Source of the DNA: a virus
IMG/VR virus record: IMGVR_UViG_3300033153_004317
Coordinates: 1 to 47,159 of that record
Length of the DNA stretch: 47,159 bases
Direction: 5' to 3' (one strand)
Shown here in pieces: positions 1-47,159 of the stretch. The translations under genes were made by a program, and so were the position numbers. The notes under the pieces were generated by a model. That model was not told the origin of the DNA, made no database searches, and saw only the letters and a program-made list of their open reading frames with translations. Each line of letters opens with the position of its first letter. Positions within the stretch are counted from its first letter, which is position 1.

Positions 1-1
1 G

Positions 2-1780
2 GGGACGTTCCCCGCGCCGTCAATCGCGCCCCTCGCGGTAACCGACGCCAAGGTCGCCGCGGCCAACAAGGACGGCACGGCGGGCACGGCGTCCATGCGG
101 ACCCTCGGGGCCGGCGCACAGCAGGCCACGGCCGGCAACGACGGGAGGCTCTCCGACGCCCGCACCCCGACCTCGCACGGGCTCGGTGGGGGCGAACACG
201 CCACGGCGACCCTGGCGCAGCTCAACGCGAAGATCAGCGACGCGGACCTGATCGACTCGGGGGCCGCCGCCGCAGCGACGAAGGAGCCCACCGGGTTCGT
301 CGACGGTCAGGCCGACGTCGTGATCTCGTGGTCCGACGTGTCGAAGGTCCTGACCGTGACCCCGACCGGGGCGGACTTCGACCTCTGGCAGCGAGGCGTG
401 AAGTTCACCAAGACGGCCGAGACCAAGGACGTCAGCGGCTCGATCGCCGAGGGCTTCTGGTTCTTCTACTACGACACGTCGGGCGTGCTCCAGGGCGGCC
501 AGACCGTCTGGGACCTCGAGCAGCACGCGCCGGTCGCGTTCCTCTACTGGGACGCGACGAACTCGAAGGCGCTGAACCTGGCTCTCGAGACCCACGGGAC
601 CGCAATGGGCTGGAGCACCCACCGCGAGCTTCACCTCACGGTCGGGGCGCTCTGGCAGACCGGGCTCGCCGCCTCGGGCAACGTGGCCGGCGACGGGAGC
701 GTCGCCTCGCACGCCCAGATCGCGGTCGGGGCCGGGACGATCCACGACGAGGACCTCATGGTCCAGATCACGTCGGGGGTCGGGGGCGGGCTGTTCGAGC
801 AGGACCTCGGTCTGCCGGCGAAGATCCCCGTCTGGTACCTGGACGGGTCGGGGCCGGTGTGGCGGAAGAAGACCGCCAACACCTTCCCGCTCCTCGAGGG
901 CACGAGTCGGATCAAGTACAACCAGTTCAGCTCCCCGAACTGGATCCAGACCGACGTGGCGAGCAACGGTCGCTACGCGGCGATCTGGCTGTTCGCCACG
1001 AACAACCAGGCCGAGCCCGTCATGGCGATCCTCGGCCAGAGCGACGACGGCACCCTCGCCAACGCGAAGGAGAACAACATTCTCGCCAGTCTGAGCCTGG
1101 CGGGCATGTTCCTCCAGGAAATGAAGGTAATCGCGCGGCTGATCTTCCAGTCCAGCAGCTCCTACGGGAACGCCTCGAAGGCGCGCCTCCGCGACGTACT
1201 CGACCTCAGGGACGTGTCGAGCATTCCCTCGGGCGGGTTCATTGCGACCACGCACAACAGCCTCGCCGGACGTGACCTGTTGCCCTCGCACCCCGCGAGC
1301 GCCCTCACGGCGGACGTGTCCGCGTTCGGAGGAGCCCTCTCGGCGACCGAGGACACGGTCCAGAAGGCGCTCGACAAGCTCGACGACAACGTCTTCGGGC
1401 TCAACTACACGAAGGGCGTCTCGGAGGCCGAGTCGACCACGACGACCAAGCTCTCGAGCTGGGACGACAAGCTCACCGTCGCGCTGCCGGCGATTACCGG
1501 GACCATGCTCGTCACCGCCAGGGCCGAGGTCAGCACGCTCGTCAAGGACAAGGCTGTCGCGTGTCGGCTCTACAACTCGACCGACGCTGTCGTCCTCGGT
1601 GATTCTCTGATCACGACCCTGGAGGGCGGCGACACGAGCGTCGACTGGCTCACGGTCGAGTTCACCGTCGAGGTCGTCCTGGCCGGGACCGGCAAGGACA
1701 TGAAGATCCAGTGGGCCGACGACTCGACCTCGACGGCGAAGATCCGTCGGGCCAGGATCTTCGCCTGGCGAGTCGCGTAG
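2..1780 (+). CDS. Fibre-like structural protein, 5'-truncated by window edge
   Basis: The frame is open from the first bases of the window and ends at TAG 1778-1780. The first internal ATG is at 95, but reading frame and composition continue upstream, so the gene starts outside the window. Near the visible start is the hinge motif LGAGAQQATAGNDGRLSDAR, close to the 'LGtGaqqAaaGNDsRLsdaR' segment common in phage tail fibres and other virion appendages. The middle is rich in beta-prone Gly/Thr/Ser sequence. The last 120 residues look like a compact beta domain ending in ARIFAWRVA. I infer a virion surface or fibre protein; the exact position is unknown. A TAGGAGGAG overlap leads straight into the next gene. 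Confidence 0.75.
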   Translation, partial: GTFPAPSIAPLAVTDAKVAAANKDGTAGTASMRTLGAGAQQATAGNDGRLSDARTPTSHGLGGGEHATATLAQLNAKISDADLIDSGAAAAATKEPTGFVDGQADVVISWSDVSKVLTVTPTGADFDLWQRGVKFTKTAETKDVSGSIAEGFWFFYYDTSGVLQGGQTVWDLEQHAPVAFLYWDATNSKALNLALETHGTAMGWSTHRELHLTVGALWQTGLAASGNVAGDGSVASHAQIAVGAGTIHDEDLMVQITSGVGGGLFEQDLGLPAKIPVWYLDGSGPVWRKKTANTFPLLEGTSRIKYNQFSSPNWIQTDVASNGRYAAIWLFATNNQAEPVMAILGQSDDGTLANAKENNILASLSLAGMFLQEMKVIARLIFQSSSSYGNASKARLRDVLDLRDVSSIPSGGFIATTHNSLAGRDLLPSHPASALTADVSAFGGALSATEDTVQKALDKLDDNVFGLNYTKGVSEAESTTTTKLSSWDDKLTVALPAITGTMLVTARAEVSTLVKDKAVACRLYNSTDAVVLGDSLITTLEGGDTSVDWLTVEFTVEVVLAGTGKDMKIQWADDSTSTAKIRRARIFAWRVA

Positions 1781-1788
1781 GAGGAGCC

Positions 1789-2034
1789 ATGACCGTCTAC
1801 ACCTACGAGAACGAGACGAACCCGAACCTGGACACGCTGCGCTCCGAGATCGACCTCGACGCCCAGCTCGTCGCCGACAAGGACTCGGGGGACGAGGGCC
1901 ACTTCGATCGCGCTCGCTGGGACGAGGACGAGACCTCGCCCGGGTGCGGAGTCGGCGATCTTCAGATCCACTGGGACGGCGATCTCTGCGCGACCTGCAA
2001 GACCGCCCTGGACGCGATCGTTGCGGGGCTCTAG
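1789..2034 (+). CDS. Small acidic hypothetical protein (81 aa)
   Basis: Starts at ATG 1789, placed by a strong Shine-Dalgarno (AGGAGG at about 1779-1784) that overlaps the stop of the preceding fibre-like gene, and ends at TAG 2032-2034. The protein is highly acidic, with many Asp and Glu residues, and ends with a short CATC cysteine pair inside LCATCKTALDAIVAGL. No domain is recognised. Tight coupling to the upstream fibre gene suggests co-expression, perhaps as an accessory or chaperone, but that is only inference. Reading further upstream in this frame would overlap the fibre gene and lacks a ribosome site. Confidence 0.6.
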   Translation: MTVYTYENETNPNLDTLRSEIDLDAQLVADKDSGDEGHFDRARWDEDETSPGCGVGDLQIHWDGDLCATCKTALDAIVAGL

Positions 2035-2142
2035 GGACAGACCCTCCCTGAGGCCCTCCTCGGACGTTGCCCTGGGTCTCGGTTCGTTGCACCATCGGCT
2101 CCCTGCTAACATGGACTCGGAAGGGGCCGAAGGAGGCTGCTA

Positions 2143-2577
2143 GTGGATCTTCCCCTCATGCTCGCCATGGAGGTCTCGGACGGGGCCATCTGGGGAGCGA
2201 TCCTCGGCCTCGCCGGAGCGGCCGGCGGCGCGGTCAAGGCCGTCTGGTGGTACCTGACGGAGCGCGAGAAGAAGCGAGCCGAGCTTCTCAAGCAGGCCCA
2301 CGACGCCGCGCTCTCCACCAAGGACGGCGAGATCACCAGGCTTCGCGACGAGGTCAAGGATCTCGGGAAGCGACTCGCGAAGAAGTCCGACGACCACGCG
2401 GCCAAGGTCGAGGAGCTGATGCTGCTCGCGCTGACCAAGGTCGAGGAGGGCCGAGAGCAAGACAGGGAGGCGCGTGAGGAGTGGTCCGAGAGGGACCGCG
2501 AGTCAAGGGCCGAGATCCTCAAGGCGCTCGTTGACTTCAACGCCACCGTGAACAGGTTGAATCCACAGAAGCCTTGA
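2143..2577 (+). CDS. One-TM coiled-coil protein, possible holin
   Basis: Start GTG 2143 is chosen because GGAGG lies 6 bases upstream; ATG 2158 is an in-frame alternative. Residues about 14-35 (GAIWGAILGLAGAAGGAVKA and the following VWW) form one hydrophobic segment. About 100 residues of heavily charged, heptad-like Lys/Glu/Arg sequence follow, predicted coiled coil. A short N-terminal membrane anchor with a long cytoplasmic helix is seen in some phage holins and inner-membrane spanins, and small membrane proteins near fibre genes are often lysis proteins. No endolysin is visible in the window, so the lysis role is unproven. Confidence 0.5.
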   Translation: MDLPLMLAMEVSDGAIWGAILGLAGAAGGAVKAVWWYLTEREKKRAELLKQAHDAALSTKDGEITRLRDEVKDLGKRLAKKSDDHAAKVEELMLLALTKVEEGREQDREAREEWSERDRESRAEILKALVDFNATVNRLNPQKP

Positions 2578-2582
2578 ACGAG

Positions 2583-2590
2583 GATTAGAG
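2583..2590 (+). promoter_or_regulatory. GATTAGAG leader element
   Basis: Exact GATTAGAG, 13 bases upstream of ATG 2604, followed by the ribosome site GGACAGGAG. Same octamer as at 7416, 17044 and 17054. Confidence 0.35.
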
Positions 2591-2603
2591 GACAGGAGAC
2601 AGC

Positions 2604-2954
2604 ATGGCAGCCACGCCCTCGCCGCAGGATCCGCTCGAGGTGTTCAAGCAGAGGCTCCTGGAGTCGGACGTTGAGCAGGCCCAACAGATCAACAGGATCA
2701 CCGCCGCCCAGCGGGCCCAGACGGCCAGGACCAAGGCTGAGATCGGCAAGGCGAGCGGGGCCGTGGGCAGACTCTCGAAGACGCTGATCGAGACCAATAC
2801 GAGATTCTCGATCAGGGCGTTCAAGAAGGCGAGCAACAACGGGGACGGCGACGAGGACGAGCCAGAGGACGAGGAGGAAGGGCTCGCTCGGCGCGAGACC
2901 GAGGTGGTAGACTCTGAGGAACTTGCTCGTCGCCTGGAGCGCGACGGGCAGTAG
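2604..2954 (+). CDS. Hypothetical helical protein with acidic tail (116 aa)
   Basis: ATG 2604 follows GGAGACAGC, a good ribosome site; the gene ends at TAG 2952-2954. The first 75 residues are predicted helical with Gln/Ala/Arg-rich heptads. A low-complexity acidic stretch follows at about residues 82-92 (GDEDEPEDEEEG), then a charged helix. The 5' leader carries a GATTAGAG element at 2583. The stop is followed after 4 bases by a perfect copy of the 18-bp palindrome. No family is recognised; the position between a membrane protein and fibre genes suggests a virion or lysis accessory. Confidence 0.5.
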   Translation: MAATPSPQDPLEVFKQRLLESDVEQAQQINRITAAQRAQTARTKAEIGKASGAVGRLSKTLIETNTRFSIRAFKKASNNGDGDEDEPEDEEEGLARRETEVVDSEELARRLERDGQ

Positions 2955-2958
2955 TCGA

Positions 2959-2976
2959 GTTTGGGATATCCCAAAC
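2959..2976. repeat. 18-bp palindrome, perfect copy 1
   Basis: GTTTGGGATATCCCAAAC. Starts 4 bases after the stop of the 2604 gene and ends 12 bases before GTG 2989. Confidence 0.9.
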
Positions 2977-2988
2977 CGGGAGCACGCG

Positions 2989-4143
2989 GTGGGGTGGCAA
3001 AGTGAAGACTTGAGCGCGCAGGTAACGACCGGGACCGGGATCACGATCTCGACCACGTTCCAGCGCGTGCTGTCCAGGCTCGCCGTCTTCTACGACGGCC
3101 TCCGGGTCAAGGAGGCCTTGTTCACCGAGGTCGACTCGATCCAGCTCCGGCTCGACTTCGCCTCAGTCCTGGGCGAGGACCTCCTCGTCGTCTACTGGAC
3201 CGACCAGACCGCGGACGGGCGCGTGGTCGGCTACTCCGAGGATCCGAGCGGGGGCGCGGTCGAGATCCCGCAGACGCTCGAGGACATCATTGAGGGACTC
3301 GACCAGAGGATCGACGCCATCGAGGACGCACCCCCAGCAGACTCGAAGGACTCGGTCAGGTACGCGACCACCGCCGACGTCGGGGGCAGCTACGACCAGA
3401 CGGGTGGGATCTCCGAGCGCGGGCAGCTCGCCAGCATGGCCGACTCGGTCGACGGGACCACGCTCGAGGCCGGCGACAGGATCCTGGTCAAGAACCAGAC
3501 CGCCAAGGACCAGAACGGCGTCTACGTGGTCTCCTCAGTCGGGTCCGGCGTGGACGGGGTCTGGGACCGGGCCGGGGACTTCGACGCCGACGCCGAGGTC
3601 ACGAGCGGCGCCGTCTTCCACGTCATAGCCGGGATCGCCAACGCGAGGACGGCGTGGATTCTCCTCACCCCGGACCCGATCGAGGTCGGGGGCGCGAGCG
3701 GGACCGATCAGCTCTGGGGTCAGATCCAGGGCGGGACCGTGTCGATCACCGACCTGGTCAGGACCTACGCGGCCGGCGTGCTCGCCCAGGACGCGGTCTA
3801 TCAGAAGGCCGACGCGACCGTCGGGAGGGCCGACGCGACCTCGACCACGACCGCGCGAGCCTTCTTGGGGTTCGTGGCCTCCAAGGACCTCCCGAACCCG
3901 GGCCAGGTCACGATCCGCTACCACGGGGATCTGTCGGGGTTTTCGGGGCTCGTCGCGGGCAAGACGTACCTGATCAGCACGAGCCCCGGCCAGGTCGTCG
4001 CGTCCGACGACATTACGAATCCCATTCACCCCGAGTTCGCCGGACTCGTCCCGGGAAGCGGATTCGTGACCCGGGAGGTCGGCCAAGCTAAAGACTCGAC
4101 CACCCTCTTCGTCGAGGGCAGTCGAGACTACGAAGTCATGTAG
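2989..4143 (+). CDS. Tail-fibre-like structural protein
   Basis: The frame is open from before the palindrome at 2959, but GTG 2989 is preferred: it lies downstream of the palindrome and has GGGAG about 6 bases upstream. TTG 3010 is an alternative. The central part has DGTTLEAGDRILVKNQTAKD followed by QNGVYVV, the signature of a domain common in phage fibre and baseplate-attached proteins ('lDGvtlaaGDrVLvkdQt..eNGiYvv'). The C-terminal third (GLVAGKTYLISTSPGQVVAS) resembles the small beta domain found at the end of many virion decoration and fibre proteins. Followed after 14 bases by the long fibre gene. Confidence 0.7.
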   Translation: MGWQSEDLSAQVTTGTGITISTTFQRVLSRLAVFYDGLRVKEALFTEVDSIQLRLDFASVLGEDLLVVYWTDQTADGRVVGYSEDPSGGAVEIPQTLEDIIEGLDQRIDAIEDAPPADSKDSVRYATTADVGGSYDQTGGISERGQLASMADSVDGTTLEAGDRILVKNQTAKDQNGVYVVSSVGSGVDGVWDRAGDFDADAEVTSGAVFHVIAGIANARTAWILLTPDPIEVGGASGTDQLWGQIQGGTVSITDLVRTYAAGVLAQDAVYQKADATVGRADATSTTTARAFLGFVASKDLPNPGQVTIRYHGDLSGFSGLVAGKTYLISTSPGQVVASDDITNPIHPEFAGLVPGSGFVTREVGQAKDSTTLFVEGSRDYEVM

Positions 4144-4157
4144 CCAGGAGAAACACT

Positions 4158-7100
4158 ATGGCGACAGCAGTACTACTCAAGAAGGTCGCGGGGATCCCCT
4201 CGCCGCAGTATTCGGCCGAGACCGACCAGGCCCTCCTGGGTGGACTCGCGCTCTCCGCTGGCGGCACCGCCGCCCTCTACGACGACGCCAACGTCACGGC
4301 GCTCCAGATCGGAGGCGGCGCGGCCCTCACGGACATCGACATCGGGAGCGCCGCCAACGCGCCGAACGTCGACATCGACGGCAACGCGGTCGAGATCGAC
4401 GCCGACGCTGCCTCCCACTTCACCGTCGACGGCGCGGCCCTCACGCTCGCCACGACCACGTCGGGCAACGTCGAGATCGACGGGATCGACGCGGTGAAGA
4501 TCGAATCCGAGGGGGCGATCAGCATCGGCGACGACGATCGCGACCAGGACATCAACATCGGCACCAAGGGCGAGCGCTCGATCAACGTCGGCACGGGCGC
4601 GTTCGCGGCCACGATCACGATCGGGAACACGACCGGCGCGACCGCGCTCGCGCTCAAGTCCGGCACGGGCTCGACCACGATCACCGGGGACACCGTGATC
4701 ACGGGCAACCTGACCGTGCAGGGCGACTCGTTCGTCTCCGAGGCCGAGACGGTCCTCTACGACGACAACCACCTCTACCTGAACAACGCCTACAAGACGG
4801 CCGTGGCCGAGACGGGCGGGCTGATCGTCAACTACCTCCCGACCGCGACCACCGACACGGTGGCCGCGACGGGGTTCGTCGCGGGGGTCGGCGCGGGTGA
4901 CAACCCGAAGGTCTACACGGTGGGGAATGCGTTCGCGGCCACGGATCTGATCCAGGTCGACGGGGCTGCCGACCCGGCCAACAACGGCCTCTTCGAGGTC
5001 CTGTCCCACGCCGGGGAGGTCCTGACGATCAAGGGGATCGGGTCCACCGCGACCGTCGAGGACTTTACCCAGAACCAGTTCGTCACCGACACCACTGTCC
5101 AGGGCACGATCTTCAAGGTGAATGTCTCGGTCATGCGTGCCGGCACCGACGGCACCTGGGAGTCCGCTAAGGGGAACCAGACTGGGTTCGTGTTCGCCGA
5201 CCTGGCTCTCGCGACGGTCGACTGGGCCGACGTCCTCGCCCAGGACGAGAACTCGGGAGCCAACAGCCCCTCGATCGACACCGGGCAGAAGCTCGTCGGG
5301 GCGGCCGAGCTGACCCTCGAGGCCGAGGGTGGCAGCGTGCGGATCGACGCCAGCGACAATACGCTCCTGACCAACGCGACCGCCCTGACGGCGGACGCGG
5401 CCCTGACGGTGACCGCGACCGCCGCCGACCTGGCCCTGGCCTCGTCGACCAAGTCGGTCGTGATCACCGGAGCCGAGGCCGCCGCGGACGCGGTCACGAT
5501 CACGGCGAGCAACGCCGCGGGCGGGATCGACATCAACGCGGGCGTCACGTCGGGCGTGGTGACGATCAACGGCGGCGGGTCCTGCACGATCACCCACGCG
5601 GGGATCAACCTGGCCGGCGGCGCGAGTGAGATCGACCTGACCACGTCGGGCGCGCTGGACCTGAACTCGGGCGCGTTCACCCTGGAGGCGTCGACGGCCT
5701 CGCTCGCCATGACGAGCAGCTTCGACCTCCAGGCTGCCGGGGCGGTCACGATCGACAGCTCGGCCGCCGCGATCAGCATCGGCGCCGACGCCGACGCCTT
5801 CGCGATCAACGTCGGCACGGGCGCCGCCGCGAGGACGATCACGATCGGCAACGCCACGGGGGCGACCTCGGTCGTGCTCAACGCAGGCACGGGGAACATC
5901 GACATCGGGGTCGGGAACCAGGTCAGGGCGACCAACGTCGCCACCGGGGCCGCGGCCCAGACGGTCACGATCGGCAGCACGAACAGCACGTCGTCGCTGA
6001 CCCTCCAGGCGGGTTCGGGCGAGATCGACGTTACCACGACCGGGCTCCTCGACCTGAACAGTGCCACCTACACGCTCAACACGTCATCGACGGCGATCGT
6101 CACGATCGGCTCCACCTACGACCTCGACGTGGTCGGGGCCCTTTCGATCAACAGCTCGGCTGGCGTGATCAACGTCGGAAACGACGACGACGACTTTGCT
6201 ATCAACATCGGCACCCAGGGCGAGAGGGCGATCTCGATCGGGTCCGGGGCGTTCGCGCAGACGATCACCCTGGGGAACAACACGGGGGCCACGAGCCTCG
6301 CGCTCGAGACCGGCTCGGGTGGCCTGAACATCGACGCCGACGGGAACAGCGCGTGGGACGTCTCCGGGACCCTGGACCTCCAGACCGGCGGCGCGCTCAC
6401 GATCGACAGCGACGCCGCGATCACGATCGGCGGGGACGCGGACGCGCAGGCGATCAACATCGGGACCGGGGCCGCGGCCCGGACGATCACCGCCGGCAAC
6501 GCGACCGGCGCGACCTCGATCGTCCTGAACTGCGGGACCGGCAACCTCGACGTGGGCGTCAACGCGGTCGCGCACGAGGTCAGGATCGGAAGCGCGGCCG
6601 GCGCGGCCGGCGTGACGATCAACACCGGCACGGGCGGGATCGACGTCGGGACCAACGCGATTGCGGCCACGGTCACGCTCGGGAACGTCACGGGCGCGAC
6701 CGCCCTCGACCTCAACTCCGGGACCGGCGGGGTCACGATTGACACCGTCGCCACGGGGAGCATTCGGCTCACCGCCGTGGACGACGCCGGCAGCGACATC
6801 TCCTTCCAGGCGCACGGCAGCGCGGTGATCGAGTTCAACGACGCGACCCACAACGACCTCGACTCCGGGTTCGTCGGGGTCACGTCGATCGTCGGCGCGC
6901 TCAACTACATCATGACCGAGGGCGGGACCGGCACTCACCTCGAGAACGACTACAAGAACACCACGGGCGGCGCGATCGACGAGGGCGAGCTGGTCGCGAT
7001 CAAGCTCGCGACGACCACGCTGGAGATCCTCCTCTGCGACGCCACCGTCTACTCGGCCAACGCGGCCAACTTCCTCGGAGTCGCCGAGGCCCAGATCGCC

Positions 7101-7370
7101 AACAACGGGACCGGCGGGGTTATCTCGGAGGGCCCGGCCACGGTCAGGTTCGCGGCAGGCGAGGGCGCTGGCGGGGCCGGCACCCACTCGGGCAAGGAGG
7201 CGTTCATGTCGGAGGCGACCGGGCTCGCCACGCTCGACGGGACGAGCGTCTCCACCTCGGGCGCGGTCCTGCTGCCGATCGGCTACGTCACCGACGACTC
7301 CGGCTACGACAACGGCGTCGAGTCCACTATGGAGGTCCACCTGGTCCGCGGCCAGAAGATGATCGTCTAG
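4158..7370 (+). CDS. Long repetitive tail fibre (1070 aa)
   Basis: ATG 4158 follows CCAGGAGAAACACT; TAG 7368-7370. Residues 1-60 form a module also present at the start of the gene at 7890 (AETDQALLGGL, then GTAALYDD). Most of the rest is made of units of the form INIGTGAAARTITIGNATGA followed by a variable-Leu-GTG-Ile segment, with at least six clear copies, preceded by 'aIsIGdDaDaqaINIG' phases in four copies. This points to a parallel beta-helix or beta-prism shaft. An intervening domain at about residues 195-360 begins ETVLYDDNHLYLNN. The C-terminal 150 residues form a globular decoration-like domain ending HLVRGQKMIV. Likely a receptor-binding fibre. A strong hairpin follows the stop. 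Confidence 0.8.
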   Translation: MATAVLLKKVAGIPSPQYSAETDQALLGGLALSAGGTAALYDDANVTALQIGGGAALTDIDIGSAANAPNVDIDGNAVEIDADAASHFTVDGAALTLATTTSGNVEIDGIDAVKIESEGAISIGDDDRDQDINIGTKGERSINVGTGAFAATITIGNTTGATALALKSGTGSTTITGDTVITGNLTVQGDSFVSEAETVLYDDNHLYLNNAYKTAVAETGGLIVNYLPTATTDTVAATGFVAGVGAGDNPKVYTVGNAFAATDLIQVDGAADPANNGLFEVLSHAGEVLTIKGIGSTATVEDFTQNQFVTDTTVQGTIFKVNVSVMRAGTDGTWESAKGNQTGFVFADLALATVDWADVLAQDENSGANSPSIDTGQKLVGAAELTLEAEGGSVRIDASDNTLLTNATALTADAALTVTATAADLALASSTKSVVITGAEAAADAVTITASNAAGGIDINAGVTSGVVTINGGGSCTITHAGINLAGGASEIDLTTSGALDLNSGAFTLEASTASLAMTSSFDLQAAGAVTIDSSAAAISIGADADAFAINVGTGAAARTITIGNATGATSVVLNAGTGNIDIGVGNQVRATNVATGAAAQTVTIGSTNSTSSLTLQAGSGEIDVTTTGLLDLNSATYTLNTSSTAIVTIGSTYDLDVVGALSINSSAGVINVGNDDDDFAINIGTQGERAISIGSGAFAQTITLGNNTGATSLALETGSGGLNIDADGNSAWDVSGTLDLQTGGALTIDSDAAITIGGDADAQAINIGTGAAARTITAGNATGATSIVLNCGTGNLDVGVNAVAHEVRIGSAAGAAGVTINTGTGGIDVGTNAIAATVTLGNVTGATALDLNSGTGGVTIDTVATGSIRLTAVDDAGSDISFQAHGSAVIEFNDATHNDLDSGFVGVTSIVGALNYIMTEGGTGTHLENDYKNTTGGAIDEGELVAIKLATTTLEILLCDATVYSANAANFLGVAEAQIANNGTGGVISEGPATVRFAAGEGAGGAGTHSGKEAFMSEATGLATLDGTSVSTSGAVLLPIGYVTDDSGYDNGVESTMEVHLVRGQKMIV

Positions 7371-7382
7371 GACGAACAACCC

Positions 7383-7410
7383 GGCCGGGGAGGGACGTCC
7401 TTCCCCGGCC
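7383..7410 (+). terminator. Strong GC-rich hairpin after long fibre gene
   Basis: GGCCGGGGAGGG pairs with TCCTTCCCCGGCC around an ACGT loop: about 12 base pairs with a single G-U wobble. It starts 12 bases after the fibre stop. There is no T-tract, so it could be a factor-assisted terminator or an mRNA 3'-end stabiliser rather than a classical intrinsic terminator. A GATTAGAG element follows at 7416. Confidence 0.6.
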
Positions 7411-7415
7411 CCAAT

Positions 7416-7423
7416 GATTAGAG
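7416..7423 (+). promoter_or_regulatory. GATTAGAG leader element
   Basis: Exact GATTAGAG, 7 bases upstream of ATG 7431 and directly after a hairpin. The same octamer occurs at 2583, 17044 and 17054, always in 5' leaders. It could be part of a phage promoter, or here simply the A/G-rich ribosome site. Confidence 0.35.
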
Positions 7424-7430
7424 AGAAGAC

Positions 7431-7865
7431 ATGACCAAGAAGAAGGCGACGAAGCAGACCGTGAAGGAGAAGACGACGAAGAAGAAGCGCGGCAAGAAGA
7501 AGGCGACCAAGAACGGGGCCGGCATGAAGGTGCTCGACGGCGACAAGCCCAAGACGCCCCCGAAGCCGAAGCCGCCCTCGAGGAGCACGGTCACCGAGGC
7601 CGAGCACCTGGCCGCGCAGCTATTCGCGGAGCGCGAGACGTCCTCGAGCCTCCGCACGATCGTCAAGGGCAAGGAGGCGACGATCGCGACCCTCGCGACC
7701 GAGCTTGCGCGCCTCAAGGCGATCTGCACCGACATCGACGTCGGCAACGTCAGCAGGCAGAACGCGGAGCTGGCGAAGAAGTACGGGCTCGAAGCCGGCT
7801 ACTCGTACTCGGCGGACGAGAAGACCGGGCAGGCGTTCAAGCAGAAGACGGAGCTGGCGAAGTAG
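7431..7865 (+). CDS. Lys-rich hypothetical protein (144 aa)
   Basis: ATG 7431 lies just after GATTAGAGAGAAGAC. The first 30 residues are a run of Lys/Thr with little else (KKKRGKKKATK), then a Pro/Lys linker (PKTPPKPKPPSR), then a helical or coiled-coil segment from about residue 55 to the end. The basic, disordered N-terminus could bind nucleic acid or acidic protein surfaces; the helical part could oligomerise. It sits between two large fibre genes that share an N-terminal module, so an assembly-chaperone or linker role is possible, but no family is recognised. Confidence 0.55.
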   Translation: MTKKKATKQTVKEKTTKKKRGKKKATKNGAGMKVLDGDKPKTPPKPKPPSRSTVTEAEHLAAQLFAERETSSSLRTIVKGKEATIATLATELARLKAICTDIDVGNVSRQNAELAKKYGLEAGYSYSADEKTGQAFKQKTELAK

Positions 7866-7889
7866 CCTCGAGCCCAGCGGGAGACGGAC

Positions 7890-10130
7890 ATGGCCGACCA
7901 CCTGACTCTCAAGCAGGCCGCGGCGGGGGTGCCGGCCCCGGGGAAGCTCGCCGAGACCGACAGGGCGATCCTGTCGGGGCTCGTCCGGTCCTCGAGCGGG
8001 ACCGCGTCGCTCTACTCGGACACGGTCACGACGGGAATCACGATCGGGGGCGGGGGCGGTGCCCCCGACCTGGCCTCGGTCGTGATCGGGGCCACAGTCA
8101 CGATTCCGGGTAGCGGTACAACGTCAACCAGAATCGGTTCCGGGGCGGTCGCCGACAACACCGACGCGGTCGCGGTTGGAACCAACTCTGACGCTGGAGG
8201 TTTGAGGGCGATTGCGATCGGTTTGGGATCTGGTTCATCGGGCGGTCAGAACGTTGCGATCGGATACAACTCCCTCGCAGACGGATCAGATTCCGCGGTC
8301 GCAGTCGGAGACCGGGCCGACGCGGGAGGTCAGAGGGCCGTCGCGATCGGCGGCCTGGCGAACGCCGACTCGCCAACCACGGTCGCGATCGGGTATCAGG
8401 CAGCCGCGACCACGTCTCAGTCAATCGCGATCGGGAGTAGTGCCCAGGTTACGACTAACTTGCGCGGCGTAGCGATCGGCTCCTCGGCCAGCACGACGAT
8501 CGGAGGCGTCGCGATCGGCTACAACGCGCAAAACGACTCCGGCGGCAACTCGGGGGTCGCGATCGGCGTTGGGGCTCAGGCGAATGCCGACAGCGCCACC
8601 TGCGTGGGGCGAGGCGCCCTTGGGTCCTCTCATGGGGTCGCCATCGGGGCCACGGCGTCGACCAGTGGAGCCCTCAGCGCAACCGCTGTCGGTGAAGGGG
8701 CGGCGGCGTCAGCCAGTGGCGCCTCGGCGTTCGGCAGGGACTCGAACGCCGGGCACACGGACGCCCTCTGCCTCGGACGCTTCGCCACCTCGACGGAGTC
8801 CAGACAGTGCGTGATCGGGTCGGCCAACGCTCCCCTCACGGCTTTCTACCTGGGTCAGGGTGTCGAGACTACGGCGACGGCACCAGATATCTTGATCAGT
8901 GCCAGCTCGATCGCGACGAGCGAGACCGACGAGTCCGGTGGTTCCGTCGCTTTCCAATCGGGTAAGGGCACTGGGGCCGGGGCGGCGAGCACGATCACGT
9001 TCCAGACCCCGACCGCGCTCGGGTCAGGGACGACCCAGCAGTCCCTCACGACCAGGATGACGATCGGAACCACGGTCACGATCCCTGGCAGTGGGACAAC
9101 GTCGACCCAGATCGGCTCCTCCTCGAGCGCGGCCAACACGGACACGATCGCTGTCGGACGCGCTTCATCGGCCTCCGGTTCGAGCGGGGGCGCGATAGCG
9201 ATCGGAGCACAAGCTACGGCCGGGGCCGGCAACCGAAACCTTGCGATCGGCTTTGCCGCCCAGGCGACCGGGACCGGGAGCGGGAACTCGACCGTCGTCG
9301 GGCATCAGTCCGACGACGGCGACAACACCGCCTGTTCGCTGTTCGGGGCGGGGGTCACGGCGAGCGGCACAAACGCCACCGGAATAGGACAGGCCGTCAC
9401 GGTTGCTGCAAGCGGAACGGCTGTCGGCTGGTCGGCAGATGCCTCGGTGCAGGCCGTGGCGATCGGGAGGGACGCACAAGCCGCGAACACCAACTCGGTC
9501 GCGATAGGAATGTCGACCAACGTGAGCGGCGTCAACTCGATCGGGGTGGGGCAGAGCGCCGCCGCCGCGGGGAACAGTGCTATCGCGATCGGTGGGTCCG
9601 CGAGCGCCGCTTACACCGATTCGATAGTACTCGCTAGGAATGCCGTCTCCACAGCCGTGAGTCAGTTCGTGGTCGGATCTCCCTCGCATACGATCGCGGC
9701 CTTCTATCTCGGCGAGGGTGTTGAGACGACCAACGCGGCCCCGGACGTCGTGATCAGCGCCAGCTCGATCGCAACAAGCGAGACCGACGAGGCTGGTGGA
9801 ACGATCACCTTCCAGTCCGGGAAGGGCAGGGGCGACGGCACCGAATCAACGATCGTGTTCCAGACGCCGAACAAGGTCGGCACAGGAACGGACCCGCAGA
9901 CCCTCACAACGCGGGTCTTGATCTCTGCAACCGACGTCACATTGGGTAGCGCCGACGACGAGAACGTCAACCTCGCCAGCAGCGGAGGTAAGGTCGGGTT
10001 CTACGGTGTGGCCGCCGTGGCGAAGCAGACGATCGCCACGGCGCGGGATAACCCTGAGGGAGCCCTCAAGGATCTCTTGGTGGCTCTTGCGGCGCTCGGG
10101 ATCCTCACGGACAGCACGACGGCTTCGTAG
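7890..10130 (+). CDS. Fibre with YadA-like adhesin head repeats (746 aa)
   Basis: ATG 7890 follows AGCGGGAGACGGAC. Residues 1-50 match the N-terminal module of the fibre at 4158 (AETDRAILSGL, GTASLYSD). Most of the protein consists of 14-16 residue units such as AIAIGLGSGSSGGQNVAIGY and AVAVGDRADAGGQRAVAIGG, the repeat of trimeric autotransporter (YadA/Hep_Hag) heads that forms left-handed beta-rolls. Two halves each contain TIPGSGTTST and end with FYLGxGVETT, ISASSIATSETDE and FQSGKG blocks, so the gene has an internal duplication. The C-terminal segment (VGFYGVAAVAKQTIATA, then LLVALAALGILTDST) is a frequent virion-protein terminus. Probably a trimeric receptor-binding fibre. Confidence 0.8.
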   Translation: MADHLTLKQAAAGVPAPGKLAETDRAILSGLVRSSSGTASLYSDTVTTGITIGGGGGAPDLASVVIGATVTIPGSGTTSTRIGSGAVADNTDAVAVGTNSDAGGLRAIAIGLGSGSSGGQNVAIGYNSLADGSDSAVAVGDRADAGGQRAVAIGGLANADSPTTVAIGYQAAATTSQSIAIGSSAQVTTNLRGVAIGSSASTTIGGVAIGYNAQNDSGGNSGVAIGVGAQANADSATCVGRGALGSSHGVAIGATASTSGALSATAVGEGAAASASGASAFGRDSNAGHTDALCLGRFATSTESRQCVIGSANAPLTAFYLGQGVETTATAPDILISASSIATSETDESGGSVAFQSGKGTGAGAASTITFQTPTALGSGTTQQSLTTRMTIGTTVTIPGSGTTSTQIGSSSSAANTDTIAVGRASSASGSSGGAIAIGAQATAGAGNRNLAIGFAAQATGTGSGNSTVVGHQSDDGDNTACSLFGAGVTASGTNATGIGQAVTVAASGTAVGWSADASVQAVAIGRDAQAANTNSVAIGMSTNVSGVNSIGVGQSAAAAGNSAIAIGGSASAAYTDSIVLARNAVSTAVSQFVVGSPSHTIAAFYLGEGVETTNAAPDVVISASSIATSETDEAGGTITFQSGKGRGDGTESTIVFQTPNKVGTGTDPQTLTTRVLISATDVTLGSADDENVNLASSGGKVGFYGVAAVAKQTIATARDNPEGALKDLLVALAALGILTDSTTAS

Positions 10131-10150
10131 TGGCGAAGTGGGAGGAGGAC

Positions 10151-10246
10151 GTGTGTTCTGTGCTTTGCTGGCTAGTCGCCGTCCTCCTGGGCTGCTGCGT
10201 GGCCCAGCACCAGATAGCGTGTGGGGCATGGATCGCCGGGAGCTAG
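10151..10246 (+). CDS. Possible tiny lipoprotein-like ORF (31 aa)
   Basis: GTG 10151 has GGAGGAGG 2-10 bases upstream; the frame continues back to GTG 10130, overlapping the fibre stop. The peptide reads MCSVLCWLVAVLLGCCVAQH and on to a TAG at 10246: a hydrophobic stretch ending in LLGC, which fits a lipobox. The mature part would be only about 17 residues. It could be a minimal outer-membrane spanin or a chance frame. The rest of the gap to 10303 holds only the next gene's ribosome site. Confidence 0.3.
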   Translation: MCSVLCWLVAVLLGCCVAQHQIACGAWIAGS

Positions 10247-10303
10247 ACGGGAGCTGACGACAAGGGTGCTTTCGAGTACTCTGGCAGCAGGAAGGAGTGA
10301 GGC

Positions 10304-11416
10304 ATGCCGAGCCTGGCACGAGGAGAATCGAGCACCCAGGGCGACCCAGTCCTCGATCTCTGGACCGCCGTCGGGAACCCGGCCGTCCTCACGGACGTCG
10401 CGCTCCTCCGGTTCAGGGTCTACGACATCTCGACCCCGGCCAAGCGCGGCACCCCCGTCCAGGTCCACCCGGGCACGCTCGGCGACTGGGAGGACCTGGA
10501 CCCGGTTAACGACGCCCCGACCGGGCACCGACTCGGGACCGGCCACAACTACGCCCCCTACACGGTCCCGCTCGACGAGGCGATCGGCGACCACAAGATC
10601 GTGTGGGAGTTCCAGCACTCGGCGGTCTCGCCGTGGGAGACGCTCTCGGAGGAGTTCTACGTCGCCGAGGGCACGATCCCGACCGCAGACACGTACTGCG
10701 GCGTCTCGTGTCTCCGTGCCGAGGGCTACACGGACCCGCCCTTCACCGACGCCAGGATCGACATGCTGATCGCGCTCGCGACCCGCTATATCGACAAGGT
10801 CACCGGGCGCTGGTTCACGCCGCGCACGTTCGACGACTCCGGTCGGTTCAGGGCTGACGGGAAGGACTCCAGGACCCTCCACCTCGAGGTCCCGATCATT
10901 CGCCTCGACAAGCTCTACATCGAGAACCAGGGGCTCGTCTCGGGCGATCTGACCGAGATCGACCTCGACGCCGTCAGGGTCTACAACCGCCACGTCTCGG
11001 GCATGACCCAGCCCGACGACCGCGAGAACCCCAAGCTGTCGTTCATTCAGACGCGAGCCATGCAGATCCACGCCGAGGGCCTCTTTCCGGCTCCGCGAGT
11101 CTTCCCCCTGGGGAGGCTCAACGTGCAGATCGAGGGCGTGTTCGGCTACACGGACCCGGACGGCTCCCCGTTCGGCTGCACCCCTCTCCTGATCCAGCAG
11201 GTCTGCTGTCGTCTCGTGGCCCGCGACCTCCTGCTTGATTCGGACGCCTGCGAGAAGCTGAACGTGAAGCAGAAGTACCGGATCATCTCCGACAAGGAGG
11301 GGTCGACGACGGTCAAGCTCCAGAACCTCTGGCTCAAGGGGGCGTTCACGGGCGATCCCGAGATTGACAACGTCTTGATGGCCTTCAAACGTCCTCCCCG
11401 CATGGCGGCCGTCTAG
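10304..11416 (+). CDS. Head-tail connector with extra N-terminal domain
   Basis: ATG 10304 follows GGAAGGAGTGAGGC. The N-terminal 125 residues (VLTDVALLRFRVYDISTP onwards) look like an immunoglobulin-type beta domain. From about residue 130 the protein has the pattern of gp6/gp15-type head-tail adaptors: short helices beginning TDARIDMLIALATRYIDKVT, then GRWFTPRTF, a long beta segment, and a final helical bundle around LLIQQVCCRLVARDLL. Such proteins form a ring under the portal. Gene order (connector, neck, gpG-like, terminator, sheath) supports this. It shares TAGTG with the next gene. The domain boundary is an estimate. Confidence 0.65.
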   Translation: MPSLARGESSTQGDPVLDLWTAVGNPAVLTDVALLRFRVYDISTPAKRGTPVQVHPGTLGDWEDLDPVNDAPTGHRLGTGHNYAPYTVPLDEAIGDHKIVWEFQHSAVSPWETLSEEFYVAEGTIPTADTYCGVSCLRAEGYTDPPFTDARIDMLIALATRYIDKVTGRWFTPRTFDDSGRFRADGKDSRTLHLEVPIIRLDKLYIENQGLVSGDLTEIDLDAVRVYNRHVSGMTQPDDRENPKLSFIQTRAMQIHAEGLFPAPRVFPLGRLNVQIEGVFGYTDPDGSPFGCTPLLIQQVCCRLVARDLLLDSDACEKLNVKQKYRIISDKEGSTTVKLQNLWLKGAFTGDPEIDNVLMAFKRPPRMAAV

Positions 11417-11931
11417 TGGGAACCCTCAAGCCGTGCTTCTCCGTCTCGGGCGACTCGGTCGAGGTCGCGGTAATCGAGGTCTACGACGAGGCCAAGGCGC
11501 GCGAGGTCGCGTCAGTCGAGTACCCGACCAATCCCGGCTTCGACGACCTCCTGGGCGAGCCCTACTTGGAGGACGGGGACGACGACGGGATCGGGGACCG
11601 GGTCCGGCCCGGCACCGAGTACGAAGTCAAGGCCAGGGCCAAGTTCGCCGCCAACGAGGAGCAGGACCAGGGCCAGGTCGGGAACGACCCCAGGACGGTC
11701 CTCACACTGGTCGTCGACACGAGGATCCTGACCGGGCTCGGGCTCTACTCGGCGGGCGTCTTCGGGGTCCGCCCAAACGACCGACTCCTCCGGCTTGAGA
11801 GGAACGACGGGACGACCAGGCTCGACTTCGTCCACGCGGGACGGGAGGGCTTGTTTGTTTACGAGGTCCGGCCGGGCGAGACCGGCTCAGGGATGGTGAA
11901 GATCCTCCTCGAGAGGAGACAGTCGCGGTGA
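11416..11931 (+). CDS. Probable neck or head-closure protein (171 aa)
   Basis: Starts at GTG 11416 inside the TAGTG overlap with the connector gene, so translation is likely coupled; there is no separate ribosome site. The protein is beta-rich and acidic (LEDGDDDGIGDRVRPGTEYE) with a C-terminal half GLYSAGVFGVRPNDRLLRLE. No family is firmly recognised; position between adaptor and tail-completion genes suggests head closure. Two bases after its TGA begins a perfect 18-bp palindrome. Confidence 0.5.
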   Translation: MGTLKPCFSVSGDSVEVAVIEVYDEAKAREVASVEYPTNPGFDDLLGEPYLEDGDDDGIGDRVRPGTEYEVKARAKFAANEEQDQGQVGNDPRTVLTLVVDTRILTGLGLYSAGVFGVRPNDRLLRLERNDGTTRLDFVHAGREGLFVYEVRPGETGSGMVKILLERRQSR

Positions 11932-12084
11932 GGGTTTGGGATATCCCAAACTTTCCCAGGCCCCTCAGAGCCCCTCAGAGCCCCGAGGGCGATCGGTGGG
12001 CCGATCCATCACCCCAGCCACGATCAGGCCCGTACACGCGCCCGGAGAGCGTTCGGGAGTGTATCCCTGTTGGATCGGAGACCC
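11932..12084 (+). other. Gap with palindrome, 10-bp tandem repeat and CCCGGAGAGCGT
   Basis: 153 bases between the neck and gpG-like genes. It contains the palindrome, an exact tandem CCCCTCAGAG (11961-11970, 11971-11980) with a partial third copy CCCCGAG, and CCCGGAGAGCGT at 12041-12052. I see no supported gene. Confidence 0.6.
11934..11951. repeat. 18-bp palindrome, perfect copy 2
   Basis: GTTTGGGATATCCCAAAC, starting 2 bases after the TGA of the neck gene. Here the next start (12085) is 133 bases away. Confidence 0.9.
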
Positions 12085-12678
12085 GTGGCCGGGTTTAGCA
12101 TGCGTACGGCCCTCTCGAGTTCCTGGCAGATCGCCAGAGTCAGGTTCAGCACTGCCGTCGCGACCAGTCAGGGACGGCAGTGGCTCGCAATTAGGAGAGC
12201 CGCCCTACTGGCAGAGCGGGAGCTGAAGAAGGGTCTCAGGAGTGGAGCCCCCGGAGGGCAGCGGTTCAAGCCCCTCGCACTCAGCACGACGCTCCTCAGG
12301 GGCGGGAAGAAGCCGCTGCTCGACACGGGTTCGCTCCTGGGATCGATCACGACCAATCTCAACAAGGGAAGGAAGTCGGCATTCGTCGGAGTACTCAGGA
12401 CGGCCAGGAAGAACGGCGACAACCTCATGAACGTCGCGGTCGCCCACGAGTTCGGAACGAAGCGATACGTGGTCAAGGTCACGCCCGCCATGCGTCGATT
12501 CTTCTGGGTCCTCCACTTCAAGAGCGGCGGCAGGATCAAGCCCTTCAAGGCGAGCACGACCTGGTTCATGCATCCCGGGGTGCCCGCGCGGCCGTTCGTG
12601 CGACCTGTGATCCGGGCGATTCGGCCTCGGCTCGAGCGTGAGATCAGAGTTGTCTTCGGACGCACGGGAGGGATCTAG
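12085..12678 (+). CDS. Virion morphogenesis / tail completion protein (gpG / HK97 gp10-like)
   Basis: GTG 12085 is chosen because CGGAG lies 4-5 bases upstream; TTG 12070 and ATG 12100 are alternatives in the same frame. The sequence has the hallmarks of this family: KKPLLDTGSLLGSI, VAHEFGTKRYVVKVTPAMRR and PGVPARPFVRPVIRAI, i.e. an 'LxdTGxLxxS' turn, a 'HEfGt' turn and the 'iPaRPFl' motif. These proteins complete the tail or neck in Mu- and HK97-type phages. It overlaps the next gene by TAGTG. The basic composition contrasts with its acidic neighbours. Confidence 0.75.
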   Translation: MAGFSMRTALSSSWQIARVRFSTAVATSQGRQWLAIRRAALLAERELKKGLRSGAPGGQRFKPLALSTTLLRGGKKPLLDTGSLLGSITTNLNKGRKSAFVGVLRTARKNGDNLMNVAVAHEFGTKRYVVKVTPAMRRFFWVLHFKSGGRIKPFKASTTWFMHPGVPARPFVRPVIRAIRPRLEREIRVVFGRTGGI

Positions 12679-13592
12679 TGGCCGCACCAACTATCACTTC
12701 CGTCGTCCCTGCCCTGGGCCTGAGCCTGGGCGAGACGTTCGTCACGATCAACGGGACCGGGTTCAACGACGATGTCTCGGGAGGGACGATCAGGGTCCTC
12801 TTCGGCACCGTCGAGGCCCTCGAGTACGGGGCCGTGGACTCGACCAAGGTGATCGCGCTCACGCCGGGCGGCGAGGTCGGCGACGTCGACGTCACCGTGG
12901 TCAACGTGCCCGCGTCGGGACCGGACGAGCCCACGACGCTCTCGGACGGGTTCGAGTACCGCCGCCCCGCGATCGAGACCAAGCGCGACCACTCCGAGGA
13001 CGAGGCGATCGTGGCTGTGACCCGCACGCTCGTGAAGGAGCTGCGCCGCACCGTCCTCGCCAACACCCACCACGACATGCACCCCGAGTACGTGGACGAC
13101 GTCTCGGCCCTGGTCCCGGAGGAGAAGCAGGAGGAGGTGCCGAGCCTGGAGGTGCGCGGGCCGTCGATCCAAGAGGACAGGTTCTACGCCGTCAACGGTC
13201 GCTACTCGGTCAGGACATCCGCCGCTCCCGGTGGCACGCACGACACGTTCAATCAGCCGGTCACGCTCCGGCTCGAGTACCAGTACGTGGGCGTGGCCCG
13301 GTCCACGGGTGAGATCAGCAACCTGTTCGCGGCCGTGACCGGCTTCTTCAATCGCACGCCGTTCCTATCCGTGCCCGTCGATGGCCTCGACCCCGCCAAC
13401 GGAACGATCGAGTTCGAGTTGTCGCCCGTGTGGGAGCAGAGGGCCGAGTTCAGGTCCCGTGCCACCAGGGCCGCCACGTACCAGTTCGAGGGCTCGTTCG
13501 TCGTCAGGGGTGTTCACGTCGTCGGCGACGATAAGGTCTCCGAAGGCAAGGATGTCTCGGAGGTCGTGGTCGAAACGGAGACGTTGCCCTAG
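12678..13592 (+). CDS. Probable tail terminator with N-terminal IPT/TIG domain
   Basis: GTG 12678 overlaps the previous stop (TAGTG). Residues about 4-95 (ITSVVPALGLSLGETFVTIN, GTGFNDD, ending LSDGFEYR) match the IPT/TIG immunoglobulin-like fold seen in cell-surface and virion proteins. The remainder (residues 100-304) is alpha/beta with a C-terminal strand set, TFNQPVTLRLEYQYVGVARS. The slot between the gpG-like completion protein and the sheath is where the tail-terminator ring protein is normally encoded, so I infer that role for the C-terminal part; sequence alone does not prove it. Confidence 0.5.
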   Translation: MAAPTITSVVPALGLSLGETFVTINGTGFNDDVSGGTIRVLFGTVEALEYGAVDSTKVIALTPGGEVGDVDVTVVNVPASGPDEPTTLSDGFEYRRPAIETKRDHSEDEAIVAVTRTLVKELRRTVLANTHHDMHPEYVDDVSALVPEEKQEEVPSLEVRGPSIQEDRFYAVNGRYSVRTSAAPGGTHDTFNQPVTLRLEYQYVGVARSTGEISNLFAAVTGFFNRTPFLSVPVDGLDPANGTIEFELSPVWEQRAEFRSRATRAATYQFEGSFVVRGVHVVGDDKVSEGKDVSEVVVETETLP

Positions 13593-13639
13593 CGGGGCTA
13601 AATCAGTTAGACTCTGGCGAGACCGTGGAGGAGGCCGAG

Positions 13640-13861
13640 ATGGCACAACTCAAGAACCTTCTGAGGCGCACCCGTGCGTTCAACCTCGAGCACCCCACGT
13701 TCCTCAATCTCGCGGGCGAGAACGGCGTCGGGAAGCCCGAGGCGTTGACCCTCCTCCCGAGGGAGACGAAGACCGTCCACGCCGACGTCCTCGCCTGCGT
13801 CGAGGTCAGGAACGCGCTCAGACCCTCGAAGGGCCGCCCGACCCTCCGGGTCATGGGGTAG
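13640..13861 (+). CDS. Small protein preceding the sheath (73 aa)
   Basis: ATG 13640 is preferred over GTG 13625 because GTGGAGGAGG, a near-perfect ribosome site, lies between them. The protein starts MAQLKNLLRRTRAFNLEHPT and contains LTLLPRETKTVHADVLACVE. It has no recognised domain. Short proteins of this size often sit directly upstream of the sheath gene in contractile-tail clusters. TAG 13859-13861, then 29 bases to the sheath start. Confidence 0.55.
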   Translation: MAQLKNLLRRTRAFNLEHPTFLNLAGENGVGKPEALTLLPRETKTVHADVLACVEVRNALRPSKGRPTLRVMG

Positions 13862-13890
13862 ACCGAACACAGGAACACGAGGAGTAGTCC

Positions 13891-16173
13891 ATGCCTCCGT
13901 CCAACCTCTTGCTCGCGTCCAAGATCGTCGTGGTCGAGGAGCCGCCCCAGATCAGGAACATCCCCGGTGTCCCGACCGCGATCCTAGCCTTCGAGGGCGT
14001 GACCGAGCGCGGGCCGCTGCGCGTGCCTCAGTTCATCACCGACTTCGAGCAGTTCGTAGAGGTCTTCGGTGGGCACATCGCCGAGTCCGACCTCTCGATC
14101 GCGATCGAGGCCGCGTTCCGCAACGGTGCGACCGCCATGTGGGTGACCCGCGTCTGCCACTACACGGACGTCACGGACAACGCAACCGCCGAGGCGACCA
14201 AGGGGTCGCAGATGATCGTCGACCGCGGAGGCGTCGCGGGCGTGGCCGTCCTGGACTCGAACGCGGGTCCGTTCGCGCTCCTCCCCGCCGACATCCTCGA
14301 GGTGAACCTGGACGGGGCTGGGGCCGATCCCCTCACCCTGACGGCGGCCGAGGGTTCGGACGAGTCGGGGAACTCGCAGCCGTTCGCGCTCGTCAACCTC
14401 GACACGTTCGTCTACCAGACCAACGCGGCCCTCGACGACACCGCGCTCGGCCTCCAGCGGACGATCACCTTCCTCGCCGCTGACCCGCTGATCGGCACGA
14501 TCGGGGCCGCCACCGCGGAGGAGATCGCCGCGGTGATCAACCGCGACGGGATCGGGATCAGCGCCGAGGTCACCTCGAGCACCAAGGTGACGATCAAGAG
14601 CGACGCCAAGGGGACGGGGGCGAAGCTCGTCGTCGACGCCTCCAGCACGGCGATTGCGGGCGGCAAGCTCAACCTCCCCGCCCAGACCAACTCGGGCTCC
14701 GGCAACGTCTCCCTGATCGGCGGCGTCACCGCGGCCGAGCTGGCCGGGCTTCTGACCGCGCTCCCACTCTCGAGCGGCACCGCGACCGTCTACGACACGA
14801 CCAAGCTGCGCATGACCAGCACCGGCACGGGCGTCTCCGCGACGGTTGTGATTACCGCGAACACGACCGCCTCCGGGATCTTCACGGGCAGCCTCCCGAT
14901 CACCCAGCCCGGGACCGACGCGGCCGAGTCGAACACGATCAAGGTCACGGGCCGCGACCCCGGGACGTGGATCCAGAGCTACTCGGTCACGATCGAGGCC
15001 CCCACGTCGGGCGACTCCGACCGGTTCAACCTCCGGGTCCTGAAGGGGACCGCGACCGCCGAGGTGTGGCCCAACCTGTCCATGGACGACACCGACGCCC
15101 GCTACGTCGAGGACTTCATCAACGAGAACAGCAAGCTCGCCGACGTCGAGGACCAGTCGAGCCCCGCCTCGTCCCCCAACAACCGACCCAAGCTGGGCAA
15201 CTGGTCGGCCTGGGCCGGCGACGACGACGGCCTCTCGGGCCTGGTCGACGTCGACTTCGTCGGGAGCGAGGCGGGCGGCACGGGCCTCTACGCATTCGAC
15301 CTCGTGACGACGATCACCGTCCTCGCCATCCCCGGCAGGGCCACCAGCGCGGTCCACAACGCCATGGTCGCTTACTGCGAGGTCCACCGGGCCAAGCAGA
15401 CCTTCCCGATCCTGGACCCGCCCGAGGGACTCGACGCGCAGCAGATCAAGACCTACGTCGAGACCACCGCGGCGCTCTACAACCTGTCCGAGTTCGGGGC
15501 GATCTACTGGCCTCGCGTCGAGATCCTCAACCCCTCGACGACGATCTATGGGACCGGCGAGACGATCTTCGTCCCGCCCTCGGGGCACATCGCCGGCCTC
15601 TACGCGCGAGTCGACGCCAGCACGCCTGGCGGCGTCTACGTGCCCCCCGCGGGGGTCGAGAACGGTGTCCTGTTCGGGGTCCTTGGGTTCGAGACCGACG
15701 ACGTCCTTGACGAGCGGAAGCGCGACGTCGTCTTCCCTTCGAGGATCAACCCGATCACGTTCATCGACGGAGCGCCTCGTCACGTCGACGGAGCCAGGAC
15801 CCTCAAGGGCAACGGGAACTTCCCGAGCGTGAGCGAGCGCCGCGGGGTGATCTTCATCGAGCAGTCTCTCAAGCTCGGCCTCCTGTTTGCCAAGCACCGG
15901 AGCAACGACCGCCGGCTCCGCATGGAAGTGAAGAGGAGCATCGAGACATTCCTCCTGCTCCAGTACGGCAACGGGGCGTTCCGGGGAGCGACGCCAGCGG
16001 AGAGCTTCTACGTCGACGTCTCCGACGCACTCAACACGATCGAGCGGATCTTCGCCGGGGAGCTGCACGCGAGGATCGGACTGGCGACTCAGAAGCCGGC
16101 CGAGTTCATCGTCCTCAAGTTCACGCAGGATACGCGGGAGCTGGAGGAGCGCCTGGCTGGGGCGCTCGGCTAG
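13891..16173 (+). CDS. Contractile tail sheath protein (760 aa)
   Basis: ATG 13891 follows CACGAGGAGTAGTCC. N-terminal features are typical of sheaths: IRNIPGVPTAILAFEGVTER, then RGPLRVPQFITDFEQFVEVF and AAFRNGATAMWVTRV. The C-terminal domain is diagnostic: RRGVIFIEQSLK, LRMEVKRSIETFLLLQYGNG, ESFYVDVSDALNTIE and a final ARIGLATQKPAEFIVLKFTQ. The protein forms the outer contractile cylinder around the tube. At 760 residues it is longer than many sheaths (roughly 400-660); the extra length is a Thr/Ala/Gly-rich insertion of about residues 80-380, presumably an externally displayed domain. Confidence 0.93.
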   Translation: MPPSNLLLASKIVVVEEPPQIRNIPGVPTAILAFEGVTERGPLRVPQFITDFEQFVEVFGGHIAESDLSIAIEAAFRNGATAMWVTRVCHYTDVTDNATAEATKGSQMIVDRGGVAGVAVLDSNAGPFALLPADILEVNLDGAGADPLTLTAAEGSDESGNSQPFALVNLDTFVYQTNAALDDTALGLQRTITFLAADPLIGTIGAATAEEIAAVINRDGIGISAEVTSSTKVTIKSDAKGTGAKLVVDASSTAIAGGKLNLPAQTNSGSGNVSLIGGVTAAELAGLLTALPLSSGTATVYDTTKLRMTSTGTGVSATVVITANTTASGIFTGSLPITQPGTDAAESNTIKVTGRDPGTWIQSYSVTIEAPTSGDSDRFNLRVLKGTATAEVWPNLSMDDTDARYVEDFINENSKLADVEDQSSPASSPNNRPKLGNWSAWAGDDDGLSGLVDVDFVGSEAGGTGLYAFDLVTTITVLAIPGRATSAVHNAMVAYCEVHRAKQTFPILDPPEGLDAQQIKTYVETTAALYNLSEFGAIYWPRVEILNPSTTIYGTGETIFVPPSGHIAGLYARVDASTPGGVYVPPAGVENGVLFGVLGFETDDVLDERKRDVVFPSRINPITFIDGAPRHVDGARTLKGNGNFPSVSERRGVIFIEQSLKLGLLFAKHRSNDRRLRMEVKRSIETFLLLQYGNGAFRGATPAESFYVDVSDALNTIERIFAGELHARIGLATQKPAEFIVLKFTQDTRELEERLAGALG

Positions 16174-16189
16174 GCCAAGAGGAGGCACC

Positions 16190-16648
16190 ATGACAATCCG
16201 GGGCGTCACCAAGCAGTACCACAAGAAGTTCACGTTTCTGATCGAGATCCGTGGCGTGATCTCGGCCGCGTTCCGTACCTGTGGCGAGATCGGGCTCGAG
16301 ATCGCCAAGATCGAGCACTTCGAAGGCGGTTCGCTGATCCCTCACAAGGGCATGGGTCGGGTCACGGTCGCGGACGTGGAGCTGACCCGCGGGGCCACAT
16401 CGGACCTCGACCTCTACAACTGGATGCAGGAGGCGGTCGGGGCCGGGGCGATGCTTGCCGAGGACGCCGTGAAGCGCACCCTCGACGTGGTCGAACTCGA
16501 CAGAGCCGGGACCGAGGTGCGTCGCTGGACCTTGGTCAACGCCTTCCCGATCAAGTGGGTCGGGGGCGAGTGGGACAATGAGGTCGACGAGAACACGATC
16601 GAGAAGGTCACCCTCGCCTACGACTACCCGGTCCTGAACACTGGGTAG
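16190..16648 (+). CDS. Tail tube protein (gp19-like)
   Basis: ATG 16190 follows GAGGAGGCACC, 16 bases after the sheath stop. Length (152 aa) and sequence fit the T4 gp19-like tube family: KKFTFLIEIRGVISAAFRTC, then GLEIAKIEHFEGGS, VELTRGATSDLDLYNWMQEA, and the terminal strands VVELDRAGTEVRRWTL, NAFPIKWVGGEWD and IEKVTLAYDY. The tube protein polymerises inside the sheath and forms the DNA channel. Order sheath-tube is canonical. Confidence 0.92.
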   Translation: MTIRGVTKQYHKKFTFLIEIRGVISAAFRTCGEIGLEIAKIEHFEGGSLIPHKGMGRVTVADVELTRGATSDLDLYNWMQEAVGAGAMLAEDAVKRTLDVVELDRAGTEVRRWTLVNAFPIKWVGGEWDNEVDENTIEKVTLAYDYPVLNTG

Positions 16649-16692
16649 TTTCGGTCGAGGTCAGACGAACACCCTGAGGAAGGAACAAGAAC

Positions 16693-16986
16693 ATGGGACT
16701 CGAGGAGATCACCAAGGACACCGTCAAGGGGGCCGCGATCCGCGAGCTTCAGGGCCTCGCCATGGCGCTCGTCGCCGGGGCCGCGAAGGACACGAACATC
16801 GCGATCACGGGCGTCACGGTTCGTCGCACCACGATCGTCGGTGTGCTCGAGTTCGTCGCCGCCACGCCGGTCCTGAACGACCGCACCGCTGAGGCCAATG
16901 TGACCAGTGACGGGAACATCCAGCTCGACACGACCGACACGTCGGGCAGCCAGCTCGTCGTGCTTTACTTCCACAAGGCCGAGTAG
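16693..16986 (+). CDS. Small beta-rich protein after the tube (97 aa)
   Basis: ATG 16693 has GAGGAAGGAAC upstream. The sequence contains DTNIAITGVTVRRTTIVGVL, EFVAATPVLNDRTAEANVT and SDGNIQLDTTDTSGSQLVVL, predicted as mostly beta strands, and looks like a small virion protein possibly related to tube-like or decoration folds. A 12-bp stem hairpin follows 15 bases after the stop, suggesting high expression and a transcript end, as for major structural genes. No precise family is assigned. Confidence 0.55.
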   Translation: MGLEEITKDTVKGAAIRELQGLAMALVAGAAKDTNIAITGVTVRRTTIVGVLEFVAATPVLNDRTAEANVTSDGNIQLDTTDTSGSQLVVLYFHKAE

Positions 16987-17001
16987 CCGCCTACGCTCGC
17001 C

Positions 17002-17033
17002 TGGTCGGGTCTGCGACATCACAGACCCGACCA
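17002..17033 (+). terminator. 12-bp stem hairpin after tube operon
   Basis: TGGTCGGGTCTG (17002-17013) pairs perfectly with CAGACCCGACCA (17022-17033) across an 8-base loop. There is no U-tract. It lies in the 105-base gap after the tube and small-protein genes and upstream of two GATTAGAG elements, so a transcript end or attenuator is likely. Confidence 0.7.
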
Positions 17034-17043
17034 CCCAAGTCAA

Positions 17044-17082
17044 GATTAGAGCCGATTAGAGAAACCGAAACAGAAACCGAAA
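17044..17082 (+). promoter_or_regulatory. Double GATTAGAG plus GAAACCGAAA repeats in leader
   Basis: Two exact GATTAGAG copies (17044-17051 and 17054-17061) are followed by a duplicated GAAACCGAAA (17061-17070 and 17073-17082). Located between a terminator-like hairpin and GTG 17092. The position suggests a promoter/leader for the chaperone and tape-measure genes; no sigma70 -35/-10 pair is evident. Confidence 0.4.
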
Positions 17083-17091
17083 GGGGGCCCG

Positions 17092-17877
17092 GTGTCCCAC
17101 GTCGTCGTAGAGTGTCCGACCGGCCTCGTCGTCGTCCTCCGCAAGTTCAAGGTCAAGGACGAAGACCTCCTCACCGACCCCAAGACGATCCGCAACGGGG
17201 CTGCCGTCAACGACCTCCTGGAGGCGATCACCCACAAGGTCGAAGAGACCGGCCCGTACCGGCTCAGGGAGCCGCGCAAGAAGAAGGGTGAGACCGAGTC
17301 ATACCTGGACTGGAACGACGTCCTCCAGGGCGACCGCATGACCGTCCTACTCAAGAACCGGATCCACACCTGGGGCCCTGAGCTGGAGTTCTCCCAGCCC
17401 TGCACGAACTGCCCGAACAAGAAGGTCGAGATCGAGATCGACCTCAACGACCTCGTGATCAAGCCGCTCCCGGAGGAGTCGATCCCCCACGTCCTTGATC
17501 CGGGCGCGGTGTCGATCTCACGGGTGCTCCCCGGGTGCGGGGTCAAGGTCTCGTTCCGCCTCCTCCGAGGAGACGACGAGAAGAAGCTCATCAAGCTCCA
17601 GAAGCAGAAGAAGGACTCGCAGTCGTCGAGCTATTTCCGCTTCAGGATCACTGAGATCGAGGGCGTCCCGCAGAACACATGGATCAAGTGGATTGAGGAT
17701 CTGGACGCGGACGATTCGGCGTGGCTCAGGGCCGCGTTCGACGAGGCCGACTGCGGGGTCGACCAGGAGGTTCAGTTCGAGTGCGAGGATTGCGGGTTCG
17801 TCTGGCTCGACGACGTGAGGTTCCGCGCTGATTTTTTGTTCCCCAAGTATCGGAGGAAGTCCACGAGCAAAACCTGA
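17092..17877 (+). CDS. Tail assembly chaperone, zero-frame product (T4 gp26-like, zinc-binding)
   Basis: GTG 17092 follows AAAGGGGGCCCG. The pattern 'ecPTGl.vvlRkfKvkDedll' at the start, a DWNDVLQGDR segment, and two cysteine pairs (CTNC near residue 104 and CEDC near residue 231) resemble the T4 gp26-type baseplate-hub/tail assembly chaperone family of myoviruses. It precedes the tape measure gene, the usual chaperone position. Six T's near the 3' end create the slippery heptamer TTTTTTG (17832-17838); slipping back one base would extend the protein into the next frame. The zero-frame product ends at TGA 17875-17877 with a basic tail. Confidence 0.7.
   Translation: MSHVVVECPTGLVVVLRKFKVKDEDLLTDPKTIRNGAAVNDLLEAITHKVEETGPYRLREPRKKKGETESYLDWNDVLQGDRMTVLLKNRIHTWGPELEFSQPCTNCPNKKVEIEIDLNDLVIKPLPEESIPHVLDPGAVSISRVLPGCGVKVSFRLLRGDDEKKLIKLQKQKKDSQSSSYFRFRITEIEGVPQNTWIKWIEDLDADDSAWLRAAFDEADCGVDQEVQFECEDCGFVWLDDVRFRADFLFPKYRRKSTSKT
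17829..17838 (+). promoter_or_regulatory. Probable -1 programmed frameshift site
   Basis: Zero frame reads GAT TTT TTG, so the heptamer T-TTT-TTG at 17832-17838 fits X-XXY-YYZ. In the -1 frame a TGA stop (17829-17831) sits immediately before it, so that frame is open only from the slip site onward. An SD-like CGGAGGAAG at about 17851, downstream of the slip site, is noted but is not in the usual upstream stimulator position. Confidence 0.7.
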
Positions 17878-18014
17878 TCGCGCTGTTGGCCCGGTACCCG
17901 AACCGAACCGGGTTCAATCTCACCTACCAGGACGCACTCTCGCTCCCGGTCACGCTGCGCGATAGGATGCTAGGACAGATCGAGGAGTGGCGGAGCCAGG
18001 AGGGCTCCAAGTAG
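17832..18014 (+). CDS. Frameshift extension of tail assembly chaperone (second cistron)
   Basis: In the -1 frame from the slippery site the sequence reads VPQVSEEVHEQNLIALLARY, then PNRTGFNLTYQDALSLPVTL and RDRMLGQIEEWRSQEG, to TAG 18012-18014. No ATG, GTG or TTG lies near its beginning; the first candidates are CTG 17874, TTG 17886 and ATG 17967, none with good upstream context. It occupies the whole gap between the zero-frame stop and the tape measure gene. Chaperone pairs made by -1 frameshifting just upstream of the tape measure are a hallmark of tailed phages (lambda G/GT, P2 E/E+E'). The long form is thought to link the tape measure to tube subunits. Confidence 0.7.
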   Translation, partial: FFVPQVSEEVHEQNLIALLARYPNRTGFNLTYQDALSLPVTLRDRMLGQIEEWRSQEGSK

Positions 18015-18026
18015 CCGGGAGTCGAC

Positions 18027-20549
18027 ATGGGACTCAATCAGCTCGGGATGGGCATTACGTTTGTGGCCGCCGACCTCGCGTCGGGCGTGATCCGCCAGGT
18101 CGCCGGCAGCTTCCTCAACCTGGGCAACACGGCTACCTCGATCTCGGACACGATCGCGAAGAAGCTCGGGACCAGTAGCAAGGTGATCGTCGGTTCCCTT
18201 AAGGGGATCGCGGTTGGTGCGGCACTCGCTATTGGGGGTCTCGTCGGCCTCAAGGCGTCGTTGTCGTTCGCCGATCCGGCCGGCAAGTTCGAGATGGCCC
18301 TTGCAGGGATCAAGGCGATCAGCGGGGCGACCGAGGAGCAGCTCGGGCAACTTGAGCGCGCCGCGATCGACGCCGGGATCGCGACCCAGTTCTCTCCCCG
18401 GGAGGCCGCCGAGGGGCTTCAGATCCTCGCCCAGGCTGGATTCGATACGAAGAAGTCGATCGACTCCCTCAACCCGGTCCTCGACCTGGCGGCGGCGTCG
18501 CTCGGTCAGCTCGGTCTCGAGCAGGCCGGCGGCCTCGCGGTAGCGTCCATGAAGATATTTCCGAAGTTTGCCGAGGACGCAGGCGGAGCCATGGACCTCC
18601 TGGTACGTGCGACCTCGAGGTCCAACCTCCAGTTCCGCGACCTCCCGATCGCGCTCGGCAACAGCGCCCGCGGCGTGAAGGTCTTCAACGCATCCCTCGA
18701 GGACACGCTGATCGCGCTCGGTGAAGTCCGAAACGTGATCCCGACTATCGAGCTGGGAGCGACGTCGGTCGCGACGTCGATGGAACGCCTCGCCATGCCG
18801 AGGACCCAAAAGATGCTCAAGAAGTTGGGCGTTGAGGTGAGGACCCTCGACCAGAAGAACTTCAGGCCGTTCCTCGACGTCATGACTGACGTGTCGAAGA
18901 CGTTCGCCGCTATGGGGGGACAGGCGGAGCGGGCCGAGCACCTCTTGAAGATATTCGGTCGTAGGGGCGTTGCGGGCCTCGTCCCCATGTTGGACGCACT
19001 AACGCTGGCGGCGAAGAAGGCCGGGGGTGGCGTCGCCGACTACGACGCCGGCCTCAGAATGCTCCGCGAGTCCATGCGGAACACGCGGATCAGCGCAGAG
19101 AGCTTCCGCGAGACCCTGCTGGACACGTTCGAGGGTCAGAAGATCCTCCTACGAGGGACGCTTGACACGATCGCAATCGCGATTGGGAAGCCGTTCACCA
19201 AGGTTCTCAAGCCGATCGTGGCGGCAGTGGTCCAGACTCTCAACGTCATGCTGCGCATGTTCCTCGCCCTACCGGAACCGATCAAGAAGTTCGCCGCAGG
19301 CTTCTTCGTGTTCGCTTCGATCGCCCTCCTCGTGACCGGCCTTGCAATCGCGATCAAGTTCCTGATTCCGCTCATAATCGCAGTCGGGACTACGTTCGCC
19401 GCGACCCTGTGGCCGGTCCTCGCGATCATGGCCGCGGTCGTCGCGGTAGCCGCGCTCGTCTACGCAGCGTGGAAGACCAACTTCGGTGGGATCCGCGACA
19501 TAGTGCTACCGATCTTTGAGAAGATCAGTCTCGCGGCGCGATCTCTGTTCGCGCTGTTCTCGTCTGGGGAGATCAGCGGAGCCCTCGCGGAGGATCTCGG
19601 GAAGGCCGAGAACCAAGGCGTGCTTGGGTTCGTCGACGGAATCTCGAGGGCGATCAAGGTGATCGAGGTCCTCTGGGAGGGAATGGTCGAGGTCCTGACC
19701 GAGGTGTGGACGGATCTGTCGAAGGAGTTTGCTCCGGTATTCGAGGAGCTTGCTGGTGCGGCGTCCGAGTTCGGGGCGTTGTTCATGGAGGTCCTCACCC
19801 CGCTCGCCGAGGCTCTCGGGCTCTCGGCCCCAGGTAAGGACGCCCTCGGTTGGATCAAGTGGATCGGCAAGGCGATCTTCAAGTACATGCTCGAGCCGAT
19901 CAAGCTCATGCTCAAGGGACTCGCCATGCTGGTTCGCTCGTTCGTCTTCATATGGCGGATCGTGATCGCAATCGCGCGGGGGTTCGTGGCCGTCCTCGAC
20001 TCCCTCGGCGTGCTGGAGCACGTCCTGGGTCCGTTCGTCTTGCTGGTAAAGGATCTCTGGGACATATCGTCCAAGATCCCGGGGACGTGGGACGAGATCG
20101 GGAAGGCGATCGACCGCGTCGTCGAGAAGATCCGCGGCAGCATGATCGCCAGGGCCGCCCTCAGCGTGTTGACGGGTGGCATGAGCGATGCGGCGTTCGC
20201 GGTCGGCGACCTTCGCACCGCGAGCTTCAGAGCCGGGGGAGGAGGAGCGGCGGGCATGGCTGGCGTCGGTTCGAGTTCGATCACAGCCAGCACCGGAGTA
20301 GTCTCACAGGGCACGACGGCTGCGACGATCCCGACCTCGACTCCGATTGTGAGTGGTGGCGTCAGCGGGGCCGACATGAGGGCTCTGGTGGAGTCGAATG
20401 CGCGGCTGGTCGAGACGATCTCTAGCCGCCCGATCGTCGTTCAGGGCGAGGTCGTCCTCGACGGCGAGGTCGTGGGGGAGATGCAGGCCCAGCAGGACAG
20501 AGACTCCATGGCGCGAGGCGGCGGACTCAGCACGGTGTTCGGGGGGTAG
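18027..20549 (+). CDS. Tail tape measure protein (840 aa)
   Basis: ATG 18027 follows AGCCGGGAGTCGAC. Residues about 85-250 carry the conserved tape-measure core: FEMALAGIKAISGATEEQLG, AAIDAGIATQFSPREAAEGL, QILAQAGFDTKKSIDSLNPV, as in the TP901/PhageMin_Tail family. Residues about 425-485 form two or three hydrophobic segments (FFVFASIALLVTGLAIAIKF onwards), typical of the part proposed to insert in the host membrane. The C-terminus is Gly/Ser/Thr-rich and ends MARGGGLSTVFGG. Using about 1.5 angstrom per residue, a straight helix would measure roughly 125 nm; this is only a rule-of-thumb tail length. Confidence 0.9.
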   Translation: MGLNQLGMGITFVAADLASGVIRQVAGSFLNLGNTATSISDTIAKKLGTSSKVIVGSLKGIAVGAALAIGGLVGLKASLSFADPAGKFEMALAGIKAISGATEEQLGQLERAAIDAGIATQFSPREAAEGLQILAQAGFDTKKSIDSLNPVLDLAAASLGQLGLEQAGGLAVASMKIFPKFAEDAGGAMDLLVRATSRSNLQFRDLPIALGNSARGVKVFNASLEDTLIALGEVRNVIPTIELGATSVATSMERLAMPRTQKMLKKLGVEVRTLDQKNFRPFLDVMTDVSKTFAAMGGQAERAEHLLKIFGRRGVAGLVPMLDALTLAAKKAGGGVADYDAGLRMLRESMRNTRISAESFRETLLDTFEGQKILLRGTLDTIAIAIGKPFTKVLKPIVAAVVQTLNVMLRMFLALPEPIKKFAAGFFVFASIALLVTGLAIAIKFLIPLIIAVGTTFAATLWPVLAIMAAVVAVAALVYAAWKTNFGGIRDIVLPIFEKISLAARSLFALFSSGEISGALAEDLGKAENQGVLGFVDGISRAIKVIEVLWEGMVEVLTEVWTDLSKEFAPVFEELAGAASEFGALFMEVLTPLAEALGLSAPGKDALGWIKWIGKAIFKYMLEPIKLMLKGLAMLVRSFVFIWRIVIAIARGFVAVLDSLGVLEHVLGPFVLLVKDLWDISSKIPGTWDEIGKAIDRVVEKIRGSMIARAALSVLTGGMSDAAFAVGDLRTASFRAGGGGAAGMAGVGSSSITASTGVVSQGTTAATIPTSTPIVSGGVSGADMRALVESNARLVETISSRPIVVQGEVVLDGEVVGEMQAQQDRDSMARGGGLSTVFGG

Positions 20550-20550
20550 C

Positions 20551-21171
20551 GTGGCAACAACTAAGAGGAAGCACGAGAAGATCGATCAGTACCTGGCGGT
20601 GAAGGTCGAGAGGGGATTCTTGCAGAACATCGAGTCTGGCCTCCTGATCGAGTTCATGTTCAACCCCGTTCAGTTTGAGGAGTCCTATCAGGCCGCGTAC
20701 GTCAGGCACAAGTCGCCGGGACTCTCGCACCAGCCTCTCCACTTCGTCGGGAACGCAAACACGTCGATCCCGCTCGAGCTGATCTTCGACCAGCTTGTCT
20801 TCAACGAACGCCTCGGCAGGAACGAGAATGCCGTCCAGCTTCCGCCGAGCGTCTGGCCCCAGAACGACGCCGACGCCTGGCGCAGGAACCTCATCGCGCT
20901 GATCCTCCCAAGGAAGAACCAGCGAATCACGCACGCCTCACCCCCGCCCGTCTTCTTCTACTGGCCCGGATTCATAAACATGCGGGTCAGGGTAATGACG
21001 TTGAAGTTCAGGCATGTTTTGTTCGCGACTGGTCGGCCGCTCCCGAGGATCTTGGTCGCGAGCATTCAGCTCGAAGAGGAGCCGCTCGGGAGGCTCTATT
21101 CGGAGGACATGATCCGCACCGGGACCTTCCGATCCTGGGGGACCTCGTCGAGGCCGCAGGGGAGGTCGTAG
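20551..21171 (+). CDS. CIS tube / hub adaptor protein (LysM-type system)
   Basis: GTG 20551 starts one base after the tape measure stop; the longer upstream frame only overlaps the tape measure gene. The sequence LLIEFMFNPVQFEESYQ near residues 30-46 is the 'f.FNPe..e.s' hallmark of contractile-injection-system tube or tail-hub adaptor proteins, which cap the tube at the baseplate. Further on are SIPLELIFDQLVF, PPPVFFYWPGF and RILVASIQLEEEPL. TAGTG overlap with the next gene, a LysM-like protein, is the usual partner order. Confidence 0.7.
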   Translation: MATTKRKHEKIDQYLAVKVERGFLQNIESGLLIEFMFNPVQFEESYQAAYVRHKSPGLSHQPLHFVGNANTSIPLELIFDQLVFNERLGRNENAVQLPPSVWPQNDADAWRRNLIALILPRKNQRITHASPPPVFFYWPGFINMRVRVMTLKFRHVLFATGRPLPRILVASIQLEEEPLGRLYSEDMIRTGTFRSWGTSSRPQGRS

Positions 21172-21512
21172 TGCCGGCGACGCGACTCTCTCGCTACGAG
21201 TTCGCCCCCGTCCACGAGGACGAAGACGGCAGGACGTTCTTCGACGTCCCCGATCCGCTCAGGAGGATCGTCAGGAAGGACGACGCTCGGGTGATCGTCG
21301 CCGCGGGGGACACGGTCCACAGGATCGCATGGCGTGCCTACAGGGTCATGATCGACCCCGAGCAGGACATTCGCCCCACCAGCTTCTTCGACGTTGTCGC
21401 GCAAATGAACGACGTCGTCGACGTGACCGAGCCCCTCGAGCCCGACAAGATCATTCGGGTGCCGTCGATCCAGGCGCTTGTCGGTGAGATCCGGGCGTCG
21501 CCGTCGACATGA
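21171..21512 (+). CDS. LysM-like / gp53-type baseplate protein (113 aa)
   Basis: GTG 21171 overlaps the stop of the preceding gene. The core VAAGDTVHRIAWRAYRVMID, then FFDVVAQMNDVVD and LEPDKIIRVPS, follows the LysM-like plan (GDTl..IA...Y......iaeaN......l.pG..i.iPs) of tail protein X and T4 gp53-type baseplate proteins. It lies between the tube adaptor and the gpD hub gene as expected. It overlaps the next gene by 4 bases (ATGA). Location in the baseplate or hub is inferred from family and order. Confidence 0.7.
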   Translation: MPATRLSRYEFAPVHEDEDGRTFFDVPDPLRRIVRKDDARVIVAAGDTVHRIAWRAYRVMIDPEQDIRPTSFFDVVAQMNDVVDVTEPLEPDKIIRVPSIQALVGEIRASPST

Positions 21513-22816
21513 AGCTGGACACGACGGCACCCGGGTTCTCGATCAAGGTCCTGACCAACACGAACGAGGTCAGGATCAGGGGCAAGGCTGACCCCGCCTC
21601 GCTCGGCAAGGCCCTCGAGGGCATGGACGACGTGACGGAGCGCGTCCTGAGCTTCACCTTCGAGGACTCCGAGGACGAGCACGACGTCCTGAAGCTCAAG
21701 GTCAACAACTCCGATCTGTACTTCCTCTCCCACCCGGCGTGGGTCAAGGGCAACCTCGTCCGGTTCTTCTTCGGCTACCCGGGGCGGTTCAGCCCCGTGC
21801 GGTCCATGGTCGTCGACTCCATGCGGGGACTGCTCCAACTCTCGATCACCTGCGTCGAGACGACGAGCCTGGTCAACACGCCGCGGAGCCGGATCTGGAA
21901 GAACACGAGCAGGGCCGACATAGTCAGGAAGCTGGTGCTGGAGGGCGTGTTCCCGGGCGTGACCAGGTTCGAGATCGCCGAGGCTTCCGTCCTCTTCCAG
22001 GTCGACGAGTGGACGCAGTCGCGCCAGACCGACTGGCAGTTCATCCTCAAGCTCGGAGAGAAGGTCGGGATCACTCCGTGGGTCGAGGGCGACACCCTCC
22101 ACTTCCACCCGCGCAAGCTGGACTCGACCCCGGTGAGGCGGTACGAGTACTTCTACGGCAACGGCGACCTCAAGGACTTCAAGATCAGCGAGTGGCGGCT
22201 CCTCGACCGCCCCTCGGCTACCTGGGTCGCCGGCAGGGATCCGATCAGTCGGAAGAACCTGGTCGCGACCGGCTCGGACGAGAACACGAAGCGCGACGTC
22301 CACGGCAAGGTGGGCGGCCTCAAGTTCACCAGGACCGGCACGGGCGGGCTGTCCAAGCAGGAGGTTTCGGGCGTCGAGGGCGGCGACCCGGTCCGAACCG
22401 ACCTCGTCGCGGGGGCGAAGATCGTCCCGACCCCGTCGACGGACCAGGCCAGCGTGACCGAGGAGGCCGACGCCCACTTCCGCAAGGAGGAGGAGAACGA
22501 GGTCAAGGCGACCGCGAAGATCATCGGCGACCCGATCCTGGCGGCGAAGTCAGTGATCGAAATAGTCGGGATCGGCCCTCAGCTCTCCGGCAAGTGGTAC
22601 GTGACCAAGCACGTCCACAAGATCGACTACGGCGGCGGCTACGTGGGGTCGCTCAAACTGAACAAGAACGCGCTCGCCGCGGTCCCGTCCCAGGACCAGC
22701 CCACCCTGGGGGACAACGCGGCTGAGAACGAGAAGAAGGTGCCTGAGGGGAAGCAGCGCAAGGCCACGTATCGGAACGTCACAACCGGTGGTCTCGAGCA
22801 GGTGTGGAAGCGATGA
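21509..22816 (+). CDS. Baseplate hub protein gpD-like (late control D)
   Basis: ATG 21509 overlaps the previous stop as ATGA. Features of the gpD/gp27 hub family are: an N-terminal VLSFTFEDSEDEHDVLKLKV, LVRFFFGYPG, then SRADIVRKLVLEGVFPG and VDEWTQSRQTDWQFILKLGE, which match the 'q...tDweFl..La...G' segment, then a C-terminal beta domain with SGKWYVTKHVHKIDYGGGYV. The hub trimer joins tube and spike. The frame ends at TGA 22814-22816. Its neighbour downstream, after a 151-base gap, is the spike. Confidence 0.9.
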   Translation: MKLDTTAPGFSIKVLTNTNEVRIRGKADPASLGKALEGMDDVTERVLSFTFEDSEDEHDVLKLKVNNSDLYFLSHPAWVKGNLVRFFFGYPGRFSPVRSMVVDSMRGLLQLSITCVETTSLVNTPRSRIWKNTSRADIVRKLVLEGVFPGVTRFEIAEASVLFQVDEWTQSRQTDWQFILKLGEKVGITPWVEGDTLHFHPRKLDSTPVRRYEYFYGNGDLKDFKISEWRLLDRPSATWVAGRDPISRKNLVATGSDENTKRDVHGKVGGLKFTRTGTGGLSKQEVSGVEGGDPVRTDLVAGAKIVPTPSTDQASVTEEADAHFRKEEENEVKATAKIIGDPILAAKSVIEIVGIGPQLSGKWYVTKHVHKIDYGGGYVGSLKLNKNALAAVPSQDQPTLGDNAAENEKKVPEGKQRKATYRNVTTGGLEQVWKR

Positions 22817-22967
22817 CGGCCTGCACGATACGTCCAGGAGGCCCTGGGGGGCCCGGAGAGCGTCGCGGAGGAGCCAAGAGGGGGAATCCTACTCTCGGAG
22901 GGTTCGAGGCGCTCTCCGTGGCTCTCAGGAGGCCGTTTGCGATACAGCAAACTCTGAGGAGGACGGG
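22817..22967 (+). other. 151-base gap with inverted repeats and palindrome variant
   Basis: One of the larger non-coding gaps in the window. It contains CCCGGAGAGCGT (22852-22863), whose GGAGAGCG core has an inverted match CGCTCTCC at 22910-22917, and the palindrome variant at 22935-22952 just before the spike gene's ribosome site GAGGAGG. The spike frame is open across the gap but has no plausible upstream start. Confidence 0.5.
22935..22952. repeat. Palindrome variant with broken centre
   Basis: GTTTGCGATACAGCAAAC: arms GTTTGC/GCAAAC are perfectly inverted while the centre GATACA is not symmetric. It ends 15 bases before GTG 22968 of the spike. Confidence 0.75.
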
Positions 22968-23945
22968 GTGAAGCACACGGTCGCTCGCGAGACCAAGGAC
23001 GCCCGCTACGACCACCTGATCCTCGGGGAGGTGGTGGAGAACGTCGACCCGGAGGGGCTAGGGCGCGTGCGGGTCTTCGCGCCCGCTTACCTCGAGCCCG
23101 AGTCCAAGTGGGCGTTCCCGATCGGTCACATGTTCGGGGTCCAGAACGGGATCCATTGGGTGCCGGAGATCGGGTCCAACGTCGTCGTGTTCCTCAACCA
23201 GGGCGACGCCGACCACCCCTACTATGCGGCCGGTCCCCCGGGGAAGCCCGACGGGGTCAGCGACGTGCCCGAGCAGGCTCCGTCGGGCTCCGTCGACCAC
23301 ATGGTCATTCGCTGGCGCGGCTTCCACCTGACGATCAACGGCAAGAGCGGCGAGGAGCGGCTGACGATCGAGGATCTCGAGAGCGAGACGAAGATCGAGA
23401 TCGACCGGACCACCAAGGACTACACGCGCCTCGTCAAGGGAGACGAGCACGTCACGGTCGAGAAGAATCGCGACGTGACCGTCGTGACCGGCGACGAGGT
23501 CCACGCGGTCACCGTCGGCAAGCGGACCACGACCGTCCAGGGCGACGACGTCAAGACGATCGTGGCCGGGAACAAGGTCGACACCGTCACGGCGGGGAAC
23601 GAGGTCAAGACCCTCACGGCGGGCGGGAGCACGGAGACCATGGCGGCGGGGGCGAAAACAGTCACGGCCCTCTCGGTGGCGATCACCGGGACCGCGTCGG
23701 TCGCGCTCACCTCGGGTGCGGTGATCAACCTTACCGCGCCGGCCGTCAACCTCCTCACTGCGCTCCTGTTCCTGGGTGGCCCGCTTGGGCTCCCACTCAT
23801 GAACAACCTCCTGCTCGCGTGGGCGAACTCCCACACCCACTCCAGCTCCGGTGCGGGAGCCCCGAACGAGCAGATCATTCCCGGCGGGACGACCCCGAAC
23901 TTCGACTCGAACCTTCTCGCCACGACGGCGACCAAGGCCCTATAG
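22968..23945 (+). CDS. Baseplate central spike protein (gpV/gp5 OB-fold, VgrG-like)
   Basis: GTG 22968 is chosen from the strong GAGGAGGACGGG just upstream, although the frame is open for 60 more codons. Residues about 15-95 (DHLILGEVVENVDPEGLGRV, RVFAPAYLEPESKWAFPIG, WVPEIGSNVVVFLNQGD, then DHPYYAAGPPG) match the OB-fold of gpV/gp5/VgrG spikes. Residues about 150-250 hold VTV-type repeats (GDEHVTVEKNRDVTVVTGDE, TTVQGDDVKTIVAGNKV), the stalk of a triple-stranded beta-helix. It ends with a His-rich SHTHSSSGAG segment. It forms the membrane-piercing tip. Ends at TAG 23943-23945. Confidence 0.9.
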   Translation: MKHTVARETKDARYDHLILGEVVENVDPEGLGRVRVFAPAYLEPESKWAFPIGHMFGVQNGIHWVPEIGSNVVVFLNQGDADHPYYAAGPPGKPDGVSDVPEQAPSGSVDHMVIRWRGFHLTINGKSGEERLTIEDLESETKIEIDRTTKDYTRLVKGDEHVTVEKNRDVTVVTGDEVHAVTVGKRTTTVQGDDVKTIVAGNKVDTVTAGNEVKTLTAGGSTETMAAGAKTVTALSVAITGTASVALTSGAVINLTAPAVNLLTALLFLGGPLGLPLMNNLLLAWANSHTHSSSGAGAPNEQIIPGGTTPNFDSNLLATTATKAL

Positions 23946-23954
23946 TGGTGAGCC

Positions 23955-24800
23955 ATGGCTGACCCGGTCCTCGACAACCTCCTCGCGGCACAGCGCGACG
24001 CGGCGAGCACGTTCCTCGTCGACGTCTCCTTCGACGTGCTCGACCCGGACGGGGACGACCTCGGCCTGGCCGTCCAGTGGGGGCACTCCGCGACCGGTCC
24101 CTGGACCCTGGCGACCCCGCAGACCTACGATCGCCAGCACTCGGCCACCGATCCGATCACGTCGGTCCCGACTGGGACCCCAGCCAAGGCGGTCCAGTTC
24201 GTCTGGAACGCATTCCACGACCTCCCCGCCGGATCCTACACGGACGTCCACGTCAGGGTCACGATCGACGACGGGGGGACGATCGACGACGGCGTGTTCG
24301 GTCCGTTCGCCGTCGTGACCGAAGTGACGACCCAGGCTGACGTGCTGACGAAGTCCTTGGCCCGGACCGGGATCGCCTCCAGGACCGAGCTAGAGTTCCT
24401 CGGCGCCGGCCTCTTGATCCCGTTCAGGCGAGGTGCGAGCGACTTCGTGAACGGCTCCGACGTCGAACTCGTCAAGGCGAGCGTGGCGCAGATCCTCGGG
24501 ACCAGGGCCGCCGTGGGGGACATGGGGGGCGACCTCCCGTGGCGACCCGACTTCGGGTGCAAGCTCTGGGTGCTCAGGAACCGCAAGAACGACCCGACCC
24601 TACAGGCCCAGGCGGTCGCGTTCGTCTACGAGGCTTTCCAGTGGGAGCCCAGGGCGGAGGTGACGGCGATCCAGGTCGAGGAGCAGGGAGACCCGAACTT
24701 GCTCCAGATCCTCGTCAGGTATCGGGTGATCTCCGAGAACGTGGACGCGAATCGAGTCTTCCTGCCGGAGTTCGAGGAGGTGGTGACGATCGCCGCGTAG
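23955..24800 (+). CDS. Baseplate wedge protein gp25/gpW-like with N-terminal beta domain
   Basis: ATG 23955. The first 110 residues (STFLVDVSFDVLDPDGDDLG and WGHSATGPWTLATP) look like a fibronectin/Ig-like domain. From about residue 150 the sequence is gp25-like: DLPWRPDFGCKLWVLRNRKN, YEAFQWEPRAEVTAIQVEEQ, with the conserved E-P-R turn, then LLQILVRYRVISEN. T4 gp25 and P2 gpW form the wedge that triggers sheath contraction. The extra N-terminal domain is uncommon for this normally short protein. The gene is followed by the HNH insertion. Confidence 0.8.
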   Translation: MADPVLDNLLAAQRDAASTFLVDVSFDVLDPDGDDLGLAVQWGHSATGPWTLATPQTYDRQHSATDPITSVPTGTPAKAVQFVWNAFHDLPAGSYTDVHVRVTIDDGGTIDDGVFGPFAVVTEVTTQADVLTKSLARTGIASRTELEFLGAGLLIPFRRGASDFVNGSDVELVKASVAQILGTRAAVGDMGGDLPWRPDFGCKLWVLRNRKNDPTLQAQAVAFVYEAFQWEPRAEVTAIQVEEQGDPNLLQILVRYRVISENVDANRVFLPEFEEVVTIAA

Positions 24801-24821
24801 CGGTCGCGCCGAGGAGAACGA

Positions 24822-24860
24822 ATGGTCGACACGATCACCGAGCGGGCGGACGATTTTACC
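24822..24860 (+). repeat. First copy of duplicated gpJ N-terminal coding segment
   Basis: Encodes MVDTITERADDFT. Compared with 25368-25406 (MVDTITERASDFT), 31 of 39 bases match by my count and most differences are synonymous third positions, so the protein start is preserved while the DNA differs. Confidence 0.85.
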
Positions 24861-25367
24861 GACATCGAGACCTGGAAGTGGGTCCCTGGGTACGAGGGAT
24901 TCTACGAAGCATCCGATCAAGGGAGGATTCGAAGGAACTGTCGAGTTCGTAGAACCAGGGTTCTGAAGTCTTTCCTAAGTGGTAGCGGGTACCTGACTGT
25001 CAGACCATCCCTCCATGGGGAGCCAAGAACGGTCAGCGTACATGTTCTCGTTTTGCGTGCCTTCCGAGGTGAACGTCCACCTAGACACGAGACAAACCAC
25101 AAGAACGGCGACAAGACCGACAACAGGCTTGCGAACCTAGAGTACATGACGCGGAGCGAGAACCTCGTTCATTCCTATTGCTACCTCGGCAGGAAGTCTC
25201 CTGGGAAACGTGGGGAAGAGTCGCACCTGTCAAGACTCACTGAGAACAACATCCGCGAGATTAGATCGAGGGGTGATTCGATCTACGCCGACCTAGCTGA
25301 GGAGTTCGGGGTGACCCCTTCGACGATCGGGAAGATCGTTCGTCGCGAAACGTGGAGGCACATTTAG
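24822..25367 (+). CDS. HNH homing endonuclease (NUMOD4 + HNH + HTH)
   Basis: ATG 24822 follows CCGAGGAGAACGA. After the 13-residue gpJ-like start comes a NUMOD4 module (WKWVPGYEGFYEASDQGRIR), then an HNH core (HVLVLRAFRG, then TNHKNGDKTDNRLANLEYM and SENLVHS), and a C-terminal helix-turn-helix (YADLAEEFGVTPSTIGKIV). This is the layout of phage-borne free-standing homing endonucleases that cut a neighbouring site in a rival genome. Base composition is visibly lower in G+C than the neighbours, indicating transfer. It ends with TAG just before ATG 25368 of gpJ, whose ribosome site GGAGG lies inside this gene's end. Confidence 0.9.
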   Translation: MVDTITERADDFTDIETWKWVPGYEGFYEASDQGRIRRNCRVRRTRVLKSFLSGSGYLTVRPSLHGEPRTVSVHVLVLRAFRGERPPRHETNHKNGDKTDNRLANLEYMTRSENLVHSYCYLGRKSPGKRGEESHLSRLTENNIREIRSRGDSIYADLAEEFGVTPSTIGKIVRRETWRHI

Positions 25368-25406
25368 ATGGTCGACACAATCACAGAGCGAGCGTCTGAC
25401 TTCACC
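25368..25406 (+). repeat. Second copy of duplicated gpJ N-terminal coding segment
   Basis: Encodes MVDTITERASDFT at the start of gpJ. It uses ACA, ACA, CGA and TCT where the upstream copy uses ACG, ACC, CGG and GAC. Confidence 0.85.
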
Positions 25407-26909
25407 AACAAAGACTTCGACTCCTGGATCCTTGAGGAGCGCGCGAGGGCCAGCGCGGCCTTCCCGGCGTGGACGGACTTCAACACCCCCAACTACGGCA
25501 ACATCCTGCTGGAGCTGTTCGCCCACACGCTCGACGTGTGCTCGTTCACCCAGGACCAGCAGCACCTCGAGCGGTTCACGGACTTCGCCAGGCTCCGGCG
25601 CTCCATGATCCTCCTCGGGAAGAACGTCGGCTTCAGACTCCCCGGGGCGGCCGTCGCCAGCGTCGACCTCGAGATCACCTTCGCGAGTGGGGTCGCGGTC
25701 GGGGCCGACCTGGTGATCCCGAAGGGGACAGTGGTGAAGCCGGCCGACGAGGACGTCGAGTTCGACTTGATCGCGGACGTGACGATCCCCGCGGGGTCGA
25801 TCCAGGTCACCGACGCGGGGGCCGAGAACGCACGCGAGCGCACCGACACGTTCGTCGCGGACGGGACGCCTGATCAGACGGTCAGGCTCACCTCGACGCC
25901 GTTCGTGGACGGCTCCGCGGACGGCAACGTCGTCGCCGGGATCGACACGTTCACGGAGGTCGACGACTTCCTCCAGAGCGGACCCGCCGACAAGCACTTC
26001 GTCGTCGACGTGGACGAGAATGACCGCGCCACGATCCGCTTCGGGGACGGGATCAACGGCGTGATCCCGACCGGAGCCGGGAGCGCGGTCTACAAGACCG
26101 GCGGCGGCGCAGACGGCAACGTCGAGTCCAACTCGCTCACCGTGTTCCGCGACGGCAACCGCTTCCCGACCCTCTCGGGAGAGCAGGTCCAGCTCCTCGT
26201 GAGGAACCCGAGCGCCGCCGCGGGCGGCGTGGATCGCATGAGCGTCGAGGAGGCCAGGGTCGCGATCCCAGCGAGCCTCAGGACGACCGGCAACCGCAGC
26301 GTGACCCGTACCGACTTCGAGGACAACTCGAAGAAGGTCCGGGGCGTGGCCCGGTCCATGATGCTCACAAGCGACGACGACGGCTCGATCCCAGAGAACA
26401 GCGGGAAGCTCTATGTGGTCCCGGTCGGGGGTGGACTCCCGAGTAGCCAGCTCAAGCAGGACGTGGCGGACCTAATCAACGACGACTACCCGCCCTGCCT
26501 GACGTTCACTTTCAGCGTCGAGGACCCGAGCCTGCTGATCGTCTCCGTCACCGCGACCGTCTACCTCAACACGGGAGTCTCGGAGGCCGACGCCCGCACG
26601 GCGATCGAGAACTCGCTCGACTCGTTCTTCTCGCTCCTCAACGACGACGGGAGCGAGAACACTCAGATTGACTTTGGATTCAAGGTCCGCTCGCTCCGAA
26701 TGCCCGCCGGGTCGACACAAGGCGAGATCCCCTGGAGCGACCTGTTCAACGCGATCGGGGACGCGGCCCTCGCGGACGGCTCCCTCGCGCTCCGCAAGGT
26801 CGCCGAGGACACCGTCGTCCCCGTCAACGACGTGCTCTTGACCGACATCGAGTTTCCCGTCCTCGGATCAATCACACTTGTGAACGGCGCAACCTCGGGG
26901 TCGTTCTAG
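25368..26909 (+). CDS. Baseplate J-like protein (gpJ, 513 aa)
   Basis: ATG 25368. Early motifs WTDFNTPNYGNILLELFAHT, LDVCSFTQDQQHLERFTDFA and LRRSMILLGKNVGFRLPGA are typical of large gpJ-type baseplate wedge proteins. Later are ATIRFGDGINGVIPTGAG and VARSMMLTSDDDGSIPENSG, the conserved 'v.fGDGi.G..p' turn. The protein bridges wedge units and connects to fibres. Its N-terminal 13 codons are a recoded copy of the start of the HNH gene upstream. It ends by TAGTG overlap with the next gene. Confidence 0.88.
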   Translation: MVDTITERASDFTNKDFDSWILEERARASAAFPAWTDFNTPNYGNILLELFAHTLDVCSFTQDQQHLERFTDFARLRRSMILLGKNVGFRLPGAAVASVDLEITFASGVAVGADLVIPKGTVVKPADEDVEFDLIADVTIPAGSIQVTDAGAENARERTDTFVADGTPDQTVRLTSTPFVDGSADGNVVAGIDTFTEVDDFLQSGPADKHFVVDVDENDRATIRFGDGINGVIPTGAGSAVYKTGGGADGNVESNSLTVFRDGNRFPTLSGEQVQLLVRNPSAAAGGVDRMSVEEARVAIPASLRTTGNRSVTRTDFEDNSKKVRGVARSMMLTSDDDGSIPENSGKLYVVPVGGGLPSSQLKQDVADLINDDYPPCLTFTFSVEDPSLLIVSVTATVYLNTGVSEADARTAIENSLDSFFSLLNDDGSENTQIDFGFKVRSLRMPAGSTQGEIPWSDLFNAIGDAALADGSLALRKVAEDTVVPVNDVLLTDIEFPVLGSITLVNGATSGSF

Positions 26910-27247
26910 TGGGCGACGCGGACGAGGCCGTGCTCTCGCGTTCTGGCGCTCGGCTGTTCTTCTACTGTCCAGGCTGTAAGTGTGCCCACTCCTACAACGT
27001 GGAACCCGGAGAGCGCGAGGACGGGACGGCCCTGCCGGTGTGGGAGTGGGACGGGAACATGACGAGCCCGACCTTCTCGCCGTCCCTGCGCTGCAATGGC
27101 GACGTGAAGGACGAGGACATCTACCCTCACACGACCGCGCACCGCTGTCACCTGTTCGTGCGGAGCGGGAAGATTCAGTACTGCGCCGACTGCACGCACG
27201 GGTTTGCGGGACGGATCGTGGCGATGGAACCCTTCGGAGAGTGGTAG
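26909..27247 (+). CDS. Small Cys/His-rich phage protein (DUF6527-like)
   Basis: GTG 26909 overlaps the gpJ stop. The sequence has FYCPGCKCAHSYNV at the start, WEWDGNMTSPTFSPSLRCN in the middle and HRCHLFVRSGKIQYCADCTH at the end. This matches a widespread small phage family ('W.wnGn...PTfsPSl ... CHsFv.dGkIqf..DctH.laG', DUF6527 as I recall it). Conserved Cys and His suggest metal binding. Function is unknown to me. It is unusual to find it between gpJ and gpI inside the baseplate operon, where it looks like a cargo gene. Confidence 0.65.
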   Translation: MGDADEAVLSRSGARLFFYCPGCKCAHSYNVEPGEREDGTALPVWEWDGNMTSPTFSPSLRCNGDVKDEDIYPHTTAHRCHLFVRSGKIQYCADCTHGFAGRIVAMEPFGEW

Positions 27248-27248
27248 C

Positions 27249-27938
27249 GTGCCCGCCCCGATCCTCGAGAAGCTACTCCCGTTCTTCAACTTCCGTCGCG
27301 ACGACACCGGAGACCTGGATCGGTTCGTCAACCAGGTCCTCCAGCCGGTGCTCGACATGCTCTGGGACGAGCACGAACGGTGGAAGCTCCAGGCGGACAT
27401 CGACCAGGCCGAGTCGAACTCGATCAACGCCCACCTCCGCTCCTTCGGGAACCCGTTCCTGATCGCCTACGACCAAGACCTGAATCGACGACGACTCCTC
27501 GCCCGGGTCCTGATCGACGTCTACAAGGCGAAGGGCGTCGAGCCCGGCCTGGTCGACGTGATCCGCGCCCTGACGGGTATCGAGATCGTCTCGATCGTCA
27601 GTCCCGCCACGATCGACGCCTGGGACCTGGGAGTGGACGTGCTTGGAGACGGGACCGAGCCCAGCAATCCCGACTTCGCCAACGTCGTCACCCTCGGTTC
27701 GTCTCCTGGCTTCATGCGATACTCATTCCAGATCGAGGTCCCGAGGGTCCTCACGTCGGACGAGCGGGAGATCATTGAGCAGATCGTCGAGCTGGTGAAG
27801 CCGGCCCACACGCACTTCGTCGGCTTCAGGGAGCCGGGGGTCGCGTCTCCCGTCGAGCACTGGGAACTTGACGTTAGCTACTTGCACAAGACGGGCGAGC
27901 CGCTCCTCGGAGACGAGGCCGACCTTCACAGCCCGTAG
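27249..27938 (+). CDS. Baseplate tail protein I-like (gpI)
   Basis: GTG 27249 lies one base after the previous TAG; the longer open frame overlaps that gene. Residues 20-130 (DLDRFVNQVLQPVLDMLWDE and RLLARVLIDVYKAKGVEPGL, then VDVIRALTGIEI) follow the P2 gpI/phage tail protein plan ('lp..y....W........lla.ai...r.kGT...i...l...G'). The C-terminal half ends EIIEQIVELVKPAHTHFVGF, also family-typical. The position gpJ-(insert)-gpI-fibre is canonical. gpI connects the wedge to the fibre. Confidence 0.82.
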   Translation: MPAPILEKLLPFFNFRRDDTGDLDRFVNQVLQPVLDMLWDEHERWKLQADIDQAESNSINAHLRSFGNPFLIAYDQDLNRRRLLARVLIDVYKAKGVEPGLVDVIRALTGIEIVSIVSPATIDAWDLGVDVLGDGTEPSNPDFANVVTLGSSPGFMRYSFQIEVPRVLTSDEREIIEQIVELVKPAHTHFVGFREPGVASPVEHWELDVSYLHKTGEPLLGDEADLHSP

Positions 27939-27953
27939 GGGCAGGAGAGAAAC

Positions 27954-29741
27954 ATGCACAGGCAAGACTGGTACTACCGTCAGCGCGTCACGGCGGCGGA
28001 GATGGACACGGCCGCGGACAACGCCGAGATCGCCGACCGGAGGATCACGCAGGAGATCATGGGCGAGGGGTTCTTGGTTGACGGGGTCAACCCGGCGACG
28101 GTCGTGGAGAACTCCCCCAAGGACCTCCAGGTGGTCTGCAACCAATTCCTCGGCTATAGCAAGCTCGGGGAGCGGGTTTCGAATCTGCTGACCGGCTACC
28201 TGGGCGGGATCGACCAAGGCGCGGCCCCGCAGACGATCGACCTCTCCGTTGACGAGGTCGGAGCCCCGACCACGGTAGGGGCGGCGCCGAACGAGAAGAC
28301 GCTCACGATCTTCGTCGAGTTTCGTCGGCACCCCAGCGACCCGCGCCTGGACGGGGTCGGGGCCACCGTCTACTGGGAGCAGGCCGAGTCGATCCAGTTC
28401 AACGTGGTCCAGTCTGCTGAGGCCCCGCTGGGGACGTCGGTCCCGACGCCGGCCAGGGCAGACCAACTGATCCTTGCCGACGTCGTCCGGGTGTTCGCTC
28501 AGACTCAGTTCCAGAACAGCGACATTTCCCAGACACGGCGCGAGGACTTCGTCTTCAACCTGGTCCACGGACCCACTCACGTCGAGACCGGGTCGGACCC
28601 GATCCCGAACGCGACGCCCTCGGTGGGCGGACTCGAGAGCGCGGCCGACAAGACCAAGTTGAACACGATCACCTGGACCGACGCCGGGGTTGGGGGATTG
28701 TTCAACAACCAGTATCGGGACTTCCAGCCCGCGAACGTGACAGCCCCGGCGGCGATCTCGCTCGACGTGTCGACCCAGATGTCCGCCCAGACCCCTGGCG
28801 GGAGCACGAGCGTCGAGGGGATCCTGACGACGCCGCCCGACAACTCGGTCGATATCAGGAAGGCCAACGGCGACAGCTTCCTCAACGCGACCGGGGACAA
28901 GATCCAGGCCCGCCTCGGTGAGGCCGCGGGCGTGTGGACGCTCTCGTTCTTCTACCTGGACGAGACCACCGGGGCCGAGACCGGCTACGACATGACGCCC
29001 GACTCGGGGGCGACGATCGTCTGGTTCGTCCAGCGCGCGTACTCGCTCGAGAACCTGCCGAGCGGGAACCCCTCGAGAACGATCCCCTCGGACCAGGTCG
29101 CGGGCGAGGTCCCGGACGCGACCCCGACCCAGAAGGGGGTCATGGTCTTCGCCACCGACGGAGAGGTCGCGGCAAGCAAGGCCGTCCAGGGCAACGACTC
29201 CAGGCTGGCGAGTGGGAACGTCCCGGTCGGGACCGTGATCGACTGGCTCCGTCCCACCACGGGCGTCGCGGTCCCGACCGGGTACTGGCCCTGTGACGGC
29301 TCCACCGTCACCGCCACCGGGGGGATCTTCGACGGCTTCACCACGCCGGACCTGCGGGACAAGTTCGTCCGCGGCTACTCGGGCGCGCTCGGTTCCTACC
29401 CGCCGTTCACCACGGGCGGCTCCGACACCCACACCCACGGCAACACCGGGAGCGCGAGTCCGAACACGAACAGCCAGTCGCCCGGCACGGATAGCCAGGG
29501 CGGTCACGACCACACCGGCACCACCGGCACCACGAACATCGGAACCTTCGTCGCCAGCTCCGGCGGGGACGCGCTCGCCCTCACCGCGGCCGGTCACTCC
29601 CATACGATCGGCACCGACGGGGCCCACACCCACACGGTCAATTCCCACTCCCACACGGTCGACAGCCACGCCCACACAACCGGCTCGGGCAACAACGTGC
29701 CCGCATGGGTCGGGCTCTACAAGCTGCTCCGAGTCACATAG
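27954..29741 (+). CDS. Tail-collar-domain fibre with His-rich tip (595 aa)
   Basis: ATG 27954 follows GGGGCAGGAGAGAAAC. The N-terminal 150 residues are probably a baseplate attachment domain (MHRQDWYYRQRVTAAEMDTA). Residues about 420-480 (PVGTVIDWLRPTTGVAVPTG, YWPCDGSTV, FTTPDLRDKFVRGY) are a phage tail-collar domain. It is followed by HTHGN, GHDHTG, GHSHTIG and SHSHTVDSHAHT repeats, the HxH pattern that binds iron in T4 gp12-type trimeric short fibres. The last residues WVGLYKLLRVT are a usual terminus. Likely a trimeric receptor-binding fibre attached through gpI. Confidence 0.85.
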   Translation: MHRQDWYYRQRVTAAEMDTAADNAEIADRRITQEIMGEGFLVDGVNPATVVENSPKDLQVVCNQFLGYSKLGERVSNLLTGYLGGIDQGAAPQTIDLSVDEVGAPTTVGAAPNEKTLTIFVEFRRHPSDPRLDGVGATVYWEQAESIQFNVVQSAEAPLGTSVPTPARADQLILADVVRVFAQTQFQNSDISQTRREDFVFNLVHGPTHVETGSDPIPNATPSVGGLESAADKTKLNTITWTDAGVGGLFNNQYRDFQPANVTAPAAISLDVSTQMSAQTPGGSTSVEGILTTPPDNSVDIRKANGDSFLNATGDKIQARLGEAAGVWTLSFFYLDETTGAETGYDMTPDSGATIVWFVQRAYSLENLPSGNPSRTIPSDQVAGEVPDATPTQKGVMVFATDGEVAASKAVQGNDSRLASGNVPVGTVIDWLRPTTGVAVPTGYWPCDGSTVTATGGIFDGFTTPDLRDKFVRGYSGALGSYPPFTTGGSDTHTHGNTGSASPNTNSQSPGTDSQGGHDHTGTTGTTNIGTFVASSGGDALALTAAGHSHTIGTDGAHTHTVNSHSHTVDSHAHTTGSGNNVPAWVGLYKLLRVT

Positions 29742-29764
29742 GAACACCAGACAGGAGAGAAGGA

Positions 29765-30040
29765 ATGAAGACACTCGCGTTGGGATTCGTGTTCGCGCTC
29801 GCGGGCTGCTGTTCGTGCCCGCACGCGGTCACGACCGCCAAGGGCATGATCTCCACCCTGAAAGGAGACATGAACGACGACTCGCTCCCGATCGAGGCCA
29901 GGGAGATCGCCACCGACGATCACGACGCCTTCTGGGCGATCGTCAACCACCTCGACGACACCCCGCTTCCCGAGGACGTCGCTGCCCGCAAGGCGGTCAG
30001 GGACGAGGCGAAGAAGGCCGCGGCCGGAGGCGGCCAGTGA
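29765..30040 (+). CDS. Small lipoprotein (91 aa), possible o-spanin
   Basis: ATG 29765 follows AGGAGAGAAGGA. The first 16 residues MKTLALGFVFALAGCC form a signal peptide with a lipobox (LAGC), so the mature protein would be lipid-anchored. The rest is helical and charged (TDDHDAFWAIVNHLDDTPLP). Small phage lipoproteins near tail or lysis genes are often outer-membrane spanins, but no inner-membrane partner is adjacent (the nearest TM protein is at 2143), so other roles are possible. It overlaps the next gene by GTGA. The lipoprotein suggests a host with a lipoprotein export pathway. Confidence 0.6.
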   Translation: MKTLALGFVFALAGCCSCPHAVTTAKGMISTLKGDMNDDSLPIEAREIATDDHDAFWAIVNHLDDTPLPEDVAARKAVRDEAKKAAAGGGQ

Positions 30041-30558
30041 GCGAGCAGATCAAGGCTGCGCTCGTCGACCTCCTCAGGGAGAAGACGAGCGGCGAGATCG
30101 GCTCCCACCTCCTCTCGCAGGAACCGAAGGAGTGGATCGACAAGGCAAGTATACTCCTCGGCGACCGCGGCGAGGGCTGGCTCGACGAGGTCCTCGACGC
30201 GGGCGAGGACCTGGTCGACGCGGAGGCGGACGGCGAGTACGCCAAGGCCGGCGCGGAGGCGATCACGCTCCTCAGGGAGAACAAGCAGCCGTTCCTCCGC
30301 ATGGGCGACGTGACCCTGGCCTGGGTGGCGGCCAACTTCGACGACGACCAGGAGGAGGCGAAGCGCGTCTACATGGCGACCCGAGCCACCTACGCGGAGC
30401 GCCGCGCGTACAAGCACGCCCTCACGGACCATCTGATCGACTGGACCGCCGAGGCCAGCGACGCCTGGGACGCGGTCGCGGACGTGTTGGGCAAGATCGG
30501 GAACATCGGCCTCAGGCTGATCACCAAGGCAGCGCTCGGCACGATCGGGCTCGCCTGA
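30037..30558 (+). CDS. Helical hypothetical protein (173 aa)
   Basis: GTG 30037 overlaps the lipoprotein stop (GTGA), so translation is probably coupled; the frame extends far upstream only through the fibre gene. The protein is almost all helix, acidic in the middle (LDEVLDAGEDLVDAEADGEY) and hydrophobic at the end (IGNIGLRLITKAALGTIGLA), which could touch a membrane. No family is recognised. Its stop is followed by a palindrome variant at 30562. It might act with the lipoprotein and the next gene in lysis, but that is inference from position. Confidence 0.5.
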   Translation: MSEQIKAALVDLLREKTSGEIGSHLLSQEPKEWIDKASILLGDRGEGWLDEVLDAGEDLVDAEADGEYAKAGAEAITLLRENKQPFLRMGDVTLAWVAANFDDDQEEAKRVYMATRATYAERRAYKHALTDHLIDWTAEASDAWDAVADVLGKIGNIGLRLITKAALGTIGLA

Positions 30559-30561
30559 GAA

Positions 30562-30579
30562 GTTTGGGATATCGCAAAG
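30562..30579. repeat. Palindrome variant with hybrid arms
   Basis: GTTTGGGATATCGCAAAG: left arm of the GGG type, right arm of the CGC type. Starts 3 bases after a stop and ends 15 bases before ATG 30595. Confidence 0.75.
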
Positions 30580-30594
30580 CGAAAGGAGTAGACG

Positions 30595-30969
30595 ATGGAC
30601 AAGTGGAGTGAGGGGCAGTTCACAAAGCTGCTCGAGGAGGTGCAGGAGCCGTTCCAGGACGGCTTCGACTGGGAGGACATTCCCAAGGCGCTCAAGACGA
30701 GCCTCGATGTCGTCCAGGGCCTCGACGAGCTGACCAACACGGAGAAGCGCGACGGGGCGATCAAGCTCGGCCGGGGGCTGCTCGAGAAGCATCTACCCGT
30801 GCTGCTCGACGAGCACGACCTACCGTGGGTGCCGGCCATGCTCGAGAAGACCGTCGTCGACCCGTGGCTGCTCAAGGGAGCCCTCTGGGCCTACGACCGG
30901 TTCGCACCCGATCTGTTCACCTGGGTCGTCGACGCCGCCAAGGGGAGGCTTGCGATCAAGCAGGGATAG
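30595..30969 (+). CDS. Helical hypothetical protein (124 aa)
   Basis: ATG 30595 follows AAAGGAGTAGACG, with the palindrome variant ending 15 bases before the start. The sequence begins MDKWSEGQFTKLLEEVQEPF and ends VVDAAKGRLAIKQG; it is helical with Trp and Leu-rich faces (LLKGALWAYDRFAPDLFTWV). No domain is recognised. It is the last gene before an intrinsic terminator, so it closes the late structural transcription unit. Confidence 0.5.
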   Translation: MDKWSEGQFTKLLEEVQEPFQDGFDWEDIPKALKTSLDVVQGLDELTNTEKRDGAIKLGRGLLEKHLPVLLDEHDLPWVPAMLEKTVVDPWLLKGALWAYDRFAPDLFTWVVDAAKGRLAIKQG

Positions 30970-31011
30970 CTGCACTGGTCGACCCCCCACCGGGTCGTCC
31001 GACTTCCGAAG

Positions 31012-31052
31012 CTGCGGCGTTGCGGGGTGTTCCTGCAACGCCGCAGTTCTTT
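31012..31052 (+). terminator. Intrinsic terminator closing the structural region
   Basis: CTGCGGCGTTGC (31012-31023) pairs perfectly with GCAACGCCGCAG (31035-31046) across an 11-base loop and is followed by TTCTTT (31047-31052). It is the best intrinsic terminator in the window, 42 bases after the last late gene, and marks the boundary to the DNA-metabolism region. Confidence 0.85.
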
Positions 31053-31064
31053 GATGGGCCGAGG

Positions 31065-31080
31065 GGTCTAATAGAGAGAC
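31065..31080 (+). promoter_or_regulatory. Post-terminator TCTAATAGAGAGACC element
   Basis: Directly after the terminator lies GGTCTAATAGAGAGACC, itself an inverted repeat (GGTCT/AGACC). Its AATAGAG resembles the GATTAGAG elements found after hairpins elsewhere. Placed where a promoter for the replication genes would be; no well-spaced -35 is seen. Confidence 0.35.
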
Positions 31081-31112
31081 CTTTGAGAAAAGCAGTTAAA
31101 GGAAGAAGTACT

Positions 31113-31619
31113 ATGCAGATCACGTACAAGGATCTGGGCCAACCCTTCCTTGTCTGGTGGCAATCGGTCCCGTGGAGGAAGACCCCGATCTTGACCGTGT
31201 CGTGGCCTGGCCTGATAGTGATCGGGGCCGATCCAGAGTGGCCGGACGGGTTCACTCCCTCAAGGTTGGACGGGTGGGGCAAGTGCTCGTTCAGGTTCGC
31301 CAAGGTAAGGAATCTCCCGGGCGTGCGTTCCCTCCCCGATGTACCGGTCCCGAACCTCGAGCCTGTTCTCGATCTCAAACGCGGCCACCTCCAGAAGGGG
31401 AAGCCGGGTTTGAGATCGGATCGTGAGATCAAGTTCGGCGAGCGTGGGGTCTATTTGGGTATGGGAGACAGATCCAAGATCAGGAGAGCGCTCGGGACGT
31501 CCTCGAGTCAGATCCTCGAGTTCCGACTGTTCGAGTCCGAGGAGCCCGAGGGACTGAAGGTGATCGTCTACAAGAGCAAGAGGATGAGGGTGATCGCGTC
31601 GGTCTCGGAGGGAGAGTGA
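31113..31619 (+). CDS. Hypothetical protein before SNF2 helicase (168 aa)
   Basis: ATG 31113 is chosen from AAAGGAAGAAG upstream; the longer frame runs back through the terminator. The sequence (QPFLVWWQSVPWRKTPILTV and SWPGLIVIGADPEWPDGF) is Trp- and Pro-rich, then basic (KFGERGVYLGMGDRSKIRRA). No family is recognised. It overlaps the helicase start by GTGA and is the first gene after the terminator, so it probably heads the replication operon and may be a helicase partner. Confidence 0.5.
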   Translation: MQITYKDLGQPFLVWWQSVPWRKTPILTVSWPGLIVIGADPEWPDGFTPSRLDGWGKCSFRFAKVRNLPGVRSLPDVPVPNLEPVLDLKRGHLQKGKPGLRSDREIKFGERGVYLGMGDRSKIRRALGTSSSQILEFRLFESEEPEGLKVIVYKSKRMRVIASVSEGE

Positions 31620-33331
31620 TCCTCGTCTCCCTGACCCGGGCGGGCACGGTCGGGCTCAGACCCAAGACCAGAGCCGACCGTGCCCGCCTAAGGTCTATCC
31701 CGTACGTGAAGCGGACCCGCAGCGGGGTCGGGGCTACGTGGTGGACCTATCTGTCGGATCTGCGCCGAGACGTGCCGGCTCGTCAGCTCTGTTGGGACCC
31801 AGGGGTGGTCGGCCGTCTCCGCGCGTTGAAGCTCTCCCTGGACGAGCGCCTCAAGGGCGACGACGACGAGGTCCTGCGTGAGTTTGCCGACGGGGTCGAG
31901 CCATACCGGTTTCAGATCCAGGCGATTCATTGCGCGCTCAACGTGAAGCGCCTCCTGATCGCCGACGACACCGGGCTTGGGAAAACCATTGAGACCATCG
32001 GGACCATGCAGGTCGCGATGGCTAGAGGTCTGGTTCGGCGTGCGATCCTAGTCGTCCCGTCCGGGGTGAAGGTCCAGTGGTACGAGGAGATCCACCGCTT
32101 CGCTCGTTGTCCGCCTGATCCGATCGTGGTCGTCATGGGGGGATCGCCCAAGACCAGGAAGACCATCTACAAGAAGTCCTGGCGGGTCCTGGTGATCAAC
32201 CCCGAGCTGGTCAGGATCGACAGCCGACACATCGACCGCGTGGAGGATGTCGACTTCGTCGTCCTCGACGAGGCGAGCTGTATTCGGAACCCCGACACAG
32301 CCATCGCCTACACGATGAAGGAGCTGTTCAAAAGGACCAAGTTCCGACTCGCCCTCACGGCGACACCGGTCGAGAACCGACTCGCCGATCTTTGGTCGGT
32401 CTTCGAGTGGGTGGACAGGCGCGTGTTTCTATCGAAGAGGTACTTCGATAGCCGATACATCGTTTGGAAGAAGCGCAAGCTGACCGTCTACAGTAATCGG
32501 CTCAAGCGCAATGTGACGATCACCAAAGAGGAGCCTTTGCGATATCGCAAACTCCGTGAGGTTCAGGCGAAGATTCGACCCGCCTACATCCGACGTCGAG
32601 TCAGCGACGTCGAGATTGAGCTTCCAGGCTTGATCGTCAAGTGGGAGACGATCCACCTTCCCAAGAGACAGAGGCTCGTCTACGAGGCCATCAAGGACAA
32701 GGTCATCGCCAAGCTCGCGGGACTGCGAGGTGCCGCGCTCCGGGCTCCCCTCCAGGCCCTCAGGCAGGCGTGCAACAGCACGGCACTGGTGGAGCGGGCC
32801 GGGGGGCAGAAGCCCGTCCACGCCAAGGTGGACCGGATCCGGGAGCTGCTCGAGACCGAGCTGGCCGGCGAGCAGGTGATCGTCTTCACCGACTACGAGC
32901 GGTTCGTCAGGCTCATGATGGACGAGCTGCGCCAGTACCGCCCCGTGGCCTACACGGGGAAGATGACCAAGCGGGACAAGCAGCGGGCCGTAGAGGCGTT
33001 CCGGCTCGGGGACCGGCGGCTCCTCCTCGGGACCAAGGCGCTCGAGCGCGGGCACAACCTCCAGAACGCCTCGATTGTGATCAACGTCGACCTGCCCTGG
33101 AACCCGGCCGCGGTAGCCCAGCGGATCGGGAGGATCCGCCGGATCGGGTCCGAGCACGGCACGTGCAGGTTGATCAACATGATCGCCAAGGGGACGGTCG
33201 AAGAGAAGCTGATCATGCGGAAGCTCTACCTCAAGAACAAGCTGTTCCTGGATCTGTTCGAGTCAGCGAGTGACGTCACGTTTGACCTGTTCGAATCCAT
33301 GGGCGGGGCGGAGGTAGCGGACTTCCTGTGA
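31616..33331 (+). CDS. SNF2-family helicase/ATPase (571 aa)
   Basis: GTG 31616 overlaps the previous TGA. SF2 motifs in order: Q-like YRFQIQAIHCAL, motif I DDTGLGKTIET, motif II VVLDEAS, motif III ALTATPVENRLADLWSVFEW, then a helicase C domain with VIVFTDYERFVRLMMDEL, LLLGTKALERGHNLQNASIV and motif VI WNPAAVAQRIGRIRRIGSEH. This is the SNF2/RapA-like double-stranded DNA translocase plan; in phages such enzymes may assist replication, recombination or transcription switching. Motif II is DEAS rather than DEAH. An imperfect copy of the palindrome lies inside the gene at 32535. Confidence 0.9.
   Translation: MILVSLTRAGTVGLRPKTRADRARLRSIPYVKRTRSGVGATWWTYLSDLRRDVPARQLCWDPGVVGRLRALKLSLDERLKGDDDEVLREFADGVEPYRFQIQAIHCALNVKRLLIADDTGLGKTIETIGTMQVAMARGLVRRAILVVPSGVKVQWYEEIHRFARCPPDPIVVVMGGSPKTRKTIYKKSWRVLVINPELVRIDSRHIDRVEDVDFVVLDEASCIRNPDTAIAYTMKELFKRTKFRLALTATPVENRLADLWSVFEWVDRRVFLSKRYFDSRYIVWKKRKLTVYSNRLKRNVTITKEEPLRYRKLREVQAKIRPAYIRRRVSDVEIELPGLIVKWETIHLPKRQRLVYEAIKDKVIAKLAGLRGAALRAPLQALRQACNSTALVERAGGQKPVHAKVDRIRELLETELAGEQVIVFTDYERFVRLMMDELRQYRPVAYTGKMTKRDKQRAVEAFRLGDRRLLLGTKALERGHNLQNASIVINVDLPWNPAAVAQRIGRIRRIGSEHGTCRLINMIAKGTVEEKLIMRKLYLKNKLFLDLFESASDVTFDLFESMGGAEVADFL
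32535..32552. repeat. Palindrome variant inside SNF2 gene
   Basis: CTTTGCGATATCGCAAAC: the inner 16 bases are a perfect palindrome with the G-to-C change made symmetrically on both arms. Lies within coding sequence (codons for PLRYRKL), the only internal copy. Confidence 0.6.
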
Positions 33332-33366
33332 CCGCCGCACAGGGATCTAATCAGATAGGAGGACGC

Positions 33367-33954
33367 ATGAAGATCGAGATCGGGCAAGGCGAGGAGATCG
33401 TGATCACCCTGGAGGATACGGACGGGGAGTTCACGATCAAGTGGGGAGAGGAGGCGCTCACGATCGAGGCCGACCTACCCGACGACGAGGGGCGCGGCGG
33501 GCACGTCGAGCTGAACGAGCGCAAGGTCGACCCTGACCAACCGGACTGCGACCCGGTCATCTACCGGGAGACGTTCGGGCGCGACATGGACGAGGGGGGG
33601 AACAAGATCCCGCCGGTCGGGGTCGTGACGATCAGTGGCGGTTACGGGCCCGACGGCGAGCCGCTGGAGCAGAAGGTTGAGATCGTGGGCGGACTTCGGC
33701 ATCGCGACAAGCTCCTCGGGGACCTCGCGGCGGAGCTGAAGCGGCGCGACCACCACAACGCCAAGGTCCAGCTCGAGAACCGCGGCCACATGCAGACGAC
33801 GAACGTGATCCACATTCACGCTCGCCTCGTCGACGCCGAGGGTGAGGTGCTGCTCGACGGCTACTTCGGCACGGTCCTCGAGTACGTGGTCGAGGACATC
33901 TACTGGGACGAGAACGGCGACTGGGCCGACGCGGTGCGGGTCGAGTTCGAGTAG
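33367..33954 (+). CDS. Acidic beta-rich hypothetical protein (195 aa)
   Basis: ATG 33367 is preferred over GTG 33328 because TAGGAGGA lies just upstream and the latter overlaps the helicase. The leader contains TCTAATCAGATAGG, similar to other leader elements. The protein is strongly acidic with repeated beta strands (EIVITLEDTDGEFTIKWGEE, VGVVTISGGYGPDGEPL, NVIHIHARLVDAEGEVLL). No family is recognised. The setting between SNF2 and polymerase genes suggests a DNA-metabolism accessory or DNA mimic; neither is shown. Confidence 0.5.
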   Translation: MKIEIGQGEEIVITLEDTDGEFTIKWGEEALTIEADLPDDEGRGGHVELNERKVDPDQPDCDPVIYRETFGRDMDEGGNKIPPVGVVTISGGYGPDGEPLEQKVEIVGGLRHRDKLLGDLAAELKRRDHHNAKVQLENRGHMQTTNVIHIHARLVDAEGEVLLDGYFGTVLEYVVEDIYWDENGDWADAVRVEFE

Positions 33955-33969
33955 GTCCTCGGTCTTCGA

Positions 33970-33987
33970 GTTTGGGATATCCCAAAC
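33970..33987. repeat. 18-bp palindrome, perfect copy 3
   Basis: GTTTGGGATATCCCAAAC, 15 bases after a stop and 14 bases before the DNA polymerase start (34002). Confidence 0.9.
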
Positions 33988-34001
33988 TCTCAAGGAGAAG
34001 C

Positions 34002-37000
34002 ATGGCTCGTAAGAAGACCTTCTTCCCGATGCTTCACACTCATGACGAATACAGCATCAAGGACGGATGCAGCACGGTCGAGACCTACGCGAAGATCGTG
34101 AAGGGGCTCGGGGGTGACTCGCTTGCCGTGACCAATCACGGCCAGGCGGCGGGATTTGCCCGGCAGTGGTTCGCTTGCAAGGACCAGGGGATCAAGCCCA
34201 TCTTCGGCCTCGAGGCCTACCTGTGCGAGGACCGCCACTCTACCGTCAGGGATGTCCTGGTCGAACTGAGGAAGAAGGACAAGAAGGCGAAGGGCAAGGA
34301 CCTCTCGATCCGCGCCAAGATCGCCAAGGCCGACGCTTTCCTCAAGGAGCGGTTCCGGCCGAGCCCTCATTCGGTCTTGCTGGCCCAAACCCGGGAGGGA
34401 TACCGCAACCTGGTCCGAGTCTCGTCCGACTCCTGGCAGCGCGGCTTCTACTACGTGCCCAGGACCGACACGGCGTTTCTCGCCGAGCACGCCGAGGGGC
34501 TCGCCTACTCAACGGCCTGCATGGGCGGCTACATTCCTAAGCTCGCCAGGGACGACCCCGAGAAGGCCCTCAGGGAGGCCAGGAGGCTTCAAAAAGCATT
34601 CGAGGGGAGATTCTATGTCGAGCTGCTCATGACCGAGTACGGGCCCCAGAGGGAGTCCAACCAGGCTATGCTTGAGCTGGCCCACGAGATCGGGGCTCGG
34701 ACGATCCTGACCTGCGACGTCCACTACGCGCGCCCGCGGGACTCGAAGGCGCAGGACACGCTCCTGCTAATGCGGGACAAGAAGACCATCAAGGACCGCG
34801 AGACCGGCGGCGAGGTCTGGCAATTCGAGACCAAGGACCTCTACTGGAAGACGCTCGAGCGCGTCGTCGAGTGCTGGCGAGACCATCACGGCGACTACCT
34901 GGATCGGAAGACGTTCAAGCGGTCGGTCAGGAACACCTACGCGCTCGCGGAGTCGATCGAGCACATAGAGTTCGACACGAGCCTGAAGCTCCCGGGGGTG
35001 TTTGAGAATCCCCAGGCCACGTTGAGGGAGCTGGTCGTGGTAGGGCTACGCCTCCGGGTGGCTCGTGGCGAGGTCCCGGCCAGTGGGAAGACGAGGCGCG
35101 ACTACGTGGACCGGATCAAGCGCGAGCTGACCGTGGTCAACGTGAAGGGGTTCGCGGAGTACTTCCTTGTCCTGCACGACGTGTGCGACCACGCCCGGAA
35201 GATTGGCTCGCGCATGGGCCCCGGCCGGGGGAGCGCGGGCGGTTCGCTCCTTGCGTTCCTCCTGCGAATCACCGAGATCGACCCACTGCGATTCTCGCTC
35301 CTGTTCGAGCGGTTCCTGGACGAGAACAGGCCAGACCCGCCCGACATCGACCTCGACTTCTCTCCCGAGCACCGCGACGCGATCAAGCAGTACGTGCAGG
35401 ACCAGTACCCGGCCACGGCAACGATCGGATCGTTCGGCACCTTCAAGCCCAGGACGACGATTCAGAACGTGGCCCGCGTCTACGGGCTCGACCACCGCGA
35501 GGTCCTGAAGATCACCAAGCCCCTCGGGACCGACGCGGATAAGAAGACGTGGGATGAGGTGTTTGATCTCTGGCCTGAGGTCGAGGAGTTCGCCGACGAC
35601 AACCCCGAGGCGTGGGAGGTGATCAAGACCCTCCGGGGGTTGATCTCCCACCGGGGTAAGAACGCCGCCGGGGTCCTGATCGCGCCGGCTTCGGCTCTGG
35701 ACGAGATCCCCATGATCGTCGAGCCCGACACGGGCCAGGTCGTGACTGCGTTTCCAGACAGCCAGGGCGATGGGGTCACCTATCACGGGCGTGAGCTGAC
35801 CAGGTTGGGCTACTTGAAGCTCGACATCCTCGGGGTCCGCAACCTCAATATCGCTCCTTTGGCGGCCGAGATCCTCGAGCGCGAGACCGGCGAGATGGTC
35901 GATCTGTCGGTGTCGTCTATGCCGCTCGACGACGCTCCGACTCTCGCGACGGCCTCGACGGCTGTCGTGCCTGGCGTATTCCAGCTCGACTCGGCGACGA
36001 CGCGCCCGATCCTCAAGCACGTCGGCGTTGACTCGTTCATTGACCTCGTCATGGTGACCGCGCTCTGTCGACCCGGCCCGCTCAAGCACGAGATCCATCG
36101 CGAGTTTTCACGACTCAAGCGGGCCGGCGGCGAGTGGAAGCGCGGCCTCCACCCGAAGCTCGTCCCGCTTCTCCGGGAGAGCCGCGGACTCATGATTCTC
36201 CAAGAGGATGTTATGGCCGTCGTCCAGGTCCTCGGGGGTCTCACGTTCGGCGAGGCCAACATGGTGCGTAAGGTGATCGGGAAGAAGCTCGACCCGGCTG
36301 CATTCAAGCCCTGGTGGGAGAAGTTCCTCGAGGGCGGTCTCGCTTTGGATCATTCCAAGGAGGAGCTAGAAGGAACGTGGTCGAAGATTGTCACCTTCGC
36401 CCGCTATGGATTCCCGAAAGCTCACGGGGTCGCCTACATGCTGACTAGCTATCAGCAGCTCTACATGCTCACCCACCATCCACTGTTCTACTTTGCCGCG
36501 CTCCTCGCCCAGACCCCGCGCTCGAAGAAGACCAACTGGGGCGAGGAGAAGCTCGTCGGATTCATGCGGTCCGCCATGGGAGGCAGCCTGTCCGTGTTGG
36601 GTCCAGACGCGAGAGCCGGTTCGATCGAGTTCGACGTCGAGGACGGGGCGATCAGGTTCGGCCTCTCGAAGATCAAGGGAGTCGCGAGCGCGGCCGAGGC
36701 CGTCCTGGCCGCGCGACCCTTCTCGACCCTCTCGGAGTTCCACGACAAGATCGAGAAGAAGAAGGCGAACGCGCGAGTCGTGAAGGCCTTGATCTACTCC
36801 GGTGCGCTAGACGGACTCCGGCTCGGACGCGGTCTCGAGCGGGCCGAGCACGAGGCGCGCGAGCAGGGCGTTTTCCCGGAGGAGATCGAGTGGAGGAACG
36901 TGCTCATCGCGGGCTATCACGCCCTGCGGAAGACCAAGGGCGATCCTGACGTGTTTCTCTCGGGCTCGCTCCTCGATCGCGAGAGGGAGCTGATTGGGTT

Positions 37001-37385
37001 TGCGTTCTCCTGGTGGGGGTCTAATCAGAAGGGAGAGCTGAGAGAACAGGAAGGGCTCGAGACGATTGCCTGGCACGAAGAGGAAGACGTGACTCGGACG
37101 GAGATCCTGGCCGAGGTGACGAGGGCAAAGATCCACAAGAGCAAGCGCGGCCCTATGGCGTTCCTGACCCTGGCTGACGAGACCGGGTTGATCGAGAATG
37201 TGACGATCTTCGCCGAGCAGTGGAAGCACTACCGGGACCGTCTCAAGCCCGGGAGGATCGTGGTGATCCGCCTCAGACGGCGCGAGAGCACCAACCCACG
37301 CTACGGCGAGTTCAGCTACTACCTGGACGACCGCGCCGACGAGCAGGTCGAGCCCGCACAGCGCGCCCTCAGGAGAGGTAGGTGA
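34002..37385 (+). CDS. dnaE: DNA polymerase III alpha subunit (DnaE-like, C-family)
   Basis: ATG 34002 follows CAAGGAGAAGC, 14 bases after a perfect palindrome. N-terminal PHP domain: FFPMLHTHDEYSIKDGCS, LAVTNHGQAAGF and CDVHYARP. Palm: RMGPGRGSAGGSLLAFLLRI near residue 405 and the catalytic PDPPDIDLDFSPEHRD near residue 447 with both Asp; the third acidic position fits LKLDILGVRNLNI. Fingers include MILQEDVMAVVQVLGGLTFG. A C-terminal helix-hairpin-helix region is followed by an OB fold (MAFLTLADETGLIENVTIFA). At about 1127 aa it is a full-length replicative polymerase. No separate proofreading exonuclease is seen. It overlaps the next gene by GTGA. Confidence 0.95.
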   Translation: MARKKTFFPMLHTHDEYSIKDGCSTVETYAKIVKGLGGDSLAVTNHGQAAGFARQWFACKDQGIKPIFGLEAYLCEDRHSTVRDVLVELRKKDKKAKGKDLSIRAKIAKADAFLKERFRPSPHSVLLAQTREGYRNLVRVSSDSWQRGFYYVPRTDTAFLAEHAEGLAYSTACMGGYIPKLARDDPEKALREARRLQKAFEGRFYVELLMTEYGPQRESNQAMLELAHEIGARTILTCDVHYARPRDSKAQDTLLLMRDKKTIKDRETGGEVWQFETKDLYWKTLERVVECWRDHHGDYLDRKTFKRSVRNTYALAESIEHIEFDTSLKLPGVFENPQATLRELVVVGLRLRVARGEVPASGKTRRDYVDRIKRELTVVNVKGFAEYFLVLHDVCDHARKIGSRMGPGRGSAGGSLLAFLLRITEIDPLRFSLLFERFLDENRPDPPDIDLDFSPEHRDAIKQYVQDQYPATATIGSFGTFKPRTTIQNVARVYGLDHREVLKITKPLGTDADKKTWDEVFDLWPEVEEFADDNPEAWEVIKTLRGLISHRGKNAAGVLIAPASALDEIPMIVEPDTGQVVTAFPDSQGDGVTYHGRELTRLGYLKLDILGVRNLNIAPLAAEILERETGEMVDLSVSSMPLDDAPTLATASTAVVPGVFQLDSATTRPILKHVGVDSFIDLVMVTALCRPGPLKHEIHREFSRLKRAGGEWKRGLHPKLVPLLRESRGLMILQEDVMAVVQVLGGLTFGEANMVRKVIGKKLDPAAFKPWWEKFLEGGLALDHSKEELEGTWSKIVTFARYGFPKAHGVAYMLTSYQQLYMLTHHPLFYFAALLAQTPRSKKTNWGEEKLVGFMRSAMGGSLSVLGPDARAGSIEFDVEDGAIRFGLSKIKGVASAAEAVLAARPFSTLSEFHDKIEKKKANARVVKALIYSGALDGLRLGRGLERAEHEAREQGVFPEEIEWRNVLIAGYHALRKTKGDPDVFLSGSLLDRERELIGFAFSWWGSNQKGELREQEGLETIAWHEEEDVTRTEILAEVTRAKIHKSKRGPMAFLTLADETGLIENVTIFAEQWKHYRDRLKPGRIVVIRLRRRESTNPRYGEFSYYLDDRADEQVEPAQRALRRGR

Positions 37386-38005
37386 GCGAGTGCCAGGTCT
37401 GCCGCGGCTCACGGCACGTCTGGGACAAGGAGGCCGGGTCGTGGGTGTCGTGCGAGTGCCTACAGACCGAGCGAGCCCTGGCCCGGTACCGGTCGGCCGG
37501 GGTGCCGACCTGGCTCGAGGGGATGACGTGGCGGAGTTTCCTCGATTCACATCAGGTCTCGGACCCGGCTACGCTTCTTCGAATCGCAGCCAAGCTCAGG
37601 CGGGGTGAGCTACCGTGCGAGGGTCTCCTCGTTCACGGGAGGCCATCGCGGTCCAGAACCACGGCCGCGGCTCTCGTGCTCAGGTCCGCGTGTGATGCCG
37701 GGCTCGGGGTCCACTCAGTCACGATTCCGGCCTTGATCGACATCGAGTTTGACCGTGACCGCTCGCATCCCGAGGCTCTCGAGGCTGACGTGTTGTCGAT
37801 CAGGTGCGGGGGCGAACCCGCGCACAAGTGGAACGGCTACGTCCTCGAGAAGGTGTTCCGATCCAGGGCCACAGCGGGCCTGTTCACCATGGTCGTCGCG
37901 GATCGTGATCCGGGTAGGCTCGAGGCCCTTTATAGGTCTGGTACGGTCGCGGACACGCTCAGACAATTCGTCAAGACACGGGTCGCCCCGGAGGGAGTCG
38001 AGTGA
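37382..38005 (+). CDS. DnaC-like helicase loader with degenerate ATPase motifs
   Basis: GTG 37382 overlaps the polymerase stop. The N-terminus has a zinc-binding pattern CQVCRG...CEC (Cys 4, 7, 27, 29). From residue 80 the sequence follows the DnaC/IstB AAA+ plan, but the Walker A is GRPSRSRTT, with Arg in place of the Lys of GxxxxGK[ST]. The Walker B position reads ADVLSIRCGGEPAHKWNGYV where loaders have LxxDDxG. Trailing VFRSRATAGLFTMVVADRDP resembles sensor 1. So it is probably a pseudo-ATPase loader. Placement directly before DnaB supports the loader role. It overlaps dnaB by 4 bases. Confidence 0.65.
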   Translation: MSECQVCRGSRHVWDKEAGSWVSCECLQTERALARYRSAGVPTWLEGMTWRSFLDSHQVSDPATLLRIAAKLRRGELPCEGLLVHGRPSRSRTTAAALVLRSACDAGLGVHSVTIPALIDIEFDRDRSHPEALEADVLSIRCGGEPAHKWNGYVLEKVFRSRATAGLFTMVVADRDPGRLEALYRSGTVADTLRQFVKTRVAPEGVE

Positions 38006-39366
38006 GCGAGGCCGAGCACACCGTTATAGCCGGGATCCTCCAGTCGTCGTCGAGGCTGGCCGACGTTGGAGGGCTGCGCCCAGAGTTCTTCGGACTCAAG
38101 GAGACCAGGGCCCTGTTCGAGTACGCGACTGCCTACCACCGCAAGCGCGGGAGGAAGAACGCCCTCGACATTCCCCTGGCGCGGTCGAGGCTGGAGGCGT
38201 CCAAGTCCAAGATTGCCCTGGCCTTGCTGGAGTTGGTCGACGACTACTCGGACCAGGAGCCCGTCACGGAGGCGGAGTTCAAGGACGCCCTCGAGGTCCT
38301 GGCCTCCGAGAGGAGGCACCACGTCTTGCGCCGGCACGGGGCCGCGGCCCTGGAGGCGGTGATCGAGGGAGACCTGGACGCGGCCACGAGGCGCATGAGG
38401 CGAGGCTTGGTCGAGGCGGGCGACGCGAGCCTTGACGACGACTCCCCCGTCGACGTCAGGTCCAAGAGGGAGATCGCCGAGGAGAAGCGTCTGCTCGAGC
38501 CCCCCGAGGAGGGGGAGGAGGAGCAGAGTTTCGACGTCGGCTTCCCGCGGATCACGAGGGCCGTCTCGCTGCGCCGCAGGGAGCTGACGATCCTCGGGGG
38601 ATATAGCTCGGACGGGAAGAGCCAGTGGTCGAAGGCGCTCGTCTACAACGCCTCGCGCCTGAGCAGGGCCAACGTCCTCTTCGTCGCGCTGGAGATGAGC
38701 CGGAGGGAGATGCGCGTCCTGTTCGTGGCCCAGCACGCGGCGTCCCTCGACCGGCGCGGCGTCGACTACCGGGCGATCCTGGAGAGGAACGCGAGCGCGG
38801 ACGACAGGAAGCTCTATCGGCGGGCCCTCGATGAGTTCGGCATCGAGGGCCACGAGGACCAGGAGGAGATCCGCTCCGAGGCCGGGGCGCTGATCGTGTG
38901 GTCGCCGAACAAGCGGATCAACATGGACGACTTCACCGACCGCATTCGGGCCATGCGGCGCGACGCCGGGATCGACATTGTCGTTGGCGACTTCCTAGAG
39001 CTGATCCAGCCGAGCCGCAACCTTGGGCAGTACAGGCTCAACCTGAAGGACATGGTCGAGGAGAGCAAGGCGCTCGCCCGCGAGGAGGGGGTGTGGATGA
39101 TCCTCAACCACCAGATCAGTCGGAAGGGCAGAGACGACGCAGAGAAGAGGAAGCCCAGGCCCTACTATCTGATGCGCGACCTGGGGGAGACGAGTGGGAT
39201 CGAGCGCGCGGCCGACTCATTCCTCTGGGTCTACTACGACGAGGACCTCGAGGACGACCGCGAGGCCATCGTGGGTGTCGGCAAGGCTCGGAAGGGACGG
39301 AAGATCGTGCGAGGTTTTCCGGTGTTCGCCAACTACTCACGCGCCCTGATCGCGGAGATTGACTAG
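38002..39366 (+). CDS. dnaB: Replicative DNA helicase DnaB-like (454 aa)
   Basis: GTG 38002 overlaps the previous gene by 4 bases. The N-terminal domain begins MSEAEHTVIAGILQSSSRLA, as in DnaB. The RecA-like core has Walker A GGYSSDGKSQWSKALVYNAS near residue 199, the H2-type segment NVLFVALEMSRREMRVLFVA, Walker B IDIVVGDFLELIQ, LARE then VWMILNHQISRKGRDD, and SGIERAADSFLWVYYDE. It forms the ring helicase at the fork. An acidic linker (EEGEEEQS) joins the domains. It is the partner of the loader upstream and of the primase zinc finger downstream. Confidence 0.93.
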   Translation: MSEAEHTVIAGILQSSSRLADVGGLRPEFFGLKETRALFEYATAYHRKRGRKNALDIPLARSRLEASKSKIALALLELVDDYSDQEPVTEAEFKDALEVLASERRHHVLRRHGAAALEAVIEGDLDAATRRMRRGLVEAGDASLDDDSPVDVRSKREIAEEKRLLEPPEEGEEEQSFDVGFPRITRAVSLRRRELTILGGYSSDGKSQWSKALVYNASRLSRANVLFVALEMSRREMRVLFVAQHAASLDRRGVDYRAILERNASADDRKLYRRALDEFGIEGHEDQEEIRSEAGALIVWSPNKRINMDDFTDRIRAMRRDAGIDIVVGDFLELIQPSRNLGQYRLNLKDMVEESKALAREEGVWMILNHQISRKGRDDAEKRKPRPYYLMRDLGETSGIERAADSFLWVYYDEDLEDDREAIVGVGKARKGRKIVRGFPVFANYSRALIAEID

Positions 39367-39873
39367 GTGTCGTGGAAGTGCCCGACTTGTGGCCCGGTCG
39401 ACGCCCCCATGTTCGGCGAGGACGAGCAGTTTCATTGCTCCAAAGTGGGCTGCGACGAGGTCGTCTCGATCCTCTCGGAGGCCGAGAGGATCGCCGCGCA
39501 GGGCTGGAAGAAGTTCAGTATCGGTCCTGGGCCGAGGAGGAACCACGCGAAGGAGGAGCAGGACAGCAGGACTGCGACGGCCGAGGGTAAGAGGATCCTG
39601 GCCAACATGGCCGCACGGAACGAGGCAAGATCGAGAGGAACGACGATCGTGAAGAAGACCAAGAAGAAGGCTGGAGTCAAGGACCAGAAGAAGTCGGCGG
39701 CGGCCAAGAAGAAGCCCGACGCGACCTCGGCCGAGGTCGCGGCGATCGAGACCTGCCTCCGCGCGCTCGAGGGACTTGACGCGGCCGAGTCGGTGATTCG
39801 CTACGTGGCTCGCCGGCACGGTCTCTCGGTCCTCGCCGTTGGACAGAACGCGACCTCGACTCGCGCCCTATAG
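39367..39873 (+). CDS. Zinc-ribbon protein with Lys-rich linker (168 aa)
   Basis: GTG 39367 directly follows the dnaB TAG. Residues 1-32 (CPTCGPVDAPM, then HCSKVGCDE) form a zinc-ribbon-like cysteine set. A basic, disordered stretch (VKKTKKKAGVKDQKKSAAAK) follows, then a helical end (EGLDAAESVIRYVARRHGLS). This architecture fits a DNA-associated replication accessory, but no family is recognised. Its TAG is immediately followed, with no spacer, by a palindrome. Confidence 0.55.
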   Translation: MSWKCPTCGPVDAPMFGEDEQFHCSKVGCDEVVSILSEAERIAAQGWKKFSIGPGPRRNHAKEEQDSRTATAEGKRILANMAARNEARSRGTTIVKKTKKKAGVKDQKKSAAAKKKPDATSAEVAAIETCLRALEGLDAAESVIRYVARRHGLSVLAVGQNATSTRAL

Positions 39874-39891
39874 GTTTGGGATATCCCAAAC
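39874..39891. repeat. 18-bp palindrome, perfect copy 4
   Basis: GTTTGGGATATCCCAAAC fills the entire gap between the TAG at 39873 and the ATG at 39892, with no base to spare on either side. Confidence 0.9.
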
Positions 39892-40548
39892 ATGGGTGAG
39901 GTCGGGAGGAGGATCGCGCGAATCAAGCTGGTTCCGTTCGAGGACGCCCTCAGGACGGTCGCCCCCGCCTGGCTCGAGATCCCCGACTCGCTCCCGGCGA
40001 TGATCGAGTGTCCGCTCCCCGACCACGATGACGTGACTCCCTCGTGTTGGGTCCAGCCGCACCGCTGGCACTGCTTCGGGTGTGGTTGCGGTGGCGATGT
40101 TTTGGATCTGGTCCAGGGGTTGATCGGGGTGGAAGTCGTCGCGGCCCTCCGGGTGGTCGAGCACGCACTCGGGTTCCGTCAGGGCGAGGACGAGGAGCTG
40201 TTCGAGCTGCTCGCCAGGTCTCGGGCCCGGCCGAGTCCGACCATCGATCGCCGTTCCTGGGAGGCCGAGTTGGAGCAGATCGAGCGAGACTACTTTGATC
40301 GGGTCCGCCCCTATCTGAGGTGTCGTGATCCGATCGTCTCGGGTCGGGCCTGGTCGGTTTCCGATTACGTCTTCGCCCGGCTCGCTCTCGCGGCCTGGCC
40401 GGTCCCGAAGACCGCGCGCCGAGCCCGTGAGGTGACGCGCCGGCTCCGGTCGTGGTCGCAGGCCTACGCGGCCGGGCTCGAGGCGGACGTCGAGAGGATC
40501 ACGGGCAAGGATCGCCTGGATGTCTCGCTCCAGCATTGGCTGCAATAG
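39892..40548 (+). CDS. CHC2 primase zinc-finger protein without TOPRIM domain
   Basis: ATG 39892 begins the base after a perfect palindrome, so there is no ribosome site; start by leaderless or coupled initiation is possible. GGGAGGAGG inside codons 5-7 could serve a downstream non-ATG start. The motif C40-x4-H45, then C61-x2-C64 (MIECPLPDHDD and HCFGCGCGGDVLDLVQ) is a DnaG-type CHC2 zinc finger, which reads template bases. At 218 residues it lacks the catalytic TOPRIM domain; the rest is Arg-rich and helical. It may work with a separate catalytic subunit outside the window. Confidence 0.75.
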   Translation: MGEVGRRIARIKLVPFEDALRTVAPAWLEIPDSLPAMIECPLPDHDDVTPSCWVQPHRWHCFGCGCGGDVLDLVQGLIGVEVVAALRVVEHALGFRQGEDEELFELLARSRARPSPTIDRRSWEAELEQIERDYFDRVRPYLRCRDPIVSGRAWSVSDYVFARLALAAWPVPKTARRAREVTRRLRSWSQAYAAGLEADVERITGKDRLDVSLQHWLQ

Positions 40549-40579
40549 GGTTACAACCTTCTCGGGATCTTTCTGGTTT

Positions 40580-40595
40580 CACCCCTTGTGGGGTG
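40580..40595 (+). terminator. Small hairpin in replication gap
   Basis: CACCCC (40580-40585) pairs with GGGGTG (40590-40595) across loop TTGT. It lies in the 72-base gap after the CHC2 gene and overlaps the -35 of the proposed promoter. There is no T-tract. It may be an attenuator or an operator-like inverted repeat. Confidence 0.4.
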
Positions 40596-40614
40596 GGTAT
40601 GACCCGGCTATAAC
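40586..40614 (+). promoter_or_regulatory. Sigma70-like promoter, leaderless start
   Basis: TTGTGG (40586-40591), a 17-base spacer, then TATAAC (40609-40614). The expected start of transcription is at about 40620-40622, right at ATG 40621, so the message would be leaderless. The hairpin CACCCCTTGTGGGGTG overlaps the -35 and could be bound by a regulator. Confidence 0.5.
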
Positions 40615-40620
40615 GTGGGT

Positions 40621-41043
40621 ATGAGCAGCACAACCAAGACCCGCCGCCGACCCAAGAACATGGCCGAGAAGAACCTGACCTGCTCGCGCTGCAAGGGCAC
40701 CGGCTACGTCGACTCCCCCGTCCTCTACGCGGGCCGCCCCGGTGGCTGCTTCAAGTGCGCCACCCGCGGAACGGTCCCGAACCGGGCCAAGCAGTACCGG
40801 CTCGACCTCGAGGAGGCCCGCTCCAACCTGGTCGAGGCTCAGAAGGATGTCCCCGAGGCTCGCAGGCTGATCGAGGAGGCGGTCGTGGCGAAGCGGGCCC
40901 GCTATGAGGCCAAGGGGACGGAGTTCACCGCCAAGCGCGAGGCCAGCTACCGCGGGCGGCTCCAGAGCGACGTCGACCGTGCCTTGAAGGCCCTCTCTTA
41001 CCGCGAGGCCGAGCTGGCCGCCTTTGTCGACGAGGGGATTTAG
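40621..41043 (+). CDS. DnaJ-type zinc-ribbon protein (140 aa)
   Basis: ATG 40621 is favoured over the in-frame GTG 40615, which overlaps the promoter end. The motif LTCSRCKGTGYVDSP followed by CFKCATRG gives two CxxC pairs, the first with the CxxCxGxG signature of DnaJ-type zinc ribbons. It is followed by two long charged helices (YRLDLEEARSNLVEAQKDVP). Probably a small nucleic-acid or protein-binding factor. TAG 41041-41043. It is the first of a group of small regulatory-looking genes. Confidence 0.6.
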   Translation: MSSTTKTRRRPKNMAEKNLTCSRCKGTGYVDSPVLYAGRPGGCFKCATRGTVPNRAKQYRLDLEEARSNLVEAQKDVPEARRLIEEAVVAKRARYEAKGTEFTAKREASYRGRLQSDVDRALKALSYREAELAAFVDEGI

Positions 41044-41084
41044 TTGTAAGGGCGACGAATAAGAACAACACGAAGGAGACAACC

Positions 41085-41537
41085 ATGAAGAAGCAGACCA
41101 AGCTCGATCGCGCCCAGATCCTCATCCTCGCCAATTCCGAGGAGGGAGGGTCGGTCAGTGTCTCGAGCCGGTATGGTGGGCCGAGCTGGGCCGAGGGTAC
41201 CGGCATCGGGCTCGGGACCATTCAGCGGGCCGCGAAGATCCTCGAGGATCGGGACCTGCTCCGCACCCCCGGCTACAACAACCGGTCGAGCCACTACCAC
41301 CGGACGACCGAGGCCGAGCGGCGCGAGGCTCGCGAGGTCACCCACCGCCGCCACGCCGCCGACGCCGAGTCGAAGGACGTCCGGGCCACCCTCGAGGGCC
41401 ACGGGGTTGAGACCAAGAAGGACTACGGGACCGACATCATCATGACCGCCGCCAACGCCCGCAAGCTCCTCGCCCTGATCGGGTCCAGCGCGGACGCCGA
41501 GACCCTCGCAGCGGTCCGGGCCCTGCTCACCAAGTAA
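41085..41537 (+). CDS. Putative winged-helix regulator (150 aa)
   Basis: ATG 41085 follows GAAGGAGACAACC. The segment GTGIGLGTIQRAAKILEDRD, then LLRTPGYNNRSSHYHRT, resembles the recognition helix and wing of MarR/winged-helix proteins ('g.gt.qra...Le..glL.r....rs..Y'). The C-terminal half (NARKLLALIGSSADAETLAA) is helical. It ends in TAA, the only TAA stop in the window. It is a candidate DNA-binding regulator of this phage, possibly of the palindromic sites, though that link is speculative. Confidence 0.5.
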   Translation: MKKQTKLDRAQILILANSEEGGSVSVSSRYGGPSWAEGTGIGLGTIQRAAKILEDRDLLRTPGYNNRSSHYHRTTEAERREAREVTHRRHAADAESKDVRATLEGHGVETKKDYGTDIIMTAANARKLLALIGSSADAETLAAVRALLTK

Positions 41538-41573
41538 CCAAGCCCAGAAGGCGACCGACAAGGAGGCGACTAT

Positions 41574-41585
41574 GACCAAGTAGTC
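41574..41585 (+). other. Three-codon mini-ORF M-T-K-stop with strong ribosome site
   Basis: AAGGAGGCGACT then ATG ACC AAG TAG. The ribosome site and spacing match the true genes on either side, but the reading frame stops after three codons. It could be the remnant start of a gene replaced by the following tRNA-like segment, or a leader mini-ORF. Confidence 0.4.
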
Positions 41586-41650
41586 GGCAGCGTGTCTAAG
41601 GCGGATTGGCCCTCGGGGGTCGGTGACGGGTTCGACTCCCGTGGCGCGCG
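41581..41650 (+). ncRNA. tRNA-like remnant with canonical T-arm
   Basis: ACGGG-TTCGACT-CCCGT at 41626-41642 is a textbook tRNA T-arm (5-bp stem, 7-base loop, invariant bases). GTGTCTAAGGCGG upstream resembles the D-loop of class II (Leu/Ser) tRNAs, and GGCCC-TCGG-GGGTC forms a small hairpin between. No anticodon stem pairs at the correct spacing and no acceptor complement to GGCGCGC is found, so this is a remnant or tRNA mimic, not a confident tRNA gene. Confidence 0.3.
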
Positions 41651-41682
41651 TCAACCCTGATTAGTAGACCAAGGAGAAGGCT

Positions 41683-42084
41683 ATGAAGACCACCACGACC
41701 CAGAAGATCATGAACGCGATCCGGGACCTGCATGACTCGACCCCGAAGATCGTCGCCGCGACCGGCCTGGCGGCCTCGACGGTCCGGCGCAATCTGTCCG
41801 TCCTGCGCGAGTCCGGCCAGATCGTCGCGGCCGGTCAGGCCCGGCCCCGGGGCTACACCTACTCGCTCCCGACCCCGGAGCCCATGCCGGAGTTCGTCAC
41901 CACCGCCACCCCGGAGGAGACGATCATCGCCACCCTCGAGGCCCCGACCCCGTTCGGCCTCATCGCGGCCCGGACCCGGATCAAGCGGGTTCGGCTCCAG
42001 GCCGTCCTGGTCCTGCTCGTCCAGGACGGGAAGCTGATCCGGGAGCGGATCAGCGGCGGCTGGGTCTACCAGCGGACCGCGTGA
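41683..42084 (+). CDS. Putative double winged-helix regulator (133 aa)
   Basis: ATG 41683 follows CAAGGAGAAGGCT. The first 60 residues (IRDLHDSTPKIVAATGLAAS, then TVRRNLSVLRESGQIVAAGQ) are a clear helix-turn-helix with a wing. The C-terminal 50 (LIAARTRIKRVRLQAVLVLL, then VQDGKLIRERISGGWVYQRT) look like a second wHTH. Small tandem wHTH proteins are usually transcription regulators. Upstream, after the tRNA-like remnant, is GATTAGTAG (41659). It is a candidate regulator for the palindromic sites. Confidence 0.55.
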   Translation: MKTTTTQKIMNAIRDLHDSTPKIVAATGLAASTVRRNLSVLRESGQIVAAGQARPRGYTYSLPTPEPMPEFVTTATPEETIIATLEAPTPFGLIAARTRIKRVRLQAVLVLLVQDGKLIRERISGGWVYQRTA

Positions 42085-42255
42085 CCCCTCAGGGGCCGCT
42101 CACAGGTCTCGATCTCCCCCTGGGGGGATCCGGGCCTGTCGGGCGAGATCGTGCGCGAGGCGAGCCCGGAGAGCGTCACAGGGCACGCCCGGGAGAAGGT
42201 TTGGGATATCCCAAACTCCTTGACCCCCCGGGGGGTCTACTTGGGAGAGGAGACC
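42085..42255 (+). other. 171-base gap dense in inverted repeats
   Basis: No coding sequence is supported here. From left to right: CCCCTCAGGGG near 42085, ATCTCCCCCTGGGGGGAT near 42112-42129, CCCGGAGAGCGT at 42165-42176, the perfect 18-bp palindrome at 42199-42216, and the GC palindrome GACCCCCCGGGGGGTC at 42222-42237, then GGAGAGGAGACC before ATG 42256. The density of symmetric sites suggests a control region (terminator plus operator) or a replication-linked site. Confidence 0.6.
42199..42216. repeat. 18-bp palindrome, perfect copy 5
   Basis: GTTTGGGATATCCCAAAC within the inverted-repeat-rich gap before ATG 42256. Confidence 0.9.
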
Positions 42256-42423
42256 ATGGTCGATCAGGAGAGATGGAAGAGGGTTAGGAGGGCCGCCAAG
42301 GTTAGGCGAGACACGCTCCTCAGGGAGTTGTTCGAGGCCGAGGAGCGCGGCAACTCGACTCGAGTCGAGATTCTGCGGATAGGGATCTCAACCGCCGACC
42401 GAGAGGCGAGGGGGGAGGCGTGA
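42256..42423 (+). CDS. Small basic hypothetical protein (55 aa)
   Basis: ATG 42256 is chosen from GGAGAGGAGACC; the longer frame runs through the palindromes. The peptide MVDQERWKRVRRAAKVRRDT is Arg/Lys-rich and helical throughout. It has no recognised domain. Its stop overlaps the next start (GTGA at 42420), so it is probably translationally coupled to it. It may be a small DNA-binding or regulatory peptide. Confidence 0.5.
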   Translation: MVDQERWKRVRRAAKVRRDTLLRELFEAEERGNSTRVEILRIGISTADREARGEA

Positions 42424-43529
42424 TCGCCGAAGGGGAGTTTACCCTGCACGAGATCCGGGCCCAGCAGGTCAGGCTCGACCAGATCACGTCCCGGCTCGGG
42501 ACGTTTCGGGAGTCGCTCTCCTTCAAGAGGGCCACGGCCGCCGCGGGGGAGACGGAGGCCGAGGCCCGCACGCTCGGCGAGGCCCTCAAGGTCGAGGAGT
42601 TCCGCGAGGCCCTCGAGGCGTACTCGACGGCGCGGGATAGGGAGCGGCAGGCCCAGAAGGCGTTCAACCGATGTCGTCGCACCAGGAGGGGCGGCTACAC
42701 CGAGACCGGCGAGACCAGGAGGAACGAGCTGGCTGGGGCTCAGTCGAGGCTCAACTCGGAGCGCCTGCGCGTCCTGGACCTGGCCGACCGCCACGGGGTC
42801 CCGGTCAACCTCGCGGCCTACGGCTCGGGGTCGCTCCTAAGTGACCTCAAGTGGCGACTCAAGAATCTGATCGCCAGTTACCGGGACGGGGATCTCCCGG
42901 CCCTGATCTCCGGCACCGAGAGGGAGGAGCGCGAGTTCCGCGAGGCCCTGGACGCCATGCGGGGATCCCAGATCACGCCCAAGCGGGTCCGCCTGTTCGG
43001 ACTCTACCTGAGCCTGAAGGCGCAGAAGACCCTCGTCAAGCTCTCGGCCGGGTACCAGCCCAAGAAGAAGACGATCGAGAATCAGGCGGCGACCTATGAC
43101 GTCCTCGTTGACCTTGGCATGATCGAGCGGACAAGCCGGGTCTCGGTCGAGGACTTCGGGAGGGACGTCGCGGAGTGGCTTGAGCTGAACGTGTTGGTCC
43201 CGGATGTCAAGACCGCGGAGGCCAGGTCGGTCCCGCTGCGCGACGTCAAGAAGGCATTCACGGAGGACGAGCGGGGAGACATGGTGACTCGGGCCAGGAC
43301 AGAGTTGGCCCGGATCGTCGCGGAGGGCGAGGACGACCTGAGCACGATCCAGCTCGGCGTCGACGGGGCCAGCTACGAGATCCTCAGGACCCGAGGGGCG
43401 CTTAGGTGGTTCCTGCGAATGATCGGTGGTTTGGCGGAGAAGCAGCCAGGCGTGAGAGCCAGGATCCGCTCGAGGAAGCGCCCTCCCGCGTTCGTCCCAG
43501 GGAGGATCGTCAATGTCGGACAGGCGTGA
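42420..43529 (+). CDS. Coiled-coil hypothetical protein (369 aa)
   Basis: GTG 42420 overlaps the previous TGA. Residues 1-150 are charged and helical, with an Arg/Gly patch (RRTRRGGYTETGETRRNELA), and the middle has RLFGLYLSLKAQKTLVKLSA. The segment NQAATYDVLVDLGMIERTSR, then VSVEDFGRDVAEWLELN, may be a winged-helix-like DNA-binding part. The protein ends with basic residues RIRSRKRPPAFVPGRIVNVG. No family is recognised; the setting beside helicase genes suggests DNA processing. Confidence 0.5.
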   Translation: MIAEGEFTLHEIRAQQVRLDQITSRLGTFRESLSFKRATAAAGETEAEARTLGEALKVEEFREALEAYSTARDRERQAQKAFNRCRRTRRGGYTETGETRRNELAGAQSRLNSERLRVLDLADRHGVPVNLAAYGSGSLLSDLKWRLKNLIASYRDGDLPALISGTEREEREFREALDAMRGSQITPKRVRLFGLYLSLKAQKTLVKLSAGYQPKKKTIENQAATYDVLVDLGMIERTSRVSVEDFGRDVAEWLELNVLVPDVKTAEARSVPLRDVKKAFTEDERGDMVTRARTELARIVAEGEDDLSTIQLGVDGASYEILRTRGALRWFLRMIGGLAEKQPGVRARIRSRKRPPAFVPGRIVNVGQA

Positions 43530-43565
43530 TATGACCCCTGGTCTGTGGGTGCAACCGTGAGAGAG

Positions 43566-46500
43566 ATGTCGGACCAGGACGAGCTGATCGACGCCGCCCG
43601 CGAGGTTCTCCTGCACCCGCTCGTCTCCGGGAACGCGGTCGCGCGGAAGCTCCTTGAGTTGCTCGAGGACGATCCCGACCAGGTCCTGTCTCTCGTGCTC
43701 GGCGAGACCTCGCCCCGAGGGAAGCCGACCGTGCAGGCCGTGTTGGAGCGGAAGAAGGCGCACCAGAGAAGCAAGAAGAGGAAGCCGAGGAGACGTGTCT
43801 GTAGGACGGAGCCGATCCCCCAGCTCAGGCTCTACACGTTGGCCGAGCGCCCTTCCCGGCCCCTCACGGTGGTCGATGTCCCGACCGAGGGAGGCCAGGT
43901 CTGTCCCGCTTCGGAGTTCCCCTACCACGACCTCGGACACGAGGAGCTGAATCCGATCCAGACCGCGGTCCTGCCATGGGTCGATAGGGACGTGAATCTG
44001 GTCGTGGCGGCGGCGACCTCCGCGGGTAAGACGATTGCGGCTGAGATGATGATCGCGGACGGTCTCGCCCGGGGTGGTAAGGGGATCTTCCTCAGTCCGC
44101 TCCGCGCCGTCAGCCAGGAGAAGCACGACGACTGGACGGGTGATCATCCTTGGAGCGAGTTGGGGGTCTCGATCGTGACCGGTGACTACTCCCTCACGGA
44201 CAAGCGGAGACGGGAGCTGCGTAGGGCCGATGTGGTCGTCATGACATCGGAGATGTTGGATTCAAAAAGCAGGAGAATGAGCAATCAGAACGAGTTCCTG
44301 AACGAGGTGCTCGCGCTCGTCGTGGACGAGGCCCACCTGCTCACCATGAAGGGCCGAGGGGATGCGCTCGAGTGTGGGGTGATGCGATTCACGAGGAAGA
44401 ACCCGAGCGCGAGAGTCATTCTTCTGAGCGCGACCATGCCCAACGTGGACGAGCTGGGGACGTGGCTGACGTGCTTGAACGGGAAGCCCTCGGTGGTGAT
44501 TCGTTCGGACTGGCGCCCGACCCGGCTCACCGTTCACTGGCCCACCTACCGGGTCAGCCACGGCCGGGGCAGTTACCAGCGGAACGAGGCGAGCAAGCGC
44601 AAGGTGACGCTCGACCTGGTCGATCGCTACCCGGACGACAAGTGGTTGATCTTCGTCCACGGGAAGAAGGCCGGCTGGAGCTTGCTCGAGGAGCTGCACG
44701 AGCTGCACGAAGAAGCCGAGTTCCACAACGCCGACTTGGCCCGTGACAAGAGGATCGAGCTGGAGCGACGATTCAGATCCGGCTCCCTCCGGGTGGTGGT
44801 CGCGACCAGCACGCTCGCCTACGGGTGCTACAGGCACGGGACCGCGGTGGCGCTGGCCGACGGGACCCTCAGAGCCATAGAGAAGGTCGGACCAGGAGAC
44901 GATGTCCTGTCCCTTGTCGACGGTCGATTTATATCCAGCCGGGTTCGATTCGCAGCGGAGAAGCAGGTTGAATCTGCCCTGAGGATTCGCCTCCAAACGG
45001 GCGAGACGTGCGATGTCAGCCGCGATCACGTGTTCTACGGGGCCGTCAGGCGGGACTCTCCTGCCTGGGTAGAAGCTCACGAACTGGTTGTCGGGGACTT
45101 CTTGGCGGTTCCCTCGAATCTCGAATCGCCTCGGTTCATGATCGGCGAACAGGTCGAGGACGAGTGGGCCTATGTTCTGGGGTTCGTCCACGGTGATGGG
45201 TCGATCTGTCGCGCAGGATCCCACGCGGACGGAAAGTCGAAGCTGCAACTTGACGTCTCCGCAGGACATGAAGACGCAGATCATCTGCATTGTTTCTGGG
45301 GGATACTCGAGGACGTCACTGGCGAACGGTTCCCAGAACCGAGGAGACGCCGGGACGGGGTCTGGCACATGGTCACCAAGCGTCGGGCCGTCGTTGATGC
45401 TATCGCGGCTGAGTTCGGACCGTGGGACAAGGCGTCTCTAGGTATTCCTGATCGAGCCTCAGACAACACGCGGTCGCTTCGGTCGTATCTGCGCGGTCTG
45501 TTCGACACCGACGGCTGGGTTCAGAAGCACGGCGAGAAGAACTTCTCGGTCGGACTCAGCAGCATCAGCGAGACCCTCATCAGACAGGTTCAACACCATC
45601 TTCTGAGGTTCGGCGTCCGAGGCAGCGTTACTCGCCACCGCATGAGGGATTCGGTGTTCGGCGAGAGGATCCAGCCGGCCCGCCGCGACTACTCATGGAG
45701 GGTCACGATCTACAACTTCCAGGCGATCAGGTTTCGCGAGCGCATTGGGTTCCGTCTGGAGCGGAAGCGCGACCGACTGGACGAGTTCGAGTTCGGGGGA
45801 ACCGAGCCCAACGCGACGGCCGATCTGATCCCCGTTCGTGGCCTGATCGACGATCACCTCTTGGTTAATCAGACTTCTCCTTCTGATCTTGAGAGGGAAA
45901 CAGGCCAGAGACGTTGGTGCGTGGTGAATAGGAAGGACATCACCCGTGCTTCTGCTCAGAAGATCATCAAGGCGTTCCCTGACTCGTCTGCTCTGAACGA
46001 TCTAGTTGACCAGAACGTCCTCTGGAAGAAGGTGGTCGAGATCGAGGACGTTGAGGGAGGCAGGTTCCAAGACATCACCGTCGACGGACAGAACTTCGTC
46101 GGTGCCGGGATCGTCTCGCACAACTGTAATCTGCCCGCCCGCCGAACTCTCATTCTTGGGGTCCACCGGGGCATCTCCGAGGTGGACCCGATCGACGTCA
46201 AGCAGGAGTGTGGACGCGCCGGTAGGACGGGCATGGACTCAGAGGGGGACGCCTACGTGTTGATCCCCGAGAACCGGGCTAGACAGGTCAGGCAGCGGTT
46301 CAGCCTCGTCCCCAGGATCGAGTCCAGGATCAACGACGTCGACGTTCTCGCGTTCCACCTCACGGCGGAGGTCGCGGAGGGTGACGTGCGGACCCTGGCT
46401 GACGCGGTCGCATGGCACTCGAGGAGCTTGGCCGCCCACCAGGGCAACGGCCTCGAGGAGGACGGCGCACTGGTCTCGGCCGAGAAGGTGGTCGAGAATC

Positions 46501-47159
46501 TGATCCAGGCGGGGATCCTGAAGCGTGACGAGGACGGGACCCTGTCCGCGACCTCGCTCGGCCGGGTCTCGTCATGGCTCTACTACAGCCCGTTCGACAT
46601 CGCGGACTGGTGCAGTAACTTCCGCCGCCTCGTCGAACTGGACAAGACCCGTGACGACGACTGCCTCGCCTGGGCACTCGGGAAGATCCGCACCGCGTAC
46701 AAGACCACCTACCTGCCGAAGGAGCACGAGCGAGACCTGAACGAGCTGGAGTGGCGGCTGAGAGCCAAGGGGATCGAACAACTCTCACTCCCGGCCCCGG
46801 CCCTCGCGTTCCATGGCATGATCGCCGGGCTCGACTACAAGGGAATCCGGTCCCAACAGAGACAGCTCACCTACGACTCCGAGAGGATCGTCCAGGCCCT
46901 CAAGCTGATAGACCAGCACGTCCTCCAGTCACTCGGGTCGACCTATTTCGGTTTGCTCGGGCTCCGGCTCCGCTATGGGTGCGGGTGGAAGGAGGCCGAC
47001 TTGTGCTCGATTCCGGGCGTGGGTGCCAAGCGAGCCAGGCTCCTTGCCCGGGAGGGAATCTCGTCGGTCGAGGACGTGGTCGATCATCGTGGATCTGTGA
47101 TGGCCGCGGTTGGGAAACGCCTTGCGATCAACGTCGTCAGGGGCGCCAAGCAGGTCCTG
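43566..47159 (+). CDS. Ski2/Hel308-like DNA helicase with intein, cut at window end
   Basis: ATG 43566 is used; GTG 43545 and 43557 are in-frame alternatives and none has a clear ribosome site. The frame is open to the last base, so the 3' end is outside. After an Arg/Lys-rich N-terminus come motif Q (LNPIQTAVLPWVD), motif I (AAATSAGKTIAAEM), motif II (LALVVDEAHLLTMK), motif III (VILLSATMPN), motif V split as STLAYG / CNLPARRTLI by the intein, and motif VI (QECGRAGRTGMD). Near the end GCGWKEADLCSIPGVGAKRA is a helix-hairpin-helix. This is the plan of archaeal Hel308 and Ski2-like helicases. Extein length is at least 765 residues. Confidence 0.85.
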   Translation, partial: MSDQDELIDAAREVLLHPLVSGNAVARKLLELLEDDPDQVLSLVLGETSPRGKPTVQAVLERKKAHQRSKKRKPRRRVCRTEPIPQLRLYTLAERPSRPLTVVDVPTEGGQVCPASEFPYHDLGHEELNPIQTAVLPWVDRDVNLVVAAATSAGKTIAAEMMIADGLARGGKGIFLSPLRAVSQEKHDDWTGDHPWSELGVSIVTGDYSLTDKRRRELRRADVVVMTSEMLDSKSRRMSNQNEFLNEVLALVVDEAHLLTMKGRGDALECGVMRFTRKNPSARVILLSATMPNVDELGTWLTCLNGKPSVVIRSDWRPTRLTVHWPTYRVSHGRGSYQRNEASKRKVTLDLVDRYPDDKWLIFVHGKKAGWSLLEELHELHEEAEFHNADLARDKRIELERRFRSGSLRVVVATSTLAYGCYRHGTAVALADGTLRAIEKVGPGDDVLSLVDGRFISSRVRFAAEKQVESALRIRLQTGETCDVSRDHVFYGAVRRDSPAWVEAHELVVGDFLAVPSNLESPRFMIGEQVEDEWAYVLGFVHGDGSICRAGSHADGKSKLQLDVSAGHEDADHLHCFWGILEDVTGERFPEPRRRRDGVWHMVTKRRAVVDAIAAEFGPWDKASLGIPDRASDNTRSLRSYLRGLFDTDGWVQKHGEKNFSVGLSSISETLIRQVQHHLLRFGVRGSVTRHRMRDSVFGERIQPARRDYSWRVTIYNFQAIRFRERIGFRLERKRDRLDEFEFGGTEPNATADLIPVRGLIDDHLLVNQTSPSDLERETGQRRWCVVNRKDITRASAQKIIKAFPDSSALNDLVDQNVLWKKVVEIEDVEGGRFQDITVDGQNFVGAGIVSHNCNLPARRTLILGVHRGISEVDPIDVKQECGRAGRTGMDSEGDAYVLIPENRARQVRQRFSLVPRIESRINDVDVLAFHLTAEVAEGDVRTLADAVAWHSRSLAAHQGNGLEEDGALVSAEKVVENLIQAGILKRDEDGTLSATSLGRVSSWLYYSPFDIADWCSNFRRLVELDKTRDDDCLAWALGKIRTAYKTTYLPKEHERDLNELEWRLRAKGIEQLSLPAPALAFHGMIAGLDYKGIRSQQRQLTYDSERIVQALKLIDQHVLQSLGSTYFGLLGLRLRYGCGWKEADLCSIPGVGAKRARLLAREGISSVEDVVDHRGSVMAAVGKRLAINVVRGAKQVL
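44826..46124 (+). mobile_element. LAGLIDADG intein in helicase motif V (433 aa)
   Basis: Starts with Cys (TGC 44826) in CYRHGTAVALADG and ends with HN (46119-46124) before the C-extein Cys (46125). Splicing blocks: A (CYRHGTAVALADGTLRAIEK), B (TGETCDVSRDHVFYG), F and G (FQDITVDGQNFVGAGIVSHN). Two endonuclease motifs, LGFVHGDGSI and LRGLFDTDGWV, are the LAGLIDADG pair with their Asp. All catalytic ends (Cys1, penultimate His, terminal Asn, Cys+1) are present, so splicing looks intact. Lower G+C than the flanking exteins. The insertion point is the most conserved part of the helicase, typical for inteins. Confidence 0.9.

Follow-up and report, generated by a model that had tools for sequence, protein, structure and literature searches.

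Mobile open reading frames (ORFs) of fungal mitochondria carry respelled C-termini of the genes that they enter, as reported for atp6, atp9, cox2, and nad3 of Glomus sp. and first seen in atp6 of Allomyces macrogynus (PMC3630166). In these elements, an endonuclease gene resides within a host gene with neither an intron nor an intein, a respelled and largely protein-conserving end completes the host gene, and the displaced native end matches the corresponding sequence of relatives (PMC3630166). A further fungal survey describes a GIY-YIG gene that is duplicated together with the N-terminus of atp9 (PMC7487136). Among phages, the seg and mob endonucleases of T4 are described in a review as free-standing genes that are variably present among relatives and that move independently of introns (PMC2988022). 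The review places them in intergenic positions, usually with a cut site hundreds of bases away, or within a split gene (Aeh1 mobE/nrdA and T4 mobA), and its passages on these genes note neither a recoded replacement end nor a carried gene end (PMC2988022). Finally, the engineered home-and-rescue drive HomeR places a nuclease-target cassette in an essential gene and preserves function by re-coding the end of that gene beyond the cut site, over a length of 22 or 27 residues (PMC7968924). Because HomeR is engineered, CRISPR-based, located at a 3′ end, and operated in flies, its likeness to the natural locus described below is in logic only (PMC7968924).

The window, by which we mean the entire 47,159-base IMG/VR record that was analyzed, represents a contractile-tailed phage that encodes tail sheath, tape measure, gp25-like, and Baseplate_J proteins. 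On its plus strand, a gp25-like baseplate wedge gene (23955..24800; Pfam GPW_gp25, E 5.6e-10) is followed by a NUMOD4/HNH endonuclease gene encoding 181 amino acids (24822..25367), and then by the 513-residue Baseplate_J gene gpJ (25368..26909; PF04865, E 3.1e-12). The stop codon of the HNH gene directly adjoins the gpJ start codon (TAG, then ATG). The HNH gene opens with MVDTITERADDFT whereas gpJ opens with MVDTITERASDFT, and the resemblance between the two starts that had been noticed in a sequence-only reading of this DNA (12 of 13 residues and 31 of 39 bases identical) is confirmed. Specifically, codons 1-13 of gpJ are present as an upstream, displaced copy that now forms the endonuclease N-terminus (24822..24860, plus strand) and again as a downstream, replacement copy (25368..25406, plus strand). 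Whereas the fungal elements carry C-termini, encode LAGLIDADG or GIY-YIG enzymes, and reside in mitochondria, the window involves an N-terminus, an HNH enzyme, and a tailed phage; also unlike the fungal case, the displaced start appears to drive the endonuclease itself. We therefore regard this locus as working like the fungal mobile ORFs, without filing it as a member of that group.

By motif, domain, and fold, the inserted gene encodes a putative I-HmuI-like homing endonuclease that is predicted to cleave DNA. Residues 16-61 form a NUMOD4 domain (24867..25004, plus strand; PF07463, E 1.8e-10, 41.3 bits), and residues 73-115 form an HNH_3 nuclease domain (25038..25166, plus strand; PF13392, E 2.8e-12, 46.5 bits versus a cutoff of 24.8) in which N92, H93, N101, and N105 are invariant and H74 is nearly invariant in our family alignment (A4). 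The C-terminal helices at residues 141-173 (25242..25340, plus strand), as assigned from AlphaFold2 secondary structure, presumably bind DNA. I-HmuI (PDB 1u3e) is the sole solved sequence relative of this enzyme, with a match that spans the NUMOD4 and HNH regions (E 9e-7), and it is also the one significant fold match found by Foldseek (E 8e-8). The AlphaFold2 model has a mean pLDDT of 91, with only 59 for residues 1-10, and it shows no secondary structure before residue 18, the residue to which I-HmuI residue 3 aligns. The first 15 residues have therefore been added ahead of what is otherwise a standard homing-type nuclease. These residues are predicted to be floppy and to lie outside of the I-HmuI-like fold. 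Unlike the window enzyme, I-HmuI is intron-encoded and has no such gpJ-derived leader of 15 residues.

That enzymes of this HNH family are often intron-encoded, as is I-HmuI, invites an explanation in which the upstream start is connected to the body of gpJ by a group I intron, an intein, or ribosomal bypassing. However, a screen of the locus against Rfam revealed no group I intron and no other RNA family, and the stop codon of the HNH ORF sits beside the gpJ ATG. Furthermore, gpJ is equipped with a complete start and a ribosome site, which renders any such joining superfluous, and we consider this explanation to be highly improbable. Given the lack of an Rfam match, the HNH gene is best seen as a separate, free-standing ORF that lies outside of any intron or intein and ends at its own stop, as the sequence-only reading had proposed for an element that needs neither.

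Our preferred reading, which we hold with reasonable though not full confidence, is that the HNH gene is an intron-free and intein-free homing element that lies within approximately the first dozen codons of gpJ and brings with it a recoded end of the gene that it targets. The layout of the locus makes plain that the endonuclease gene now begins with a native-type start and ribosome site, and that the second copy of the N-terminus, from which gpJ restarts, is spelled differently. The upstream ribosome site GAGGAG (24811..24816, plus strand), which is presumed to be the original gpJ site, lies 5 nt before the HNH start. The new gpJ ribosome site GGAGG (25354..25358, plus strand) is embedded in the conserved final codons of the HNH gene, with 9 nt separating it from the ATG. 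The leader sequences that precede the copies bear no resemblance to each other, indicating that the duplication begins at the ATG.

The duplication stands well apart from chance resemblance between gene starts. When the 39-mer is matched without gaps along the whole window, its second-best match reaches 24 of 39 bases. In a pairwise comparison of 668 candidate plus-strand starts, the two copies score 63; the sole higher-scoring pair is an internal repeat of one structural gene, and chance resemblance among the remaining pairs reaches 48 at most. In an anchored test of 88 HNH loci, the window again scores 63 and the next-highest locus scores 18. As a separate observation, the structural gene at 7890-10130 contains a long internal repeat (window 8892-8980 and 9750-9838, MISASSIATSETDE...).

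Six codons differ between the two copies and five of these differences are synonymous (pS 0.66 versus pN 0.07), a bias that has a probability of p ~0.004-0.008 under neutral change of the upstream copy. Because the copies differ mainly at synonymous positions, they appear to have diverged while each still served as a working gene end. The simplest setting for this is separate phage lineages, in which case the replacement copy probably arrived with the element. The third-position GC content (GC3) of the replacement copy (0.67) is near that of the HNH gene (0.64), and the values for the displaced copy and the gpJ body are 0.83 and 0.93, respectively. The evidence from the window itself is short, comprising 13 codons, six of which differ, and two relatives.

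A different origin for the repeat must be weighed here. Insertion could have repeated a short stretch of the gpJ start in direct orientation, through template slippage or illegitimate recombination, after which the copies drifted in place and nothing recoded was imported. Such an event would likewise yield a 39-nt direct repeat at the junction, and the rare codons at the gpJ start, which are common at gene starts of this phage, could stem from selection on translation initiation. We rejected these rare codons as evidence that the start is foreign, because an equal number of them occurs in the first 22 codons of 2 of 28 other genes; because other gene starts of the phage are also rich in rare codons, an argument from unusual codons alone is weak. 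In-place drift nevertheless fits poorly with the pattern of substitutions, as the upstream copy needs no gpJ function and yet its differences are nearly all synonymous. Additional evidence against it comes from the loci described below.

Relatives that lack the endonuclease bear on where the element entered. The nearest gpJ relatives are two loci with no HNH gene, one with a gpJ that is 68% identical (L114 of record G001, which also includes L111 and was reached via the tail sheath protein) and one with 71% identity (L115, reached via gpJ alignment); at these identities, they are too distant for DNA-level alignment of the junction. The gpJ gene begins 34 nt past the gp25 stop in L115, and a 67-residue Cys-rich ORF (L114:2143-2344) fills the gp25-gpJ gap in L114. 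Thus the junction is not clean in every relative, and judging by this ORF it may attract small inserts. At the codon level, both relatives have ACG at codon 4 and G at the third base of codon 8, and at codon 6 one has ACC and the other ACT; these readings fit the upstream copy or are at least unlike the A of the downstream copy. Neither window copy is favored at codons 10 and 11, and codon 12 is TTC in both relatives, as in the downstream copy.

The signal from the relatives therefore switches near codons 9-12, and the upstream copy does not preserve the old spelling along its whole length. Such a switch is what an insertion at this position predicts, with a native start upstream, then a start supplied by the element, and then native gpJ. 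These comparisons point to insertion near codons 9-12 of gpJ, with the replacement start supplied by the 3′ end of the element. The proposed insertion point would fall at the margin of the DFTxxDFDS coding motif that is conserved in gpJ. More distant gpJ loci (L033-L050) also have no insert at this position, and they keep a D-[FY]-T/S...DF motif beside the start.

The sequence-only reading had held that the element inserted just inside gpJ, took over its ribosome site and first codons, and supplied it with a new start, and had expected an endonuclease-free relative to carry the upstream spelling of a gpJ start located right after gp25. Part of this account stands, supported by the agreement of the relatives with the upstream copy at codons 4, 6, and 8, by the position of gpJ in L115, by the mostly synonymous differences, and by the same architecture at independent loci. 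It is qualified by the downstream-like codon 12 in both relatives and by the ORF that occupies the gap in L114. Wider searches yielded no relative in IMG/VR with an MVDTITER start, and no match there to the exact DNA pattern for MVDTITERA. Among 50,697 phage records there were no DNA-level relatives of the window locus, a gp25 probe found no close relatives, and a search of GTDB genomes with gpJ returned distant relatives only.

If the proposed explanation is correct, similar anatomy should be found elsewhere, and HNH loci were therefore scanned for translated repeats between their flanks. The scan covered ~170 loci, comprising ~80 from IMG/VR, 71 from Bacillota and Pseudomonadota genomes (a few counted twice), and 20 from annotated phages. 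An identity filter was added to the repeat scan because wide translated scans of GC-rich contigs gave out-of-frame, low-complexity noise. Background scores reach at most 47, and besides the window and L249, three loci stand out with scores of 100-143. The repeat in L249 was rejected as trivial because it consists of two tandem HNH genes. Also set aside was L196 (3970-4500), a possible weak 3′ case where the HNH C-terminus ISALEQA and the C-terminus IAALEAK of an upstream fibre-like gene are too weakly alike to rise above chance.

No duplicated ends were found in the ~80 other IMG/VR loci or in the 20 annotated phage loci, which marks this as a minority architecture. Its prevalence is uncertain because loci were picked by similarity to the window enzyme or by two Pfam families, and the IMG/VR sample is dominated by one HNH lineage. 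Among the annotated phages, the joined primase/helicase around an HNH gene in PVP-SE1 (L274:1291-4234) and the joined terminase around an HNH gene in LL-H (L272:1647-3785) have no duplicated ends and represent ordinary split-gene or intron arrangements.

The three standout loci are independent cases that all involve prophage genes of Bacillota. The first (L124, record G397, 1410-3145) is a second example at a 5′ end. Here the N-terminus of the terminase large subunit, MTILRPQPGPQEVFLSCPADIAIYGG, is severed as a 27-residue ORF, which is followed by a NUMOD4/HNH gene and then by the full terminase gene. Within codons 3-26 of the replacement N-terminus, ahead of the Walker A motif, 14 codons are respelled synonymously and 2 differ nonsynonymously. 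The join itself (GS*SAGGGKS) is interrupted by an in-frame TAG, which suggests decay or readthrough. In the second case (L217, record G125, reverse strand), an HNH gene lies at the 3′ end of a tape-measure gene whose 29-residue C-terminus is present twice. The HNH protein carries a GC-rich, native-looking copy as a C-terminal fusion, and the tape measure is completed by an AT-rich copy; all 29 residues are identical despite 22 respelled codons (22 synonymous, 0 nonsynonymous). In the third case (L228, record G407, reverse strand), the gene with an HNH gene at its 3′ end encodes a holin, and an amidase gene follows. The duplicated holin C-terminus is respelled (10 synonymous and 4 nonsynonymous differences), with the displaced end fused as in the tape-measure arrangement. 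These last two loci are C-terminal phage counterparts of the fungal mobile ORFs.

The holin locus also settles the direction of replacement in that case, because an uninterrupted holin gene that is 90% identical and resides in the same genome (L293) matches the displaced copy at 56 of 66 bases and the replacement copy at 40 of 66. No DNA-level relatives of this locus were found among the phage records searched above, and no endonuclease-free relatives of the tape-measure or terminase loci were found in the same orders. The GC3 values for replacement copy, endonuclease body, and displaced copy are 0.38, 0.43, and 0.79 for the tape measure; 0.32, 0.34, and 0.45 for the holin; and 0.27, 0.32, and 0.38 for the terminase. 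Thus, in all four loci including the window, the replacement copy resembles the endonuclease in GC3 and the displaced copy is closer to the host gene.

Drift of duplicated copies in place does not readily produce replacement copies with the GC3 of the endonuclease, complete retention of the tape-measure C-terminus across so many changed codons, or an uninterrupted holin homologue that matches the displaced rather than the replacement copy. We consider this origin for the window repeat to be unlikely, though it deserves more weight than splicing or bypass. Another explanation is that both proteins make use of the N-terminus that they share, which might act as a signal that places the endonuclease in the baseplate or virion. 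Conservation of 12 of 13 residues would fit such a role, as would the final DFT, which is the edge of the motif conserved among gpJ relatives. However, the peptide is predicted to be floppy in the endonuclease and is absent from all other HNH relatives surveyed, and the other cases involve unrelated genes and both gene ends. A shared function for this peptide is accordingly very doubtful.

Under the recoded-end explanation, the second copy of the gpJ start would have been brought in from another phage lineage as part of the element. The enzyme would cut uninterrupted gpJ starts at the insertion point, and repair would copy the whole unit, endonuclease and replacement end together. Respelling would spare the gpJ gene of the carrier from its own enzyme, and it would also keep repair from ending in the duplicate and discourage loss or deletion through recombination between direct repeats. 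The replacement copy would preserve the essential gpJ protein, while the displaced gpJ start would serve the endonuclease as an expression signal.

That other phage genes show this architecture at their 5′ or 3′ ends argues for a recurrent strategy. With somewhat less confidence than for the window alone, we favor the view that phage HNH genes include a recurrent natural class of recode-and-rescue homing elements that can carry either end of the target (5′ for gpJ and terminase; 3′ for tape measure and holin). In this putative class, the displaced end is often translated as an endonuclease tag, and the 5′ type would hijack the start and ribosome site of the host gene. Our search found no phage or bacterial precedent for a carried, recoded gene end in the open-access literature, a scope that makes any claim of novelty provisional. 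The N-terminal phage version seems to be new, and the C-terminal kind is already known from fungal mitochondria.

By carrying a respelled gene end, a homing endonuclease would have a third way, beside introns and inteins, to occupy an essential phage gene. This would account for the unusual tags that some phage HNH proteins bear at their N- or C-termini, and for truncated duplicate gene ends that confuse annotation. Such elements would be small natural analogues of engineered recoded-rescue drives, with ends of ~12-30 codons that are near the 22-27 re-coded residues of HomeR. Laboratory phages that carry them would offer a setting in which to study self-protection, resistance, and loss.
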